Assembly (NCBI GenBank): GCA_028289585.1
Contig: JANQPI010000010.1
Coordinates: 496,001 to 560,000 of the forward strand
DNA from: Candidatus Zixiibacteriota bacterium
GTDB taxonomy: Bacteria; Zixibacteria; MSB-5A5; GN15; FEB-12
Length of the DNA: 64,000 nucleotides
Direction of reading: 5' to 3'
This document shows, piece by piece, positions 1-64,000 of this stretch. The notes below the pieces were generated by a model that was not told the origin of the DNA, did not search any database, and was given only the letters and a program-made list of their open reading frames with translations. Numbering within the stretch: position 1 is the stretch's first letter; each line of letters opens with the position of its first letter. The translations under genes and the position numbers were made by a program.

Positions 1-57
1 CTCCGAGGCCAAAAGCAGGAATCTGATACTGTCCAATCTCTCTTGGTCCGCCGACAT
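1..57 (-). CDS. 5' end of an unidentified gene, cut by the window edge
   Basis: An ATG on the minus strand at position 57 opens a frame that stays open to the window edge (19 codons, starting MSADQERLDSIRFLLLAS). A strong Shine-Dalgarno stretch (GAGAGGAG) lies just upstream of the ATG, which is why this is treated as a real start. Too little is visible to assign a family. It is divergent from the defence operon and separated from it by decayed transposase DNA. Confidence 0.45.
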   Translation of the reverse strand, partial: MSADQERLDSIRFLLLASE

Positions 58-245
58 ATCTCCTCTCGCAGTCTAGCTGTTGACTAATCTTTGCACTGAC
101 TCGTTATTTCCCTAGCGCCAAAAGTGGCCTCAACAGTCCGGGCGGCGCAACTAGATGATCTCAATCCCGGAAGCGAGAAGGCCAATGTCCACTCACCCTA
201 GATGGTTCACCCTTTCGGCTGGGGTGATGTTTGCAGACCGGTAAA

Positions 246-470
246 GCCTTGGGGCTCAGTGAAGTGGAGCGGGAAATGGCTGGCTGAAGAAGCTGGTCGC
301 CGCCGATTGGGCGTTGGATATCGCGATTCTCAAGGATGTCGCTTCGCGAAACTGTCCAGCGCGGCGCTCCAGATTGACCCTCCAGCTAGTGTAGGGCGAG
401 GAGCGGGCGTACGCAGTCAGGCCCTGAACCATGCCCCACACAGTGGTGACGTCGTTGCCCTCGGCGATGC
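246..470 (+). pseudogene. IS3-type transposase remnant (OrfA C-terminus and OrfB start)
   Basis: With one frame change the plus strand reads LSEVEREMAG then LKKLV.ADWALDIAILKDVASRN, the typical leucine-zipper tail of IS3-family OrfA, followed by a degenerate CPARRSR stretch resembling the start of OrfB. Stops and frameshifts interrupt it, so it is not functional. The matching OrfA N-terminus lies on the opposite strand at 460-564, so the element has been rearranged internally. Confidence 0.55.
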
Positions 471-564
471 CATACTTGGGGCAGACTTCCTTTACCGCAA
501 TACCGGCGTCCGCCCCCTTCAAGATACCGACAATCTGTGTCTCACTGAACCGTGACCGTTTCAT
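460..564 (-). pseudogene. IS3-type transposase OrfA N-terminal fragment
   Basis: The minus strand from 564 reads MKRSRFSETQIVGILKGAD, then AGIAVKEVCPKYGIAE. This is the hallmark helix-turn-helix N-terminus of IS3/IS911-type OrfA. Homology stops after about 35 residues. The rest of the frame on this strand is antisense to the plus-strand OrfA C-terminal fragment, so the two halves of one gene now face each other. Confidence 0.65.
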
Positions 565-644
565 AGAGTCCTCCTAGCTTCAATGTGCCAAGAAGCTCTA
601 CTTCCTAACAGTCTACTCCTTCGGGAAGCTTACGGACGTACTAT

Positions 645-1090
645 CGAATGCGAAAGGAGTATGGCGGCCTACGAACTGACCAGACTCACTTGCTCCGTAA
701 ATCAGTGCGGGAGAGTGGCAACGTGAAAGTGCTGGCAGTCGACTAGGCGTTGGATACCATGATCTCCAAGGAGATCGGCTCGGGAACTGACCAGCCCGGC
801 GAAGCGACGTTAGACGAGCGCGCACGTCTGCTGCCAGTTGGCTAACTCGAAACGCCGAGTCTGTCGGGTCTAGTCCTATCCTCGTTGGAACCAACGTTGT
901 CAGTCAGTGACCTCGGTGCTGGAGCAACGTCTGATCCGCCGACTTTCTCAGCTGGCGCGATAGTACAGTCCGCTCGATGAAAACCGTACCACTCGAGACT
1001 GCCTATTGCTAAACTTAGTGAGCCAGCCGGAATGGGGGCGTTTTGTAGGCAGAAGAACGAGAGTCCTTCCGCCAGCAGCCGGGAGTCTCT
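645..1090 (+). pseudogene. second decayed IS3-type transposase copy
   Basis: The plus strand reads RKEYGGLRTDQ, then LLRKSVRESGNVKVLAVD, a stop, then ALDTMISKEIGSG. This follows the OrfA pattern of a YGG motif and coiled coil leading to an 'ALD..LKE.ASGN' ending, here with an in-frame stop. Weak OrfB-like pieces follow through several frames (for example ANSKRRVCRV near 850 and LIRRLSQLAR near 930). It is a heavily decayed insertion sequence with no open gene, and the OrfB part is the least certain. Confidence 0.4.
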
Positions 1091-1168
1091 GCCTACTGAG
1101 CAGCGGTGAGACTACTGAGTCTCTCAGAGGCGAATAGAAGCATCCTTCGAGGGGAATCGGTAACACAT

Positions 1169-4100
1169 ATGAGCAACGACCTGACATTCATGACCAATGA
1201 AGAAGACCGGAAGCTGCTGAATCGCTTTCAGACGCTGATCAAAGATACGCGGCGTTTTGATGTATTGGTTGGCTACTTTTTTACGAGCGGATTTCACGCG
1301 CTGTACAAGTCACTTGAAAAGACCGAGAGGATCCGCATTCTGATCGGTATTGGCACCGGAAAATCGACCGTAGACCTCATCAATGACGCCAAACAGGGAT
1401 CTTCGCCGTTCTCTCACTCAGAGGCCAAAGAGCAGTTCGGAGAAGCCGTCGCGACCGAGCTAGCGAATTCGGACGATAAGCGAGAGATTGAGGAGGGAGT
1501 CCATAAGTTTCTGGAGTGGCTTCGGTCTGGCAAACTAGAAATCCGAGCATATCCAACCGAGAACATCCATGCCAAGGTCTACCTGATGACGTTCATCGAA
1601 GGTGACCGTGATGTTGGCCGAGTCATTACCGGTTCAAGTAACTTCACGCAATCGGGCCTTGTCGATAACTTGGAATTCAACGTGGAGCTCAAAGATCGCA
1701 ATGACTACGACTATGCCAAGGAACAGTTTGAGAAGCTTTGGGCTGACTCGGTTGCGGTCAAAGACAAGTACATTAGCACAATTCAGGATCGAACCTGGCT
1801 AAGCGACACTATCACGCCGTACCAACTGTATCTCAAGTTCCTATACGAGTACTTCAAAGATGACATCAGCATTCAGGAAGACGTGTTCCTTCGGTATGTT
1901 CCCACCGAATTCAAACGTCTAGAGTACCAGGAACAAGCCGTACTAAATGCGAAGAAGATCCTCGATGAATATGGCGGGACCTTCATTTCAGACGTTGTTG
2001 GATTGGGCAAAACCTACATGGCCGCCATGCTCGCCAGTCAACTGGAAGGGCGATGTCTGGTGCTGGCCCCACCGGTTCTGCTCGAAAAAGACAACCCCGG
2101 CTCATGGCCGAATGTATTCTCAGATTTCCGTGTGAGCGCCGACTTCGAGTCCCTCGGAAAACTCGACACGCTAATCAAGCGAGGTACTGAGAAGTACAAG
2201 AACATCATTATTGATGAGGCCCACCGATTTCGGACCGAGACCAATATCACTTACGAGAAGTTGGCGCAGGTATGCAGGGGGAAACGGGTCGTTCTGGTGA
2301 CTGCTACGCCATTCAACAACTCCCCGAAGGACATTCTCAGTCAAATTAAGCTGTTCCAGAAATCCAAGAGGAGCACGATCCCGGGCACTCCTGACCTTGA
2401 GCGTTTTTTTGGACAGCTTGAGAATCGCCTCAAAGGACTCGATAGGCAGAAAGACCAAAGCAAGTTCATTCAGGTGACCAAGGAGAACGCAAGAGAGATA
2501 CGAGACAAAGTACTCAAGTATTTGATGGTCCGCCGCACACGAAAGGAAATCGAAGATCACTTCCCAGATGATCTGAAGAAACAGGGACTCAAGTTTCCAG
2601 AAGTAGTGAATCCCGAACCAGCCTATTACGAATTGAATGATGACGAAGACAGAGTCTTCAATGAAACCGTAAAGATGATTGCCCAGAAGTTCAAGTATGC
2701 TCGGTATACACCGCTGCTGTACTACACTGGCGAGGTTGAGCAGCCGGACCAATTGGCGCAGCGGAACATGGGCCGCTTCATGAAGATTCTTCTCGTGAAG
2801 CGGTTGGAGAGCAGCTTCTTTGCCTTCCGAAACACGATCAATCGCTTCATTGCCTCGTATGAGCTGTTTCTTGACCAGTTCGACAGAGGCTCTGTCTATG
2901 TCAGCAAGGAGTATTCAGCCAAGATATTCGAGCTTCTGGCAAATGGCGATGAAGATCGCGTTGTCTACCTGATCGAACAGGGTAAGGCTGAGAAATATGA
3001 TGCCAAGGACTTCAAGAAGAAATTCCGACAAGACCTTGAGCACGACCTCAATCTCCTCAAGCGAATTCGTTCCTTGTGGCAGGGCATCACGCGCGATCCT
3101 AAACTGCTGAAGTTTGTGGATATGCTCAAGGGCCGAGAGGTTCTCAAAGAGAGCAAACTGATTGTCTTTACCGAGTCCAAAGAGACCGCCGATTATCTGA
3201 CGACAAATCTGAAGAAACTACTCGGCGATTCCGTCCTTGACTATACCGGGTCGTCCAGTGCGAATGTCCGGGAGAAGGTAACTGAGAACTTCGATGCACG
3301 AGCGCGCTTCCCAAAGGACGACTACCGCATCCTGGTTGCCACCGAGGTACTCTCAGAAGGTGTAAACCTCCACCGGGCCAATGTCGTCATCAACTACGAT
3401 ATCCCCTGGAATCCAACGCGGCTTATGCAGCGGGTCGGACGCATCAATCGAGTCGATACGAGCTTCGACAAGATATACACTTTCAACTTCTTCCCAACCC
3501 AACAATCCAACGATCAGATTAAGCTTAAGGAAGCCGCCGAGGCGAAAATTCATGCTTTCATCACGCTGTTGGGATCGGATGCTCGACTCCTGACGGAAGG
3601 CGAAGCGGTGGAGCACCATGAACTGTTTGATCGATTGATCTCCAAGAAGACGATTACAGGCGAGGACGGAGAAGAGGAGAGCGCACTCAAGTATCTCCAA
3701 TTGATTCGAGATATAAGGGACAAAAACCCCGACCTCTTTGAACAGATCAAGCGTCTTCCAAAGAAAGCCAGGACAGCCCGCAAAGAGCCGGGACTAAATG
3801 ACCGCCTGCTAACATACTTCCGAAAAGGCAAACTCCAGAAGTTCTTCTTTGCCGGCATTGGTGACTCAGAGGAACTCGATTTTCTTGCCGCCGCCGCTTT
3901 GCTGGAGACAACGGCCCAAACACGACGGGAGAAGCTCGGCCCTCAATTTTATCAATTGCTCGACAAGAATAAAGAGGCCTTTCTGTATGCTACAACCGAG
4001 GACATACCCGAAGCCAAGCTCAAAGGTGGCAGAGATACTGCCACTCAATTGCTTAAAATCCTTCGGGCCATCCGGGATTACCGACAGTTTACTGAGGAGC

Positions 4101-4345
4101 AAGAAGAGTATATTCGCAAGGTCATGAGACAGTTGCAGGAGGGCGGGTTGCCGAAACAGACTACCAAGTCCGCTCTTAAAGAGATGAATGCGGTGGTTAA
4201 GCAGGGGGTCAATCCGCTGAAGATGCTGGCCGTCCTTCAGAAGAACATCCCTTCCGAGTTTCTGGAAGGACATCTTGCCGAATCAGCGGCCAAAGTCGGA
4301 GGTCCACGAGAGGTAATCTTATCTGAATATCTAGTGGGGGAATAG
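1169..4345 (+). CDS. PLD-nuclease/SNF2-type helicase fusion, candidate defence translocase
   Basis: A 1058-residue protein. Residues 1-195 form a phospholipase D-like domain with the HxK signature (H134, K136) and GSSNFT at 155-160, a fold used by PLD-type nucleases. Residues about 250-860 form an SF2/SNF2-like motor with Walker A GLGKT (278-282), DEAH (349-352), TATP (378-381), and later an ATEVLSEGVNL segment and the QRVGRINR arginine-finger motif. The start at 1169 is chosen because a GAGGGGA lies upstream; a GTG at 1106 in the same frame would add 21 residues reading through IS debris. The next gene starts one base after the stop. Helicase plus nuclease beside a DNA methyltransferase suggests restriction or phage defence; the exact system is not recognised. 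Confidence 0.85.
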   Translation: MSNDLTFMTNEEDRKLLNRFQTLIKDTRRFDVLVGYFFTSGFHALYKSLEKTERIRILIGIGTGKSTVDLINDAKQGSSPFSHSEAKEQFGEAVATELANSDDKREIEEGVHKFLEWLRSGKLEIRAYPTENIHAKVYLMTFIEGDRDVGRVITGSSNFTQSGLVDNLEFNVELKDRNDYDYAKEQFEKLWADSVAVKDKYISTIQDRTWLSDTITPYQLYLKFLYEYFKDDISIQEDVFLRYVPTEFKRLEYQEQAVLNAKKILDEYGGTFISDVVGLGKTYMAAMLASQLEGRCLVLAPPVLLEKDNPGSWPNVFSDFRVSADFESLGKLDTLIKRGTEKYKNIIIDEAHRFRTETNITYEKLAQVCRGKRVVLVTATPFNNSPKDILSQIKLFQKSKRSTIPGTPDLERFFGQLENRLKGLDRQKDQSKFIQVTKENAREIRDKVLKYLMVRRTRKEIEDHFPDDLKKQGLKFPEVVNPEPAYYELNDDEDRVFNETVKMIAQKFKYARYTPLLYYTGEVEQPDQLAQRNMGRFMKILLVKRLESSFFAFRNTINRFIASYELFLDQFDRGSVYVSKEYSAKIFELLANGDEDRVVYLIEQGKAEKYDAKDFKKKFRQDLEHDLNLLKRIRSLWQGITRDPKLLKFVDMLKGREVLKESKLIVFTESKETADYLTTNLKKLLGDSVLDYTGSSSANVREKVTENFDARARFPKDDYRILVATEVLSEGVNLHRANVVINYDIPWNPTRLMQRVGRINRVDTSFDKIYTFNFFPTQQSNDQIKLKEAAEAKIHAFITLLGSDARLLTEGEAVEHHELFDRLISKKTITGEDGEEESALKYLQLIRDIRDKNPDLFEQIKRLPKKARTARKEPGLNDRLLTYFRKGKLQKFFFAGIGDSEELDFLAAAALLETTAQTRREKLGPQFYQLLDKNKEAFLYATTEDIPEAKLKGGRDTATQLLKILRAIRDYRQFTEEQEEYIRKVMRQLQEGGLPKQTTKSALKEMNAVVKQGVNPLKMLAVLQKNIPSEFLEGHLAESAAKVGGPREVILSEYLVGE

Positions 4346-4346
4346 T

Positions 4347-7088
4347 ATGCAGCGCGAAGCCGCCAAAAAGCTCATCCGAGATACCTTTGAACAGCCGTTC
4401 AACAAGGACCAGTTCGCCGTTTTTGCCAAAAACCTGCTAAACCACATGGAATCGGCTCCTTTCCCTCGACCCCGCACGGGTCAAATGATATTTGAGGACT
4501 TCCGGTCGCACATTGCGTCGTTTGACCGAATTGGCAAGTACACTGACTCCGATGGTAACAAACTCGATGTCTTGGTTGTCAATTTGAGCAAGACTTCTTC
4601 AGTGGACCGGGCGCGGGCTACTCAAAGGAAATTCGTCGCAAAGTATCTCAAAGAGAGTCAGGGGGCACAACTCAAGGACGCTGCGTTGGTCGCCTTTGTC
4701 TCTCCGAACGAAGAGGACTGGCGCTTTTCGTTCGTGAAGATGGACTACAAGATCGAGACCACCGACAAGGGACGTGTGAAGGTCAAGGAAGAGTTCACTC
4801 CTGCCCGGCGATACTCATTCCTGGTTGGTCAGAATGAGAACAGCCACACGGCGCAAAGTCAACTTCTGCCTATTCTGGAAGACACTGACCACGATCCGAC
4901 CATCAAGTCCATCGAAGAGCGGTTCAGCATTGAGAAGGTCACTAAGGAATTCTTTGAGCAATATCGGGAGCTCTATCACAAGGTCAAGGACGCGCTCGAC
5001 AAGCTGGTGTCAAAGGACAAGGAGATTCGGGCAGACTTTGAGTCCAAAGGTGTAGATACCGTAGATTTCGCAAAGAAACTCCTCGGACAGATCGTCTTTC
5101 TCTACTTCTTACAGAAAAAAGGCTGGTTTGGGGTCAAGCGCAAGGCTGCCTGGGGTACCGGTTCAAAGGGCTTTCTGCGAGAGCTATTCCGAAGTAAGCA
5201 CGGCACGTACACGAATTTCTTCGATGATATACTTGAACCTCTGTTCTACAACACGCTGGCGGTAGAGCGCCCGGAGAACTATGCCGACCGCTTTGATTGT
5301 AAGATCCCATTTCTTAATGGCGGTCTCTTTGACCCTCTGAACAACTACGATTGGGTCAATACCGACATCCTGCTTCCGAATGACCTGTTTTCCAATGAGG
5401 AGAAGACCAGGCAGGGTGATACTGGTACCGGCATCCTCGACGTATTCGACCGATACAACTTCACAGTCAAGGAAGACGAGCCGCTCGAAAAGGAAGTCGC
5501 AGTCGACCCAGAGATGCTCGGAAAGGTGTTCGAGAATCTACTGGAGGTCAAAGACCGCAAGTCCAAGGGTACCTACTATACGCCTCGTGAGATCGTCCAC
5601 TACATGTGTCAAGAGAGCCTGATCGACTATCTGGCAACCGAGCTTGATGGTTCAGTCCCGCGCGAGGATATCGAGACTTTAATCAAGTTCGGCGAAACGG
5701 CTCAGGAGAATGACACCCTTGTAAGTGAAAGAGGCGAAGAGCGGGGTCGCTACAAATACAAACTACCCGAATCCATCCGTGACCAAGCCCAACCAATCGA
5801 TGATAAGCTGGCCAACATCAAGGTCTGCGATCCTGCCGTCGGTTCCGGGGCATTTCTTGTAGGCATGATGTCCGAAATCGTTCGGACGCGCGTGGTGCTA
5901 ACCCAGTTTCTGGGCAATGGCGACAGGTCTACTTACGACCTCAAGCGTCACGCTATCCAGAATTCCCTCTACGGTGTTGATATTGATCTCGGCGCGGTTG
6001 AAATCGCCAAGCTCCGACTCTGGCTTTCGCTGATCGTTGATGAGTACAACTACCGAAATATAAAACCGCTTCCAAACCTCGACTATAAGATTGTATGTGG
6101 AGATTCCCTAATGGGATTGGGGAATGACCTCTTCAACGAACCCCTATTCAGAAAGCTTGAAGAGTCGAAGCAGCAACTAGTGGAGGAAAGAAGCCCATCC
6201 CGTCGACGCCAACTGCGATCAGAGATTTCCAGTGCCGTTTCCAAACTTCTGTCAGACAAGGTGCCATTTGATTTTCGTGTTATGTTCTCAGAAGTGTTCT
6301 TTTCCAATCGAGGATTTGACATATCGATTGGAAATCCACCGTACGGTTTGATTAACAAGCGGCAGAATCAGCAACTCGGTCATGTCACAGACCCTTCTGT
6401 ACTAAAGCGGCTAAAGGCCGATCCTCTCTATAAGCCTGCGCTTGGGGGCATGATCAATGTCTTCAGATTATTTATCGCAAAAAGTTTTGACATACTAAAG
6501 AAAAACGGCGTGTTTTGCGAAATCTTCCCGCTTGCCTTTATCGCGGACGTCAGCGCAGCAAACCTCCGCAAATTCTGTCTCTTTGAAAATAAGATTCTAG
6601 CTATTGAGGCTTTTCCTGAGCGCGATAATGAGCGCAAGCGAGTTTTTGCGCACGCCAAGATGTCTGTATGCATTCTTTTGGCTGAGAAATCGTCCGTGGG
6701 CACCAAGGAGTTCGCCTTACGTATCAATGGCGATAAGTTTGTTGAAGAGAGTATTGAACCGACACGAATAGACCGCGAGGCACTCCTAAAATGCGAGCCC
6801 GCACATGCGACCATACCACTTGCTACCCAGGATCGCTTCGACCTCTTAGTGAAATTGTTTTCTGGATCAAGACGACTAAGCGAATTGGCTCATTGCTATA
6901 CTGGGGAGGTAGATCTGACGATTCACAAGAAGTACCTTAGTGATGATCCATCAGATAAGATACTAGTGAAGGGAGCTGCCATTGGTCGATTTGTACTGCG
7001 ACAATCGATGTCACAGGGTGAGGTGAAGTATCTCAAGGAAAGACCCTTTCTACAGGCTGTTAGCGGCCCCAAGTCTTCACATCACTAG
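4347..7088 (+). CDS. Eco57I-like adenine DNA methyltransferase, main part
   Basis: A 913-residue protein of the Eco57I/type IIG-like N6-adenine methyltransferase class. The SAM-binding motif CDPAVGSGAFL is near residue 494 and the catalytic NPPY motif (GNPPYG) near residue 662. The roughly 200-residue N-terminus carries LDVLVVNLSK and may be a nuclease-like domain, but no certain PD-(D/E)xK set is visible. The frame ends in the middle of the target-recognition region; its C-terminal continuation lies in another frame from 7088. The stop TAG and a GTG share one base (TAGTG). It probably methylates host DNA and gives target specificity to the neighbouring helicase-nuclease; that pairing is inferred from operon context. 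Confidence 0.85.
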   Translation: MQREAAKKLIRDTFEQPFNKDQFAVFAKNLLNHMESAPFPRPRTGQMIFEDFRSHIASFDRIGKYTDSDGNKLDVLVVNLSKTSSVDRARATQRKFVAKYLKESQGAQLKDAALVAFVSPNEEDWRFSFVKMDYKIETTDKGRVKVKEEFTPARRYSFLVGQNENSHTAQSQLLPILEDTDHDPTIKSIEERFSIEKVTKEFFEQYRELYHKVKDALDKLVSKDKEIRADFESKGVDTVDFAKKLLGQIVFLYFLQKKGWFGVKRKAAWGTGSKGFLRELFRSKHGTYTNFFDDILEPLFYNTLAVERPENYADRFDCKIPFLNGGLFDPLNNYDWVNTDILLPNDLFSNEEKTRQGDTGTGILDVFDRYNFTVKEDEPLEKEVAVDPEMLGKVFENLLEVKDRKSKGTYYTPREIVHYMCQESLIDYLATELDGSVPREDIETLIKFGETAQENDTLVSERGEERGRYKYKLPESIRDQAQPIDDKLANIKVCDPAVGSGAFLVGMMSEIVRTRVVLTQFLGNGDRSTYDLKRHAIQNSLYGVDIDLGAVEIAKLRLWLSLIVDEYNYRNIKPLPNLDYKIVCGDSLMGLGNDLFNEPLFRKLEESKQQLVEERSPSRRRQLRSEISSAVSKLLSDKVPFDFRVMFSEVFFSNRGFDISIGNPPYGLINKRQNQQLGHVTDPSVLKRLKADPLYKPALGGMINVFRLFIAKSFDILKKNGVFCEIFPLAFIADVSAANLRKFCLFENKILAIEAFPERDNERKRVFAHAKMSVCILLAEKSSVGTKEFALRINGDKFVEESIEPTRIDREALLKCEPAHATIPLATQDRFDLLVKLFSGSRRLSELAHCYTGEVDLTIHKKYLSDDPSDKILVKGAAIGRFVLRQSMSQGEVKYLKERPFLQAVSGPKSSHH

Positions 7089-7522
7089 TGCTACAGGGGA
7101 TCACCGGCGTAAATGAGGCTGTTAGATTGAAAGCCACTATCATTGGCCCGAATATCTATTGCGCGAATTCAGCAAACTATATCACAATTAGGTCTAAAAC
7201 AATCGATATCCATTATCTCCTTGGACTGCTGAACTGCAAATTGCTCAATTTCGTGTTCGCGAGCTTTAGTACCAATAGCAATGTAAATGGATATGAGGTC
7301 GATAACCTGCCTCTGAGGTTGAGTGATAACTCGCCGATTTTAGCAATTGTGGAACGCATACTTGCGATTACAGGGCAATCCGATTATCAGCACAACCTTC
7401 AAGACAAGAGAGTTGCCGCCCTTGAGCGTCAACTAGATAATGCTGTCTATGTACTGTATGGTCTGACCGAGGAGGAGATTGCTATCGTTGAAGATCCAAT
7501 TCCTGAACGAGCATTGAAATGA
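7088..7522 (+). CDS. C-terminal TaqI-like specificity part of the methyltransferase (split or frameshifted)
   Basis: This 144-residue frame continues the preceding methyltransferase. It begins LQGITGVNEAVRLKAT and contains YLLGLLNCKLLNF, STNSNVNGYEV and a final LDNAVYVLYGLTEEEIAIVE, the standard ending of TaqI-like C-terminal specificity domains fused to Eco57I-type methylases. The shift lies in the last dozen bases before 7088. Either a small indel broke one gene, or the target-recognition piece is made separately from the overlapping GTG by translational coupling. The frame is otherwise intact and its stop overlaps the next gene (ATGA), which argues against long-term decay. Confidence 0.75.
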   Translation: MLQGITGVNEAVRLKATIIGPNIYCANSANYITIRSKTIDIHYLLGLLNCKLLNFVFASFSTNSNVNGYEVDNLPLRLSDNSPILAIVERILAITGQSDYQHNLQDKRVAALERQLDNAVYVLYGLTEEEIAIVEDPIPERALK

Positions 7523-8019
7523 ATCAGAATGACAATGATCAGACTCAACGGTACATATTCGCCTTGGGGCATCGTGCCAATAAGAGCATTTTTGCCATGC
7601 CTAAGGCAGACTATGAGACTTTCAAGTTGGCTGGCCTCAATTCAGGCGCGACTCTTTGTTTTCAACAACCGCCAGCTCAACTTGCCAGAGTCAGTGCGGA
7701 GGCAACGGTAGTTGGAGTAGAACTCTCCACGGACGAAAACGATGCTAAATCGCTCGATGTCGTGCGCATGGATAGTAGCGATGCCCCACAGATCTTCAAC
7801 AGGGACCGGTACCTGGTCTATGAGTCGCCATGCCTGGCAACCGCATTCCCCGCCGTTCTATCACAGAACGGTATTGAAAACACACCGGAACTAAGAGAGC
7901 AACTTGACAAACATGTGTTGGTGATTGGTCCTTATAAGAACATACCGGATCATCACACAAGTCAGGTGACGGCCACCTTAATACGCATGTCGCAAGAGCC
8001 ACTTGAGCCCCCAGGATGA
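7519..8019 (+). CDS. unknown 166-aa protein of the defence operon
   Basis: Not recognised. The ATG overlaps the stop of the methyltransferase C-terminal frame (ATGA) and the stop lies four bases before the ATG of the UvrD-like helicase, so it is co-translated with both. The protein is soluble with no membrane segment, signal peptide or obvious catalytic motif. The N-terminus begins MNQNDNDQTQRYIFALG and the C-terminus is Pro/Glu-rich. Its conserved place between a methyltransferase and a helicase suggests an accessory or adaptor role, which is inference only. Confidence 0.7.
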   Translation: MNQNDNDQTQRYIFALGHRANKSIFAMPKADYETFKLAGLNSGATLCFQQPPAQLARVSAEATVVGVELSTDENDAKSLDVVRMDSSDAPQIFNRDRYLVYESPCLATAFPAVLSQNGIENTPELREQLDKHVLVIGPYKNIPDHHTSQVTATLIRMSQEPLEPPG

Positions 8020-8023
8020 GAAT

Positions 8024-9883
8024 ATGGCAATCTCACTCAATGACAAATTCGATTCGGCAGAACGCCACCGTGCGGTAGTCGAGCACGGGCAGGGCTTGTT
8101 GGTCGTCGAGGCAGGACCCGGAACAGGAAAAACGTACAGCCTGCTCCGCAAGATAGAAAGCCTGATCGTAATCGGCGTCGACCCGACAGAGATCTATTAC
8201 ATCACTTTCGTGAACAGCATTGTAGATGCGTTCAAAGATGACATTCGCAAGCCAACAGAAGACGGCGGCCTGGGAGCCGACCCCGATGATCTCGGGATTC
8301 ACATTTCGACCCTTCATAGCCTTGCATTCAAGATTGTCAAAGTGTATTCCACTGAACTAGGATTGCCGGAGCACTTAGAAGTTATCGATCTTTCACCTAA
8401 ACCACAGAGTCTTCTATCTCAGGTCTTTGTTGGTGATCTGTTCGCATATGCGAAAGCTCGGAATCTCGTTTCTAACAAGAAGTCATTTGATAAGCTACTG
8501 AAAGCACTGACAGAGTCCTGGAGACTTCATCGCCCTATACCCACCGATTGTGAGTTCCTTGCAGACGCAACCGACACATTGTGTAATACTTATGAGGTGT
8601 GTCCTTGGGACAAGTTGGTCCTCCATGCGATACGGGCGGTTGAAGAGAACGGCTTGCCGACGTGGCTTCAAGGAGCACAGCATTTCCTCATCGACGAATA
8701 TCAAGACTTCAACCCTTCCGAACAGCGCTTGATTGAACTGATTACCGAGCCATCAGATTCTATCATTATTGTTGGTGATCCGGACCAGAGCATCTACAGC
8801 GGTCGTTCCGCCTCACCAGAAGGCATACTAAATCTATTGGAAAGACCCGATGCCTGGACGGTAAGTTTCGTGTATTGCCGTCGCTGTCCGAGGAAGGTCG
8901 TGGAAGCAGCCAACAACCTTCTGAGATTCATGGATGAAGACGGATATCCGCAAAGGGAGTTGCAGGCATTCAAAGATGATGACGGTGACTTCAATATCCA
9001 GTCATTCAAGAGTTGCAAGGCTGAGATTGAAGCTATCGCCGAGGCTTTGCAATCGATGGATGAATCTGAGTACAAGAACGTGATCCTGCTGCTACCAAAG
9101 AGAAATGTCGCTGAATACTATGCCAGGAAACTTAGTGAAGTCGGTGTCACCTGCACAATCAAGTCCGCTGATACCAGCGCGGAATTGCGAGAGGCGATAC
9201 TCAGACTTATAGTGCTACACGATCAGCCATTTATCTGCCGAATCCTGCTGTCACACTTTCCGAACATTGAGAGAAAGTTTCGTGAACAAGTCCTGGTTGA
9301 CCTTGCTGCCAATGGAACGTCGCTTATCGACGCATTGACCCGAGCAGCTGAGGACCACAGGTGGCAGAAGAGGTTAAAGGATACGTTAACAGACTTCAGA
9401 TCAGTGCACAATGCACTCACTTCTGATGATGTACAGTCAATCACGACTGCGCTGGACAGTCTGAAAACAAAGGTAAGCGAGAACTTAGTAATCTGTCTTC
9501 TCAATAGTGACCCGAAAGATTCTGTGCGTAATCGAGTTGAATCGTGCGTCGACGCAACTTCAGATGAAGATGAAGATGAAGATTCGGACGACACCACTAC
9601 CGCAGTGCAAGTGATGACAATGCACGGTTCAAAGGGGTTATCTAAAGAGCTTGTGATCATCCCGGCATTTGATGAGAAGCTATTGCCAGGAGGCAATTCG
9701 GGAGAGCGACTTCAGGAAGTGCACCGCTTAGTCTATGTGGCAGTCACACGGGTCAAGAGCCACTTACTTGTAACTTTTCCGAAAACAAGGGCTAAGGGGG
9801 ATCCTCTGAATTATCCACCGAGACCGCAGCTGTCAAGCTACGCCCAGATTTTGACCGGGCTCTCTGGAACCCCGGGAAAGTGA
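8024..9883 (+). CDS. UvrD/PcrA-like SF1 helicase of the defence operon
   Basis: A 619-residue SF1A DNA helicase. Walker A GPGTGKT is at 31-37, Walker B DEYQD near 224, motif III GDPDQSIYSG near 251, motif V MTMHGSKGLSKE near 530 and motif VI YVAVTRVKSHLLV near 570. It is about 100 residues shorter than housekeeping UvrD. An acidic run (DEDEDEDSDD) precedes motif V. The ATG at 8024 is preferred over the TTG at 8003 because AGGA lies seven bases upstream and it avoids overlap with the previous gene. As the last gene of the operon it probably unwinds or processes DNA for the system; a housekeeping repair role is less likely given the context. Confidence 0.85.
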   Translation: MAISLNDKFDSAERHRAVVEHGQGLLVVEAGPGTGKTYSLLRKIESLIVIGVDPTEIYYITFVNSIVDAFKDDIRKPTEDGGLGADPDDLGIHISTLHSLAFKIVKVYSTELGLPEHLEVIDLSPKPQSLLSQVFVGDLFAYAKARNLVSNKKSFDKLLKALTESWRLHRPIPTDCEFLADATDTLCNTYEVCPWDKLVLHAIRAVEENGLPTWLQGAQHFLIDEYQDFNPSEQRLIELITEPSDSIIIVGDPDQSIYSGRSASPEGILNLLERPDAWTVSFVYCRRCPRKVVEAANNLLRFMDEDGYPQRELQAFKDDDGDFNIQSFKSCKAEIEAIAEALQSMDESEYKNVILLLPKRNVAEYYARKLSEVGVTCTIKSADTSAELREAILRLIVLHDQPFICRILLSHFPNIERKFREQVLVDLAANGTSLIDALTRAAEDHRWQKRLKDTLTDFRSVHNALTSDDVQSITTALDSLKTKVSENLVICLLNSDPKDSVRNRVESCVDATSDEDEDEDSDDTTTAVQVMTMHGSKGLSKELVIIPAFDEKLLPGGNSGERLQEVHRLVYVAVTRVKSHLLVTFPKTRAKGDPLNYPPRPQLSSYAQILTGLSGTPGK

Positions 9884-9984
9884 TATCTCCCACGGGAAGT
9901 TTGCAGACGCGACTTGTTGTAGTCTCCTTCTCACACAACAGGTTCGGCGCTGGCCTCGCCCAACTACTAGAACTGAGCGGGATT

Positions 9985-10001
9985 GTGACCAATTTGTGAC
10001 C
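9985..10001 (+). repeat. GTGACC direct repeat pair, candidate integrase arm site
   Basis: Two GTGACC words are separated by five bases (AATTT). The same arrangement occurs at 43883-43899 (separated by ATTTT). In both places the second GTGACC begins exactly 142 bp before the GGGG of the tRNA T-arm. This fits conserved arm-type sites near attR or the remnant 3' end of related integrase genes. Confidence 0.5.
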
Positions 10002-10135
10002 AAGCGTTATCGAAAGAGACCTAACCTCCTGAAAGTCCACGCATCCTCATTAAATACCTAAACTGCAGGTGTTCAGTGGATTACCAGTATGATTCGCCCT
10101 AAGCTAAGGGGCCGCTGCGTCATGGCTGAGTGAAT

Positions 10136-10164
10136 CCGGGGTTCGAGTCCCTGCACCGCTACCA
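10136..10164 (+). repeat. tRNA 3'-end fragment, candidate attR of the left island
   Basis: The sequence gives a T-stem/loop (CGGGG TTCGAGT CCCTG) followed by CACCGCT, A and CCA. No D-arm, anticodon arm or pairing 5' acceptor strand can be folded upstream, so this is not a complete tRNA gene. It shares the T-arm with tRNA-Gln at 39049 but has a different acceptor end, so another tRNA, outside the window, would be the target. Confidence 0.55.
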
Positions 10165-10455
10165 TTTTTCATTCAACCTAATGACTGCCCCAATTCAGCT
10201 GCTGCAAGCGATTAATTAAACTCAATCGCCACACTCATTTGATAGGTCTGTCGAGTCTTACCCGACCCTAGTCAGCTACATAGAAACGGTTTCCGATAGT
10301 TACTGGGAAAGACCACGGCAATCGGCAAACAGATCAGTTAATTAATTCTTAACAAACGCGCTAAGTGCTGAGTGGCGTTGCATGACGCTGAAAAAGGACA
10401 CGTTCCTCCGCATCGGAATTTAACCGCCCAATGCCAAACCATCTGGAGGTACGAA

Positions 10456-13047
10456 TTGAGACGTATTTTCATGTATTGTGGGATGCAGATGCTACTCGTG
10501 TTTGTGATCGCTTATTCATCACCCGCTAGCCAGTTTGCCAACTTCGATGCGATCGAAACTGGCAACCCTACTCCGAGGGTAACTTTACCTAGCCGGGTGC
10601 CTCAGTATTGGCGATCTGCTACAAGTCCCACGCCAGTATTCTCTGCCAGCAAGAATCATGTCGTTCGGATTTTACCGAACGTGTCTTTGGTCTTTGATGA
10701 TTTAGAAGTCAGTTTGGAAGTCATTGATCTAAACTCGGACGGCTATGATGACCTAGTATCGAGTATAGACATTGTCAACGCCATAGACATGATGATCAAC
10801 GATGGACTCGGAAATCTGGGTAACCCTACATCGTTCTCTATCGATGGTAGTGCGGTATCGCTTTCTTCGGGCTTCCTTAACGCTGATGGTAACTTAGATG
10901 TAGTCACGGCGAACGGTGACTCGGGGACAGTGTCAGTTCTCCTTGGCGATGGTATCGGTGGGTTTTCGTCTGTCTCGACGTTCTCGGCTCAAATCAGTGG
11001 AAGCACGGTCATTCGTAAGCCACGAGGATGTGCTGTTGGGGACGTTAACAACGATGGATGGGCTGACGTTGTTGCGAGTGATGGAGAAGACGCCATTCTT
11101 GTGTTCCTGGGAAACGGCACCGGCAACCTCGGAAGTCCGACCGAATTTAGCGTTGGAGCCGGTGGCATAAAGACTACCGCAGTCGCCATCGGTCAGTTCA
11201 ACTTTGATTCGAACCTCGATGTATGCGTGACCGCTGCAGCTGTAGACAGCGTGTTCGTGGTACTCGGCATCGGCAATGGCACTTTTGGAGCTAGTACAGG
11301 TCACTTCACTGTGAACAATCCTACTTCACTTCAAGTCTCAGATCTCAACGGAGATGGCGTCTCCGATGTCTTAGTGAGTAGCTCGTATGACGAAGGATCA
11401 TCAGGTACCACTCAGTATCTTCAGGGCCAGGGCAATGGCACCTTGTTCCCTAGGTCTGGGAGTGGTCCTAGTAGTTCCGCTACGTTTGTTGACGTGAACG
11501 ATGATGGGAATCTCGACGCTCTGACCAACAGCACCGGACAGTACGCTTTGAGTACGATTCCAGGAACGGGATCATCATTAGATGTTTCAAGCCGAGCCTC
11601 CACTCGATCTTCGTTGCCGCAAAAGAGAGTGGGCGCGGGATTGTTCAATGCTGATAGTAGAGAAGATATATTCGCACTGGGTTTCGACGCGGATGTGAAT
11701 GAAGTAGCTCTTGTTGTCTCGATCTACGAGAATCAGTCAGAGGATTCATTGCTGTCGTTTTTCTGGGGTACCAGCATGATCGGAGGAATTTTGAACAGTG
11801 AGCCTCTTAGTGACGATCTTGATGGAGACGGTAACGAAGACGTGATTCTGGTAGCTAGTTCAACTAGTGGTAGTGGCGCCGATATCGTTGTTGTCAGCGG
11901 CTTGGGCGACGGCACATTCAGTACGCCTACACGATACGTGATTGGCGAGATAGTCGGAGACGTTAGGCTAGATGATTTAAATTCTGACGGATTGACTGAC
12001 TTCGTAGTTGTGACGTTGAGTGATTTTCAGGTCTGGACACAGGATACGCTTGGGTCGTTTGCCGAAGTTTTTTCACTGCCTCTTCCCGCCACGTCGACTC
12101 CACCAAGCTTGCTCGTTGAGGACATCGGTGGTAGCCCCGATACGGATATCATCGTGTGGCTTGGAGCGCCCTCGTTTGATGTCCTGACCTTCTTCGGTAT
12201 AGGAAATGCGCTGTTCGTTCCGTCGGGTACCGTACCTCTTTCATGGCCAAATAGTTACCCGCATGCGATTGATCTGGACGGTGATGGTGACAGCGACCTG
12301 ATCTGTAGTCAGTTTTCTGCGGGTCTGGATTCTACAAATGTCCTTATTCTCGAAAATGATGGAACGGGTTCATTTTCACTTTCAGGTTCACCTCTTCCTA
12401 TCATGGCTCGAGGTTATGTTAGCGTTGATCTCGATATGGACACCTTACCAGATCTAGCGATATGCGATGAATTGGGGAATAGGGTTCTTCTTTATCGGGG
12501 GATTGGTACCGCGTCTTTCTCATTCGAGGATCAAGTAGGTATTCACTACTCTTCACAAGGCCTTATGTACTGCGACGTAACTGAGGACGGATATGAAGAC
12601 CTGATAGTTGGTGCAATTAGCGGGTCCACGGTTTCCATCCTTCCAGGTCAGGCGGGAGGAGGCTTCGATTTGGATGGGGTTGTTGGATACGGAGCCGGTA
12701 CTTCCGGTATTGGCAATAATTATCTCTCCTTCGCACTTGCAGACGTCAATAACGACGGCACTCTAGATCTGGTAGGACCAGGTGGTCCGGGTCTCGTTGC
12801 TGTATCCTTGAATCGAGTCCCGAATGGCAGTTGCTGTGCGGGGGTGACGGGAGACGTGAACTGTGATGGCAGCGTCGGTCTGCCCGACCTGTCGACACTG
12901 ATCGATCATCTCTTCATCACGTTTACTGAACTCTGCTGCAGCGATGAGGCGGATGTGAATGCTGACGGATCAGTTGGCTTGCCGGACCTCTCAACGCTCA
13001 TCGACCATCTCTTTGTTACCTTTACACTATTGCCCAGTTGTCTGTGA
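10456..13047 (+). CDS. secreted FG-GAP/VCBS repeat protein with dockerin type I tail
   Basis: An 863-residue exported protein. The TTG at 10456 is chosen because TGGAGGT lies five bases upstream and it is followed by an Arg-Arg then hydrophobic signal peptide (about residues 10-25); the in-frame GTG at 10372 lacks such support. The body is built of FG-GAP/VCBS repeats with Ca-binding loops such as DLNSDGYDDL, DVNNDGWADV and DLDGDGDSDL, predicting a beta-propeller. The end carries two dockerin-like repeats (DVNCDGSVGLPDLSTLIDHL and DVNADGSVGLPDLSTLIDHL) spaced by a CC pair. Such proteins are exported and often involved in surface attachment or complex assembly. The specific ligand is unknown. 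Confidence 0.85.
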   Translation: MRRIFMYCGMQMLLVFVIAYSSPASQFANFDAIETGNPTPRVTLPSRVPQYWRSATSPTPVFSASKNHVVRILPNVSLVFDDLEVSLEVIDLNSDGYDDLVSSIDIVNAIDMMINDGLGNLGNPTSFSIDGSAVSLSSGFLNADGNLDVVTANGDSGTVSVLLGDGIGGFSSVSTFSAQISGSTVIRKPRGCAVGDVNNDGWADVVASDGEDAILVFLGNGTGNLGSPTEFSVGAGGIKTTAVAIGQFNFDSNLDVCVTAAAVDSVFVVLGIGNGTFGASTGHFTVNNPTSLQVSDLNGDGVSDVLVSSSYDEGSSGTTQYLQGQGNGTLFPRSGSGPSSSATFVDVNDDGNLDALTNSTGQYALSTIPGTGSSLDVSSRASTRSSLPQKRVGAGLFNADSREDIFALGFDADVNEVALVVSIYENQSEDSLLSFFWGTSMIGGILNSEPLSDDLDGDGNEDVILVASSTSGSGADIVVVSGLGDGTFSTPTRYVIGEIVGDVRLDDLNSDGLTDFVVVTLSDFQVWTQDTLGSFAEVFSLPLPATSTPPSLLVEDIGGSPDTDIIVWLGAPSFDVLTFFGIGNALFVPSGTVPLSWPNSYPHAIDLDGDGDSDLICSQFSAGLDSTNVLILENDGTGSFSLSGSPLPIMARGYVSVDLDMDTLPDLAICDELGNRVLLYRGIGTASFSFEDQVGIHYSSQGLMYCDVTEDGYEDLIVGAISGSTVSILPGQAGGGFDLDGVVGYGAGTSGIGNNYLSFALADVNNDGTLDLVGPGGPGLVAVSLNRVPNGSCCAGVTGDVNCDGSVGLPDLSTLIDHLFITFTELCCSDEADVNADGSVGLPDLSTLIDHLFVTFTLLPSCL

Positions 13048-13076
13048 GGTAAGAAGCAATACGCGTTAACACACGA

Positions 13077-13104
13077 AATCGGGGTGCCAATCGGCACCCC
13101 GATT
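13077..13104 (+). terminator. strong hairpin after the FG-GAP gene
   Basis: A perfect 12-bp stem (AATCGGGGTGCC/GGCACCCCGATT) with an AATC loop lies between the convergent FG-GAP gene and the kinase gene. It has only a short T/A flank on either side, so it could act for both strands. Confidence 0.6.
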
Positions 13105-13188
13105 CTTCGATAGGCGGTGTTGATCAGTCCCGCTTACGCTGCTGTGGCATCCGTGTCGGTGACAACATTCACTCGTCTAGGGGGCAGA

Positions 13189-15618
13189 TCAGGCGGCAGA
13201 ATCGCCAGCGAGCAGTTGTGGGAGACTGGTGAAATGTGGGTCGAGCGCCTTCTCCTGGTCGGTCGGACCGTGAGGAAGCGTAACGGCCTGATCGAGGAGT
13301 GAGCGGGCTTTGTCGAAATCGCGTAACCAGATATACGCCCGCGCAACGACTGCCAGCGCATCTCCCAAGAGTTCGACGGCTTCAAGTTTGGCGAGTTCGG
13401 TGCGAGCGGCTTCCGCCCGGCCCGCAGCCGCGAGGACCATCGCCTGGTTAGCCAGAACTTCGGGAATAGAGGGGTCAGCAAGTGCTCCCAGGTTATCGAC
13501 GGCTGTCTGGAAAGATTGTTCGGCGATCTCTCGCTTACCGGCAAAGAGGGCGACAAGTCCGAGGAAATAGTGAGCGACAAAGGGGAAGAAGTCGTCTTCC
13601 AGGGAGCGACTGAACGACCGCTTGGCATCATCGAGATTGCCGGTCGCAAGGTGTAGGTAACCAGCATCCAGCCAGCAGTTCGGATCACCTTCATATTTAC
13701 CGGCTAGCGCGTAACTTTTCAGGGCAAGCTCGGCGACGCCTAGTTTCTGATAGACGGTCCCCAGGTAATAGTGCGCGCGACCGGAATCTGGCACCAGTTC
13801 CAGTGTGCGTTCAATCGTTGCCATCGCCGATGGAAACTTGCGCTCGGCAATGTAGCTGACCGCAAGGGCCAGCATCGATTCGACATCGGTCGGTGCCAAT
13901 TCCAGTGCCCGTTGGGCATGACCGATCGCGGCGTCCATGTCTCCCTGGAAGTGTTTTAACCAGGCGAGGGATCGATAGCCCGCGGCGTAGGTTGGGTCGA
14001 TCGCGATGGCCTGTTGAAACTGCTCTTCGGCACCAGTAAGGTCACCATCAAACATTGCGCACCGCCCCTTCGAGCGGTACGCGGCAGCCAATCTCGGATT
14101 GAGCTGTAGTGCGAGATCGGCTTTGTTACGCGCCGCAGCGATTCGATCGGGCGTGCGATCGTAATGCGACATGTACAGAGTGGCGTAAAGGTCGGCAAGA
14201 CCAGACAGCGCCAACGCGTAGTCCGGCTCTACCGACAACGCCTTTTCAAACAACCGTTCCGCTTTCTCGAGATCCTCGGGGCGGTTCGTTTGGTAATAGC
14301 TCAGCCCCTGGAGGTAGTAGTCGTACGCGGTAATGTCCGGCTTCCGATCCTCCGATGCGGGTTTCAGTTGCACCCCGATCTCTTCGGCAAGGACATTCGA
14401 TGCTTCCGAAGCAACTGCATTGAGAAGCCCAAAGATGTCATCTTCACGAGCGTCCCGTCGGATGGTCAGCAGCAATCGTTCCCCTTTATCAGCATAAACG
14501 AACATCCGTACTGCCAGGCGGTCGCTGAGCCGTGAAAGTGATCCGTGGAGTACGTAGTCGGTACGATAGCGCGAAAATGCCTCTCGGATATCGCGAGGAT
14601 GATCGGCTGCCGATTGTGCGGAAACCGCCATCCCGGTTAGCTGTGAGATCTCCGCGATAAGATCGTCGGTTACACCCTCACAGTAGTAGTCCCAGTTCGA
14701 ATCGCCCGAGAGATTGCGAAGATCAACAACGGTAGCTGTAGGCAGGCGACGTTTAACCTCCGGCGTTGCGACCGCCGGCTCCGCAGTCACACTGCGAGGC
14801 ATGAGGGCTTCGATCAGCTCGGTCATCGAGCCAAACCGTGATTCGGGGGCTTTCGACAACCCGCGGAGAATTGGATCATCGAGCCATTCCGGGAGCTCGC
14901 GATTGACATGAGTTGGCGGGACCGGTTGTTCGTGGAGAATCGAATACATCACCGATGCCGGGTAATCACCGGCAAACGGCCGCATCCCGGTCAGCAGTTC
15001 ATAAGCGATGACACTAAAGGCAAATTGATCGGAAAGCGGCGATGCACCCGTACCATCGAGTTGCTCCGGGGCGAGGTAAAAGAGGGTCCCCTCGATACGG
15101 CCCTGCATGCCCAGGGAGTCGGGCTGGGCAAATTTGGCGAGCCCAAAATCAAGAATGCGTGGCGACCCGGACGGATTGACGAGAATGTTTTCCGGCTTGA
15201 GATCGCCGTGGACAGCATCAGCGGCGTGAGCAGCCGCGATACCGGCCGCGGCTTCACGCAGCAAACGTAGCTGATCGTCCAATGCGTGTTCGTAGCCGAA
15301 GTCGACAATCGGTTGGCCATCGATAAACTCCATGGCGATAACCGATTGCCCGTTGTGTTCCAGTAGATCCCAGATCCGAATGACGTAGGGGGAATCAATA
15401 CGGGCTGCGTGACGGGCTTCATCGGCCAGCATCGTGCGGAACTCAGCGTTGGTGGCGCGATCCTTCTTGAGCAGTTTGAGGGCAACAATGCGGTCGAGGC
15501 GGGGATCGTGGGCGCGATAGACCTCACCCATCGCCCCTTCACCGACGAGTTCTTCGACTCGGTAGGGTCCGACCTCGGTGCCAGATTGCCATGTTGCTCT
15601 GAGTTTGTCGGCACTCAT
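13189..15618 (-). CDS. Ser/Thr protein kinase with TolB-like and TPR domains
   Basis: An 809-residue Hanks-type kinase. The glycine loop is GEGAMGEVY (27-35), the ATP lysine is K48, the catalytic loop is HGDLKPEN (H137, D139) and DFG is at 157-159. It is a non-RD kinase because Gly replaces Arg before the catalytic Asp. After the kinase domain comes a segment resembling the TolB-like/FlgO-like domain found in kinase-TPR and adenylate-cyclase-TPR proteins (VVDLRNLSGDSNWDYYCEGV), then about eight TPR units to the end. No membrane helix is visible, so it is predicted cytoplasmic. It is divergent from a GAF-PP2C phosphatase gene, which may counteract or relay its signal. Confidence 0.85.
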   Translation of the reverse strand: MSADKLRATWQSGTEVGPYRVEELVGEGAMGEVYRAHDPRLDRIVALKLLKKDRATNAEFRTMLADEARHAARIDSPYVIRIWDLLEHNGQSVIAMEFIDGQPIVDFGYEHALDDQLRLLREAAAGIAAAHAADAVHGDLKPENILVNPSGSPRILDFGLAKFAQPDSLGMQGRIEGTLFYLAPEQLDGTGASPLSDQFAFSVIAYELLTGMRPFAGDYPASVMYSILHEQPVPPTHVNRELPEWLDDPILRGLSKAPESRFGSMTELIEALMPRSVTAEPAVATPEVKRRLPTATVVDLRNLSGDSNWDYYCEGVTDDLIAEISQLTGMAVSAQSAADHPRDIREAFSRYRTDYVLHGSLSRLSDRLAVRMFVYADKGERLLLTIRRDAREDDIFGLLNAVASEASNVLAEEIGVQLKPASEDRKPDITAYDYYLQGLSYYQTNRPEDLEKAERLFEKALSVEPDYALALSGLADLYATLYMSHYDRTPDRIAAARNKADLALQLNPRLAAAYRSKGRCAMFDGDLTGAEEQFQQAIAIDPTYAAGYRSLAWLKHFQGDMDAAIGHAQRALELAPTDVESMLALAVSYIAERKFPSAMATIERTLELVPDSGRAHYYLGTVYQKLGVAELALKSYALAGKYEGDPNCWLDAGYLHLATGNLDDAKRSFSRSLEDDFFPFVAHYFLGLVALFAGKREIAEQSFQTAVDNLGALADPSIPEVLANQAMVLAAAGRAEAARTELAKLEAVELLGDALAVVARAYIWLRDFDKARSLLDQAVTLPHGPTDQEKALDPHFTSLPQLLAGDSAA

Positions 15619-15642
15619 TTGTGAACTGCTCGCTTGATTCCC

Positions 15643-15658
15643 CGTCCCGGTCGGGACG
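15643..15658. promoter_or_regulatory. palindrome between divergent kinase and phosphatase genes
   Basis: A perfect inverted repeat, CGTCCCG-GT-CGGGACG, sits in the 102-bp space between the divergent starts at 15618 and 15721. It could be an operator or a transcript hairpin; the position suggests shared control. Confidence 0.35.
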
Positions 15659-15680
15659 ACTTATTCCCATCGGAAGGTGC

Positions 15681-15709
15681 TGGACGCGCCGCTTCAACCA
15701 ATCTACAAT
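15681..15709 (+). promoter_or_regulatory. predicted promoter of the GAF-PP2C gene
   Basis: TGGACG, 17 bases, TACAAT. The -10 box ends 11 bases before the ATG at 15721, giving a 5' leader of only a few bases with no Shine-Dalgarno sequence. Confidence 0.4.
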
Positions 15710-15720
15710 ATAGACCAGCC

Positions 15721-17022
15721 ATGTCGACCAAGCCAGATCGTTCCCAGTTCGAACTTGACCGGCTGCGCCGTTCTGTCTCGGAGCTTTCGGCCCTCAACGA
15801 GATCGCCGCTGCCGTTACCGCTCAGCAATCCCTGGAAGCGGTTGCAAAAGTTGTCGTTGACCACGCCGTGCGACGATTAAATGCCGAGGAGGGAGCGGTC
15901 TTTCTCTCCGATACAGGTGAGCAGAGCGATATGGTTCACACACTCGTTCGAGATATCGGCAGCGGTCAACAGCTGCGTCAGTTTCGTCTCCATACATCAC
16001 TCGTTGGGTGGATGGAAAAGAACAAGACGATCCTCTCGTTAGACACCGAGACTGCCCGCGAAAGATTTCCCGGCCTAAACTTAGAACAGCTCGGGATTCG
16101 ATCACTGGTTGCAGCGCCCCTGATCGGTCGGAAGAAACTCGTCGGTGTCATCGCCGCCTTCAACAAACAACGGGCCGATTCGTTTACCAACGATGATCGT
16201 CGTTTCATCGGTATTATCGGTGCCCAGATGGCACCGGTTATCGAGAATGCTGCCTTGCGCGAACAGGAGCGGCAGTACGAGCTGGTTGAGGCCGAAATGC
16301 AGCAGGCCCGGCAGATTCAGGATCAGTACTTAGTCCCACCCGATGTCAATCGCAGCGACTGTACTGTCGCCGCGGTTAGCTACCCGGCTCGATCTGTGGG
16401 GGGAGACCTGTACCTGGCGACGGAATTGCCTGACAATTCGGTGTTGCTTGTTGTCGGTGATGTCTCCGGCAAAGGGGTTCCCGCAGCGCTGCTGGGAGCG
16501 CAGATGGTGGCGACCCTTCGTACGGTCCTGGCAACCTCAAGCGGCGAACTTGATCTTGGACGTCTTGTTTCCGTGGTCAACGACCAGTTGATCATGGCGA
16601 CACGGCCGGAGCAGTTTGTTACGGCAGCTTTCGCCCACTACCAGCCCGAAACGAATACGGTTGATGTCATCAATGCCGGACATCCAGTTCCTCACATCGT
16701 GGGTGTGGCGGGTGAACACCGACAGGTCGAGCCGACCTGTCTGCTCCTGGGCGTAATGCCGCTGGCCGGTCTCACACCTGAGCGACAGCCGCTCAACCCG
16801 GGAGATACGATCGTTCTTTACTCTGACGGCGTAACTGAGGCGGAGAACAATCGCGGAGAGATGTTCGATGAGACAATGCTGGCTACCTCTGTCCGTGCCC
16901 ACGCTCCGACCGTTTCTGAAGCGGCCGATTTTGCCCGGGTGCTTGAAGAAGAGTTGCGGACGTTTATGGGGGATGAGCCGGCCGCCGATGACATCACGAT
17001 TGCGACGTTGCGGCGTCAATAG
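15721..17022 (+). CDS. GAF-PP2C (RsbU/SpoIIE-type) phosphatase
   Basis: A 433-residue signalling protein. Residues about 25-190 form a GAF sensor domain, followed by a short coiled linker and a SpoIIE/RsbU-type PP2C phosphatase domain (about 215-430) with GGDLYLA, GDVSGKGVPAALL, NAGHP, YSDGVTEA and DDIT metal-site motifs. The start at 15721 (MSTKPDRS) is preferred to the upstream in-frame ATG at 15634 because the added residues look non-coding. RsbU-type phosphatases usually dephosphorylate anti-anti-sigma factors, but no such partner is adjacent. It is divergent from a Ser/Thr kinase gene. Confidence 0.85.
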   Translation: MSTKPDRSQFELDRLRRSVSELSALNEIAAAVTAQQSLEAVAKVVVDHAVRRLNAEEGAVFLSDTGEQSDMVHTLVRDIGSGQQLRQFRLHTSLVGWMEKNKTILSLDTETARERFPGLNLEQLGIRSLVAAPLIGRKKLVGVIAAFNKQRADSFTNDDRRFIGIIGAQMAPVIENAALREQERQYELVEAEMQQARQIQDQYLVPPDVNRSDCTVAAVSYPARSVGGDLYLATELPDNSVLLVVGDVSGKGVPAALLGAQMVATLRTVLATSSGELDLGRLVSVVNDQLIMATRPEQFVTAAFAHYQPETNTVDVINAGHPVPHIVGVAGEHRQVEPTCLLLGVMPLAGLTPERQPLNPGDTIVLYSDGVTEAENNRGEMFDETMLATSVRAHAPTVSEAADFARVLEEELRTFMGDEPAADDITIATLRRQ

Positions 17023-17036
17023 GAGTTCAATTCGGT

Positions 17037-17726
17037 ATGACTACGTTTGATCAGAACGCATTCGATTCGTTTGTCGACGAACAGGGGGTGTACGGGTTCT
17101 TCGACGAAGCGGTGACGCTCAAATCGGGTCGACAATCACACTTTTATGCCAACTGGCGAACGGTTGTTGAAGATGCATGGCTGACCCACCGACTCGCCGA
17201 TTTTGTACTCGCGTTCATCAATGAACGATTGCCGTCGACGGATACCATCTACGGTGTTCCCGAGGGAGCGACCAAGCTCGGTGTTATCTGTCAGTATACC
17301 CTCGCCCAGCGGGCCTCAACGTTTGGAGCTGGTAGTCATGTCCTGGCCATGGGAAGGGCGAAGCCGAAGGAACACGGTGCTCCCCGAGATCGCTACTTCG
17401 TTGGGACGCCTCGTGGCCGTACGGTTGTCCTTGAGGATGTTACCACGACGGGTGGTTCATCGCTAACCACGATCAAGTTTCTTCAGGAGGCCGGGGTCAA
17501 TGTCGTCGGTCTTGTGTCACTCACGTCTCGCATGGAGAAGCGCGACGATGGTCGCTCGGTTGCCGAGGCCGCATCCGCTTTGGGCGTGCCGTTTCACGCC
17601 ATGTCGAGCGCCTTAGTACATTTGCCGCGGCTGTATGCCAAAGTACACCCCGGAGAAACTGTCGCCCGAGCTATTGAATCGGAGTTTGCAACCTACGGTG
17701 TCGAACCCCTGACGCTGGTTTCTTAA
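17037..17726 (+). CDS. pyrE: orotate phosphoribosyltransferase
   Basis: A 229-residue type I phosphoribosyltransferase. The PRPP-binding loop reads VVLEDVTTTGGSS (about residues 125-137), and an N-terminal TLKSGRQSHFYANWR segment is typical of OPRTases. It converts orotate and PRPP to OMP in pyrimidine synthesis. The gene follows the PP2C gene by 14 bases and overlaps the end of the opposing queD by four bases. The length is slightly above the usual 210-215 residues. Confidence 0.85.
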   Translation: MTTFDQNAFDSFVDEQGVYGFFDEAVTLKSGRQSHFYANWRTVVEDAWLTHRLADFVLAFINERLPSTDTIYGVPEGATKLGVICQYTLAQRASTFGAGSHVLAMGRAKPKEHGAPRDRYFVGTPRGRTVVLEDVTTTGGSSLTTIKFLQEAGVNVVGLVSLTSRMEKRDDGRSVAEAASALGVPFHAMSSALVHLPRLYAKVHPGETVARAIESEFATYGVEPLTLVS

Positions 17727-18094
17727 TCGTCCGTTGGCCCGGTGTACTCGCACCGCGTGGTCGCCGTTTCCATTATCGTTATCTTGGTCAGATCGGGCAG
17801 GCGAGGTTTGATGCGCTGCCATAGCCATTCGGCAATCAGCTCGGTCGTCGAGTAACGGAGATCCTCAACATCATTGAGATGACTGTGGTCGAGCTGATCG
17901 ATGATCGGCTGTACGCTTCGCTTGATATCGGCGTAGTCGATCAGAAAACCGGTTGCCGGATTGACGTCACCAGTCAGTGTTACTTCGACCTGGTAGCTAT
18001 GACCATGCAGATTATGACACGGATGATCGACCGGCAGGTGGTCAAGACGATGTGATGCCTCGAAGCGGAATTGTTTTGTCAGCGTAACACGCAT
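17723..18094 (-). CDS. queD: 6-carboxy-5,6,7,8-tetrahydropterin synthase
   Basis: A 123-residue QueD/PTPS-family enzyme that converts 7,8-dihydroneopterin triphosphate to 6-carboxytetrahydropterin, the second step of preQ0 synthesis. Zinc-ligand histidines are in FEASHRL and NLHGHS, with the catalytic Cys in the preceding HPCHN. LDHSHLND and an ETATTRCEY segment complete the fold. It is the last gene of a queC-queE-queD operon, three bases after queE, and its end overlaps pyrE on the other strand. Confidence 0.9.
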   Translation of the reverse strand: MRVTLTKQFRFEASHRLDHLPVDHPCHNLHGHSYQVEVTLTGDVNPATGFLIDYADIKRSVQPIIDQLDHSHLNDVEDLRYSTTELIAEWLWQRIKPRLPDLTKITIMETATTRCEYTGPTDD

Positions 18095-18097
18095 TGT

Positions 18098-18835
18098 CTA
18101 TCGCTTTCGTTCATTATCCCAGAGGAGAATGTGAAGTCGGGGGGAAACGTTCCAACCGCGTTTTCTAGCGATTTCAGTCACCCACGGTAGGCGTTGCATC
18201 TGTCGGTTGCGAGTTGTTCCCTCGGGCATCAGCCAGATTCGGTCAGCGGGCAACAAAGGCACATACCACCGTTCTATCTCGTCGATATCTTGCTCGTTCT
18301 GGACTACAAATTTGAAGTCGGCGCGATCGGTAGCAACCAATGCCGCGATCGCATCACGATTCAGATTCGTCGTCATCGACATGCCGTTGTTACTGAGTTT
18401 TGGAGAACAGTTCCACCACGAGACGAGTTCTCTGAGTTCATCGGAAGGTCCGAAGAGCCCATTTGTTTCTATTTCAAAGAACGTGAATTCAGACCCACGA
18501 AGCTGATGGATCAGCTCCGGTAGTTGCTTGCGGTGAAGCATCGGTTCGCCACCAGTGAGCACAACGTGAGTTCGGCTCCGATGGTCCTGGTCGATTATGT
18601 CTGAGGCGAACCGGGCAATCCGATCAAATGACTGCCATTGCTCGGTCTCAAATGACGACGGTTCCCAGGTAAACTTCGTGTCACACCAGGCACAGCCGAG
18701 ATTGCAGTATGCGAACCGTATGAAGATAGCCGGGTGCCCCAGCCATCGGCCCTCTCCCTGAAGTGAGGCGAAGTACTCGTTGACCGGCAGTTGGTTCGCG
18801 CGTACTGTCGGCAATGGCATCACATGCGGCATCAT
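18098..18835 (-). CDS. queE: 7-carboxy-7-deazaguanine synthase (radical SAM)
   Basis: A 245-residue radical-SAM enzyme that rearranges 6-carboxytetrahydropterin to 7-carboxy-7-deazaguanine. The FeS cluster motif is CNLGCAWCDT, preceded by the family signature NEYFASLQGEGRWLGHPAIF, and the SAM-binding TGGEPM follows. The ATG overlaps the queC stop (ATGA), so translation is coupled. The start could also be one of the following in-frame Met codons (MMPHVMPLP). Confidence 0.9.
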   Translation of the reverse strand: MMPHVMPLPTVRANQLPVNEYFASLQGEGRWLGHPAIFIRFAYCNLGCAWCDTKFTWEPSSFETEQWQSFDRIARFASDIIDQDHRSRTHVVLTGGEPMLHRKQLPELIHQLRGSEFTFFEIETNGLFGPSDELRELVSWWNCSPKLSNNGMSMTTNLNRDAIAALVATDRADFKFVVQNEQDIDEIERWYVPLLPADRIWLMPEGTTRNRQMQRLPWVTEIARKRGWNVSPRLHILLWDNERKR

Positions 18836-19563
18836 GGGCGTACCTTCGGTGGTGTAACGTACCGAGTTGGATCGGTGATGTTAGCATCGGTGAATCCACG
18901 GGCTCGGAGCTGACAGGCATCGCATCCGCCACAGGCCAACCCTGCTTCCGAAGGATCATAACAGGAGAGGGTGTTGGCAAAGTCGACACCGAGGTCGCGA
19001 CCCAAAGTCACTATCTCTCGCTTGGAGAGAGCGATAAGTGGTGCCTCTACAGTGAGAGTCTGACCGGTCACGCCGAGTCGCGTTCCCAGTCGGGCGGTTT
19101 CTGCAAACGCCGCGATGAATTCCGGTCGGCAATCGGGATAACCAGAATAGTCGACCGCGTTGGCACCGATGAGCACATGATTGGATCCGCGAGCTTCAGC
19201 CCAGGCAACGGCGAGGGAGAGAAAAACAAGGTTGCGGGCCGGAACATAGGTGACCGGAATGTCATTGGATGCCGGTTGGGATTCGATGCTGCGATGCTTC
19301 GGAACCTCCACATCATCAGTCAACGCAGAGCCACCAAACCGAGATAGATCGATCTCAATCTCGCGGTGCGTTTCTAGACCAAGTTGCCGTGCGACTCGCC
19401 GGGCCGCGCCGAGTTCGACCTGGTGACGTTGCCCGTAGTGGACGGTCAGGGCTGCCACCTCCCATCCCTGGCGCAGGGCCCAGGCCGCGGTTACTGCCGA
19501 ATCCATACCGCCCGATAGGAGGCAGACCGCCGAGGGAGTCGCTGATTGTTTGGTGATGCCCAT
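18832..19563 (-). CDS. queC: 7-cyano-7-deazaguanine (preQ0) synthase
   Basis: A 243-residue ATP-dependent enzyme that makes preQ0 from 7-carboxy-7-deazaguanine and ammonia. The N-terminal PP-loop is LLSGGMDSAV, a HYGQRHQVE signature follows, and the C-terminus has a zinc site with CYDP.., CGGCDACQLR cysteines. The start at 19563 (MGITKQS) is chosen because the upstream in-frame extension to 19656 is Gly/Pro/Arg-rich and crosses the start of the divergent queF. It is the first gene of queC-queE-queD. Confidence 0.88.
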   Translation of the reverse strand: MGITKQSATPSAVCLLSGGMDSAVTAAWALRQGWEVAALTVHYGQRHQVELGAARRVARQLGLETHREIEIDLSRFGGSALTDDVEVPKHRSIESQPASNDIPVTYVPARNLVFLSLAVAWAEARGSNHVLIGANAVDYSGYPDCRPEFIAAFAETARLGTRLGVTGQTLTVEAPLIALSKREIVTLGRDLGVDFANTLSCYDPSEAGLACGGCDACQLRARGFTDANITDPTRYVTPPKVRP

Positions 19564-19618
19564 CAAGCCGCGAATATAGCCGGGACCGGGCAGAGGCGCC
19601 AGCCGTAGCGCCTCATTG

Positions 19619-19647
19619 TTGCTGCCGCCGGTCCGGCCGCGTATACT
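19619..19647 (+). promoter_or_regulatory. predicted leaderless promoter of queF
   Basis: TTGCTG, 17 bases, TATACT, with the -10 box ending seven bases before the ATG at 19655. The predicted transcript would begin at or within a base or two of the start codon, in keeping with the lack of a Shine-Dalgarno sequence. Confidence 0.55.
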
Positions 19648-19654
19648 GGCCGCC

Positions 19655-20065
19655 ATGACGAAATCAAGTTACGATGATCGACAGGAGACGATTCGGGACT
19701 GGGCCACGCCGGAGATCGAGACGTTCAGTAATGTCTATCCCGATCGGGAGTTTGAGGTTACGATGACGATCCCCGAGTTTACCTGCGTCTGCCCCAAGAC
19801 CGGACTTCCGGACTTCGCCGAACTCGAACTCACGTATGTTCCCAATGAGCGGTGTCTCGAACTTAAAAGTTTCAAGGAGTACCTCCTCGCCTATCGAGAC
19901 CGGGGGATCTTCCATGAGAACGTGGTGAACAAGGTGCTCGACGATATCGTCGCTGCCGCGGCACCGCGACAGGCCGAGCTCATCGGCACCTTCAACCCTC
20001 GAGGGGGCATCCAAACCACCGTGAGTCGCACGTATAACGCTGAGACTGATAACCGGGCAGATTGA
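19655..20065 (+). CDS. queF: NADPH-dependent preQ0 reductase (unimodular)
   Basis: A 136-residue QueF of the short (type I) class, reducing the nitrile of preQ0 to preQ1. The substrate-binding Cys lies in PEFTCVCPKTGLPDF, the YVPNERCLELKSFKEYL segment carries conserved residues, and FHENVVNKVLDDI contains the family His and Glu. It is divergent from queC with about 90 bp between the starts. The ATG at 19655 is used rather than the in-frame TTG at 19616, because the promoter lies between them. Confidence 0.9.
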   Translation: MTKSSYDDRQETIRDWATPEIETFSNVYPDREFEVTMTIPEFTCVCPKTGLPDFAELELTYVPNERCLELKSFKEYLLAYRDRGIFHENVVNKVLDDIVAAAAPRQAELIGTFNPRGGIQTTVSRTYNAETDNRAD

Positions 20066-20082
20066 GCGCTAAGCACGCCGCT

Positions 20083-21747
20083 ATGACGACATCTAATACG
20101 GAAACTCGAAAGTTGGTCGGGACCGATGGTTCCCGCTACTACACGTTTGACTTGTCCGACGGTACCCATGTGGTCGGTCGTCGAACTGATTGCGAGGTCT
20201 GCATCACCGACCGAACCGTCTCGAGACGCCATGCTGAGATCACTGTCTCGGGTGACGCGATTACCGTTGTGGATTTGGGTAGCCATAACGGGACGAGCGT
20301 TAACGGTAAGCCGGCCCAATCGCCTCTGAACGTTGATATCGGCGATGTTGTGACATTTGGGCAGGCCGAGTTTCGTGTCGCGGGTGCGGGAGATGCCGTC
20401 GAGCCACCGTCAACTCGCCAGGAGATTGCCAGCTTCACCGATGTCGACCTTGAAAAATCGGTGGTGATGTCTGTCAGTGATTTCCAGCAACCGTTGTCGA
20501 CACGTGTCACGGCGATGCCGGAGCTGCTGCCGACGTTATCCGAGATGGCACGTATGCTCGTGCTTCCCGAACCGCAAGAGGTCATGCTGGAACGTTCTCT
20601 TACGCTCGTTGCTCGGATGATACCGGCTGAGCGGCTCGCGGTCCTTATCAAATCGGGTGACAGCGTTCATCCCGTTGCTACGCTCTTGCCGGGTGATAAA
20701 GACCCCGGAGGGTTTCAGCTTTCGAGCACGATTGTGAACGAGATTCTGAACAACAAGAGCGCAGTGCTTATGGGTGATCCGGCCGACGACCAGCGCTTTG
20801 CCGAACAGAAATCGATCATTCAGCTCGAACTGAAGTCAGCGATGGCGGCCCCTCTTCTCGATGAAGGTGAGGTTCTGGGCATCCTGTATGTCGATTCGAC
20901 CAATCCGGTGCATCTCTACAACGAGGATCATCTGCGGCTTCTGGCAACATTCGGCAACATTATCGCGTCTCGGATGGTCAACTTTGCATTACTAGAGGAG
21001 CGGCAGGAAAACGAGCTGATGCAGCGCGAACTTGCTCGGGCGGCGTCGATTCAGCGCAATCTCCTCGTTGCGGAACCGCCGTCAGTCCAGGGCTACTCGG
21101 TCTTTGCCTATCAGGAACCATGCCTGACGGTGGGTGGCGATTTGTATGACTACGCGATTCTTCCGGACGGAAGGCTGTTCTTCTTGGTCGGCGACGTTTC
21201 CGGAAAAGGGATGGGCGCGGCGATCTTAATGTCGAATATCCTCGCTTCCTTCCGCATACTCGAGGGGACGGGCGAGGAGGTTTCATTGCTCGAGGCAGTG
21301 TCCCAGGTGTCGAAGCAACTCTGGCGGTTCTCGGCTCCGAGTGATTTTGCAACCCTCTTTGTAGGTGTCCTCAATACGAGGACCCACTCGCTTAAGTTCG
21401 TCAATGCCGGGCACAATGCACCGCTGTTGTTAAGGGCGGATGGTCAGCAGGAATGGCTGCAGCCATCAGGCACCATGATCGGTGCGTTTGACATGATGGC
21501 TTGGGAGGAAAGCAGGACCGAGTTGCAACCGAACGATCTGCTTGTCGTTTATAGCGATGGAGTAACGGAGGCGGAGCACGATGACGAGCAGTACGGCGAG
21601 GAACGAATGACCAAGGTCGTGGCTGCCCATCCCGAACGATCGGCTGAGGCGCATGCTCGAGGGATGATTACTGATATTCTGGACTTTGTCGGTGATTCGC
21701 CCCGATCGGATGATATCACCATGCTGCTGGTGAAACGCGAGGATTAG
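20083..21747 (+). CDS. FHA-GAF-PP2C phosphatase
   Basis: A 554-residue signalling protein. An N-terminal FHA domain (about residues 15-95; VGRRTDC, SRRHAEI, SHNGTSVNG) binds phosphothreonine, residues about 155-310 form a GAF domain, and the C-terminal half is an RsbU/SpoIIE-type PP2C (GGDLYDY, GDVSGKGMGAA, NAGHNAPLL, YSDGVTEAE, DDIT). The following gene, two bases downstream, is a transmembrane Ser/Thr kinase, so the FHA domain may dock on that kinase; this is inference. An in-frame TTG at 20062 overlaps the queF stop and would add seven residues. Confidence 0.85.
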   Translation: MTTSNTETRKLVGTDGSRYYTFDLSDGTHVVGRRTDCEVCITDRTVSRRHAEITVSGDAITVVDLGSHNGTSVNGKPAQSPLNVDIGDVVTFGQAEFRVAGAGDAVEPPSTRQEIASFTDVDLEKSVVMSVSDFQQPLSTRVTAMPELLPTLSEMARMLVLPEPQEVMLERSLTLVARMIPAERLAVLIKSGDSVHPVATLLPGDKDPGGFQLSSTIVNEILNNKSAVLMGDPADDQRFAEQKSIIQLELKSAMAAPLLDEGEVLGILYVDSTNPVHLYNEDHLRLLATFGNIIASRMVNFALLEERQENELMQRELARAASIQRNLLVAEPPSVQGYSVFAYQEPCLTVGGDLYDYAILPDGRLFFLVGDVSGKGMGAAILMSNILASFRILEGTGEEVSLLEAVSQVSKQLWRFSAPSDFATLFVGVLNTRTHSLKFVNAGHNAPLLLRADGQQEWLQPSGTMIGAFDMMAWEESRTELQPNDLLVVYSDGVTEAEHDDEQYGEERMTKVVAAHPERSAEAHARGMITDILDFVGDSPRSDDITMLLVKRED

Positions 21748-21749
21748 CT

Positions 21750-24700
21750 ATGTTTACGCCGGGCCAGATGATTGACCATTTTCGTATTGAGCGTAAACTC
21801 GGTGAAGGTGGCATGGGAGAGGTGTATCTTGCCACCGATACGCGCCTTGATCGCAGCGTCGCCATTAAGACGCTCATCCCGGAACAGTTCGATCAACCCG
21901 AACAGCTTGACCGGTTCGCCCGCGAGGCACAGACCGCCGGAAAGATTAATCACCCCAACGTAATGTCTATATTCGATATCGGCGAGGCGACCGATGATCG
22001 GGGCGATATCAAGTACATCGTCATGGAATATGTACCGGGCGATTCACTTTCGAGTCATCTGTCTGAGGGAGCTATTGACCTCGCGGAGCAACTCCGGCTC
22101 GGTGAGAAGATCGCCTCCGGACTCGCTGCCGCCCACAAGTTGGGGATCGTTCACCGCGACATCAAACCGGATAACATTCTCCTTGATGATCACGGGGAGC
22201 CGAAGATCCTCGACTTTGGATTGGCCAAACCAACTGTCGGTATGCAGTTCGACGGTGAAGATGGAGCCACCCAGTCGGTCTCGGCTGAGCTGACCAAAGT
22301 CGGCAAAATTCTCGGGACCGTCTCGTATATGTCTCCCGAACAGGTCCGAGGCGAGCCGGTTGATACCCGCTCGGATATCTTCTCATTCGGTATCTTGCTC
22401 TATCGCATGGTCGCGGGAGAATTGCCCTTTAGCTCGCCAACCCAGGTTTCGACACTCGCGAAGATTCTTGAATCAATTCCTGAGCCACCATCAGCGCGTA
22501 ACGTTGATGTCCCGCCCGAATTGGAACGAATCATTGACAAGTGTCTCCAAAAAGATCCCGACGATCGCTATCAGGATACGCGTGACTTGGTCGTTGACCT
22601 CCGCAATCTGCGTCGACAGTTCGACTCTGGTGTGAGTCGGTCGATTTCTATCACCGGTCCGGTAGCCGTTCAGCAGCCGAAGAAGAAAAGCTTTTGGCAG
22701 AATCTGACCTGGAAGCAGGTGGTGCTCCTGATCTTTGTGACGCCGTTCGCGTTCGGACTGGCAGTCGTTCTGTTTGGTATCATCGCCGGGTTGGTTACTT
22801 CGTGGGGGGAGGACGAAGCCAGCACCGAAGAACTGGAGATTACCGGTGACGCACTGGCTATTCTAACGTTCGCCAATCGCAGCCAGGACACAACGTACAA
22901 CTGGCTGGAAACCGGATTGCCTGAAATCCTGCTGACCGATCTGGCGCAATCGACCGATCTGCGTCTTGTCTCCGGCGACCGTGTGCGTGGCCTGCTCCGC
23001 TCTGAAGGTAATAGTCGACCGAGTCCCGAAGATCTAATCAGAGCATCGGCCGCATTGGGTGCGGACAAAGTGTTATCCGGGTCACTCTATTCAGTGGGCG
23101 GGGTCCTGCGCATCGATGCACGACTTCAAGACCTGCGCACTGATCGGATCGTGGTGAGCGAAGACGTCTCGGGAGCCGACGCCTTTTCTTTGGTCGATAC
23201 ACTGTCACAGCGAATCGCCCTGTCACTCGACAGTGGAGCTGTCGCTGCCAGTGGTTCGGTGAGCGAGTTCGCCGGTTCTCCCCAGGCGTATCGTTTCTAT
23301 GTGGCCGGACTTGAACTGTTCGCTGACGAGGACTACGAGGCGGCGATTGAGCAGTTTGAACTGGCTCTCGAGGTCGACTCGACGTTCGCACTCCCTTATC
23401 TGCGCATTGGGATGTGCCACCTGTTCTCCGGTCGAACAACACAGGCGCGGCCCTTCTTCGCGCGTGCCGAAGAGTTGGGCGAACGGCTGCCGGTGCGCGA
23501 TCGGAAACTGACCGAGGTTTACGCTGATCTCTGGCTACGCCAGGAATTTGGCGATGGCTTCCGAAAAATGGAACAGCTGGTCCGAGATCGCAGTGATGAT
23601 CCCGAGATTCGCAGCGTCTTTGGCATCCTGCTCTGGGGATTCGAAACTGATACAGTGAGGGCGTTCGCCCAATTCGATTCCGCACTGGCGATTGACCCGA
23701 CGTTCCAGCTAGCCCTTCAGCAATACGCCCAGATCTATGAAACGCTTGATCTGTATGATGAGGCGGAACGGTACATTGAGCGCATGCGTCGGTTCCATCC
23801 CGATGCCCCCGGTGCTTATCGAGCCCTGCTGAGTATTTACCGATCTCAGGATGATTTTCCGAACGCGATCGCCACGGCTCTCGAGGCCCGCCGCCAGTTC
23901 GCTGACAAGCCGTGGCCAATTCGTAGTCTCTACGGCATCGCTGTCGAGGTCCGCGATTTCGAAATGGCTCAAGCGTATACCGATACGTTGCTGTCACTGC
24001 ACGGCGACGATTTCTTCGAACTTGCTCGTGCCCATCGTGCGCAGGCGACGATAGCGCTGTGGGAGGGGCGATTCCGTGATGCGATTACCGCTCGGACAGA
24101 GTCACTCGAAGCATCTCTGGAAACTGGTGACACGAACCTCGTGCTCCAGGATATGCAGGCGCTTCAGGGACTCTATTACACGTTTGAGTTCCCTGATTCC
24201 GCCATCTTCTGGGCTGAGAGAGCGTACGAATGGTCTGACGTTTTTAACCGTCTCAACTTTCCGCTTGTGATGGCCGAACTCCAGCCGGAAACGGCGACGA
24301 CACTGCGTCCGCTGATGGTCCAAAACACCAACGACTTCCGTAATCGTCTTCCCGATAACCTCCGCCCGATGGCCGATCTCCTGCTGGACATTTTCGATGC
24401 GAATATCGCTACGGACACAAATCGAATTATGTCGCTGCTTGACTCGTTCATTGTCATCCAGCCAAACACGCAGCCGACCACGGGGAATCACCGCCTGCTT
24501 GGTCAGATGGCCGTGGAAACGGGTGACTATGCGCGCGGATTGGAACTCCTGCTGCCGTTTGTTGAGGGCGAAGGGCGAACATCGAGTGGGCTTCAGTATC
24601 CGCTCCTGTGTTACTTCGTCGGTCGCAGTTATGAGGGGGTAGACGATATTACGTCAGCCATTCGCTACTATGAACGGATGCTAAACTACTGGTCAGATCC

Positions 24701-24761
24701 ACAGATCGAGTTTACGCGGATTACCGACGCGCGAGAACGATTGGCACGACTGCGGAGCTAG
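21750..24761 (+). CDS. transmembrane Ser/Thr kinase with TolB-like and TPR domains
   Basis: A 1003-residue receptor-type Hanks kinase. GEGGMGEVY is at 18-26, the ATP lysine is K40, HRDIKPDN starts at H135, DFG is at 155-157 and SYMSPE at 192-197, so it looks active. One membrane helix lies at about 323-350. The part beyond it begins with a TolB-like domain (ALAILTFANRSQDTTYNWLETGL) and continues as TPR repeats to the end, probably in the periplasm. It follows the FHA-GAF-PP2C gene by two bases, forming a kinase-phosphatase pair. It has the same overall plan as the kinase at 13189-15618, but that one has no membrane helix. Confidence 0.88.
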   Translation: MFTPGQMIDHFRIERKLGEGGMGEVYLATDTRLDRSVAIKTLIPEQFDQPEQLDRFAREAQTAGKINHPNVMSIFDIGEATDDRGDIKYIVMEYVPGDSLSSHLSEGAIDLAEQLRLGEKIASGLAAAHKLGIVHRDIKPDNILLDDHGEPKILDFGLAKPTVGMQFDGEDGATQSVSAELTKVGKILGTVSYMSPEQVRGEPVDTRSDIFSFGILLYRMVAGELPFSSPTQVSTLAKILESIPEPPSARNVDVPPELERIIDKCLQKDPDDRYQDTRDLVVDLRNLRRQFDSGVSRSISITGPVAVQQPKKKSFWQNLTWKQVVLLIFVTPFAFGLAVVLFGIIAGLVTSWGEDEASTEELEITGDALAILTFANRSQDTTYNWLETGLPEILLTDLAQSTDLRLVSGDRVRGLLRSEGNSRPSPEDLIRASAALGADKVLSGSLYSVGGVLRIDARLQDLRTDRIVVSEDVSGADAFSLVDTLSQRIALSLDSGAVAASGSVSEFAGSPQAYRFYVAGLELFADEDYEAAIEQFELALEVDSTFALPYLRIGMCHLFSGRTTQARPFFARAEELGERLPVRDRKLTEVYADLWLRQEFGDGFRKMEQLVRDRSDDPEIRSVFGILLWGFETDTVRAFAQFDSALAIDPTFQLALQQYAQIYETLDLYDEAERYIERMRRFHPDAPGAYRALLSIYRSQDDFPNAIATALEARRQFADKPWPIRSLYGIAVEVRDFEMAQAYTDTLLSLHGDDFFELARAHRAQATIALWEGRFRDAITARTESLEASLETGDTNLVLQDMQALQGLYYTFEFPDSAIFWAERAYEWSDVFNRLNFPLVMAELQPETATTLRPLMVQNTNDFRNRLPDNLRPMADLLLDIFDANIATDTNRIMSLLDSFIVIQPNTQPTTGNHRLLGQMAVETGDYARGLELLLPFVEGEGRTSSGLQYPLLCYFVGRSYEGVDDITSAIRYYERMLNYWSDPQIEFTRITDARERLARLRS

Positions 24762-24770
24762 GCTGATGAT

Positions 24771-24791
24771 GTCGGGGATTTCTTTCCCGAC
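24771..24791 (+). terminator. weak hairpin after the kinase gene
   Basis: GTCGGG pairs with CCCGAC across a nine-base loop just after the kinase stop. No T-run follows, so termination is uncertain. Confidence 0.3.
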
Positions 24792-24804
24792 TTCGAAAAT
24801 CCGA

Positions 24805-24833
24805 TTCCCTGGATCGATTGGCTCGGCTACACT
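24805..24833 (+). promoter_or_regulatory. predicted leaderless promoter of the EamA gene
   Basis: TACACT lies six bases before the ATG at 24840, with a poor -35 match (TTCCCT) 17 bases upstream. There is no Shine-Dalgarno sequence. Confidence 0.35.
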
Positions 24834-24839
24834 GCCGGG

Positions 24840-25778
24840 ATGAATCCGTCCGCCATGCTTTCCGGAGATGATCGTCAGGCGCTGCTGCTTGTTAGTGCTG
24901 GAGCGGTGACGATTTCCTTTTCCCCGGTCTTCGTGAAAGCGATTGGACCCGATGTTCTTGGTCCTTCGACCATTGCCTTCTGGCGACAGGCGCTCGGAAC
25001 GCTCGCGTTATGCGCGATTGCTCTTCTGACAGGACGGTCACTTCGTCTACCGCCACGAGCGCTTGCGATCGCCGCATTGGCCGGAGTCTTCTTTGCGGCC
25101 GATCTCTATTGCTGGCATCGATCGATTCTTCTTACCGGGGCGGGCATGGCAACGATCCTCGGTAATACCCAGGTCTTCGCGTCTGCGTTGCTCAGTTATC
25201 TCATCTGGCGTGAAACCCTCACCCTGCGATTCTTTCTGGCCGCGTTCGGAGGGTTGATTTCCGTTGCCTTGCTGGTCGGTCTCTTTTCCGACAGTATCAC
25301 GTTTACGCGAGACTATCTCCTCGGCATTGCTTTCGGCTTAGGAACCGGTCTTGCCTACGCCGCGTACATTGTGACAGTTAAACAGGCGGGGCGACAGCAG
25401 GAACGACCTGATCTGGTCGTCTTCATGGCGTATGCGTCGGGGGCTACTGCGCTGATTCTTTTCCCCCTATCGATTCTTGAACCAACTCCGGTGCTCCCCA
25501 GTGACGCGTTCAGCTGGCTGATGCTGCTCGGGTTAGGCGTGCTTGTTCAGGCCTTTGGTTGGTGGGCGATTGCGACATCGCTTCCTCGCATTGAAACGCA
25601 TCGAGCCTCGTTACTACTGCTCTTGCAGCCAGCACTGGCAACAGTGTGGGGGTGGCTGCTCTTCAACGAAGCACTGGACCTGCTTCAGGTCCTCGGGGCT
25701 GCTGGTACCCTCGTGGCAATCTACATCGGTTCAGTACGCCATGAAAAACGGGCCGTCGTTAACGACAGCCCGTCATGA
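24840..25778 (+). CDS. EamA/DMT-family transporter
   Basis: A 312-residue inner-membrane protein with about ten hydrophobic helices and two EamA repeats. It is a drug/metabolite transporter superfamily member of the 10-TMS type; the substrate cannot be predicted. Glu in the YLIWRETLTL segment and the second-repeat LFNEAL correspond to the usual EamA pattern. It is convergent with the aminotransferase gene downstream, and the hairpin that ends that opposing gene lies inside its last codons. Confidence 0.8.
   Translation: MNPSAMLSGDDRQALLLVSAGAVTISFSPVFVKAIGPDVLGPSTIAFWRQALGTLALCAIALLTGRSLRLPPRALAIAALAGVFFAADLYCWHRSILLTGAGMATILGNTQVFASALLSYLIWRETLTLRFFLAAFGGLISVALLVGLFSDSITFTRDYLLGIAFGLGTGLAYAAYIVTVKQAGRQQERPDLVVFMAYASGATALILFPLSILEPTPVLPSDAFSWLMLLGLGVLVQAFGWWAIATSLPRIETHRASLLLLLQPALATVWGWLLFNEALDLLQVLGAAGTLVAIYIGSVRHEKRAVVNDSPS
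25744..25773 (-). terminator. intrinsic terminator of the aminotransferase gene, inside the EamA 3' end
   Basis: On the minus strand ACGGGC.GTCG/CGAC.GCCCGT forms an 11-position stem with one mismatch and a TTAA loop, followed by TTTTT. It lies 25 bases past the stop of the minus-strand gene ending at 25798 and is embedded in the last codons of the plus-strand transporter gene. Confidence 0.65.
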
Positions 25779-25797
25779 TTGCGATACAAACTTAGCG

Positions 25798-27084
25798 TTA
25801 GTCGATCAGGACCTGTTCAAGCCGTTCGGCGATGTAATCGATGTGGCTCTCATCAAGGACGAGTGGCGGAGAGATACGGATTGTATGTCCGTAACTGTCA
25901 TTAGCCAGCATGCCGAGATCGAGAAGCTGGCGACAGTACTGCATGGCGTTGCCATTCTTAACCTCGATCCCAATGAACAGTCCGCGGCCGCGAACTTCTT
26001 TCACATGCGGGGATCGCTCGGCGATGTCATCGATCTTTGCTTTGAGGATCGCGCCCATCTCACGAGATCGTTCGGGCAGGTTTTCGTCCAGCGTTACGTC
26101 GATAGCAGTACAGGCGGCCACGGCACCGAGCGGATAGCCACCGTAGGTCGAACCGTCGCGCCCCGGCTGGAACACGAGGTCCATGATTTCAGAGTTGCAG
26201 ACGAACGCCGATACCGGTACGACCCCTCCCGAGAGGGCTTTGCCCAGTGTGATGCCATCGGGAATGACGTTCTCGTGCTCGAAACAGAACAGCTTGCCGG
26301 TGCGGCCCATGCCAACCTGAATTTCATCGAAGAGCAACAGCAGGTCATGTTTGTCGCACAACTCGCGGAGACCCTTGAGGAAACCTTCGGGCGGGCCGTA
26401 CATACCGCCTTCACCCTGCATCGGTTCTACCCAGATACCACAGGTGTTCTCGTTGATCTCAGCCTCGGTCGCTTCCAGGTCCCCGAACGGTACCTCAACG
26501 AAGCCGGGAGTAAGCGGGCCGAAGCCCTCTTTGTACTTTCGTGATGTGGAGTACGAGATCGTGGTGATCATGCGACCGTGGAAATTGTTCCGGAAGACAA
26601 TGATCTCCTGCTTGCCGTCCTCGATACCTTTGTGCATCCAGCCGTAGTAGCGAGCTGCTTTGACGGCCGTTTCGCACGATTCCACGCCACCGTTCTTGGG
26701 AAGCACTTTGTTTCCGTGTTGACCAAAGCGTGGTCCCAGCTGCGGAACGAGCGAACCGAGCTTCTGGAGAAACTTCGCCAATGGGTCGGTGTACACGACA
26801 TTCGAGATGACCGAGCCGTAGTTCCCTTGCAGTGCCCCGACAACGGCAGCAACAATGCGAGGGTGATGATGACCTTGGTTGGCAGCGGAATAGGCGGCCA
26901 GGCAGTCGAGGTACTGACGGCCACGTTCATCGGTCAGCCAAACACCCTCTGCCTTGCGTACGACCATATGTTGTCGTTCATAATGGTGCGCTCCAAACTC
27001 GCGCTCCATGTGAAAGACATCATGGTCGGAGAGAGAGGAGAAGCCGACTGACGTTGGTGTCACTTCGGTATTGATCGAGTACAT
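25798..27084 (-). CDS. rocD: class III aminotransferase, ornithine aminotransferase-like
   Basis: A 428-residue PLP-dependent class III aminotransferase. The PLP lysine is in GITLGKALSGG, the catalytic Asp in LLLFDEIQVGMGRTG, and phosphate contacts in GVESCETAVKAAR. Overall it fits ornithine:2-oxoacid aminotransferase (delta-aminotransfer to glutamate semialdehyde); acetylornithine or other omega-aminotransferase activity is possible. The start at 27084 (MYSINTEV) is supported by GGTGAGGTG upstream; the frame extends eight codons further without support. It has its own promoter (27147-27174) and terminator. Confidence 0.8.
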   Translation of the reverse strand: MYSINTEVTPTSVGFSSLSDHDVFHMEREFGAHHYERQHMVVRKAEGVWLTDERGRQYLDCLAAYSAANQGHHHPRIVAAVVGALQGNYGSVISNVVYTDPLAKFLQKLGSLVPQLGPRFGQHGNKVLPKNGGVESCETAVKAARYYGWMHKGIEDGKQEIIVFRNNFHGRMITTISYSTSRKYKEGFGPLTPGFVEVPFGDLEATEAEINENTCGIWVEPMQGEGGMYGPPEGFLKGLRELCDKHDLLLLFDEIQVGMGRTGKLFCFEHENVIPDGITLGKALSGGVVPVSAFVCNSEIMDLVFQPGRDGSTYGGYPLGAVAACTAIDVTLDENLPERSREMGAILKAKIDDIAERSPHVKEVRGRGLFIGIEVKNGNAMQYCRQLLDLGMLANDSYGHTIRISPPLVLDESHIDYIAERLEQVLID

Positions 27085-27146
27085 ATCGCACCTCACCTTT
27101 CTCGTCAAACTGCACGAAGCAGGACGGGCGTAATTAGGATCAAATA

Positions 27147-27174
27147 AGTATAACTACTCTTTCGGCAAATTCAA
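27147..27174 (-). promoter_or_regulatory. predicted promoter of the aminotransferase gene
   Basis: On the minus strand TTGAAT, 16 bases, TATACT, about 60 bases before the start at 27084. It lies in an AT-rich intergenic region shared with the divergent queG. Confidence 0.5.
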
Positions 27175-27262
27175 GGATAATCCGAACAAATATCTGAAAA
27201 TTATTAGTTTTGCTGAATATTATCCCCTTAGGAATTCGAATCAGAGACTATTGAACGGACGA

Positions 27263-28279
27263 ATGATCGATTTCCCGAATAATTTCCTGCCCGGAGATCT
27301 GGCGCGATCGGCAGCCATCGACAGCGGTTTTGACCTCGTTGGCCTGACCGAAGCGGTCTGGCTGGAGCGAGATCACGCCCGCTACGCCTCGTGGCTGGAG
27401 GCAGGGTTTCATGGAGAAATGACCTATCTGGCGCGTGACCCCGATCGCCGCGCCAATCCACGACGCTCTCTCCCAGATGCGGCGAGCGTCGTTATGGTAG
27501 GTCTAAACTACTATCAGGATAGTACTTATGAAGAAAGACCCGGTGCCGGTCGGGTTGCTCGCTATGCTCGTGGCCGTGACTATCACAAGGTAATCGATCG
27601 ACGCCTGCGATCACTCGCCGAGCAACTCGCGGCTGTGAGCCGTAGCGCCGGTCGGCCCGAGCCGGAGCAACGATGGTTTGTTGACTACGGTCCGTTGCTC
27701 GAACGCTCGTTTGCGGTTCGCGCCGGCCTCGGCTACATCGGGAAGAACGGCATGCTGATCAACGGTCGGATCGGATCATACTTTTTCCTGGCGGCTCTGC
27801 TCACAACCGAGCGGTTCTCGCTTGAAGATCAGCCGCGAGAAGATCACGGTCGTTGCGGTAATTGTCGCCGTTGCCTGGATGCCTGTCCGACGGGAGCAAT
27901 TGTCCGAGAAGGCGTAGTCGATGCTCGGCGATGCATTTCCTACCTCACGATCGAACGACCGACCGAGATTTCGACCGAACTTGGCGAGCGCATGGGGGAC
28001 CTCATCTTCGGTTGCGATGTCTGCCAGGAAGTCTGCCCGCACAACCACAAGGCGATTCCGACAACGGTTCCCGACTTCTTGTCCGATCGTGGTGTCGGAG
28101 AATACTTGAACATCAACGAGGTGCTGCGATGGGATAGCCGAGAAGCGTATCTCGCGCGGGTTGCCGGGACACCACTCACTCGGTCGCGCCGAGAGAATCT
28201 GCAGCGCAACGCTCGCATGGTCCGTGACAATATCGCGGCCGGGCGTCGACATCCGACGCCGCGGTACCGGTTCCCGTAA
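27263..28279 (+). CDS. queG: epoxyqueuosine reductase
   Basis: A 338-residue cobalamin- and FeS-dependent enzyme for the last step of queuosine synthesis in tRNA. Two 4Fe-4S ligand sets are visible: CGNCRRCLDACP (about 205-216) and CDVCQEVCPHN (about 254-264). The N-terminal half carries the QueG pattern (GFHGEMTYLARDPDRRANPRR, YARGRDYH). The start at 27263 (MIDFPNN) is chosen over the TTG four codons upstream. Together with queC/E/D/F at 17.7-20 kb it indicates queuosine production; queA and tgt are not in this window. Confidence 0.9.
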   Translation: MIDFPNNFLPGDLARSAAIDSGFDLVGLTEAVWLERDHARYASWLEAGFHGEMTYLARDPDRRANPRRSLPDAASVVMVGLNYYQDSTYEERPGAGRVARYARGRDYHKVIDRRLRSLAEQLAAVSRSAGRPEPEQRWFVDYGPLLERSFAVRAGLGYIGKNGMLINGRIGSYFFLAALLTTERFSLEDQPREDHGRCGNCRRCLDACPTGAIVREGVVDARRCISYLTIERPTEISTELGERMGDLIFGCDVCQEVCPHNHKAIPTTVPDFLSDRGVGEYLNINEVLRWDSREAYLARVAGTPLTRSRRENLQRNARMVRDNIAAGRRHPTPRYRFP

Positions 28280-28330
28280 GCGGCAATTCGACCGCTTGCG
28301 CCCGCGCCCAATAGACCACACTCTTCGTTC

Positions 28331-28996
28331 ATGGCATCTGTTGCGCCGTCAGTACTCGCTGCCGACTTCACACAATTGGGAGATGAGATAGCATCGATCA
28401 ACGCGCTCGGTATCGAGCTGCTTCATCTCGATATCATGGATGGTCACTTCGTTCCCAACATCTCGTTCGGACCGGGAATCGTCGGACATATTGACCGATT
28501 GACGGACGCCTTTCTTGATGTCCACCTGATGCTGAGTGAACCGGAGCGGTATTACGAGGCGTTTGCCCGGGCCGGAGCCGACTCACTCACTATCCATATT
28601 GAAGTTCACCCCGATCCGCGACCGCAATGGCCGCAGATTCGGCAACATGGATGCCGGTGTGGACTCTCCTTGAATCCTTCAACGCCCGTGGACGACATTG
28701 TCCCGTTTCTTGACGATGTTGATTTCGTCTTGGTGATGTCGGTTGAACCGGGATTTGGTGGGCAATCGTTTCTCCCTGTCGCGCTCGATAAGATCCGAGA
28801 GGTCCGTCAAGTGATCGCGGAACGTGGTTTGTCTGCTCAGATCCAAGTCGACGGTGGTGTGAGTCTCGAGAACGCAGGTGCCTGTATTGAGGCTGGTGCG
28901 GATATACTGATTATGGGTACGCAGTTCTTTCGCGCCAGAGAGCGTAAAACGCTCCTCGAGCAGATTGATCAACTCGCGAGTGCACGGGAAGGATAG
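28331..28996 (+). CDS. rpe: ribulose-phosphate 3-epimerase
   Basis: A 221-residue TIM barrel interconverting ribulose-5-phosphate and xylulose-5-phosphate. Signatures are APSVLAADF at the N-terminus, HLDIMDGHFVPNISFGP with metal-binding His/Asp, VHLMLSEPERY, SVEPGFGGQSF and QVDGGVSLENA. It opens a ten-gene co-directional pentose phosphate operon. A short hairpin (AAGCGG/CCGCTT, 28278-28297) separates it from queG. Confidence 0.93.
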   Translation: MASVAPSVLAADFTQLGDEIASINALGIELLHLDIMDGHFVPNISFGPGIVGHIDRLTDAFLDVHLMLSEPERYYEAFARAGADSLTIHIEVHPDPRPQWPQIRQHGCRCGLSLNPSTPVDDIVPFLDDVDFVLVMSVEPGFGGQSFLPVALDKIREVRQVIAERGLSAQIQVDGGVSLENAGACIEAGADILIMGTQFFRARERKTLLEQIDQLASAREG

Positions 28997-29006
28997 GGGA
29001 TAGGCT

Positions 29007-30713
29007 ATGTCGAGTTCGTTGTTCATCGCACCAGGACGCATCGCCGGAGCATACACCGATGCCCTCAATCGGGCGGTCGCTCGGGACGTCGCTCCGCGAA
29101 TCATGTCACGTGATGCGAGTGTCTTCACACGAAAGGCAACATTGCGTGATCTGATTTCGAATCGTCTGGGGTGGACTGATTCGGCAGCAACGATGATGCG
29201 TCGGATTGGGGATATCGAACGGTTCGGCGAGGAAGTCGTTGCCGACGGTCTTGATACCATCGTGCTGTGTGGAATGGGGGGATCGTCCTTGGCACCCGAG
29301 ATGTTTTCTCGGATCTGGCAGGGGCGCGACGGAATCAGCGCCTTTCATGTCCTTGATACGACTGATCCTCATGCGATTAAACGCATCCGTCGTCGCATTG
29401 ACTTGAAAAAGACTCTGATCATCGTCGCTTCGAAGTCGGGCGGAACGATCGAGACACGATCGCAGGAAGCGTATTTTCTTGAGGAGATGCGACTCGCCGG
29501 GATGTCCGATATCGGACGTCACTTTGTCGCCATCACCGACTCCGGCTCGGAACTACAACGTTTTGCTCGCCGCAATGGGTATCGCAAGGTCTGGCTGAAT
29601 CCAGCCGATATCGGGGGGCGCTATTCTGCCTTGTCCTTTTTTGGGTTGGTTCCGGCCTGGTTGGCTGGAGTCGACATTCGGGCACTCGTAACGTCTGCTG
29701 TCGAGATGCAGGAATCGCTGGTTGAACGTGCCGACGAAAGCAATCCCGGCTTGGTGCTGGGAACGTTGATGGCAATTGCGGCACGACTGGGTCGCAACAA
29801 ACTGTCGTTTCTTGCTGATACCAGCATGGCCCCGTTTGTGCCGTGGATCGAGCAGCTGGTCGCGGAGTCGACGGGTAAGGACGGCGTTGGGGTGGTTCCT
29901 ATTGATGCCGAGCCATCGGTTTCAGCGAACGAGTACGGTAGCGATCGACTGTGTGTCTTGCTCCAGGGATCGAGCCGACGGCAACCAGCTCAGGATGCGA
30001 TGGCCACGGACCTGACAAAAGCAAAGGTACCTTTTGTGCGAATCACGCTCGACTCTATTGCTGACCTCGGCGGACAGATGCTCCTGTGGGAGTTAGCAAC
30101 AGCTGTTGCGGGTTGGCATATGGAGATCAATCCGTTCGATGAACCCAACGTCACGGAAAGCAAGAATAACACGAAAGAACTCCTTGATCAGTTTCGGACA
30201 ACCGGTGAGTTGCCGATGCCGCTACCAGTTGCTACCTACGGCAAACTGACACTTTTGGAAACCTCTGGTATCGGGCGTGTTGCCAGTACCGAAACACGTT
30301 CGCTCCGTAATTTGCTGGCCAAGGCAGTTGGCAAACGAAAGCCGCCACGCTACGTAAGCATTCTTAACTATGTGACGACAGACAGCCGAACGGAAAAGGC
30401 ACTCACTACCTTCCGACTGAAACTCCGAAAGAAAACAGGGGTGGCGACGTTACGGGGATACGGGCCACGATTCCTGCACTCGATTGGTCAGTTGTACAAG
30501 GGTGGACCTCAAACAGGTGTGTTTATCGTGATTATCCGTCGGAAATACGCACGCCTGGCAATCCCCGATCGGCTCTTCGATTTTGGTCAACTCATCACTG
30601 CACAGGCCTTGGGTGATGTGCGGGCCTTGACGTCGCGCCAGCTACCGGTGCTGGTCTTGGCTGTCGATGGTCACCCCGCCGACGGCATCGACCAACTGAC
30701 GCGAGCGCTGTAA
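29007..30713 (+). CDS. pgi: glucose-6-phosphate isomerase
   Basis: A 568-residue phosphosugar isomerase with SIS-type motifs: CGMGGSSLAPEM near residue 88, KSGGTIETRSQ near 140 and a C-terminal LYKGGPQTGVF. It resembles the isomerase half of the transaldolase-glucose-6-phosphate isomerase fusions found in several phyla, but no transaldolase part is present. It interconverts glucose-6-phosphate and fructose-6-phosphate, linking the operon to glycolysis. The start lies ten bases after rpe. Confidence 0.88.
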   Translation: MSSSLFIAPGRIAGAYTDALNRAVARDVAPRIMSRDASVFTRKATLRDLISNRLGWTDSAATMMRRIGDIERFGEEVVADGLDTIVLCGMGGSSLAPEMFSRIWQGRDGISAFHVLDTTDPHAIKRIRRRIDLKKTLIIVASKSGGTIETRSQEAYFLEEMRLAGMSDIGRHFVAITDSGSELQRFARRNGYRKVWLNPADIGGRYSALSFFGLVPAWLAGVDIRALVTSAVEMQESLVERADESNPGLVLGTLMAIAARLGRNKLSFLADTSMAPFVPWIEQLVAESTGKDGVGVVPIDAEPSVSANEYGSDRLCVLLQGSSRRQPAQDAMATDLTKAKVPFVRITLDSIADLGGQMLLWELATAVAGWHMEINPFDEPNVTESKNNTKELLDQFRTTGELPMPLPVATYGKLTLLETSGIGRVASTETRSLRNLLAKAVGKRKPPRYVSILNYVTTDSRTEKALTTFRLKLRKKTGVATLRGYGPRFLHSIGQLYKGGPQTGVFIVIIRRKYARLAIPDRLFDFGQLITAQALGDVRALTSRQLPVLVLAVDGHPADGIDQLTRAL

Positions 30714-30748
30714 CCACGACGATCCACCGGACAGGAAGGACAACGACC

Positions 30749-32701
30749 ATGAGCTTTGCACCGGAACGCGGGTTCACCGAGCCTCACCTTAATGATGAAC
30801 TCCGTAGTGAGCTGGAGCAGGCTGCTCGTCAGTCCCGCAGTGATATCCTGCACATGACGACGGTCGCCGGCTCGGGGCATCCGGGTGGATCGATGTCGAT
30901 GCTGGAAATCTATCTGACGCTTTATCGGCTGGCAAAGGTGGATCCCACCAACCCCTATCGTGATGATCGCGACCGTATCATCGTCTCCAACGGCCATGCT
31001 TCTCCGGGGGCATATGCGGCACTGGCAGCGGTCGGTTTCTTCGACATCGAGCCGTGTTTGCATGGCTTTCGTCAGGCTGGCTCACCCTTTGAGGGGCATG
31101 TGGAGCGTTCGGTGCCCGGTATCGAGTGGGACACTGGCAATCTGGGTCAGGGTCTCTCGGTCGGTGTCGGCAAAGCGCTCTACGGTCGCCTCTCCGGTCA
31201 GTCATTTCACACGTGGGTGCTGATGGGAGACGGCGAGCAGCAGAAAGGGCAGATAGTCGAATCTCGGCACACAGCGGTGAAATACAACCTGCATCGACTG
31301 ACGGTGTTCATTGACCTCAACCGACGCCAAATCTCCGGGACGATCGATGACGTCATGGCGCATGCGATCGGTGATGAGTGGCAGTCCTCCGGATGGCAGG
31401 TTGAAACGATTGACGGTCACGATCTGAATGCGCTGTACGAGGCCTGCCATCGAGCCGTTGCGAATACCGATGCCCCGATGTGCTACCTGCTGGATACAGT
31501 GATGGGGAAGGGCGTATCGTTCATGGAGCATAAGCACCAGTATCATGGTGCTGCCCTCAATGATGAACAGCTGGGCGATGCTCTCGTGGAATTGGGCGGC
31601 CTGCCTAATCGCACGACCGAACTTCGTGCGAAACGAAAACTCGGTCCACCGAGCAAGTTTTCGACGTCACACGCTCCGTTTCCACGATTGAACCCCGGCA
31701 GTGCAACATCGTATGACGTGACCGCAAAACTCGACAATCGTTCTGCATGGGGAAACGCGTTACTGAGCGTCGCCGAAACAAATGTGAAGCCCGACGGTCC
31801 CGCCTTCGCTGTTTTCGATTGCGACCTCGCCGGATCGGTGAAAACCGCAGAGTTTGCAAAGAAGTATCCCGAGCATTTCTTCCAGTGCGGTGTTGCCGAG
31901 CATTCGACCGCCGTTACCGCCGGAGCATTATCGGCGGAGTCGGCACTCGCAATCTGGGCCGACTTCGGCATGTTTGGGGTCGCTGAGGTGTATAATCAGC
32001 AACGCCTGAACGACATCAATCACAGTAATCTCAAACTCTTCTGTACTCATACCGGAGTGAATGTTGGTGAAGACGGGAAGACCCATCAGTCGATTGACTT
32101 TTTCGCGCTGTTGAATTCAACGTTCGGTTGGCGCGTTATCACTCCCGCTGATCCGAATCAGACCGATCGCATCGTGCGGTATGTGCTCACGCATCCGGGA
32201 AACTATGCCGTGATGATGGGTCGGGCGAAGATCCCGATGATCGCCGCAGAGGATGGCTCAGCCTATTTTGGCGATGGTTACACCTATCGGTACGGGCGGA
32301 TGGAATTTGTGCGTCCGCGTGGAGAGGTCGCCCTCGTTTCTGCAGGCAACATGGCGCCTTACGCCCAGTCGGCCTGGGAGCAAATGGGTGAGCATCGCGA
32401 TCACGTCGCGCTGGTGGTGATCAGTGATTGGTCAGATGTGCACGCCGAAGATATTCACCGACTCGGGACGTTTCGTCATTTGGTCACGCTGGAAGACCAC
32501 AACGTCAAGACCGGACTGGGCATGCACCTTACCGCCGTGCTTCAGGATCATCAGTTCGCGACTCCCGTTACGCGTCTTGGTGTAAAAGAATACGCGAGCT
32601 CCGGCACACCCGACGATCTCTATCGTCTCCTTGGACTTGATCCGGATTCCGTGGCTCGTCGCTTGACCGAAATTTGTGCTACAATCGAGGTGCCGGCATG
32701 A
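30749..32701 (+). CDS. tkt: transketolase
   Basis: A 650-residue full-length ThDP-dependent transketolase. GSGHPGGSMSM near residue 38 and the ThDP/Mg motif GDGEQQKGQ near 161 mark the N-terminal domain. CGVAEHSTAVTAGALSAESA with the catalytic Glu marks the pyrimidine domain, followed by a transketolase C domain. A GGAAGGA lies upstream of the ATG. A thiamine pyrophosphokinase gene at the operon's end would supply its cofactor. Confidence 0.9.
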   Translation: MSFAPERGFTEPHLNDELRSELEQAARQSRSDILHMTTVAGSGHPGGSMSMLEIYLTLYRLAKVDPTNPYRDDRDRIIVSNGHASPGAYAALAAVGFFDIEPCLHGFRQAGSPFEGHVERSVPGIEWDTGNLGQGLSVGVGKALYGRLSGQSFHTWVLMGDGEQQKGQIVESRHTAVKYNLHRLTVFIDLNRRQISGTIDDVMAHAIGDEWQSSGWQVETIDGHDLNALYEACHRAVANTDAPMCYLLDTVMGKGVSFMEHKHQYHGAALNDEQLGDALVELGGLPNRTTELRAKRKLGPPSKFSTSHAPFPRLNPGSATSYDVTAKLDNRSAWGNALLSVAETNVKPDGPAFAVFDCDLAGSVKTAEFAKKYPEHFFQCGVAEHSTAVTAGALSAESALAIWADFGMFGVAEVYNQQRLNDINHSNLKLFCTHTGVNVGEDGKTHQSIDFFALLNSTFGWRVITPADPNQTDRIVRYVLTHPGNYAVMMGRAKIPMIAAEDGSAYFGDGYTYRYGRMEFVRPRGEVALVSAGNMAPYAQSAWEQMGEHRDHVALVVISDWSDVHAEDIHRLGTFRHLVTLEDHNVKTGLGMHLTAVLQDHQFATPVTRLGVKEYASSGTPDDLYRLLGLDPDSVARRLTEICATIEVPA

Positions 32702-33600
32702 CCCTCGGTTTCGTTGGTCTCGGCAAAATGGGCTTCAATATGGTTACGCGTCTGACGCGGGGTGGTCATGCGGTCGTGGCGACTGATACCAACGTCGAGA
32801 CCGTTCAACGAATTGCCGACGTGGGAGCAACTGGTGTTGCTTCGATCGAAGACGTGATTGCGCGACTCGACCCTCCTCGCATTGTCTGGCTGATGGTACC
32901 GGCGGGAGACATCACCGAGCATGTCCTTACTGGTGTTGTTGAGATATTGTCACCAGGCGACATCGTTATCGACGGTGGTAACAGCAACTTCCACGATACT
33001 AAACGGCGAGCTGAGATGTTGGCAGACAAGCAACTGCACTTCATCGATGCCGGAACGTCGGGCGGTCTGTGGGGACTCGACAACGGTTACTGCCTCATGG
33101 TTGGCGGCACTGATGAAGCCGTTTCCGTGGTCGAACCGATCATGGCGACGCTTGCCCCACCGGAAGGGTACCGTCATGTCGGTCCCAGTGGTGCCGGTCA
33201 CTACACCAAGATGATTCATAACGGGATCGAATATGGCATGATGCAGGCCTACGCCGAAGGTTTTGAGATCATGCAAGCATCGGAATACGATCTCGACCTC
33301 GCGGCGATTGCCGATCTTTGGCAACACGGATCGGTGGTTCGTTCGTGGTTGCTTGAACTCGCCGCTGATGCCTTCTACGACGACCCCAATTTGGAAGCGA
33401 TAAAGGGATACGTCAGCGACTCCGGAGAAGGGCGGTGGACGGTTATCGAAGCAATTGATCGCGATGTGCCGGCGGTCTCACTCGCGTATGCCCTGTTGCA
33501 TCGATTCCGCTCGCGCCAGGACGATTCATTCTCGGCTAAAGTACTCGCCGCCTTGCGCAATCAATTCGGGGGACACGCGGTCAAGAAGGCCGAGTCGTGA
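32698..33600 (+). CDS. gnd: 6-phosphogluconate dehydrogenase (short, decarboxylating)
   Basis: A 300-residue enzyme with the Rossmann signature GFVGLGKMG at the N-terminus, DGGNSNFHDTKRR and the substrate loop DAGTSGGLWGLDNGY. It is the short (about 300-residue) Gnd class rather than the 470-residue form. It oxidises 6-phosphogluconate to ribulose-5-phosphate. The ATG at 32698 overlaps the tkt stop (ATGA), so the in-frame upstream start at 32674 is rejected. Its stop overlaps zwf (GTGA). Confidence 0.9.
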   Translation: MTLGFVGLGKMGFNMVTRLTRGGHAVVATDTNVETVQRIADVGATGVASIEDVIARLDPPRIVWLMVPAGDITEHVLTGVVEILSPGDIVIDGGNSNFHDTKRRAEMLADKQLHFIDAGTSGGLWGLDNGYCLMVGGTDEAVSVVEPIMATLAPPEGYRHVGPSGAGHYTKMIHNGIEYGMMQAYAEGFEIMQASEYDLDLAAIADLWQHGSVVRSWLLELAADAFYDDPNLEAIKGYVSDSGEGRWTVIEAIDRDVPAVSLAYALLHRFRSRQDDSFSAKVLAALRNQFGGHAVKKAES

Positions 33601-35147
33601 CCGAAAACGCATCGTCGATCGATGTCGTCAATCCGTTTGCCTCGCGGTTCATGCGAACCCGACGCGCTGGCCCCTTCGCAATCGTCATTTTTGGAGCCAC
33701 CGGCGATCTCACTGCCCGAAAACTCGTCCCAGCGTTGTTCAATCTCTATCTGGACGGGTTTTTACCGGAGCCATTTTCGATTGTCGGTTTCGCTCGCCGT
33801 GACTGGACATCTGAATCATTCCGGAACGCGATGAGCAAGGCGCTCGACGAGTTCTCTCGGCAGGGATCTCCCGACGAGGCGACGAAATCCAAGTTCCTTA
33901 GTCACCTTAAGTATGTTCGTGGCGAGTTTGATCAACCGGAAGGTTTCGAACGGCTAGCGGCGACCGTTCGCAAGAACGCGATCGATCAGCAACGGCCACT
34001 CAATCTGCTCTTCTACTTGGCAACGCCGCCGTCGGCCTTCGAAACGATCACACGCAATCTCAACAGTGTGAATTTGGTCTCCCGTCAGGCCGACGACGAC
34101 AACTGGACCCGCGTGATCGTGGAAAAACCATTCGGTCACAGCCTCGAATCAACGTGGCAGTTGAACGGAACACTACACGCCGCCTTTCGTGAAGAGCAGG
34201 TTTATCGCATCGATCATTATCTGGGCAAGGAGACCGTTCAAAACATTCTCGTCTTCCGCCTCGGTAACTCGATCTTTGAACCGCTCTGGAATCGACGCTA
34301 TATCGATTCCATCCAGATTACTGTTGCCGAGTCGATCGGTATTGGTAATCGAGCCGGTTACTTCGACACCGCGGGTATGCTTCGGGACATGGTGCAATCG
34401 CACATGATGCAGGTGTTCACGCTCATTGCGATGGAGCCTCCGGCAGCGTTCGATCCGGTCGCCATTCGCGATGAAAAGGCAAAGGTCTTGCGAGCTGTAA
34501 GACTGCCCGACGCAGAGCAACTTGGTGATCACGTCGTCCGTGCTCAATACACCTCTGGGCTGGTCGGGGGAGAGGAAGCACCGGCGTACCTTCAAGAGCC
34601 CGACGTACCATCGGAATCAGAGACAGAATCGTACGTTGCGTTGCGACTCGCGGTCGATAACTGGCGCTGGTCTGGTGTTCCGTTTTACCTGCGTACGGGC
34701 AAGCGATTACCTAAGCGCGTGACCGATGTCGCGATTGTGTTCAAGACACCGCCGCATTACATCTTTGATCAATCCGGGTGTAGTGATCTGGCGCCGAACG
34801 TCCTGCGACTCCGGATCCAACCTCACGAGGGAATCTCGTTGTCGCTCGGCGCTAAGGTGCCCGGCCAGGCGGTTGAAATAACCCCAGTTCGTATGGAGTT
34901 TGACTACGACACGTCGTTCGGCCAGTCGTCACCGGAAGCGTATGAGCGTCTTATCCTCGATGCCATTACCGGTGACGCGACACTCTTTGCTCGAGCTGAT
35001 GAAGTCGAACAGGCCTGGCGACTCATTGATCACATCCGCCGCCACTGGCATACGCTACCGCTCGAGCAGTATGCGGCCGGATCGTGGGGCCCCAACGGCG
35101 CTGAAGCACTTGTTGCCCGCGAGGACCGTCAGTGGGTGCGGCTCTGA
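33597..35147 (+). CDS. zwf: glucose-6-phosphate 1-dehydrogenase
   Basis: A 516-residue enzyme of the first oxidative pentose phosphate step. It shows the NADP motif FGATGDLTARKL and the active site RIDHYLGKETVQNILVFR. GTG start, overlapping the gnd stop by four bases. The following gene encodes its OpcA-type partner. Confidence 0.95.
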   Translation: MTENASSIDVVNPFASRFMRTRRAGPFAIVIFGATGDLTARKLVPALFNLYLDGFLPEPFSIVGFARRDWTSESFRNAMSKALDEFSRQGSPDEATKSKFLSHLKYVRGEFDQPEGFERLAATVRKNAIDQQRPLNLLFYLATPPSAFETITRNLNSVNLVSRQADDDNWTRVIVEKPFGHSLESTWQLNGTLHAAFREEQVYRIDHYLGKETVQNILVFRLGNSIFEPLWNRRYIDSIQITVAESIGIGNRAGYFDTAGMLRDMVQSHMMQVFTLIAMEPPAAFDPVAIRDEKAKVLRAVRLPDAEQLGDHVVRAQYTSGLVGGEEAPAYLQEPDVPSESETESYVALRLAVDNWRWSGVPFYLRTGKRLPKRVTDVAIVFKTPPHYIFDQSGCSDLAPNVLRLRIQPHEGISLSLGAKVPGQAVEITPVRMEFDYDTSFGQSSPEAYERLILDAITGDATLFARADEVEQAWRLIDHIRRHWHTLPLEQYAAGSWGPNGAEALVAREDRQWVRL

Positions 35148-36220
35148 GCGTGTCGGAAACTCTGGGCTCACAAATCAGCGAAGAAGTCCTACCGCTTTCA
35201 GCCGAAAAGATCGGTGGGGCTATCGCTACAATCTGGCAAGATACTCACGACACTTTCGGGGCTGGCCAGTCGGTCGCCCGCGTCTGCTTGAATAACCTGA
35301 TCGTTGTTACCGACGACGAAAACCATAGCAGTGCTGATGAGCTGACACGTGACCTCGCTCGCCGGCAACCATCGCGAATCTTCCTCGTTTGTGTATCTGA
35401 TCGCGCCGAGAAGTCGGGGGTCTGGGTTCAGACCGCATGTCATGTCGGTTCCTCTCCCAACGCTCTGGTCTGCTACGAGGTTATCGCCATCACCGTGCGG
35501 CCAGCTGATGTCAATGCGGTGGCGAGTCTGATTCGATCGTTGTTGGTAGATTCAGTGCCGGTCATTGGTGTCGACTTCCGTCGCATTATGACCGCTTTCA
35601 GTCTCGATCGGGCATTGATTGAGATGACTGATCGGTTATTTGTCAACGCTGATGCAATTCCAGCGGCGGTTACCGCGATCGACTTCCTTCCCCTTCGCTG
35701 GTATGCGACACTCCCCATGCGGGAGGCGATAGCGAGAGCAATGGATCTTCGCCTCAATCGCAACTACCCCGATATGCCGATCGCTATCACCGTATCGCAT
35801 GATCCTCCCGAGGAGGAGACGGCGGCTTTGCTGGTCGGCTGGATGGTGAGTCGACTGCGGCAGCACGAGTGGACAATCCACTCGCGACAACCGCTCGTCT
35901 TACGCCATCAGGCTGGTCGGACAATAACGTTCAATCTGGTTGATCGTGGAACGACCGGGGAACCACCGGTACGCCTCCAGTTTACGGATAGAGAGCAGAT
36001 TACGATTGCTGGCAATTGGTTAACACAGAAGCGATCACCGATGTTGACCGTCGAGTTAGGGGATCAGAAAGAGCAGGTGAAATCGAATGACTATCCCCTT
36101 GCGGCGTACATCCTAGCGGGAACGAAAGACGCCAGTGAGTTCGACGATTACCGTGCTGCGATGGCGTGTCTCGTTGATCTTGAGCTGATTCACGGCGATT
36201 ACCGCAGGAAGAAAGGATAA
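35132..36220 (+). CDS. opcA: OpcA-like glucose-6-phosphate dehydrogenase assembly protein
   Basis: A 362-residue protein fitting the OpcA family known from cyanobacteria and actinobacteria, which binds and activates Zwf. Visible features are an N-terminal region with [20 protein letters not shown], and a middle [16 protein letters not shown] stretch, and it sits immediately after zwf. The GTG at 35132 overlaps zwf by 16 bases and has GAGGA six bases upstream. Confidence 0.8.
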
Positions 36221-36227
36221 GGACCCG

Positions 36228-36557
36228 ATGCTTGTAGTTACTACTCCTCATCTGGAAGGGCAGAAAATTCGTACCTATCACGGGATGGTTACCGGTACGG
36301 CAATTCTCGGTGCGAATATCTTTAAGGATATCTTTGCTGGCATCCGCGACATCGTTGGCGGTCGCTCCGCTGCCTATGAACGTGAACTGGTGAAGGCAAA
36401 GGATATCGCTGTGCAAGAGATGATCGACGAAGCGCGTCAACGGGGAGCCAATTGTGTTCTCAGCGTTGATCTCGATTTCGAGACGATTACTGGCGGCGGT
36501 GGCAGCATGCTCATGGTCTCGGCATCGGGTACTGCAGCCGAAGCGATCCCCGCATAG
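36228..36557 (+). CDS. UPF0145/YbjQ-family protein
   Basis: A 109-residue YbjQ-type protein, a small fold that forms ring-like oligomers. Typical segments are [10 protein letters not shown] at the start, [20 protein letters not shown] in the middle and [17 protein letters not shown] near the end. Function is unknown in most organisms. AAGGATAAGG lies upstream of the ATG. It separates opcA from the lactonase gene in the operon, with no evident metabolic link. Confidence 0.85.
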
Positions 36558-36573
36558 GGAACATGAGGTTACT

Positions 36574-37347
36574 ATCGGTCACCATCGCATAGCCCTGTTC
36601 TCCAGTGCCGGTGAACTTGCCCGGAAAGCCGCTGATTACTTACTCATGCGAATCGCATCCAAAGAAGCAACGGGCGGGAGTCGATTCTCGTTGGCGTTGT
36701 CAGGAGGTTCCACGCCGGCGGCGCTCTATACCGCCCTTACCGAGCGAAGCGATGCTGTTTCTATCGTCCAGGAGCGGGTTCTCTTCTTTTGGTCGGATGA
36801 GCGGCCAGTCGGTCCCGAGCATCCGGAATCGAACTTTGGTTTGGCCTACCGCCGACTGTTGCAGCCGCTGGGGGTGAGCGAGCAGAACTGGCATCGACCG
36901 CATGGAGAGGCCGCCGATCTGGATCGCGCCGCTGATGACTACAGCAACGAAATCCAGGTACACGTGTCCGAGCGTGACAACGGCTGGCCAACGTTGGACA
37001 TGATACTTCTCGGGCTGGGAACCGATGGTCACACGGCCTCGCTCTTTCCGGGAACATCGTTTCTGTCCACGGGGAGTCAGTTAGTATGGGCACCAGACGT
37101 TCCCTCCCTCGGAGCTAAGCGGTTAACGTTTTCGCTCCCTCTTATCAATGCCGCGCGCGAAATCATAATTATGGTCACAGGCGACGAAAAAGCTGACGCT
37201 GTCCGGGCAACGTTGTTTCCTGGTAAGACCGATCCGGTCCCGGCAGCATCTCTTGATGCGCGTCTGACGACTTGGTTGATTGACCGTCCCGCTGCACGCT
37301 ATATTCCAGTGGACGATGAACGAGTGGAGCCATGGCAACCAACATAG
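36574..37347 (+). CDS. pgl: 6-phosphogluconolactonase (start uncertain)
   Basis: A roughly 257-residue DevB-type lactonase hydrolysing 6-phosphogluconolactone. LALSGGSTPAALY, FFWSDERPVGPEHPESNFG and LGLGTDGHTASLFPG are all family signatures. No ATG, GTG or TTG lies near the expected N-terminus. The frame is open from a GTG at 36454, but that would overlap the previous gene by 104 bases with non-homologous residues. An ATC at 36574 with GAGG five bases upstream fits the length, and an ATG at 36563 is one base out of frame. So either a non-standard start or a one-base indel is present. Confidence 0.8.
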   Translation: MGHHRIALFSSAGELARKAADYLLMRIASKEATGGSRFSLALSGGSTPAALYTALTERSDAVSIVQERVLFFWSDERPVGPEHPESNFGLAYRRLLQPLGVSEQNWHRPHGEAADLDRAADDYSNEIQVHVSERDNGWPTLDMILLGLGTDGHTASLFPGTSFLSTGSQLVWAPDVPSLGAKRLTFSLPLINAAREIIIMVTGDEKADAVRATLFPGKTDPVPAASLDARLTTWLIDRPAARYIPVDDERVEPWQPT

Positions 37348-38312
37348 CAGGGTATGTCTCGGCCGGACGAGTTGAGCTGGCTGTTTGCCGGCAGGCCAGC
37401 GGAAAGATTTCGCTATCCCATCAGCGCCGGTTATCGACACGAGACTGGCCGAACTTCGAGCAGCTCTTACAGTCGTATCTCAAGTCACTTCCGAGCCCGT
37501 TCCACTCGGCCTGCTTCGGAGTTGCCGGACCCGTTCTTGGCGATACCGTATCGCCAACCAATCTCTCGTGGACATTGACCGGCTCCGGAATTCGCGAACG
37601 TTTTGCCTTCGAGCGTGTGACCTTGGTTAACGATCTCGTGGCTACGGCGCGTGGCGTCTTAACACTTTCCGACGATCGGATCTACCAGGTTAACCAGGGA
37701 GAGTCTCATCCCGACGGAAATCTGGGACTGGTGGCGGCTGGCGCCGGCCTCGGGGCCGCTCTGCTCGTCCAGGATCCCGACGGCGATTATGTGCCGTACG
37801 CTTCGGAGGCGGGACATGGCGACTTCGCGCCTGGCAACCAGCGAGAGGTCGAGTTGTGGGAGTACATCTATGGTGAACAGGGGCGAGTTGAAGTCGAAGA
37901 CGTTCTTTCCCAGCGCGGACTCGTTTCGATTTACGCGTGGCTTACCGAAAGTCGGAGTTTGACTACGCCCGACTGGTTTGCGGACGGACCAGACGGAGCT
38001 GAGCAGATTATGGAGCGGGCCCTGACGGGTACCGACGAGGTTGCCGTTGAAACGGTTGAGATCTGGTTGGACTGTCTGTCGTCGTTTGTTTCCGACTTTG
38101 CGCTAAACGGTATGACCGTTGGTGGGTTGTTCATCGGGGGCGTCATCGTTCCGGGACTGCTTACGGCTCTCAATGCTGCCTCCTTCATGGATCGATTCAC
38201 TAAGCCCGGGAAACTGACTCACCTGTTAGAACGAATGCCGGTTGGCATCGTGATCGAGGAACGTACCCCTCTGCTCGGCGCGGCGATTCTGGCCACTAAC
38301 GGCGAATTCTAA
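37332..38312 (+). CDS. glk: glucokinase
   Basis: A 326-residue ASKHA-fold glucokinase of the E. coli Glk type. ACFGVAGPVLGD, PTNLSW, LVNDLVATARGV, AAGAGLGAALL and EAGHGDFAP match the substrate and phosphate loops. It phosphorylates glucose at the entry to the pathway encoded by this operon. The start overlaps pgl by 16 bases. Confidence 0.88.
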   Translation: MATNIAGYVSAGRVELAVCRQASGKISLSHQRRLSTRDWPNFEQLLQSYLKSLPSPFHSACFGVAGPVLGDTVSPTNLSWTLTGSGIRERFAFERVTLVNDLVATARGVLTLSDDRIYQVNQGESHPDGNLGLVAAGAGLGAALLVQDPDGDYVPYASEAGHGDFAPGNQREVELWEYIYGEQGRVEVEDVLSQRGLVSIYAWLTESRSLTTPDWFADGPDGAEQIMERALTGTDEVAVETVEIWLDCLSSFVSDFALNGMTVGGLFIGGVIVPGLLTALNAASFMDRFTKPGKLTHLLERMPVGIVIEERTPLLGAAILATNGEF

Positions 38313-38315
38313 GCG

Positions 38316-38978
38316 ATGGCAGACGCGGTGCTTGTCTGTGCCGGAACGCTTACCCCGGCTACGGTCGAACGGTTTCGCCCGTTACTGACTGATGCCTACA
38401 CCGTGGCGGTTGACGGTGGGTATGAGCTGTTTCGTGCTCTCAAGTTGGCGCCAAACCTCCTGATCGGTGATCTTGATTCGTTCACCGGTGATCTGTCGGA
38501 GCTCCCACCCTCGACCGAGGTCGTAACCTTTCCTTCTGACAAGGACGCTACTGACCTGGCGCTTGCACTGCACCATTGTGACCAAAACGATTTGCGACGT
38601 ATCCGAGTTCTTATGCCCGACCTCGGCGATCTCGATCATCTGCTTGGCAGCCTGCTTCTCTTAGCGGCGTTTGGCAAACAGGGGTCTCCGGGTCAGCGGG
38701 AGATACAGATTCACACGTCGGAACAGATCGTTGAGTGGTGTTGGGATGGGGAGCGGACAATTACGGATCGAGCTGGGGTGCGTCTCTCCGTTATCCCGCT
38801 GTCTGAAAAGATTCGACTTACTACTCGCGGAACAGACTACGATGTCACCGACTGCGAGCTGGTCCGCGGCGAGACCCGGGGACTGCGCAATCGTCTTCGC
38901 AATGATACGGCAAGTGTGAAAGTTGTAGGCGAGGCGTTCATCGTTTTCGGGGAAATGCCGATTACCGAGACAGGGTGA
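38316..38978 (+). CDS. thiN: thiamine pyrophosphokinase
   Basis: A 220-residue thiamine pyrophosphokinase. The N-terminal catalytic domain has AVDGGYELF, LIGDLDSF and PSDKDATDLALAL, the family's Mg/ATP and thiamine pyrophosphate signatures, and a TPK-type B1-binding domain ends the protein. It makes ThDP, the cofactor of the transketolase encoded earlier in the same operon, which gives a plausible reason for its place there. It starts three bases after glk and is the last gene before tRNA-Gln. Confidence 0.85.
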   Translation: MADAVLVCAGTLTPATVERFRPLLTDAYTVAVDGGYELFRALKLAPNLLIGDLDSFTGDLSELPPSTEVVTFPSDKDATDLALALHHCDQNDLRRIRVLMPDLGDLDHLLGSLLLLAAFGKQGSPGQREIQIHTSEQIVEWCWDGERTITDRAGVRLSVIPLSEKIRLTTRGTDYDVTDCELVRGETRGLRNRLRNDTASVKVVGEAFIVFGEMPITETG

Positions 38979-38983
38979 GGCGG

Positions 38984-39011
38984 TTGACAGCCGCACGTAT
39001 GCCCCTATATT
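38984..39011 (+). promoter_or_regulatory. promoter of tRNA-Gln
   Basis: A perfect TTGACA, 16 bases, then TATATT, about 38 bases before the tRNA 5' end. Confidence 0.7.
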
Positions 39012-39048
39012 CAGGAGTTCAGGGGTAGGGTTCTTGCCTCCCCGGTAC

Positions 39049-39122
39049 TGGGAGATCGTTCAATGGTAGGACACACGGCTCTGGACCGTGGAATCGGGGT
39101 TCGAGTCCCTGTCTCCCAGCCA
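39049..39122 (+). tRNA. tRNA-Gln (anticodon CUG)
   Basis: A complete cloverleaf folds: acceptor TGGGAGA/TCTCCCA with discriminator G and an encoded CCA, anticodon stem CACGG/CCGTG with loop CTCTGGA (anticodon CTG), and T-arm CGGGG TTCGAGT CCCTG. Its 3' end is duplicated at 44032-44063, so it is the integration target of the island to its right and remains intact. Confidence 0.93.
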
Positions 39123-39123
39123 T
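39092..39123 (+). repeat. attL of the tRNA-Gln island
   Basis: The 3' part of tRNA-Gln plus one following base, matching 44032-44063 with a single G/A difference in the T-loop. Confidence 0.8.
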
Positions 39124-39190
39124 TTTTAAGTCCCTCATTGACAATCTTTTAGCTTCTCGGTGTTCTTCGTCTGCGAGCACTGCGGCCGCT

Positions 39191-41242
39191 TTGTGGCCGG
39201 TTGGAGTCGCTCTAACGACAATCTGCAAGCGCGGCAACAGCTATTCCGTTGACTTCTATTTTGAGGGAAAGCGCCGCCGTTTAGCTGTCGGAAAGTCCAA
39301 GAAGGTTGCCGAGAGACTCCTCAAGAAGATCGAAGTGGATATCTCGGAAGGCCGTTTCAAGCTGTCGTCGAGCGAATCCTCAATCGACGCGATCTTCGAG
39401 GCTTACCTGGCACACTCTCGGGCGAACAACGCACCGTCCACGTATCAACGCTATCGAGTCTCACTGGAGCACTTCCAGCGGTTCATCGCCGCTGAGTTCC
39501 CAACCGTGGATAGGCCGTCAAGGGTGACGCCAGTAGTGCTAGACCGTTACAAAGTGTGGCGCCAGGAGGTTGATCCGCGGACCCTGAGTTTGGAAGGTAC
39601 GTCCGCTAAGCCAACTGCCATAAACGCTCGCAGTGTTGGGCCTGGGACTGTAAACGCGGAGCTCAAGTTACTTCGCATGGTGTTCAAGTTCGCGATTGAA
39701 CGTGGACTCGCATCTGGCAATCCATTGGATGGTATCCGCTACCTAAAGGTGTTGAAGAAGTCGGAGCCACGATTTCTCTCGAAGAGTGAGTGTCGAGCTC
39801 TCCTCGATGCCGCTGACGACCACATGAGACCGATTGTGTTCACCCTTTTGAATACGGGTCTTCGACTTGGTGAGTTGATACATCTCGAGTGGGCCGATCT
39901 CGTCTATCGAGGCGAAGTGATTAAGAAGGGTTCGCCCACCACACTCTATCTGTCAGATTCGGCAGCAATTCGGCATACCGCTTCGTTTATCTATATGGAT
40001 ACTGACAGTATTCCGGCTGATAGTCTGGAGTTGTTTGTTCGCGTCTCGCGACTACGTGAGGATGGGGATTATGTTCAGGCGAATGCTGAGCAGAGCTTTG
40101 GGCCGCGCATCATTGGCACGCAAGCATCCGCAAGCATTAGTTACTGCCTAGCATATGACTTGTATACAGGAGACTCCATCCGATTCATCGCCTCTTCAGA
40201 GTACGACGCTTTCAGCGACTCGTATTACTGGTTCGTTGATACGACCTTTCAACCGCATAACGTAAGCTCTGGCTCTTTCACTTTTGATAATGTCTATAAC
40301 AACGATAGAGCAAGATACTTGCGTCTTGACGAACATGCATTCATGCCTCTCTCGCTCACGAGAGATGACACGGTAAGATGGTTGGTACGATTCTCCGGAG
40401 TACACCCAGCGACTGGTCTCTTGGATTCAACTGAGATTGAGATACAAGTTACACAAGCACCAAGGATCGGAAATGGTGGCAACAATCTTGATTACCTATT
40501 CACATCGTGGGGAGATGCGTATGGGTTACCTCCCCAGCTATTGAAAGCCATCGCGAAGAAGGAAAATGACAATTTCGCAACGAACACCTTCCGATATGAG
40601 GATGGGTTGGATGAGCAGACTCTTCAAGACCCTGGTGTGGCTATTGCCAATGGATTTAGAAGAGCATATCTGTTGGCTGATTCCGCACGAACAGGTTCTC
40701 CGAAAGGACTATTGTTGACGAGCGAACTGGTGGACCAGGGCGACAGCGTTGCGGCACTGGATATTGATCCGTACTCACTGCTTAGAAACAACTCCCTTCA
40801 ACTTGTTGATGTACAGGACTTGGATGAAAACGCCAGGATTGATATCCAAGAGTTGAAGTCCCTGAATCCGGGCAAATTCGCAAACATTGGCCCGGGAGAG
40901 TTTACCGCTCAGGTCATTTTGACTTCATCATACGGCCTCATGCAGCCCTTGCAACTGTCTTTGCAAGACTTCGTGAATTTCAAGTTCCGTAATCCTCAGA
41001 CCTTGCTTACCGATGTGAACACGAATGTTGCCTGGTCATCCAAAATGCTTCGCTTCATAGATGCTGGGTTCGTCGATGATCCCGCTGTGAACGGTAAGGT
41101 GTTTGAAGACTATGTATATGAGATCGCGTACAAGTACAATGGAGGCCCCGGTGCAACGCTGATTCAGAGTGGCCCTGCTCATGAATATGCTCTCACTGTC
41201 CTCTCATATATTCGAGATGACGGATTCTGGCCTGGAGAATGA
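39191..41242 (+). CDS. chimeric integrase fragment fused to a lytic transglycosylase-like domain
   Basis: A 683-residue open frame made of two unrelated parts. Residues 1 to about 240 are a tyrosine recombinase: SAM-like N-terminal domain, core-binding region and the first catalytic box LLNTGLRLGELIHLEWADL. The His-x-x-Arg and Tyr boxes are missing, so it should be inactive. Beyond roughly base 39930 the frame becomes part of an extracytoplasmic protein. Its end is SLT-like: a catalytic-Glu-like LLKAIAKKENDNF, SSYGLMQ, NVAWSSKMLR and YKYNGGPG. It probably arose by a deletion or insertion joining two genes. A TTG at 39191 is the apparent start. No signal peptide is present, so export of the SLT half from this frame is unlikely. 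Confidence 0.75.
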   Translation: MWPVGVALTTICKRGNSYSVDFYFEGKRRRLAVGKSKKVAERLLKKIEVDISEGRFKLSSSESSIDAIFEAYLAHSRANNAPSTYQRYRVSLEHFQRFIAAEFPTVDRPSRVTPVVLDRYKVWRQEVDPRTLSLEGTSAKPTAINARSVGPGTVNAELKLLRMVFKFAIERGLASGNPLDGIRYLKVLKKSEPRFLSKSECRALLDAADDHMRPIVFTLLNTGLRLGELIHLEWADLVYRGEVIKKGSPTTLYLSDSAAIRHTASFIYMDTDSIPADSLELFVRVSRLREDGDYVQANAEQSFGPRIIGTQASASISYCLAYDLYTGDSIRFIASSEYDAFSDSYYWFVDTTFQPHNVSSGSFTFDNVYNNDRARYLRLDEHAFMPLSLTRDDTVRWLVRFSGVHPATGLLDSTEIEIQVTQAPRIGNGGNNLDYLFTSWGDAYGLPPQLLKAIAKKENDNFATNTFRYEDGLDEQTLQDPGVAIANGFRRAYLLADSARTGSPKGLLLTSELVDQGDSVAALDIDPYSLLRNNSLQLVDVQDLDENARIDIQELKSLNPGKFANIGPGEFTAQVILTSSYGLMQPLQLSLQDFVNFKFRNPQTLLTDVNTNVAWSSKMLRFIDAGFVDDPAVNGKVFEDYVYEIAYKYNGGPGATLIQSGPAHEYALTVLSYIRDDGFWPGE

Positions 41243-41991
41243 AGAAACGGAGTCTCCGCATGCGCTTACACGTGCTAGTAGTAACGTTGCTGTTTAATTC
41301 GGCAGTTGTCGGTTCGTCGGTTGCCGGCGCTGATGTTGTAGTCGAGGATTTGGCGGACGAAAGTGATCAGGTCTTTGAGTCGTTCGCTACGGATTCTGTT
41401 CATGAAGCTTGTGCTGACTTGATCGATATAGAGCTCGGAATGGAGACTCAACATCCTAATCCTGACGGAGAGCCTAGTTACATTACGTACGAACCCTGGC
41501 TCAAGGACAGCCTAACGGTACGAGTTGGATCTGACTCAATCCTGGTTGTTGTCGTTGGCTGTCCACGAGGTATCCATGCGAATGTCGTGTTGCTGAGCCG
41601 CACGAGTGCTGGGGACCTTCTTCTAGTAGATCGAATCGATTTCCGTCTTCCGGGCATGCGGGCAAGGATCGTGGATAGTACGCTTGACTTGAACGGCGAT
41701 GAGAATCCAGAAATCCAGGTGTACATGGACGGTGGCAATCGCACAGCTCACTGTTCGTTCTTCAGCGTATCGCTTGCTCAACTGACACCGATTCTACTGG
41801 ATGGAGAGTATTCACATTTCGGATTCGGAGGCGACATTGGGATCGTGACTGTTCCATATGATGCTACTCTGGGTTACGGACAGATCAAGCAGGTAGATTT
41901 TGCCGCGTCATATGGGCAGACTGCAGAGATTGCTACGATCTACAGAGTAGTACAGAACCGAGCCACGAGAACTGATGGCGACATCGAGTAA
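41239..41991 (+). CDS. exported protein of unknown function
   Basis: A 250-residue protein with a clear N-terminal signal peptide (basic start KKRSLRMRLH, then a hydrophobic stretch to about residue 30). The family is not recognised. A single DLNGDENPEIQVYM loop resembles an FG-GAP-type calcium loop. Three Cys residues lie in the mature part. The ATG overlaps the stop of the integrase-transglycosylase frame (ATGA), so the two were probably an operon before the fusion. Confidence 0.7.
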   Translation: MKKRSLRMRLHVLVVTLLFNSAVVGSSVAGADVVVEDLADESDQVFESFATDSVHEACADLIDIELGMETQHPNPDGEPSYITYEPWLKDSLTVRVGSDSILVVVVGCPRGIHANVVLLSRTSAGDLLLVDRIDFRLPGMRARIVDSTLDLNGDENPEIQVYMDGGNRTAHCSFFSVSLAQLTPILLDGEYSHFGFGGDIGIVTVPYDATLGYGQIKQVDFAASYGQTAEIATIYRVVQNRATRTDGDIE

Positions 41992-42082
41992 CCGTAGGAG
42001 TAGGATTCTAAAGAATCTCTAAAATCGAGCTTCCTCGTAGCGCTTCCAACTGCACTGAACTTCCTTTAAACTCCACGAGCTT

Positions 42083-42108
42083 GCTCCTTGCAATTCACGG
42101 AGTTATGT
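42083..42108 (+). promoter_or_regulatory. possible promoter overlapping a palindrome
   Basis: A weak -35/-10 pair near TTGCTC and TATGTA, spaced 17, overlaps the perfect inverted repeat GAGTTAT-GT-ATAACTC at 42100-42115. This is an operator-like arrangement ahead of the 54-aa gene. Confidence 0.3.
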
Positions 42109-42231
42109 ATAACTCTATCTGTGGTAGGAGAATGGGGGCATCATATCCTTGCCCCTCTCTGATTCAGTTGTTCATGAAGAACAGAGTTGCTGCGGAATAG
42201 TGTCTAGATATTCACAGGAGGAGGATACCGC

Positions 42232-42396
42232 ATGGCTTACGTCAAAAACGGCGATCGTTGCGCAGATTGCAGCAAGTGCAAAGTATGGTCCACGGACCCA
42301 AAGAAAGCCACATGTCAACTCTATCGCGAAGAAGGTTTTCACCCCGATCGCCCGATTCCTACCAAGTGCAATAACAAAGTGACCCGCCGTTACTGA
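42232..42396 (+). CDS. 54-aa Cys-rich small protein
   Basis: A short frame starting MAYVKNGDRCADCSKC and ending CNNKVTRRY. Five cysteines are present, three of them as CADCSKC, so it is probably a small zinc- or metal-binding protein. A near-perfect Shine-Dalgarno (AGGAGGAGG) ends about six bases before the ATG, which strongly supports translation. It lies alone between the exported protein and the FGE-domain gene of the island. No family is recognised. Confidence 0.7.
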   Translation: MAYVKNGDRCADCSKCKVWSTDPKKATCQLYREEGFHPDRPIPTKCNNKVTRRY

Positions 42397-42545
42397 TGCT
42401 TACAATATCTTGAGCATAGACGGGCGTTATGCTGAATTGTTGCGACTTCTTAACTGTAGTTGGCCTCTATTAACTAGTAGCTGCAACTGCGATCCCGTTG
42501 ACGTCGACTAACAAATCGAATCTGACCACTGCATAATCCAAGGGG

Positions 42546-43742
42546 ATGGCCATGGGAAGCAAGATCGCCATCGATCCTAGCAACATTTTGATCAGCATTT
42601 ATGATATGGTTTCGTACGCCGAACACTTTTCAGAAGAAGAATGTAACATCATTGAAAATACGTTCAGGTCAATGGCCAGATACCAGGATCCGGAGCTTTC
42701 TATGACGTATTTTCACAATTTCCTTCTTGAAGAACATTTCGAGTTGTTGACGTGCCCGAATTGCCATGAAACCTGTCTCTTCAAATGGCTTGCCCTTGGT
42801 TATCACAAACATTCGGTCTGCGGGTACAAATGGATGGAGACGCCATGGAGGACCCTGTGGGAAAACATCAAGCGCTTGTTTGGGCCGACAAAGTTTGAAG
42901 TCAAGGGCATTACAGCTTTGTCGTTATTGGCTCTTCCTTTGCAGTTTATTGTGTATTTCGTGAGAGAAAGATCGAAAGCCCGTGGCGAGATTCGTGGTAC
43001 TGACCAGCTACACAATCACCTGAAGCAAACGAATCAGATTGTCGATATCGGAGCTGGCGCTTCACTCACGCTTGTGATGATCCACCCCGGTACTTTTATG
43101 ATGGGTGGAGAAGAACAGAGGCCAGATGAACAGCTTCCCGCACATCGAGTTTCCTTCGATCGAGGGTTCTGGCTTGGAAAGTATCCAGTGACTCAAACTC
43201 AGTATAGAGCTGTGACGGGATTATGCCCTTCGAAACACGAAGGTGACGATCACCCGGTGGAGAACTTGAGCTGGGAGGAAGCCCAAGCTTTCCTAGACGC
43301 CCTGAACAAACTCGAGGACACATCAGGCGGTGAGTTCCGATTTCCCACTGAAGCTGAATGGGAGTACGCTTGCAGGGCAGGCAACACTGGACGTTACTGC
43401 TTCGGGAACGACGAATCAGCATTGTGCGATTATGCTTGGTTCGGTGAAGGTATCAGAGATGGAAGAACTCATCCAGTCGGCAAGCAAAAGCCAAACGTAT
43501 GGGGTCTTCACGATATGCATGGTAATGTGGGGGAATGGTGTGCTGACGAATGGCACGATAATTACGTGGGGGCTCCGTGCAACGGCAGCGCGCGTCAGGA
43601 CGGTGATGGTGATCGCATAGTCCGTGGCGGGCATTTCCTTAGCTCAGCAGAGAGCTGCCGAAGTGCGGCTCGCGATGGTAGAGAGCCAAATGGACAGTTT
43701 GAGTTTGTGGGGTTTAGAATTGCGCGTACAACAAACAACTAG
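42546..43742 (+). CDS. membrane protein with zinc ribbon and FGE/SUMF1-type domain
   Basis: A 398-residue protein. Residues about 74-100 hold CPNCHETC...VCGYKW, a zinc-ribbon-like element, followed by one membrane helix (about 122-140, ALSLLALPLQFIVYFV). The last 220 residues form a formylglycine-generating-enzyme/sulfatase-modifying-factor domain: MIHPGTFMMGG, FWLGKYPVTQTQYRAVTG, FRFPTEAEWEYACRAG, LHDMHGNVGEWCADEW and IVRGGHF. The catalytic Cys pair of true FGE is not evident, so it is more likely a C-type-lectin-fold binding or accessory domain. It is the last gene of the tRNA-Gln island. Confidence 0.85.
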   Translation: MAMGSKIAIDPSNILISIYDMVSYAEHFSEEECNIIENTFRSMARYQDPELSMTYFHNFLLEEHFELLTCPNCHETCLFKWLALGYHKHSVCGYKWMETPWRTLWENIKRLFGPTKFEVKGITALSLLALPLQFIVYFVRERSKARGEIRGTDQLHNHLKQTNQIVDIGAGASLTLVMIHPGTFMMGGEEQRPDEQLPAHRVSFDRGFWLGKYPVTQTQYRAVTGLCPSKHEGDDHPVENLSWEEAQAFLDALNKLEDTSGGEFRFPTEAEWEYACRAGNTGRYCFGNDESALCDYAWFGEGIRDGRTHPVGKQKPNVWGLHDMHGNVGEWCADEWHDNYVGAPCNGSARQDGDGDRIVRGGHFLSSAESCRSAARDGREPNGQFEFVGFRIARTTNN

Positions 43743-43882
43743 ATGCGCCATTAATCTCGTCGGCAGAATGCGACACTACTTTGTGTGTCTCCGAGCTCCG
43801 ATTGCTAAAAACCACGGAATGGAATAGAGTGCATCATTCACTCTGTTGTGGGTGTTTTCTGCTCGGTAGAAGATGGTCTCAT

Positions 43883-43899
43883 GTGACCATTTTGTGACC
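43883..43899 (+). repeat. GTGACC direct repeat pair near attR
   Basis: GTGACC, five bases, GTGACC. The second copy starts 142 bp before the T-arm GGGG of attR, the same distance as at the other island end (9985-10001). Confidence 0.5.
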
Positions 43900-44031
43900 G
43901 GTAGAGGTCCAAATAGAACAAACTAGATGAGATTTCTACAAAGCTTAGAGAAGATGTAACTCGCTGCCGTAGAGTCGTTTGTAGCCATAAGGCGTTGTCT
44001 GGTAAGGGTCTATGGAAATTCCCCGGAGCGA

Positions 44032-44063
44032 AATCGGGGTTCGAATCCCTGTCTCCCAGCCAT
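44032..44063 (+). repeat. attR of the tRNA-Gln island
   Basis: Matches 31 of 32 bases of the tRNA-Gln 3' end (39092-39123) including the encoded CCA. Upstream sequence does not fold as the rest of a tRNA. Confidence 0.8.
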
Positions 44064-44212
44064 AATCACTACCGATTTCAAATCCCGTATCGCTGCTTGG
44101 CTAAATGAGCCTCAGATCCGTTGATTCGATTTTCAGCTTTTTCATTCCCGTGGTTTGTGCGTCAAGAGACTAGCTTGACGAATAGCGCCTCAAAGTGCAG
44201 ATTGTCAGAGTC

Positions 44213-44274
44213 AAAAAAGCAGCGGGAAGCCGATGGACGAACTTCCCGCTGATAATCCTCCCCCAGAGGGTTAT
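44213..44274 (-). terminator. tandem hairpins with minus-strand T-run
   Basis: A6 is followed by a 10-bp stem (CAGCGGGAAG/CTTCCCGCTG, 44220-44251) and then a second small hairpin (ATAATCCTC/GAGGGTTAT, one mismatch, 44252-44274). Read on the minus strand it ends in a T-run like an intrinsic terminator, but no minus-strand gene runs into it. Confidence 0.35.
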
Positions 44275-44368
44275 TGCTTTGGAGTCTTCCTGCTGAATAA
44301 TACGGCTGGACAATGACATTCAACGCCACCAATATGAAAGAAATGAAAAAATATGTCGATAGATTTTG

Positions 44369-47300
44369 ATGGAGAACGAGCGTACCGATCGCCCAACCAA
44401 GTTTGGGTCATATCGGATTACCCAGTGGCACGGTGAGGGTCCGTTAGCCCTTGTTGGGACCGCTCAGCGCGATGGTAACGTATTCTTACTCAAGGCGTTA
44501 CATGAGCAGGCTGCGGGCCTAAGAAAGACGTTTTGGGACCAATCGGAGAGGCTCCAGAGCCGCTTGGATCGCCAGTACCATTGCATCTACCGCCAGACCA
44601 CATCAATTTCCGGCTTCGCCATTCACGTTTATCCCTGGCTCAACCCTCGTAAGTGGCGCCCCCTTAGCGAGTGGTTGACAGGTTCGCAAGCAACCGAGGC
44701 GTTTGCTCAGGCTTGCCTGGCGATAGACCTGATTCATATCTGCGGTCTTGTTCATCGAGATCTGCGGATCGATCATATTCTCCTACACCGCCGCGGCCGT
44801 AGCTTTGCTGTGCGGATCATCGACTTTGACTTCCTCGTCGCCGCCGGTCCAGCAGATCGTCAGACGCTGGCCGGAGCTCGGCATTTTCTGCCGCCGGAAG
44901 CAGTAACCGCAACCGAGTTTGAGCCTTCCTACGATCTCTACACGTTTGCGAAATCAGTACAGGCGTTGGCGCTCGACCTGCCCGAGTCGACCGCAGCGAT
45001 CATACGGGATTGTGCCCGGGAATCGTCATTGGAGCGACCTCAGTCGATGTGGCATGCTCTTCACCGGCACGGTGGTATTGACGAAACGCGATCTCGACAT
45101 CATCTGGAGCGCACGACGTTGGCCCTGGCCCGAACCCAGATCCGATTTCCGGAAATGCAGCGGTCTGAATCTGATCCGCTGGCTGCCCAGTTGGTATTTC
45201 CAACGGCAACAGCTCGCGATGTTGTGGCCGATTGGGTAGCCGCTCGGCCGGCGGTGCGCTACCGTTCGCTGCGGCGAGTTCTCCCCGAAGTACACATCAA
45301 GCGGAGCAGCTTTGCTTTAGCAGTCGTGATTCCTGCGCACGTCCTGGGTCAACTATTGGCGCGATCAGATTCTTCATCTGACAAAATGCGGCAAATCATT
45401 GCCAGTCTGAGTGAGCGATCTGACGGTGACACGTCGAACCTCCTCGCCGATGCCGGCTGGCAGCTGCGTCTTGGTTATCTCAATGAGGGAGAGCGAACGC
45501 TAACCGCAATCGCGGAATCCGAAGACCACCCGGTGTCTCGACGGCTTCATTGCTGGCAACGTGCGGTAACGATTTCACTTCTACGCTTTAACATTGCTGC
45601 GGCCCGTGCCTATCTGGTGAGCGGGCAGACGTTGGCAAACTCAGCTGAGGATACATCGTATCGCCTAGAGTTCCGGCGTCTGGCGGTTTGGGTCGGCGGG
45701 TTAATGGCGAGTCCGGAACGAGCCATCGATACGTTGCGTCGGTTGTTGCGCGAAGCTCGCGCCGAGGGGGACTCCATACTACAGGCGCGTTTACATCACG
45801 ATCTTGGTGTGGCACACGGCCAGCTTGATCGTCATCGCTCAGCCAGTCGGCACTTAGCTCGTGCTCATGCCCTTGCTGTCGAAATCCGACAGAGTGACTG
45901 GTCACCGTTCGGCATTCTTTCCTCAATCGTTCGGTTGGCGTACCAGCGCGGAGATTGCGAACTTGCCGACCGCGTGTTGATGTCTGCACGAAGTGAGAGT
46001 GAGCTTCCGGAGGATGAGCTTCGACGGGGTATGCTCGGTACCTATGAGTCCGCTGTTGCTGCCGATTCCGGAGACTATCAACGGGCCCTCGACGCGAGCG
46101 AGCGATGTCGAGCCAGTTCCGGGCTTGAGACGGCAACCGTTGCTGAACTGATTACGTTGAATAACGATCTGGAGTTGGCCAAGATCCGCCGTCAATCGGA
46201 CCTGGCGCGTTTCTATATGACAATGGCCTTGCGACAACTGCAACTCGACGATGGCGCTGCGATGCGGCCACTTGTGATTCTCAATGCGGCTGAATTGCTG
46301 GTGTCGGTCGACGATAGCGATGGAGCGATCGAACTGCTGGAGTCACTTTCTGATGATGGGTTGTCGCCTGCGTTCCGACTCCGCAAACGATTGATTCATG
46401 TATTGGCGAGTGCCAGCACATCGGTCAGTGCCGACCATGTTCGCGAATTCATCACAATCTACCGCGAAGCACGCCAGCATGCACACTATCGTCTTATGGC
46501 GAGATCGGCGTTCTGGTTGTTGGCTTTGGCTCCGCAGCAGGCTCGAACTGAGATTAGCTTCTCGGATATCGAGAGCATAAGCAGATCCGGAGTGCTTGGA
46601 GCCGCCGTACAGGCGCTCATGGCGGCGGAACCCCGGGTCGGCGTTGCCGCCGTGCGCAAGCTTCGCAAGTCACCTTACCCACTCCACGAAATCGTGCTTC
46701 TCGATAAGGTTGCACACTGGTGTCGCGATAGTGAACAGCTGATTCTCTCTCGCAAGTATCACTCGCTAGCCCGGCAATCGGCGAACCGGTGGTCAGCTTC
46801 AGGAATTCCTACCTTTGGACTGTTAACGGAGGGCAAAGATGATGAGTCGCCGATTGAGGCAAGGCTGTCGCTAACGCTTCTTCGTGGTGTTCGGCGAATC
46901 ATGGATTCAGAGAACAATGAAGAGGCGGTACTGCGCGGCCTTCTTCAGCTTGCTCTTTCGGTCAGTGGTGCTGAACGCGTGGCATTGTTTAGCGTCAACA
47001 CCGACAACGTCCTCTCATTGCGTCTATCGCTGAACCTGCTTGATCCCGACAGTATTGGTGAAGATCTTGTGAGTTCGGGCACGGCCCATTACGCCCTGCG
47101 CGATGATCGTGAACTGCTCATCGATAATGCCCAAGCTGATCCTCGCACCGCCTCGCTCACCAGTGTCCTGACCGAAAACATTCAATCGATTCTGTGCCTG
47201 CCAATCACCGTCCAGCGGCAGCGTCGGCATGTCTTGTACCTTGATCATCACGATCTACCAAAGCGATTCGACGAACCCGATATCGAACGGGTCAGGGAGC

Positions 47301-48298
47301 TCGCCCATATGGCCGGCTCGTTGCTATCGCGAAGCCACGTCCTGCCGCCCGAGGAGCCTTCACGCGACTTCGATGCTACAGGCATTATCACACGAAATGC
47401 TGACCTCCAGGAGCAATTACGCCTGCTCACCAAGATTGCTCCCACCAACCATACGGTGCTTGTCGTTGGCGAGTCGGGAACCGGTAAAGAGTTGTTTGCC
47501 CGGTTCATCCACGAACACTCAGAACGGGCTGATCGCGACCTGATTGTTATCAATTGTGCAACGCTTACCGAGTCGTTGGCGGATGCCGAACTTTTCGGGA
47601 TCCGCAAGAACGTTGCATCCGGAGTAGACGCTCGTCCGGGGGCATTCGAGGTTGCATCCGGAAGCACACTTTTCCTCGATGAGATTGGTGACATGCCGAC
47701 CGTACTGTTGCCGAAGCTCCTTCGGGTCTTGGAAGAGAAGACGGTCCGGCCGATTGGTTCGCACCTGGAGATTCCGGTTGATACGCGCATTATTGCCGCG
47801 ACCAACCGTTCTCTTCATGAACTGCAGCAGGGTAAGGATTTCCGCGGTGACGTTTTTTATCGACTCACCGATCACATCGTTAAGCTCTTTCCCCTGCGCG
47901 AACGAGTCGAGGATATCCCGGTGTTAGCCGAATACTTCCTGCGTAAGGCGACCGGTGATGAGTCGCGAAAGTTCGCGAGCGACGCGCTCGATCGGTTGGT
48001 GACCCATCCTTGGCCGGGGAATGTACGTGAGCTCAAGTCGGTAGTCCGACGAGCCGTCCTGTTTTCTGGCAGTCAAATCATCCATGCGGTTGATCTTAAG
48101 TTCTCCGACGATGAGACGACAGGGGGGAGTAGTGCCCAGATTCAACACATGACCGATGACCAACGACGAGCTTTTCTGACCAAACGCCTTATCGCGCTGC
48201 GCGGTAACGTTGCTGAACTCGCACGAGAGATTGATTACCCGTATTCGCGACTGCGTCGAATGCTCATCCGATTGGAGATTCCTTACCGAAGGTTTTAA
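44369..48298 (+). CDS. pseudokinase-TPR-GAF-AAA+ (sigma-54 activator-like) regulator
   Basis: A 1309-residue multidomain regulator. Residues 1-240 are kinase-like but look inactive: HRDLRIDHILL replaces HRDLKxxN and DFD replaces DFG. A long TPR-like helical region (about 330-830) and a GAF domain (about 850-1000) follow. The AAA+ domain has Walker A GESGTGKE near 1035, LFLDEIGDMP and the VFYRLTD/PWPGNVREL sensor segments. The C-terminus is a Fis-like helix-turn-helix. Where sigma-54 activators carry GAFTGA this protein has ELFGIRKNVASGVDARPGAF, so the sigma-54 contact loop is not recognisable. The start could be the TTG at 44366 or the ATG at 44369. A sigma-54-like site lies just downstream. 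Confidence 0.85.
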   Translation: MENERTDRPTKFGSYRITQWHGEGPLALVGTAQRDGNVFLLKALHEQAAGLRKTFWDQSERLQSRLDRQYHCIYRQTTSISGFAIHVYPWLNPRKWRPLSEWLTGSQATEAFAQACLAIDLIHICGLVHRDLRIDHILLHRRGRSFAVRIIDFDFLVAAGPADRQTLAGARHFLPPEAVTATEFEPSYDLYTFAKSVQALALDLPESTAAIIRDCARESSLERPQSMWHALHRHGGIDETRSRHHLERTTLALARTQIRFPEMQRSESDPLAAQLVFPTATARDVVADWVAARPAVRYRSLRRVLPEVHIKRSSFALAVVIPAHVLGQLLARSDSSSDKMRQIIASLSERSDGDTSNLLADAGWQLRLGYLNEGERTLTAIAESEDHPVSRRLHCWQRAVTISLLRFNIAAARAYLVSGQTLANSAEDTSYRLEFRRLAVWVGGLMASPERAIDTLRRLLREARAEGDSILQARLHHDLGVAHGQLDRHRSASRHLARAHALAVEIRQSDWSPFGILSSIVRLAYQRGDCELADRVLMSARSESELPEDELRRGMLGTYESAVAADSGDYQRALDASERCRASSGLETATVAELITLNNDLELAKIRRQSDLARFYMTMALRQLQLDDGAAMRPLVILNAAELLVSVDDSDGAIELLESLSDDGLSPAFRLRKRLIHVLASASTSVSADHVREFITIYREARQHAHYRLMARSAFWLLALAPQQARTEISFSDIESISRSGVLGAAVQALMAAEPRVGVAAVRKLRKSPYPLHEIVLLDKVAHWCRDSEQLILSRKYHSLARQSANRWSASGIPTFGLLTEGKDDESPIEARLSLTLLRGVRRIMDSENNEEAVLRGLLQLALSVSGAERVALFSVNTDNVLSLRLSLNLLDPDSIGEDLVSSGTAHYALRDDRELLIDNAQADPRTASLTSVLTENIQSILCLPITVQRQRRHVLYLDHHDLPKRFDEPDIERVRELAHMAGSLLSRSHVLPPEEPSRDFDATGIITRNADLQEQLRLLTKIAPTNHTVLVVGESGTGKELFARFIHEHSERADRDLIVINCATLTESLADAELFGIRKNVASGVDARPGAFEVASGSTLFLDEIGDMPTVLLPKLLRVLEEKTVRPIGSHLEIPVDTRIIAATNRSLHELQQGKDFRGDVFYRLTDHIVKLFPLRERVEDIPVLAEYFLRKATGDESRKFASDALDRLVTHPWPGNVRELKSVVRRAVLFSGSQIIHAVDLKFSDDETTGGSSAQIQHMTDDQRRAFLTKRLIALRGNVAELAREIDYPYSRLRRMLIRLEIPYRRF

Positions 48299-48484
48299 CG
48301 ATTTTTGCAATTGTGTTAGGACTGTAAAAAGGGAAGAGGCGTACAGTGACAACTCAGTCGGCGAGTTGAGGAAGAACATGGCTGTCATATCTGTCATTCT
48401 GCGCATCACGGATCGAAAACTCCGTGTTGGCAGCGAGTTGTTGCGAGACATAGTGTTATGTGATTTTACGGACTTGTTCTCAGG

Positions 48485-48500
48485 TGGCACGGAAATTGAC
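48485..48500 (+). promoter_or_regulatory. sigma-54-like promoter of the small exported protein gene
   Basis: TGGCACG-GAAA-TTGAC matches the -24/-12 consensus (TGGCACG-N4-TTGC) at every consensus position except GA for GC at -12. It lies about 50 bases before the ATG at 48550 and directly follows a sigma-54-activator-like gene. Confidence 0.5.
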
Positions 48501-48549
48501 CGTGTGAACTCCGTTGCGTCCACGTCGACGACTACAGGAGGTCACACAA

Positions 48550-48801
48550 ATGACAAAGGCAACATGGTACCGTACAACCCTCGCTTCGTTGTTCCTTTCC
48601 GGGGCACTGTTGCTGCCGACTTCGTCTTACGGTGAAGGTGGTGGCCCGCCGCTTCCCCCCCCGCCCGGAGACACGTCCGGAAACGGAGCCGTTGCGCTCA
48701 CGAACCAAGGAACGATTACCGATTCAGCTATGGATGAAACGGATGATGGGGGCATGCTTCTCTCGCTCATCCGTATGTGGCTTATGATCAACGTTCGGTA
48801 G
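48550..48801 (+). CDS. small exported protein
   Basis: An 83-residue protein with a signal peptide (TKATWYRTT then a hydrophobic core, probable cleavage after SSYG). The mature part of about 55 residues begins Gly/Pro-rich (EGGGPPLPPPPGD), has an acidic middle (DETDDGG) and a hydrophobic-amphipathic end (GGMLLSLIRMWLMINVR). AGGAGGT stands about six bases before the ATG. No family is recognised. It sits behind a sigma-54-like promoter and eight bases before an HTH regulator gene, which suggests a regulated secreted peptide. Confidence 0.7.
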   Translation: MTKATWYRTTLASLFLSGALLLPTSSYGEGGGPPLPPPPGDTSGNGAVALTNQGTITDSAMDETDDGGMLLSLIRMWLMINVR

Positions 48802-48809
48802 GAGATCTG

Positions 48810-49538
48810 ATGAACAGTACGCGAAGTGTGATCGACAACGTTCTCCGGATCATCAACTTGCTTCAGTTTCGCTCGTTCGTGAAACTGGACGACATTGTCG
48901 ATGCCTGCGGCATACACCCGCGTACGGCGTATCGGTATCTCAATAGCCTGAGTGAAGCCAACCTTGCGATCGAGTACGATCGCAAGGTTGGTGGCTATCG
49001 ACTCGCGAGTCAAACGCGGTATCGCTTCGACGGCATGGCCTATACCGATGCCCTGGTGCTCGACAGTCTCCTCTCCCAATGGACCGCCGGGGCCGATTCA
49101 GAACGAGATCGCGATTTGCTTGAGATCATTGGCCGGGTGCGCACCTGCCTTCCGGGGCACGAGTCGACCGAGACCGCGACGAAAGCAGAAACGAACATTG
49201 ATCAGGTCTCACCGGCTCGCTTGTCGACGCTCATGCAGCTTGTCCTCGTCTCTCTCATGGAGCAAGCCGCGCGGATCGAGTATCTGCACGAAGGCCAAAT
49301 CGTTTCGATCCGTCTGGCACGACCGCGGCTACAGATCCGGGGACGCTGCGAACTTGTTGATGCCGCCGCCGTCGAAGATGCCGGTATCGCAGTCGGAGAT
49401 ATCATCAGCTGTCAGGCGGTCGCACCAGATGCTGCGGATCGTCGACCGGTTACCGCGAAGAGTGTTCGGGAGGCGCTGACGTTCCTCATTGCGTGCGAGA
49501 AACGCCCGATTGATCGCCGACCAACACCCGTGCGGTAG
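48810..49538 (+). CDS. HTH (DeoR/YafY-like) transcriptional regulator
   Basis: A 242-residue protein. The N-terminal winged helix-turn-helix (about residues 10-65: LQFRSFVKLDDIVDACGIHPRTAYRYLNSL then GGYRL) is of the HTH_11/DeoR-like type. The C-terminal 170 residues contain IEYLHEGQIVSIRLARPRL, a layout loosely like WYL-type regulators but without a clear WYL motif. The start has GGAG six bases upstream. It is co-transcribed with the small exported protein gene and may control it or sense a related signal (inference). Confidence 0.75.
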   Translation: MNSTRSVIDNVLRIINLLQFRSFVKLDDIVDACGIHPRTAYRYLNSLSEANLAIEYDRKVGGYRLASQTRYRFDGMAYTDALVLDSLLSQWTAGADSERDRDLLEIIGRVRTCLPGHESTETATKAETNIDQVSPARLSTLMQLVLVSLMEQAARIEYLHEGQIVSIRLARPRLQIRGRCELVDAAAVEDAGIAVGDIISCQAVAPDAADRRPVTAKSVREALTFLIACEKRPIDRRPTPVR

Positions 49539-49554
49539 AAGACGGTTATCCAGC

Positions 49555-49623
49555 AAAAAAAAGGCCCCGGCACCAGATTGGTGCCGGGGTTAACACTGGT
49601 CACTCTCGGGGGAGGATAAGAGT
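49555..49623. terminator. hairpin pair after the HTH gene
   Basis: A8 precedes a perfect 10-bp stem (CCCCGGCACC/GGTGCCGGGG, loop AGATT, 49565-49589). A small hairpin (ACTCT/AGAGT, 49602-49623) with GGGGGAGGA in its loop follows. It lies 17 bases after the HTH gene stop. The T-run is on the minus strand, so it is best viewed as a boundary structure, possibly bidirectional. Confidence 0.45.
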
Positions 49624-49774
49624 CTCCAGCGCCCACAAGCTACCGTTCTGAAGGTATTAAGTCAAGCCGATAAGCGAGACCGAACACGTCTGGCGGTCGT
49701 AAGTCTTCTGACACTGCATCGACTACCGTGAAACCGCGTATAACTGGCTGAAGCTGAAAAGGTAGGGTCTTGCG

Positions 49775-50413
49775 ATGCTTAAGAACTCCATAATCCGTAT
49801 TTGCATCGTCCTCTTTGGAGCCGCCACCATCCTTACCGGCGGACGGTTGTTGGAAGCTCTCGAAGACACCAACGCTGACGCCAAGGCGACCGACGGACCA
49901 ACCGCGGCGGATTTCGCGACGGCGTTGGATAACCCGGACTGGGAGCGAGCGACTTTTGCTGGTGGGTGCTTCTGGGGCATCGAAGCAACGTTTCGGAACA
50001 CTGCGGGGGTCAAGGCAACACGCGTTGGGTACATCGGCGGCAGTGTTGACAATCCGACTTATCAACAGGTCTGCTACACCAATACGGGACACGCTGAGGC
50101 CGTAGATATCGTGTTTGATCCCGCCCAGGTGTCGTTTCGTGATCTTCTTCACGTCTTCTGGGAGGCTCATGACCCGACGCAGGTCAATCGCCAGGGACCG
50201 GATATCGGCGATCAATACCGCACTGCGATCTTTGTCCATTCTGACAGCCAGATGAGCGCCGCCGAAGCGTCGAAGCAGGCGCTCGATTCTTCCGGCGTTC
50301 ACACACGACCGATCGCAACGATCATCGAGCATGCGCCTACCTTCTGGCCCGCCGAGGAGTATCACCAGCAGTACTTGGAAAAGCGAGGGCTCTCGTCCTG
50401 TGGGATCAAGTAG
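49775..50413 (+). CDS. msrA: peptide methionine sulfoxide reductase MsrA, exported
   Basis: A 212-residue MsrA with the catalytic GGCFWGIE near residue 63 and the [26 protein letters not shown] and DQYRTAIF segments of the family. An N-terminal hydrophobic stretch (about residues 6-24) indicates export or membrane anchoring. It reduces Met-S-sulfoxide in proteins, here probably in the envelope. A GGTAGGG lies upstream of the ATG. The C-terminal SSCGIK may hold a resolving Cys. Confidence 0.9.
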
Positions 50414-50520
50414 CGTTCTCGGCAATCCCGCGAGTGGCTGAAACCTTCCGACCAATTCCCGCGTAGACCGAGCGAGAGCTTTGGCAATCGATACGATTGC
50501 CCATCGTGTGGGAGTGGTGT

Positions 50521-52935
50521 TTGCCTGTACTTTCGAGAGCGCTGAAGCGCTGCCTGCCAGCTATACTCTTGGTCCTGTCTGTTTCCGGGGCCATGGCTTT
50601 TGAACCGACTTTTCAACCGCGTGTAACCGCCATCCGAATCGCCGAGTCGATCGAGATCGATGGTGTCCTCGATGAGCCAGGTTGGCGACAGGCCGGTTTG
50701 GCCAGCGGCTTCTCCGAAACTGATCCCGGTGATCAGATCGCGCCGGCGGTACGCTCGCAGGCACTGGTGATGTACGATGCGACCAATCTCTACATCGCAC
50801 TCATTGCCTATGATGATCCGACATCAATTCGAGCCGGTCTCCACACTCGCGACAATATCTGGTCCGATGATTATTTCGGCGTCATGATCGATCCGAACGG
50901 GGACCAATCATTTGGGTATGGTCTCTTTGTTAACCCATTTGGGCTTCAGGGAGACGAATCGTACCAGAACGGTGGCGGCTCTGATGGCTCGTACGATGTC
51001 ATCTTCTTTTCCGATGGCATGATCACCGATTCTGGCTACCAGGTTGAACTCGCTATCCCGTTTGCCTCCCTTCGCTTTCCCGAAGGTCAGCAGGACTGGC
51101 GGATCAACTTCTGGCGCGATCGTAAACGCGACAACCGCTATCGCTACACATGGGCTGCTCAGGATCGGGATGAGGGCTGCTTTATGTGTCAGTGGGGACA
51201 TCTTGATGGTATCGAAGGGATTGAGCGTTCCTCGAACATCGAAATCCTGCCGACCTTTGTCGCCTCGCAGGCGGGTCTGCTGACCGATATCACCGATACG
51301 TCGGAAGTATTCGACAACGACGACCCCGAAGCCGACGTCTCGATGAACATCAAGTATGGTTTGTCGAACAACGCCGGAGCGGAACTAACTTACAATCCGG
51401 ACTTTTCTCAGGTTGAATCCGATGCCGGACGAATCGATGTCAATACTACCTTCGGTCTCTTTTTCCCGGAGCGTCGACCGTTCTTCCAGGAAGGCTCGGA
51501 TCTCTTCAACACCTGGATCAGCCAGGTGTACACGCGAACAATCAATGATCCGCAATTCGCCGGAAAACTGAGCGGGACATTCGGAGATGCGTCGGTGAAC
51601 ATCCTCGCCGCATTCGACGAAAACAGTACGTTCCTGATTCCCGGTCCGGAACGGAGCTACACGGCACAGTCAGACGAAGCGTTGGTCGGTATCGCCCGCT
51701 ATCGTCAGCAACTGGCCAATCAGGTCTACATTGGCTGGACGTTTACCGCCCGCTCAACGCGTGACTTTTCGCTTGAGGGGATGCCGAACCAGATGCAGGG
51801 CGGACTCGGAGCGACCTATTCGTTTGATTCCCGGGTACGCCTCACCAAGAACTGGCAAGTCGAGTTTCAGGCCGTTGGCAGCTATATCGAAGAACCACAG
51901 ACGCTGTCCGAGATCACGGTGACGACCGATTCCGGCGATGTGCTCGACACGATCGGTCTGGTCGGCACCAGTGATCGATTCGATAATGGCCGGTACAGTG
52001 TTGAGTTCGACGGTGAGTCGTTCTCCGGGCATTCGGTCTATGCCTCCCTTGAGCGATCGGGGCGCATCTGGAATTTCGATATCGACTATCGAGAGACATC
52101 GCCGACGTTCCGCGCCGAAAACGGCTTTGTAACAAGTAATGATTCTCGACTGGTCTCAATGTGGACGGGTCTCAATTTCCGACCCAATGGTGCGCTGATC
52201 AAACAGATCGAGCCCTCGGTTAGCACGGGTCGCGTGTGGGATTTCGATTCGTTTCTCGATGCCAACCCACTTCGCTTTCGGGGTGGTTCTAAGGACGAGT
52301 GGCTACGACCGTCGTTGTTTGTTCGCTTCAGTGGACAGACATCGTTTTTCGTGCAATATCTTAACAGCCGCGAACGATTTGGTGTCAACGGTGAGGTCTT
52401 TCCGGGGATCAGCCGCCTCTATTCCGAGCTCAGCCGCAACTTCTCTCGGACCTTCGAGATGTTCGTCTATACAACGTTTGGAAACACAATCTGGCGTGAC
52501 CGCTCAGAGCCAGAGCTTGCGCGGTTCTGGGAAGGGGGCGCAGGCATCACCTTTCGACCCACGAGTCGACTGGTTGTAAACCCACGATTGGATTACGTTC
52601 GGTTGAGCCGACGACCCTCGGTTGCCGAGGCGCTGGGCACCGAACGCATCGAACTCGCCGAAACCTACATTCTCCGCACCCGCACGACCTACCAATTCTC
52701 GCGGGAGTGGGGCGCCCGGTTGATCGTGCAATGGAATGAGAATAACAACCGGGTCAATGTTGAGCCGCTCCTGACCTGGCAGCTCAATCCACTGACGGTC
52801 TTTTATCTGGGCGCGAACTGGTCACTGCGAGACTACGATGTTGCGCTGGCATCCGCGCCGAGCCAGGAGCGAACACGCTTTGCGCGCTCGTCTCAGCAGC
52901 TGTATCTGAAGTTCCAGTACCTGTTTCGCGTCTAG
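50521..52935 (+). CDS. DUF5916 outer-membrane protein with CBM9-like domain
   Basis: An 804-residue exported protein. The TTG at 50521 is chosen because GGGAG lies six bases upstream and a signal peptide follows directly (ALKRCLPAILLVLSVSGAMA). Residues about 30-230 match a CBM9-like sugar-binding beta-sandwich (IEIDGVLDEPGWRQA, LYIALIAYD, VELAIPFASLRF). The rest, with PDFSQVESDAGRIDVN and FFPERRPFFQEGSDLF, is the DUF5916 region, and strand-rich repeats ending in aromatic LKFQYLFRV suggest a beta-barrel. Function is unknown; uptake or envelope glycan binding is plausible. Confidence 0.82.
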   Translation: MPVLSRALKRCLPAILLVLSVSGAMAFEPTFQPRVTAIRIAESIEIDGVLDEPGWRQAGLASGFSETDPGDQIAPAVRSQALVMYDATNLYIALIAYDDPTSIRAGLHTRDNIWSDDYFGVMIDPNGDQSFGYGLFVNPFGLQGDESYQNGGGSDGSYDVIFFSDGMITDSGYQVELAIPFASLRFPEGQQDWRINFWRDRKRDNRYRYTWAAQDRDEGCFMCQWGHLDGIEGIERSSNIEILPTFVASQAGLLTDITDTSEVFDNDDPEADVSMNIKYGLSNNAGAELTYNPDFSQVESDAGRIDVNTTFGLFFPERRPFFQEGSDLFNTWISQVYTRTINDPQFAGKLSGTFGDASVNILAAFDENSTFLIPGPERSYTAQSDEALVGIARYRQQLANQVYIGWTFTARSTRDFSLEGMPNQMQGGLGATYSFDSRVRLTKNWQVEFQAVGSYIEEPQTLSEITVTTDSGDVLDTIGLVGTSDRFDNGRYSVEFDGESFSGHSVYASLERSGRIWNFDIDYRETSPTFRAENGFVTSNDSRLVSMWTGLNFRPNGALIKQIEPSVSTGRVWDFDSFLDANPLRFRGGSKDEWLRPSLFVRFSGQTSFFVQYLNSRERFGVNGEVFPGISRLYSELSRNFSRTFEMFVYTTFGNTIWRDRSEPELARFWEGGAGITFRPTSRLVVNPRLDYVRLSRRPSVAEALGTERIELAETYILRTRTTYQFSREWGARLIVQWNENNNRVNVEPLLTWQLNPLTVFYLGANWSLRDYDVALASAPSQERTRFARSSQQLYLKFQYLFRV

Positions 52936-53015
52936 TAACGGTCGGTTGCTCAATTGACTTAGCCGGCGAATCCGGATAGATTGTGACGAGAATCACAAGA
53001 GCCGGAGGCGATCGC

Positions 53016-54161
53016 ATGGCTGCACACGAGTTAACACTGGGGGTAGTGGGAAGCTCGACCAAAGAGAACGAGAAACGACTCCCGATTCATCCCGACCATC
53101 TCAATCGTATTCCGGCAGCGCTATCCGATCGCATTTGGTTTGAGCGTGATTACGGAAGCAACTTTGCGGTACCTGATAGCCAGTTTGCAGCCCATTCGGC
53201 GGGTATTAAGTCGCGCGATGAGTTGTTCGCTACCTGCGATATCATTCTACTGCCCAAGCCGACCGACCAGGACTTTGCCTCGTTTCGTGATGGTCAGATT
53301 CTCTGGGGCTGGCCGCATTGTGTCCAGGGAACGCCGATTACGCAGCTCGGCATCGACAAGCGACTGACCTATATCGCCTGGGAGGAGATGCATCATTGGA
53401 ACGACGACGGTACCTACACTGGCCATGTCTTTGCTCGGAATAATGAGATGGCAGGCTACTGCTCGGCCGTCCACGCCCTTGAACTCAGTGGTCGGTGTGG
53501 TCACTACGGGCGTCCTGAGGAAGTCGTTGTCCTCGGCTGTGGCGCCACCGGGCAGGGAGCGATTCGAGCGTTGGCTGGTCTGGGGTACACCGACCTGACG
53601 GTGTTCAATCGCTACGGCCACGGGCGTCCCCACGGCTTGGCCGATCAGTATCACCACCTCTATAGTCTCATCGAAGACGGTCGGGCGATGACGGTCACCG
53701 AGGAGGGGGAGCATCAACCGATGATCGAGGTGATTGCCCGGGCAGATATCATCGTTAATGCGATCCTCCAAAATCCGAACGAGCCGTACATGTTTGTGAC
53801 CGAGAATGAGATCGGTCGGCTGAAACGGGGTGCCTTGATTGTCGACGTCAGTTGCGATCTTGGTATGGGCTTCCCCTTCGCCCGACCCACATCATTCGAA
53901 GAGCCAGCATTTTCGGTTGGAGACGGAGTCACCTATTACGCGGTCGATCACTCGCCGTCATTGATGTACCGCTCGGCGAGCTGGGAGATTTCGGAGTCGC
54001 TCCTGCCGTTTCTTACCGATGTTCTGGCGGGACCGGATGCCTGGCACCGGAACCCGACCATCAAACGATCCCTGGAGATCATTGATGGCGTGATCCAGAA
54101 TCCGGCAATCCTGCGTTTTCAGGACCGAACCGAAGCGTATCCTCATCCCGTCGCCTCCTAG
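53016..54161 (+). CDS. alanine dehydrogenase/PNT-family enzyme, CEO synthase-like
   Basis: A 381-residue NAD(P)-dependent enzyme. The N-terminus (VGSSTKENEKRLPIHPDHL) is the alanine dehydrogenase/pyridine nucleotide transhydrogenase signature, and the nucleotide fold has VVLGCGATGQGAIRAL. The AGYCSAVHAL segment and overall pattern are closer to N5-(carboxyethyl)ornithine synthase-type proteins than to alanine dehydrogenase proper. The substrate is therefore uncertain. GGAGG lies seven bases before the chosen ATG at 53016. Confidence 0.7.
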   Translation: MAAHELTLGVVGSSTKENEKRLPIHPDHLNRIPAALSDRIWFERDYGSNFAVPDSQFAAHSAGIKSRDELFATCDIILLPKPTDQDFASFRDGQILWGWPHCVQGTPITQLGIDKRLTYIAWEEMHHWNDDGTYTGHVFARNNEMAGYCSAVHALELSGRCGHYGRPEEVVVLGCGATGQGAIRALAGLGYTDLTVFNRYGHGRPHGLADQYHHLYSLIEDGRAMTVTEEGEHQPMIEVIARADIIVNAILQNPNEPYMFVTENEIGRLKRGALIVDVSCDLGMGFPFARPTSFEEPAFSVGDGVTYYAVDHSPSLMYRSASWEISESLLPFLTDVLAGPDAWHRNPTIKRSLEIIDGVIQNPAILRFQDRTEAYPHPVAS

Positions 54162-54172
54162 CAATACGCCGG

Positions 54173-54201
54173 TTGCATTGTCGCGTTCACGGCGGTATCC
54201 T
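54173..54201 (+). promoter_or_regulatory. predicted leaderless promoter of the DEAD-box gene
   Basis: TTGCAT, 17 bases, TATCCT, ending eight bases before the ATG at 54210. There is no Shine-Dalgarno sequence. Confidence 0.5.
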
Positions 54202-54209
54202 TGCGCGCT

Positions 54210-55706
54210 ATGACAGATAGCTCTCGCTCTCTCGCGCAACCATCTAACCCGTTGCCCGAGATTACCATCGACGAACTGCCTCAACTGCTGCGCGAGTCGT
54301 GCGCGCGAGCTGGCTGGGACTCGCTCATGGACGTGCAGCAGCGGGCTATTCCGTATCTCCTCGATCGTCGCGATCTGATGATTCAGTCCAAGACGGGGTC
54401 GGGGAAGACAGGTGCCTTTCTCCTGCCAATCATGGAACGTATCAATCCGAACCACCGTACCTGTCAGAGTCTCATCCTGGTCCCGACTCGAGAGTTGGCT
54501 CAGCAGGTCACCCGCGAGGCGGAGATGCTGTCGGAGGGTTCTGGAATAGCCGTAGCGTCGGTGTATGGTGGTGTGAAGTACGGTCCCCAGCTGCGGGCAT
54601 TGGAGCGTGGTTCCCAAATAGTCGTCGGTACACCGGGTCGCGTTCTCGATCATCTGCTGCGAGGCTCACTGTCGCTAAACGACATCGAGGTGCTCGTCTT
54701 TGACGAAGCCGATCGCATGCTCTCCATGGGTTTCTACCCGGACATGAAAGAGGTGCAGCGCTACCTGCCCGAAAAGAATCGGTACAACGCCTACCTCTTT
54801 AGTGCGACCTTCCCCGCCCATGTGCTCCGCCTCGCTCAACAGTTCCTTACCGATCCAGAGTTGCTTTCCCTCTCTCGGGATCAGGTTCACGTCGCCGAAG
54901 TCGAGCATGTCTTCTGCCTTGTCCCGGGAATGGATAAAGATCGTACGCTGGTTCGTCTGCTGGAGATCGACAATCCACCCAATGCCGTTATCTTCTGCAA
55001 CACCAAGGCGACCGTTAGTTTCGTTACGGTCGTATTGCAACGGTTCGGATTTGATGCCGATGAGTTGTCGGCTGACCTCTCGCAGTCGAAGCGGGAGCAC
55101 GTCCTGCAACGGATTAAAGCGGGCAGTTTGCGCTATCTGGTGGCCACCGATCTGGCGGGCCGCGGGATCGATATCCCCGAGCTCTCACACGTTATTCAGT
55201 ACGAAGTCCCCGAAGACCCGGAGCAGTACATCCATCGATCCGGTCGCACCGGACGGGCTGGATTGTCGGGCCAGGCGATAACGTTGGTCAATGGCCGCGA
55301 GATTATGGATCTGCAGCGGATTGCGAAGCGCTACAGCATTCCACTCATCGAGCGATCTGCGCCGACCGAGAGCGACGTGGCTGCAGTTGTCAGTCAACGC
55401 TTAACTGTCCAGCTGGAAGCTCGCCTTCGTCAGTATGATCGCGTGCAACGAGAACGGATCGAGCGATTCGTACCGTTGGCTCAGTCCCTCGGCCAAAATG
55501 AGGACGAAGCGGCACTCGTCGCGATGCTTCTCGAAGATGCCTATCTCGGCAATCTACAGCGACACGACACACCGTCGGAGTCCGAGTTCTCCCCAGATGA
55601 GCCGGAGACTGATACGGATATCGGAGGAGCCAACGATGGGCGCGGTAGTGGGAGACGTCGCCGACGACGCGGAGGTCGGACCGGATCCACTCGGCGGTCG
55701 CGCTAA
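54210..55706 (+). CDS. DEAD-box RNA helicase
   Basis: A 498-residue ATP-dependent RNA helicase. Motifs in order: SKTGSGKT (I), PTRELAQQV (Ia), TPGRVLDHLL (Ib), FDEADRML (II), LFSATFP (III), ATDLAGRGIDIPE (V) and HRSGRTGRAG (VI). A basic Arg/Gly-rich tail (GRGSGRRRRRRGG) probably binds RNA. Likely role: ribosome assembly or RNA decay. The ATG at 54210 agrees with the leaderless promoter; an in-frame TTG at 54201 lies within the -10 box. Confidence 0.9.
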   Translation: MTDSSRSLAQPSNPLPEITIDELPQLLRESCARAGWDSLMDVQQRAIPYLLDRRDLMIQSKTGSGKTGAFLLPIMERINPNHRTCQSLILVPTRELAQQVTREAEMLSEGSGIAVASVYGGVKYGPQLRALERGSQIVVGTPGRVLDHLLRGSLSLNDIEVLVFDEADRMLSMGFYPDMKEVQRYLPEKNRYNAYLFSATFPAHVLRLAQQFLTDPELLSLSRDQVHVAEVEHVFCLVPGMDKDRTLVRLLEIDNPPNAVIFCNTKATVSFVTVVLQRFGFDADELSADLSQSKREHVLQRIKAGSLRYLVATDLAGRGIDIPELSHVIQYEVPEDPEQYIHRSGRTGRAGLSGQAITLVNGREIMDLQRIAKRYSIPLIERSAPTESDVAAVVSQRLTVQLEARLRQYDRVQRERIERFVPLAQSLGQNEDEAALVAMLLEDAYLGNLQRHDTPSESEFSPDEPETDTDIGGANDGRGSGRRRRRRGGRTGSTRRSR

Positions 55707-55709
55707 GCG

Positions 55710-56615
55710 GTGCTCTGGCTGTTCTTGGCGATCGCCTCTAGTTCCGCGATTGCTCTTGTTTTCAAAGTCTCGGAATCCCGAAATGCGAATCGATTCGTTG
55801 TCACGGCGGTTAACTACATCGTTGCCACGACCGTAGCTCTCGGCCTTTGGCTAACGGCAACCGATGCTCCCGGAAGTCCGTCATGGCAGCCCGGCTGGCA
55901 AGAGCTGGTGAGTGTGTGGTCCGGGTCGCAACCGACCTGGTCGAGTAGTGTGATTTGGGCGATGCTTACCGGGGGAGGAGCAGGAGTTCTCTTTTTCCTT
56001 GGCTTCATCTATTACCAGGTATCGGTTCGGAAGAATGGTGTCGGATTGGCGGGAGCGTTTGCCAAGCTCGGGATCTTCGTTCCGGTTCTCCTGTCTTTCG
56101 CCGTTTGGCAAGAGGCACCGACACTCGGTCAATGGATTGGTATCGGCATGGGGCTATTGGCCGTTCTGCTTATTGCCTGGCCAACTCCCGATGCTCGTCG
56201 CCGGCGCTTCATCCCGGTACTCATTTTGCTCTCACTGTTCGGCGGATTGTCAGAGTTTTCAAACAAGGTGTTCGAATCCCAGGCGGTGGTTGATGCAGCG
56301 CCGATTTTTCTCGCAGTCACGTTTACAGTGGCAGGTCTGCTGGCGATCGTAACAGCCATTTCTCGCGCGGCCCGGTGGCAGCGTTCGGACATTTTGCTGG
56401 GGGTAGCGGTAGGCATCCCCAATCTGTTCTCGTCGTACTTCCTGATTCAAGCTCTTGAGCGCTTACCGGCGACGGTCTCATTCGCCGCCTTCGGTGCTGG
56501 AACGATACTCCTTGTAAACCTCGCCGGAGTTCTCATCTGGCGGGAACGGCTGCACCGTCGCGAGTGGGCGGCAGTTATTGCTAGTGCTGCCGCGGTAGTC
56601 GTTGTCAACTGGTGA
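55710..56615 (+). CDS. EamA/DMT-family transporter
   Basis: A 301-residue inner-membrane protein with about ten helices and two EamA-type repeats, distinct from the one at 24840. It starts at GTG three bases after the DEAD-box gene, so it is probably co-transcribed. The substrate is unknown. Confidence 0.75.
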   Translation: MLWLFLAIASSSAIALVFKVSESRNANRFVVTAVNYIVATTVALGLWLTATDAPGSPSWQPGWQELVSVWSGSQPTWSSSVIWAMLTGGGAGVLFFLGFIYYQVSVRKNGVGLAGAFAKLGIFVPVLLSFAVWQEAPTLGQWIGIGMGLLAVLLIAWPTPDARRRRFIPVLILLSLFGGLSEFSNKVFESQAVVDAAPIFLAVTFTVAGLLAIVTAISRAARWQRSDILLGVAVGIPNLFSSYFLIQALERLPATVSFAAFGAGTILLVNLAGVLIWRERLHRREWAAVIASAAAVVVVNW

Positions 56616-56656
56616 AAGTGGGCACGAGTTTTTGTTACGTTTTTCACAAGATTTAC

Positions 56657-56685
56657 TTGGAAAACAGGATATATAAGCCTATATT
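56657..56685 (+). promoter_or_regulatory. promoter of the lipid-modification operon
   Basis: TTGGAA, 17 bases, TATATT, in an AT-rich patch. The predicted start is near 56692, leaving a leader of about 180 bases before the ATG at 56873. Confidence 0.5.
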
Positions 56686-56781
56686 AGCCGTGAACTCGGG
56701 TTATTATGCCTTGAGTTGGGCGGCCTGTGGGCATGTGTAAACAGACCCCGGCGTGCGACGCTCGGGAGACGCCGCCGCAGA

Positions 56782-56821
56782 TGACAAGCCTCCGGACGAA
56801 TTAACCCCCCCGGAGGCTTTG
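56782..56821 (+). terminator. hairpin in the leader of the lipid operon
   Basis: AAGCCTCCGG pairs with CCGGAGGCTT over ten bases, with a loop of about 17 bases, followed by TTTG. It lies between the predicted promoter and the first gene, so it could act as an attenuator; no competing structure was identified. Confidence 0.4.
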
Positions 56822-56872
56822 CCATGTTTGGCAATCGGTGAACATCGTCCGCCTCGTCGCGGTTACCCCATC

Positions 56873-57454
56873 ATGAAAGAATTCGCCCCGGTGATTGATT
56901 CCTCGGCCCCTATCCGCCAGGTGCCCCGACTGCTCGTCAATTTCCTCGGCTATGATGCCGTTTGGCTCGCTGCGGTTGGTGGAGCTGCTGCCGGTTGGTG
57001 GTTTGCCGGACCTATCGCCGCGAGCGCTTTTCTTGTCCTTCACGCACTGATCTTTCGCCCGGCGCTCTGGGAGTGGCAGTTCATCGGAGCGGCCGCACTT
57101 CTTGGCACCGGTATCGATTCGATGCTGTTGGCCATGGGACTGGTTGATTATCGCTACGGATCCCCATTTGGGCTACCGATTGCCCCGCTGTGGATCACTG
57201 CGTTGTGGGCCGGCTTCGCCGCGACACTGCACCATTCGCTAAAGGTGCTCGCATCTCGACCGTGGTTGGCCATGGTCCTTGGTGCGATTGCTGGACCGCT
57301 GTCCTACTTCGTGGCAGACGCGATTGGGGCAGTGACGTTGCCACGTGCTCCGAGTACGACGATCGTTGCTCTGGCGATCGTGTGGGCGGTGACGATGCCG
57401 ATTGTGTATGCGTTCGGAATCTGGTTACGTCGTCGAAACGGAGGGAGCGTATGA
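56873..57454 (+). CDS. DUF2878 inner-membrane protein
   Basis: A 193-residue membrane protein with about six helices. VNFLGYDAVWLAAV near the start, GTGIDSMLLAMGLVDY and PLWITALWAGFAATLHHSL match the DUF2878 pattern. The ATG at 56873 is chosen because the open frame upstream crosses the leader hairpin. DUF2878 genes commonly sit with DUF1295, lipocalin, amine oxidase-like, DUF1365 and CFA-synthase genes, as here. Molecular function is unknown. The stop overlaps the next start (ATGA). Confidence 0.82.
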   Translation: MKEFAPVIDSSAPIRQVPRLLVNFLGYDAVWLAAVGGAAAGWWFAGPIAASAFLVLHALIFRPALWEWQFIGAAALLGTGIDSMLLAMGLVDYRYGSPFGLPIAPLWITALWAGFAATLHHSLKVLASRPWLAMVLGAIAGPLSYFVADAIGAVTLPRAPSTTIVALAIVWAVTMPIVYAFGIWLRRRNGGSV

Positions 57455-58233
57455 TTTTGCCGTTCGATTGGCAAACATGGATAGCAGCAGCTCCATTTGT
57501 CTTCGGTGGCTTAACCCTCCTGTGGGCTGTCAGTGCTGCAATCAAGAACGCGAGCATCATCGATATCGCCTGGGGACCTGGCTTTCTCGTCTGCGCAATC
57601 GTGTACGCGACATTCAGTCACCCCCTTTCGATGTGGGGTTGGCTGACAGTCGCCCTGGTTGCTATCTGGGCGATTCGTCTCGCTCTCCACATCGGAATTC
57701 GTAACCACGGCAAGGGAGAGGATCCTCGCTACGCGAAATGGCGGCATGACGGTGGTCCGGGCTGGGTGCTACGATCGCTGGTGACCGTCTTCTGGTTGCA
57801 AGGCGTCTTGATGTGGGTAATCTCGGTACCGTTCGTGGCCACAGCCGCTGCCACGCAACTGGTTTATCCGTGGTTAGCGGTTGTCGGATTGGTCGTGTGG
57901 CTCGTTGGATTTCTTTTCGAGGCCGTGGCCGACTGGCAATTGACACGTTTCAAAGCTGATCCAGAAAACAAGGGTAAGCTCTTCACCGGTGGTCTCTGGC
58001 AGTTCAGTCGGCACCCGAACTACTTCGGAGAATGTGTGCTCTGGTGGGGCTATTTCCTCATTGCCGTTTCGACCGGCGCCTGGTGGGCGCTCATTGCGCC
58101 GGTGGTGATGACATTCCTCCTGCTCAAAGTCTCAGGCGTGACGCTGCTTGAGCAGTCGCAGCGAGTGAAACCGGGGTATGAGCGGTACGTGCGGGAAACC
58201 AACGCCTTTCTACCGTGGTTTCGAAAGGCATGA
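57451..58233 (+). CDS. DUF1295 membrane protein (steroid reductase/isoprenyl methyltransferase-like)
   Basis: A 260-residue polytopic membrane protein. ASIIDIAWGPGF and the C-terminal GLWQFSRHPNYFGE plus LPWF ending are the DUF1295 signatures, related in fold to 5-alpha steroid reductases and isoprenylcysteine methyltransferases. The RHPNY(F)GE motif binds the cofactor in that superfamily. It may reduce or methylate a lipid. The ATG overlaps the DUF2878 stop, and its own stop overlaps the lipocalin start. Confidence 0.87.
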   Translation: MILPFDWQTWIAAAPFVFGGLTLLWAVSAAIKNASIIDIAWGPGFLVCAIVYATFSHPLSMWGWLTVALVAIWAIRLALHIGIRNHGKGEDPRYAKWRHDGGPGWVLRSLVTVFWLQGVLMWVISVPFVATAAATQLVYPWLAVVGLVVWLVGFLFEAVADWQLTRFKADPENKGKLFTGGLWQFSRHPNYFGECVLWWGYFLIAVSTGAWWALIAPVVMTFLLLKVSGVTLLEQSQRVKPGYERYVRETNAFLPWFRKA

Positions 58234-58787
58234 AGCGATGGCTGCAAACACCACGTTCACTCATTGCCTTTCTGCCCCTGCCACTCGTGGTCGGAATCTA
58301 TTTCAGTATGCCTGAGCCTGCCCCGCTACCAACGGTCGACTTCGTAGACCTGAACCGCTTCGCAGGCGACTGGTATGTTATTGCCAACATTCCAACGTTC
58401 GTTGAGCGTGGCACCAAGAACGGCATTGAGCGATATGAAGTCCGTGATGATGGCGACATCGATATCATCTTCACCTTCAACTCCATTGCCTCTGGTAAGT
58501 CAAAGCGCCTCACGGCGCGAGGTTTTGTCACGAATCGCGAGACCAATGCCGAGTGGCGGGTCCAGTTCTTTTGGCCGATTCGCTTTCCGTACTACGTGAT
58601 CGATCTTGCACCGGACTACTCGTACACCGTCGTCGGCGTTCCGGGGAGAAGCTACGTGTGGATCATGGCACGTCAGCCAACGCTCGACGATGCCGTTTAC
58701 GTGCGCATTGTTGGCGATCTCGATCGACTCGGCTTCGACATCGGCAAGTTGGAGCGACAGCACCACGACATCCTGGCCGACTCGTGA
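58230..58787 (+). CDS. lipocalin (Blc-like)
   Basis: A 185-residue bacterial lipocalin. After an N-terminal hydrophobic segment (about residues 10-28) the fold shows the signature DLNRFAGDWYVIANIP, then VRDDGDIDIIFTFN, FWPIRFPYYVIDL and the closing YVWIMARQPTLDD. No lipobox Cys is evident, so it is probably membrane-anchored or secreted rather than a lipoprotein. It may bind or shuttle fatty acids made or altered by the neighbouring enzymes. ATGA and GTGA overlaps join it to both neighbours. Confidence 0.88.
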   Translation: MKRWLQTPRSLIAFLPLPLVVGIYFSMPEPAPLPTVDFVDLNRFAGDWYVIANIPTFVERGTKNGIERYEVRDDGDIDIIFTFNSIASGKSKRLTARGFVTNRETNAEWRVQFFWPIRFPYYVIDLAPDYSYTVVGVPGRSYVWIMARQPTLDDAVYVRIVGDLDRLGFDIGKLERQHHDILADS

Positions 58788-60052
58788 CTGCATCATCTGA
58801 CCAACGCATTGCCATTATCGGAGCCGGAATCGCCGGACTCGCAGCCGCCTACGCTCTCGATCGTCACCATAAGCTGACGATCTATGAGGCCGGTGAGCAC
58901 ATTGGCGGGCATGTGCACACCCACATGATCGACGATGCTGAGGGGGCAATCGCTGTCGATTCCGGATTTATCGTCTGCAATGATCGGAACTATCCGAACT
59001 TTTTTCGGATGCTTGATGACCTGGGTGTCGCTCGTCAGCCGACGACGATGTCGTTTGCCGTAAGTGACCAGCGAACCGGGCTCGAATACAATGGCAGTGG
59101 ACTTAATCGGTTGTTTGCCCAGCGCCGTAATCTCATCTCGCCCCGTTTCTATGGAATGCTGGCCGATGTGCTTCGGTTTCATCGCACTGCCGAAACGGCC
59201 GCGGAGCAAGCCTCAGAAGGTCTGACGCTCGGAGACTATCTTAGTAGCGAACGGTTTGGAGAACCGTTTATCGAACAGTACATCATTCCAATGGGGGCTG
59301 CGGTCTGGTCATCCGTGCCCGATCAAATTCTTGCTTTTCCACTCAGATTCTTCGTCCGGTTCTTTGCCAACCACGGCATGATGCAACTGGGCAATCGACC
59401 GAACTGGTTCACTATCGCTGGCGGCTCACAAACCTACGTTGAAGCTCTCGTTCGTCGGTTGCGCGCGACGCTGCACGTATCCTGCCCGGTACTGGGTGTT
59501 TCGCGCGATGATTCATCAGTTACCGTAACATCAGCGGCTGGGGTTGCACAATTCGATCACGTCATCTTTGCCTGTCACACCGATCAGGCGTTGCACCTGC
59601 TGCAGGATCCGTCGCCCGAAGAACGTGACATTCTGGGTGCCATTCCGTATCAGTCCAATGAGATGGTACTGCATACCGATGAGCACATGCTTCCTGCCCG
59701 ACAGCGGGCATGGGGAGCGTGGAACTACACGATTCCCGAGGCATCTCAAGAATCTATCGCTGTAACCTACAACATGAACATGTTGCAACGGTTGCCGAGT
59801 TCTGCCACGTACTGCGTATCGCTGAACGCTAACGGGGCAATCAACGAGGCATTGGTGAAGGCCCGCGCGACCTATGCTCATCCGGTTTTTTCGACAGCGG
59901 CGGTACGTGCGCAACAACGGTGGTCAGAAATCAGTGGCTGTCGACGAACCCACTACTGTGGCGCTTATTGGCGCTATGGTTTTCACGAGGATGGGATGTG
60001 GTCCGGTCTGCGCGTTGCGCGGTCACTGGGCGAGGAGGTCACACTCCTCTGA
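58784..60052 (+). CDS. FAD-dependent amine oxidase-like protein linked to CFA synthase
   Basis: A 422-residue flavoprotein. The dinucleotide-binding motif IAIIGAGIAGLAAAYAL starts the protein, and YEAGEHIGGHVHT, VDSGFIVCNDRNYPNF and a C-terminal GAYWRYGFHEDGMWSGLRVA are typical of the NAD/FAD-binding proteins found beside cyclopropane fatty acid synthases. The GTG at 58784 overlaps the lipocalin stop; the open frame continues upstream to 58553 only as antisense-like reading. It probably oxidises or desaturates a membrane fatty acid; the exact reaction is not known from sequence. Confidence 0.88.
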   Translation: MTASSDQRIAIIGAGIAGLAAAYALDRHHKLTIYEAGEHIGGHVHTHMIDDAEGAIAVDSGFIVCNDRNYPNFFRMLDDLGVARQPTTMSFAVSDQRTGLEYNGSGLNRLFAQRRNLISPRFYGMLADVLRFHRTAETAAEQASEGLTLGDYLSSERFGEPFIEQYIIPMGAAVWSSVPDQILAFPLRFFVRFFANHGMMQLGNRPNWFTIAGGSQTYVEALVRRLRATLHVSCPVLGVSRDDSSVTVTSAAGVAQFDHVIFACHTDQALHLLQDPSPEERDILGAIPYQSNEMVLHTDEHMLPARQRAWGAWNYTIPEASQESIAVTYNMNMLQRLPSSATYCVSLNANGAINEALVKARATYAHPVFSTAAVRAQQRWSEISGCRRTHYCGAYWRYGFHEDGMWSGLRVARSLGEEVTLL

Positions 60053-60819
60053 TGGACCTTGCCTCACGCCTTTACGTCGGCACCGTGACCCATCACCGGT
60101 TCAAGCCGCGGGAGCACCGGTTCGTTTATTCTCTGTTTTGGGCCTATCTCGACTTGAGTGAACTGGAGCGCCTCCCGTGCCCCTGGTGGTTTCGCCTGAA
60201 CCGTCCGGCTCCCGTTTCGTGGTATCGCTCGGACTATTTCGGCGACCCGAACATCCCCCTCGATACCGCTATCCGGCAGCTCGTCGAACAGCAAACAGGA
60301 CAATCCCCAACCGGTCCCGTGAGAATGTTAGCTCACCTGCGCTACTTCGGTTACTGCTACAATCCGGTGACGTTCTACTACTGTTTCGAACCCGATGGCA
60401 AGACGCTCCACTCGGTTGTCAGCGAAATCACCAACACCCCGTGGCATGAACGTTTTCAATATGTATTGCCGATTGCCGATGCGATGTCGAGTGAGCCCTG
60501 GAAATGGGAAATGCCAAAGCGGTTTCATGTTTCTCCATTCATGACGATGGATTTCGATTATGATTGGCAGTTCGGATATCCTGGAGATGATCTCACGGTT
60601 GGCATGATCAATCGTCGGGATGGTGACACCTGGTTCGGCGCGGGACTCGATTTATCGGCCCGGCCGTTCACATCGCGCGAACTTCTGCGCCTCCTCATGC
60701 GTTTCCCTTTCATGACCGGCAAAGTTGTAACCGCTATCTACTGGAATGCCCTACGCCTTTGGCTCAAGCGCATCCCGTTCGTACCCCATCCGAAGCGAGC
60801 GGCCGAGGTCTCATCATGA
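60052..60819 (+). CDS. DUF1365 protein
   Basis: A 255-residue protein of the DUF1365 family. VGTVTHHRFKPREHRFVY near the start, LRYFGYCYNPVTFYYCF and SEITNTPWHERFQYVLP in the middle are diagnostic. These proteins nearly always sit between the FAD oxidoreductase and CFA synthase as here; biochemical function is unclear. The ATG shares one base with the upstream stop (TGATG). Confidence 0.87.
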   Translation: MDLASRLYVGTVTHHRFKPREHRFVYSLFWAYLDLSELERLPCPWWFRLNRPAPVSWYRSDYFGDPNIPLDTAIRQLVEQQTGQSPTGPVRMLAHLRYFGYCYNPVTFYYCFEPDGKTLHSVVSEITNTPWHERFQYVLPIADAMSSEPWKWEMPKRFHVSPFMTMDFDYDWQFGYPGDDLTVGMINRRDGDTWFGAGLDLSARPFTSRELLRLLMRFPFMTGKVVTAIYWNALRLWLKRIPFVPHPKRAAEVSS

Positions 60820-62054
60820 GAGGTACCGACGTTGCATCGGCATCTGAGCGTCTGGCTGCTCCTGTTGAGAATCGCTCGACCGCATCCGCCCGTCGCGTCT
60901 TGACAGACATTCTCGATTGTCTCGAAGGTGGGGGAATTCGTCTTCGTGATTCGGGCGAATCCCGGATTTTTGGCGACGCCAATGGTCCGACGATTACGAT
61001 AACCATTCGGGAAAAGTCGTTTTACAACCGGGTCGTGTTCGGCGGTACGATTGGTGCTGCTGAGGCATACGCACTCGGCTGGTGGGAATGTGATGATCTC
61101 CCGGAATTGATCCGGCTCTTGGCACACAATCGGCCGAAACTTCGCAAACTCGACTGGGGTTTCGGATTGGTTCGACGACTGGTTGACCTCGGCTGGCACT
61201 ACCTTCGTCCAAACTCCCGGCGAGGCAGCCGTCTCAACATTGCAGCTCATTATGACCTCAGTAACGATTTCTATCGATTGTGGCTCGATGATTCGATGAC
61301 GTATTCGGCCGGTATCTATGAATCGGATGACACGCCCCTGACCGACGCCCAGCGCCGCAAGCTAGACCAGATGTGTCGGCTTGTTGGTCTCACCGGCAGT
61401 GACCATCTGCTCGAAATTGGTACCGGCTGGGGATCACTGGCAATGCATGCCGCCCGCGAATATGGCTGTCGGGTTACGACAACGACGATTTCACAGAATC
61501 AGTTCGACGAAGCGCGACGTCGCGTTCAACAGGCTCATCTCAACGATCGCATCACCGTTTTGCAGAGCGACTACCGCGATCTCAGTGGTCAATACGATAA
61601 GTTAATCTCGGTCGAGATGATTGAAGCGATCGGACACCGGCAAGTTCCCAGGTTTGTTGATGCGTGTCAGTCTTTGGTTCGTCCAGGGGGACGGGTGGCT
61701 ATTCAGGCGATCACGATGAATGAGGGAACGTATCGTGCTTATCGCCACTCGGTCGACTTCATCAAGCGCTACATCTTTCCGGGTTCGTGTCTGATTTCGT
61801 TAGATCGGCTTCGCAACCTGGTTGCCAGGCAGACCAATTTCGTTGAGGTTGCTTGTCATGATTTGACGTCTGACTATGCGCGAACCTTAGCCGATTGGCG
61901 GCAGCGGTTTCACTATGCCATTGATGATGTTCGGCAGCTGGGGTTCGGTGATACCTTCACCCGAATGTGGGACTTCTATCTGGCGTATTGCGAGGGTGGG
62001 TTCCGTGCCCGCTACATCGGTGATATTCAAATCGCCTGGCAGTGTCCCGAATGA
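60816..62054 (+). CDS. cyclopropane-fatty-acid synthase-like methyltransferase, copy 1
   Basis: A 412-residue SAM-dependent lipid methyltransferase of the CFA synthase class. AHYDLSNDFYRLWLDDSMTYSAGIY and the SAM motif LLEIGTGWGSLAMHAA mark the catalytic domain, followed by SVEMIEAIGHRQ and FIKRYIFPGSCL. An N-terminal extension of about 150 residues matches the usual CFA synthase lipid-binding domain. It transfers a methylene or methyl from SAM to an unsaturated phospholipid acyl chain. The start at 60816 overlaps the DUF1365 stop. Confidence 0.88.
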   Translation: MRGTDVASASERLAAPVENRSTASARRVLTDILDCLEGGGIRLRDSGESRIFGDANGPTITITIREKSFYNRVVFGGTIGAAEAYALGWWECDDLPELIRLLAHNRPKLRKLDWGFGLVRRLVDLGWHYLRPNSRRGSRLNIAAHYDLSNDFYRLWLDDSMTYSAGIYESDDTPLTDAQRRKLDQMCRLVGLTGSDHLLEIGTGWGSLAMHAAREYGCRVTTTTISQNQFDEARRRVQQAHLNDRITVLQSDYRDLSGQYDKLISVEMIEAIGHRQVPRFVDACQSLVRPGGRVAIQAITMNEGTYRAYRHSVDFIKRYIFPGSCLISLDRLRNLVARQTNFVEVACHDLTSDYARTLADWRQRFHYAIDDVRQLGFGDTFTRMWDFYLAYCEGGFRARYIGDIQIAWQCPE

Positions 62055-63133
62055 TCGCCCTTCTCTATGAAGCGATCGATCGCGGACTCGTTCCGGAGTT
62101 TCTCGTTCGTTTTGGTATCCGTCGCCTTCTTGCAGGGCGCCTGAAGCGCGAGCAGCTCGCGAGTTCCGAGGCTCAGGAAGCCCGATTGAGAGAACACCTC
62201 GAAGCGATGCGGCACTCACCGATCGCCCCCGTTCCGGAGAAAGCGAACCAACAGCACTATGAGGTGCCGCCACGGTTTTTTGAACTCGTGCTAGGTCCTC
62301 ACCTGAAGTACTCGTCCGGTTACTGGCCGCCGGGTGTGACGACGTTAGACGAATCTGAAGCGATGATGCTCCAGTTGACCTGCGAGCGTGCCCGTATTCA
62401 GGACGGTCAGGAAATTCTCGAACTTGGATGTGGGTGGGGTGCCCTGACGCTCTGGATGGCAGAACGCTACCCCAACGCCACGATCACCGCTGTTTCGAAT
62501 TCGAGAGACCAGCGGAAGTTCATCGAGGAGCGTGCGTCTGAGCGCAAGCTTACAAACGTCACGATCATTACTGCGGATATGAACGACTTCGTGCCTCCGG
62601 CCGGATCACGCTTTGATCGGATCATTTCGCTCGAAATGTTTGAGCACATGCGCAACTACGAAATGCTGCTGGAGCGAATAGCGGCTTGGGCGAAACCGGA
62701 GGGTGAACTGTTCATCCATATCTTCTGCCACCGCGAATTTCTTTATCCGTTTGTGGATGAGGGGGCAACCGATTGGATGGCCCGACACTTCTTTACCGGA
62801 GGTCTGATGCCCTCGTTCTCGGTCTTCGCATCGTTCGATCAGCACTGGGCCGTAACCCACCAGTGGCGCGTGTCGGGCGTTCATTATGCCCGCACGTTCG
62901 CGGGGTGGATCGCCCGGATGGACCGGCATCGTGATGACATTATCGCGCTTTTTGAGGACGTTTACGGCCCTGGGGCCGGACGTCGTTGGTTTCACCGATG
63001 GCGAGTGTTCTTCCTTGCCTGTCTAGAACTCTTCGCCTACCGTGACGGCACCGAATGGTGGGTCGGCCATTATCGATTCGCCCTTCAACCGACCCCAACT
63101 CAGGAGCCCGCATGGCAATCGTCGCCTTCGTAA
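62051..63133 (+). CDS. CFA-synthase-related SAM methyltransferase, copy 2
   Basis: A 360-residue paralogue, clearly divergent from copy 1. Signatures are QQHYEVPPRFFELVLGPHLKYSSGYW, the SAM motif ILELGCGWGALTLWMA, and SLEMFEHMRNYEMLLE. It lacks the long N-terminal domain of CFA synthase. In related clusters such smaller proteins methylate rather than cyclopropanate the acyl chain, so the pair may act in sequence on one lipid; that is inference. The ATG overlaps the upstream stop (ATGA). Confidence 0.85.
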   Translation: MIALLYEAIDRGLVPEFLVRFGIRRLLAGRLKREQLASSEAQEARLREHLEAMRHSPIAPVPEKANQQHYEVPPRFFELVLGPHLKYSSGYWPPGVTTLDESEAMMLQLTCERARIQDGQEILELGCGWGALTLWMAERYPNATITAVSNSRDQRKFIEERASERKLTNVTIITADMNDFVPPAGSRFDRIISLEMFEHMRNYEMLLERIAAWAKPEGELFIHIFCHREFLYPFVDEGATDWMARHFFTGGLMPSFSVFASFDQHWAVTHQWRVSGVHYARTFAGWIARMDRHRDDIIALFEDVYGPGAGRRWFHRWRVFFLACLELFAYRDGTEWWVGHYRFALQPTPTQEPAWQSSPS

Positions 63134-63894
63134 TTGGACACTGGTTCGTTTCGCTCTTTTTCCACTCGGTTTTCCTGCATCGCTACGCCTCACACCGTCA
63201 GTTCACGATGTCACCGCTGACCGAGAGAATTTTTTTCATTCTGACATGGATTGTACAGGGTTCTTCGTTCTTGCACCCCAAAGCGTATGCGATCATGCAC
63301 CGGCTACATCATACGCATTCGGACTCCGACCTCGATCCCCATTCTCCGCATCATCATGGCTCAGTGCTCAGCATGATGCGCGATACGTACATGCTCTATC
63401 GCGGACTGTCGAAAGACTTTATCAAGGGAAAGGGGGATGCCTTTGAGGAAGCCGTACCGTCGTGGCCGGCTCTGGAGAAGTTCGCTGATCTCACTCCTGT
63501 GCGTATCGGCTGGATTGTCGTCTATGCAGCTATCTATGCGCTGTTGGTAACGTCCTGGTGGGGTTGGTTGCTTTTTCCGATCACCGTTGTCATGGGGCCG
63601 CTTCAGGGAGCGCTGGTCAACTGGTGCGGTCACAAGTATGGCTATGTGAACTTCCGGGAGACTGCCGACGGCTCACGCAATACGCTCCCGTTTGACCTGC
63701 TGGGTATGGGAGAGTTGTTCCAGAATAATCATCACCGCTATCCGCGGCGTGCCAATTTCGCGGTTCGGCGGTTTGAGTTCGATCCGACCTTCCCGATCCT
63801 CCGATTGATGAACTGGCTCAAGATTATTCAGTTTCGACCGCATGCGGTCAGTGTGACCAAAGCGCCCAAGCCTACGGAGTCACAAGCCGCCTAG
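63112..63894 (+). CDS. membrane fatty-acid desaturase
   Basis: A 260-residue membrane di-iron desaturase. The three histidine boxes are visible: HRYASH (about residue 22), HRLHHTH (about 63) and NNHHRYP (about 205). The HQ/HNHH spacing suits acyl-lipid or acyl-CoA delta-9-type desaturases, and there are four to five hydrophobic segments. The start at 63112 has GGAG upstream and overlaps copy 2 by 22 bases. As the last visible gene of the lipid operon it could supply the double bond used by, or act after, the methyltransferases. Confidence 0.87.
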   Translation: MAIVAFVIGHWFVSLFFHSVFLHRYASHRQFTMSPLTERIFFILTWIVQGSSFLHPKAYAIMHRLHHTHSDSDLDPHSPHHHGSVLSMMRDTYMLYRGLSKDFIKGKGDAFEEAVPSWPALEKFADLTPVRIGWIVVYAAIYALLVTSWWGWLLFPITVVMGPLQGALVNWCGHKYGYVNFRETADGSRNTLPFDLLGMGELFQNNHHRYPRRANFAVRRFEFDPTFPILRLMNWLKIIQFRPHAVSVTKAPKPTESQAA

Positions 63895-64000
63895 GGGCCG
63901 TCCGTAATCCCATAAATCGTGCCATAGAACCCGAGTGCGGGAAAGCGGTTAAGACCGCCGTAGCTGGGGAGGTAGATGGCATTGAGTTCAAATCTCCCGA

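Follow-up and report, generated by a model that had tools for sequence, protein, structure and literature searches.

The window analysed here, a stretch of 64,000 nucleotides from a genome of Candidatus Zixiibacteriota, probably contains, at odds of roughly two in three, a sigma-54 signalling module that is complete in itself, and in which an ordinary sigma-54 is engaged by the phenylalanine-free loop of the activator. A one-component enhancer-binding protein (bEBP) would read signals through its kinase-like domain, TPR region, and GAF domain, its C-terminal HTH would bind two palindromes upstream of the gene of an exported protein, and its ATPase ring would open the sigma-54 promoter of this gene. 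The sigma factor would be engaged by an xVATGV loop, rather than by GAFTGA, which is one residue shorter behind the motif and has an acidic residue in the canonical lysine position. This promoter would drive an operon encoding a small exported protein together with an HTH regulator, and this regulator probably exerts feedback via TTRCCR repeats that lie in the intergenic region of the promoter. The comparative evidence consists of the clade of the variant activators, their loop, the gene order, the promoter element, the palindromes and their spacing, and the repeats, and it gives good support to the clade, to the module, and to the promoter. Judged on the sequences, the observation is real and beyond chance, and is apparent by comparison only.

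Table 1. Features of the module in the window, with positions counted from the first letter of the window.
Feature	Position	Strand	Basis or remark
Variant-loop enhancer-binding protein, 1309 aa	44369..48298	+	ORF, domain matches, alignment
Activator domains, N-terminal part			Kinase-like N-terminus (Pfam match 103-194), TPR-like helical region, GAF 852-983
Activator domains, C-terminal part			AAA+ 1006-1168, AAA lid 1177-1247, C-terminal HTH
L1 loop NVASGV replacing GAFTGA	47609..47626	+	Residues 1081-1086, alignment
Promoter-proximal palindrome, candidate activator site	48434..48458	+	8/10 positions of TAA-N5-TG-N5-CA-N5-TTA
-24/-12 type element TGGCACGGAAATTGAC	48485..48500	+	A in place of C at -12
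83-aa exported protein	48550..48801	+	Signal peptide, Gly/Pro-rich stretch, hydrophobic C-terminal tail
HTH_11-type regulator, 242 aa	48810..49538	+	Domain match

The activator belongs to the sigma-54 enhancer-binding proteins, with a match to PF00158 at E 2.1e-50, and this domain is matched in all 22 family members of the full-length alignment set. Kinase and GAF matches are likewise found in 22 of the 22 members, together with TPR_12 in 21 (the match of the window activator being weak, E 0.0038) and MalT-like TPR in 16. The C-terminal HTH is of the Fis type, as HTH_8 is matched in 20 of the 22 members at E 0.001, a threshold which the window activator does not reach, yet it aligns with the other members in this region. 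The window protein is diverged, with 21–24% identity to the rest of the family. The earlier note called its N-terminal domain a pseudokinase, which is fair for the window member, where HRDLRIDH and DFD are found, with the VAIK lysine and both aspartates present, and histidine in place of the catalytic asparagine, a combination which departs from that of an active Ser/Thr kinase of PF00069 (VAIK Lys, HRD Asp, catalytic Asn, and DFG). Most of the relatives, by contrast, have HCDLKLxN and DLD, and thus retain the catalytic asparagine, but lack the glycine loop. A search of 61 genomes recovered related proteins, mostly of approximately 1400 aa, in the same family and order, while a profile search of 132 genomes of the phylum returned matches of more than 500 bits in 47 genomes (about a third). 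When the GAF–AAA+ part of a relative was compared with plasmids by tblastn, only general bEBP matches were recovered, at less than 60% identity.

The claim that the AAA+ core keeps its ATPase motifs and carries KNVASGVD in the place of GAFTGA was borne out by alignment to ZraR (KGAFTGAD), in which the loop of the window activator lies between an intact Walker A (GESGTGK) and an intact Walker B (LFLDE). The six loop positions of 51 variant AAA+ domains are mostly N/G/K, V/A, A (45 domains, with V in 4 and F in 2), T (47), G (41), and V (50). In 46 canonical domains of this phylum, chosen for a near-GAFTGA loop, the six positions read G-A-F-T-G-A, with F at the third position in 45 and Y in one. 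The aromatic residue is absent from the window protein (NVASGV), and A or V takes its place in 49 of the 51 variants, the phenylalanine being kept by L069 (KAFTDV) and L130 (NAFTGV) alone. The variants also have one residue fewer between the motif and Walker B, and the position of the canonical lysine (42/46) is mostly occupied by E or D (37/51). Basic loop residues of sigma-54 activators have been described, in the part of the source available, as touching the DNA (PMC9770992). In a tree of 97 AAA+ domains, all 51 variants fall into one clade, with a support of 0.77. Three further loci, L144, L147, and L148, proved to be canonical. Among the 13 strongest PF00158 proteins of the window genome, 11 have GAFT or GSFT loops, one is the window activator, and one is a second GAFTGA-less bEBP of this genome, of 465 aa (L014, G000:C20:387746), with the loop DSASGF.

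Downstream of the activator, the expected signal-peptide-bearing protein of 83 residues, preceded by the Shine-Dalgarno sequence AGGAGG, and the HTH regulator behind it were both found, and this order is conserved. Of the 51 variants examined, 50 have enough downstream sequence, and a small exported ORF of 68–105 aa begins 228–366 nt past the activator stop in 47 of these 50 loci; a simple motif identifies an HTH protein behind it in 37 of the 47. No small exported ORF was found downstream in L075, L129, and L137, which were left out of the promoter counts, as was L132, where the contig ends 226 nt past the stop, so that these counts cover the 47 loci with the small ORF. The remaining neighbours vary between genomes, and the activator, the exported protein, and the HTH regulator therefore represent a unit. 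The small proteins have a strongly hydrophobic N-terminal segment in 46 of the 47 loci (that of the window being just under the cut-off), a cleavage-like site in 46, and a hydrophobic C-terminal tail in 42. The single-sequence model of the HTH protein reached a mean pLDDT of 40, and was confident in parts of the HTH only, while a profile search against solved structures gave a best E of 0.12. A WYL-like C-terminus of this protein, suggested by the alignment on sight, was supported by no tool, and was rejected.

Some loci depart from this plan or extend it. In L056 (G019), for example, the gene of the small exported protein is duplicated in tandem ahead of the HTH gene, and in L066 (G040) the module is followed downstream by a row of several ORFs of 39–40 aa, which end in GCCCxxLTxS or similar, and resemble a peptide-precursor family. 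In the window itself, within positions 39049–44063, an integrase-like ORF that has partial integrase matches only lies behind a tRNA-Gln. This region also contains an ORF of the FGE-sulfatase family (42546–43742) and, at 44032–44063, 32 nt that repeat the 3' end of the tRNA (31/32), and it is probably a 4.9-kb integrated element that ends just before the module.

In the intergenic region of the window, TGGCACGGAAATTGA is found at 48485, 186 nt past the activator stop, where a -24/-12 site had been reported some 190 bases beyond it. In the window alone, this match is not significant, with six sites at two or fewer mismatches against 9.5 expected. The earlier note had staked its proposal on the conservation of this site, and the site is conserved, given that the sigma-54-type match exceeds 95% of its own shuffles in 37 of the 47 homologous intergenic regions, with the best match 53–86 nt ahead of the small ORF, and weak scores in four loci of families f18 and f19 (p 0.12–0.77). 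The sigma-54 consensus and the weights of the promoter score are those of general knowledge. As related loci are not independent, a combined p-value was not used. Within the -24 part, GGCA is conserved, and its distance from TTG is fixed, although the conservation of GG and TTG in the anchored composition, which covers the 42 of the 47 loci with p <0.12, is partly by construction. In the window's own genome, TGGCACN5TTG shows no excess (28 matches against 33 in the control), and the genome-wide counts of TGGCACN5TTGCW and TTGAW were left uninterpreted, because the reversed control ignores codon use.

In 33 of the 47 loci, a palindrome of the type TAA-N5-TG-N5-CA-N5-TTA lies ahead of the -24 element, with its end 27–29 nt from the GG (27 nt in the window), and in eight more this distance is off by about one helical turn in either direction, the promoter site having been chosen without the use of the position of the palindrome. 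A second palindrome is found further up, at 94–98 nt in 26 and 105–106 nt in 9 of 44 loci. The linked -24/-12 promoter and upstream sites that characterize a sigma-54 enhancer-binding protein are thus found by comparison. TTRCCR repeats, often at intervals of 8 nt, occur 43 times in the 75 nt that follow the activator, where 4.0 would be expected, and the inverse, YGGYAA, occurs 28 times between the palindromes, against 2.3 expected; the HTH_11 protein probably binds these repeats. In the window, the distal palindrome is absent from its usual place (7 of 10 positions are matched at another), and no TTRCCR repeats are visible in the intergenic sequence. The window's own member is the weakest case of the module.

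The combination of palindrome and promoter extends well beyond the module. In its 28-nt version (palindrome, 28 nt, GGCA-N6-TTG), it was found 325 times in 132 genomes at two or fewer mismatches, against 32 times for the reversed pattern, and it also occurs in genomes that have no variant activator. This amounts to a sigma-54 promoter layout of almost constant spacing that spans the phylum, and that occurs at about ten times the level of the reversed control (L191, L205, L206, and L216, for example). With a variable gap, the matches are densest at 17–18 and 26–30 nt among the 150 listed, and a test for a 10.5-nt period in these gaps was not specific. Pilin-like, flagellar, and exported proteins are among the products of the genes behind the sampled sites, so canonical activators probably read the same type of site.

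Given how common the layout is, even in the absence of a variant activator, another, canonical activator might act at the module promoter. In this case, a GAFTGA protein would open the sigma-54 promoter through the shared palindromes, and the variant protein would be a modulator, by occupying the sites, by forming mixed hexamers, or as a repressor until a signal arrives. This alternative is unlikely. In its favour, phenylalanine-free loops fail in mutagenesis, which found the phenylalanine to be essential (PMC7057263, PMC9770992), and the available text of a review states that every GAFTGA residue matters, the phenylalanine consistently so (PMC7057263). Against it, the paired palindromes at 94–98 or 105–106 nt are typical of the module, with no such spacing peak in 27 general sites, in a comparison in which the score cut-offs differ (7 and 8 of 10). 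The layout is general in the phylum, whereas paired sites at a fixed distance are seen to peak in the module only. In addition, the variant proteins retain the ATPase motifs and the arginine finger, and their gene lies directly upstream in every module locus. The variant protein would be the activator of the adjoining promoter, with sigma-54 as its partner. That it opens this promoter is the simplest reading, although canonical activators may share this type of site.

The gene of the proposed partner is widespread, as rpoN, the absence of which would have spoken against the proposal, is found in 120 of the 132 genomes, including all 78 of good quality, and nearly always in a single copy. The single sigma-54 of the window genome starts with MKLGLSQTLKLQQTLAPQLIQSLQLLQM and carries ARRTVTKYRE, its region I and RpoN box being of the ordinary kind. 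The earlier note had left a choice between an altered sigma-54 contact and a changed polymerase partner, of which the altered contact loop, in a conserved module, has held up, and the changed partner has not, given the sigma-54-type promoter without a downstream -10 and the ordinary features of the sigma factor. It is improbable that the variant protein acts without sigma-54 on a sigma-70 promoter, with TTGA as the -35 box, in the manner of the GAFTGA-less NtrC proteins of Rhodobacter and Caulobacter (PMC10274813, as far as the available text goes). The loss of the phenylalanine and an element that often reads TTGA would fit this, but the conserved GGCA keeps a constant spacing to TTG, and none of the positions 15–59 nt beyond the beginning of the element attains 0.5 bit, so that no -10 element is apparent, and, by comparison only, the variants fall outside the GAFTGA-less regulators of sigma-70 promoters. 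The loops of the known NtrC proteins are also deleted, whereas the variants keep the threonine and the glycine.

The base that follows GG-N8-TTG, which is the C at -12 of the classical consensus, is A in 20, T in 14, C in 10, and G in 3 of the 47 module loci (A 19, T 14, C 8, and G 1 in the 42 better ones), and is C in both of the phenylalanine-keeping members. That the loop and this base coevolved, the phenylalanine-free loop needing A or T, was suggested by the first alignments, but is very improbable, as L138–L141 combine C with the variant loop, and a control on 51 loci around canonical activators of the same phylum, in which 16 sigma-54-type sites precede an ORF, gave C 6, A 5, and T 5, which largely refutes the idea, and marks the loose -12 base as a habit of the lineage, uncoupled from the loop.

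With respect to known systems, the variants resemble NorR, NifA, and PspF (PF00158) in the AAA+ core and lid, the C-terminal Fis-type HTH, the upstream sites with a -24/-12 promoter and, in some cases, the GAF domain. They differ in the kinase-like and TPR regions in front, in the loop without phenylalanine, and in upstream sites that lie close to the promoter at a fixed spacing. GAFTGA is also absent from the NtrC proteins of Rhodobacter and Caulobacter, and from VspR, although the NtrC cases have the loop deleted, whereas the variants carry a substitution in it and are linked to a promoter of the sigma-54 type. The GVATGV loop was found in one paper of the literature searched, in DVUA0100 of Desulfovibrio vulgaris Hildenborough, which has predicted sigma-54 targets (PMC4641369). 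Like the window activator, DVUA0100 is a one-component bEBP with a long N-terminal region of unassigned sensing role, and it is predicted to act on sigma-54 promoters, a likeness taken from its published description. It differs in regulating the genes of type III secretion, and the available part of its description mentions no linked small exported protein or HTH gene. Searches of the literature found neither a kinase-TPR-GAF sigma-54 family nor a peptide-sensing sigma-54 module, and nothing relevant on the spacing of sigma-54 upstream sites.

In RRNPP systems, the gene of a TPR receptor is followed by that of a small exported peptide, a gene layout shared with the module. The likeness rests on gene adjacency, the mature peptide being a feature of RRNPP, whereas the receptor of the module is a sigma-54 AAA+ activator, and its exported protein ends in a hydrophobic tail. 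A peptide-feedback circuit, in which bEBPs with phenylalanine-free loops open sigma-54 promoters, the TPR region senses the exported protein that it has itself induced, and the HTH protein is a second arm, is a doubtful proposition, although, if true, the aromatic grip would be shown to be non-essential.

In current models, the phenylalanine of GAFTGA tracks the conserved leucines of sigma-54 region I (PMC9770992, in the part available), and its mutation breaks the activators. A clade that lacks this residue, retains the ATPase motifs, and is linked, in many genomes, to conserved promoters of the sigma-54 type makes the natural dispensability of the aromatic residue testable. The near-fixed spacing of palindrome and promoter across the phylum is a separate, second lead. 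Screens that accept GAFTGA proteins alone as sigma-54 activators, such as a survey which, in its available text, retained only these proteins (PMC12316311), miss a conserved class.
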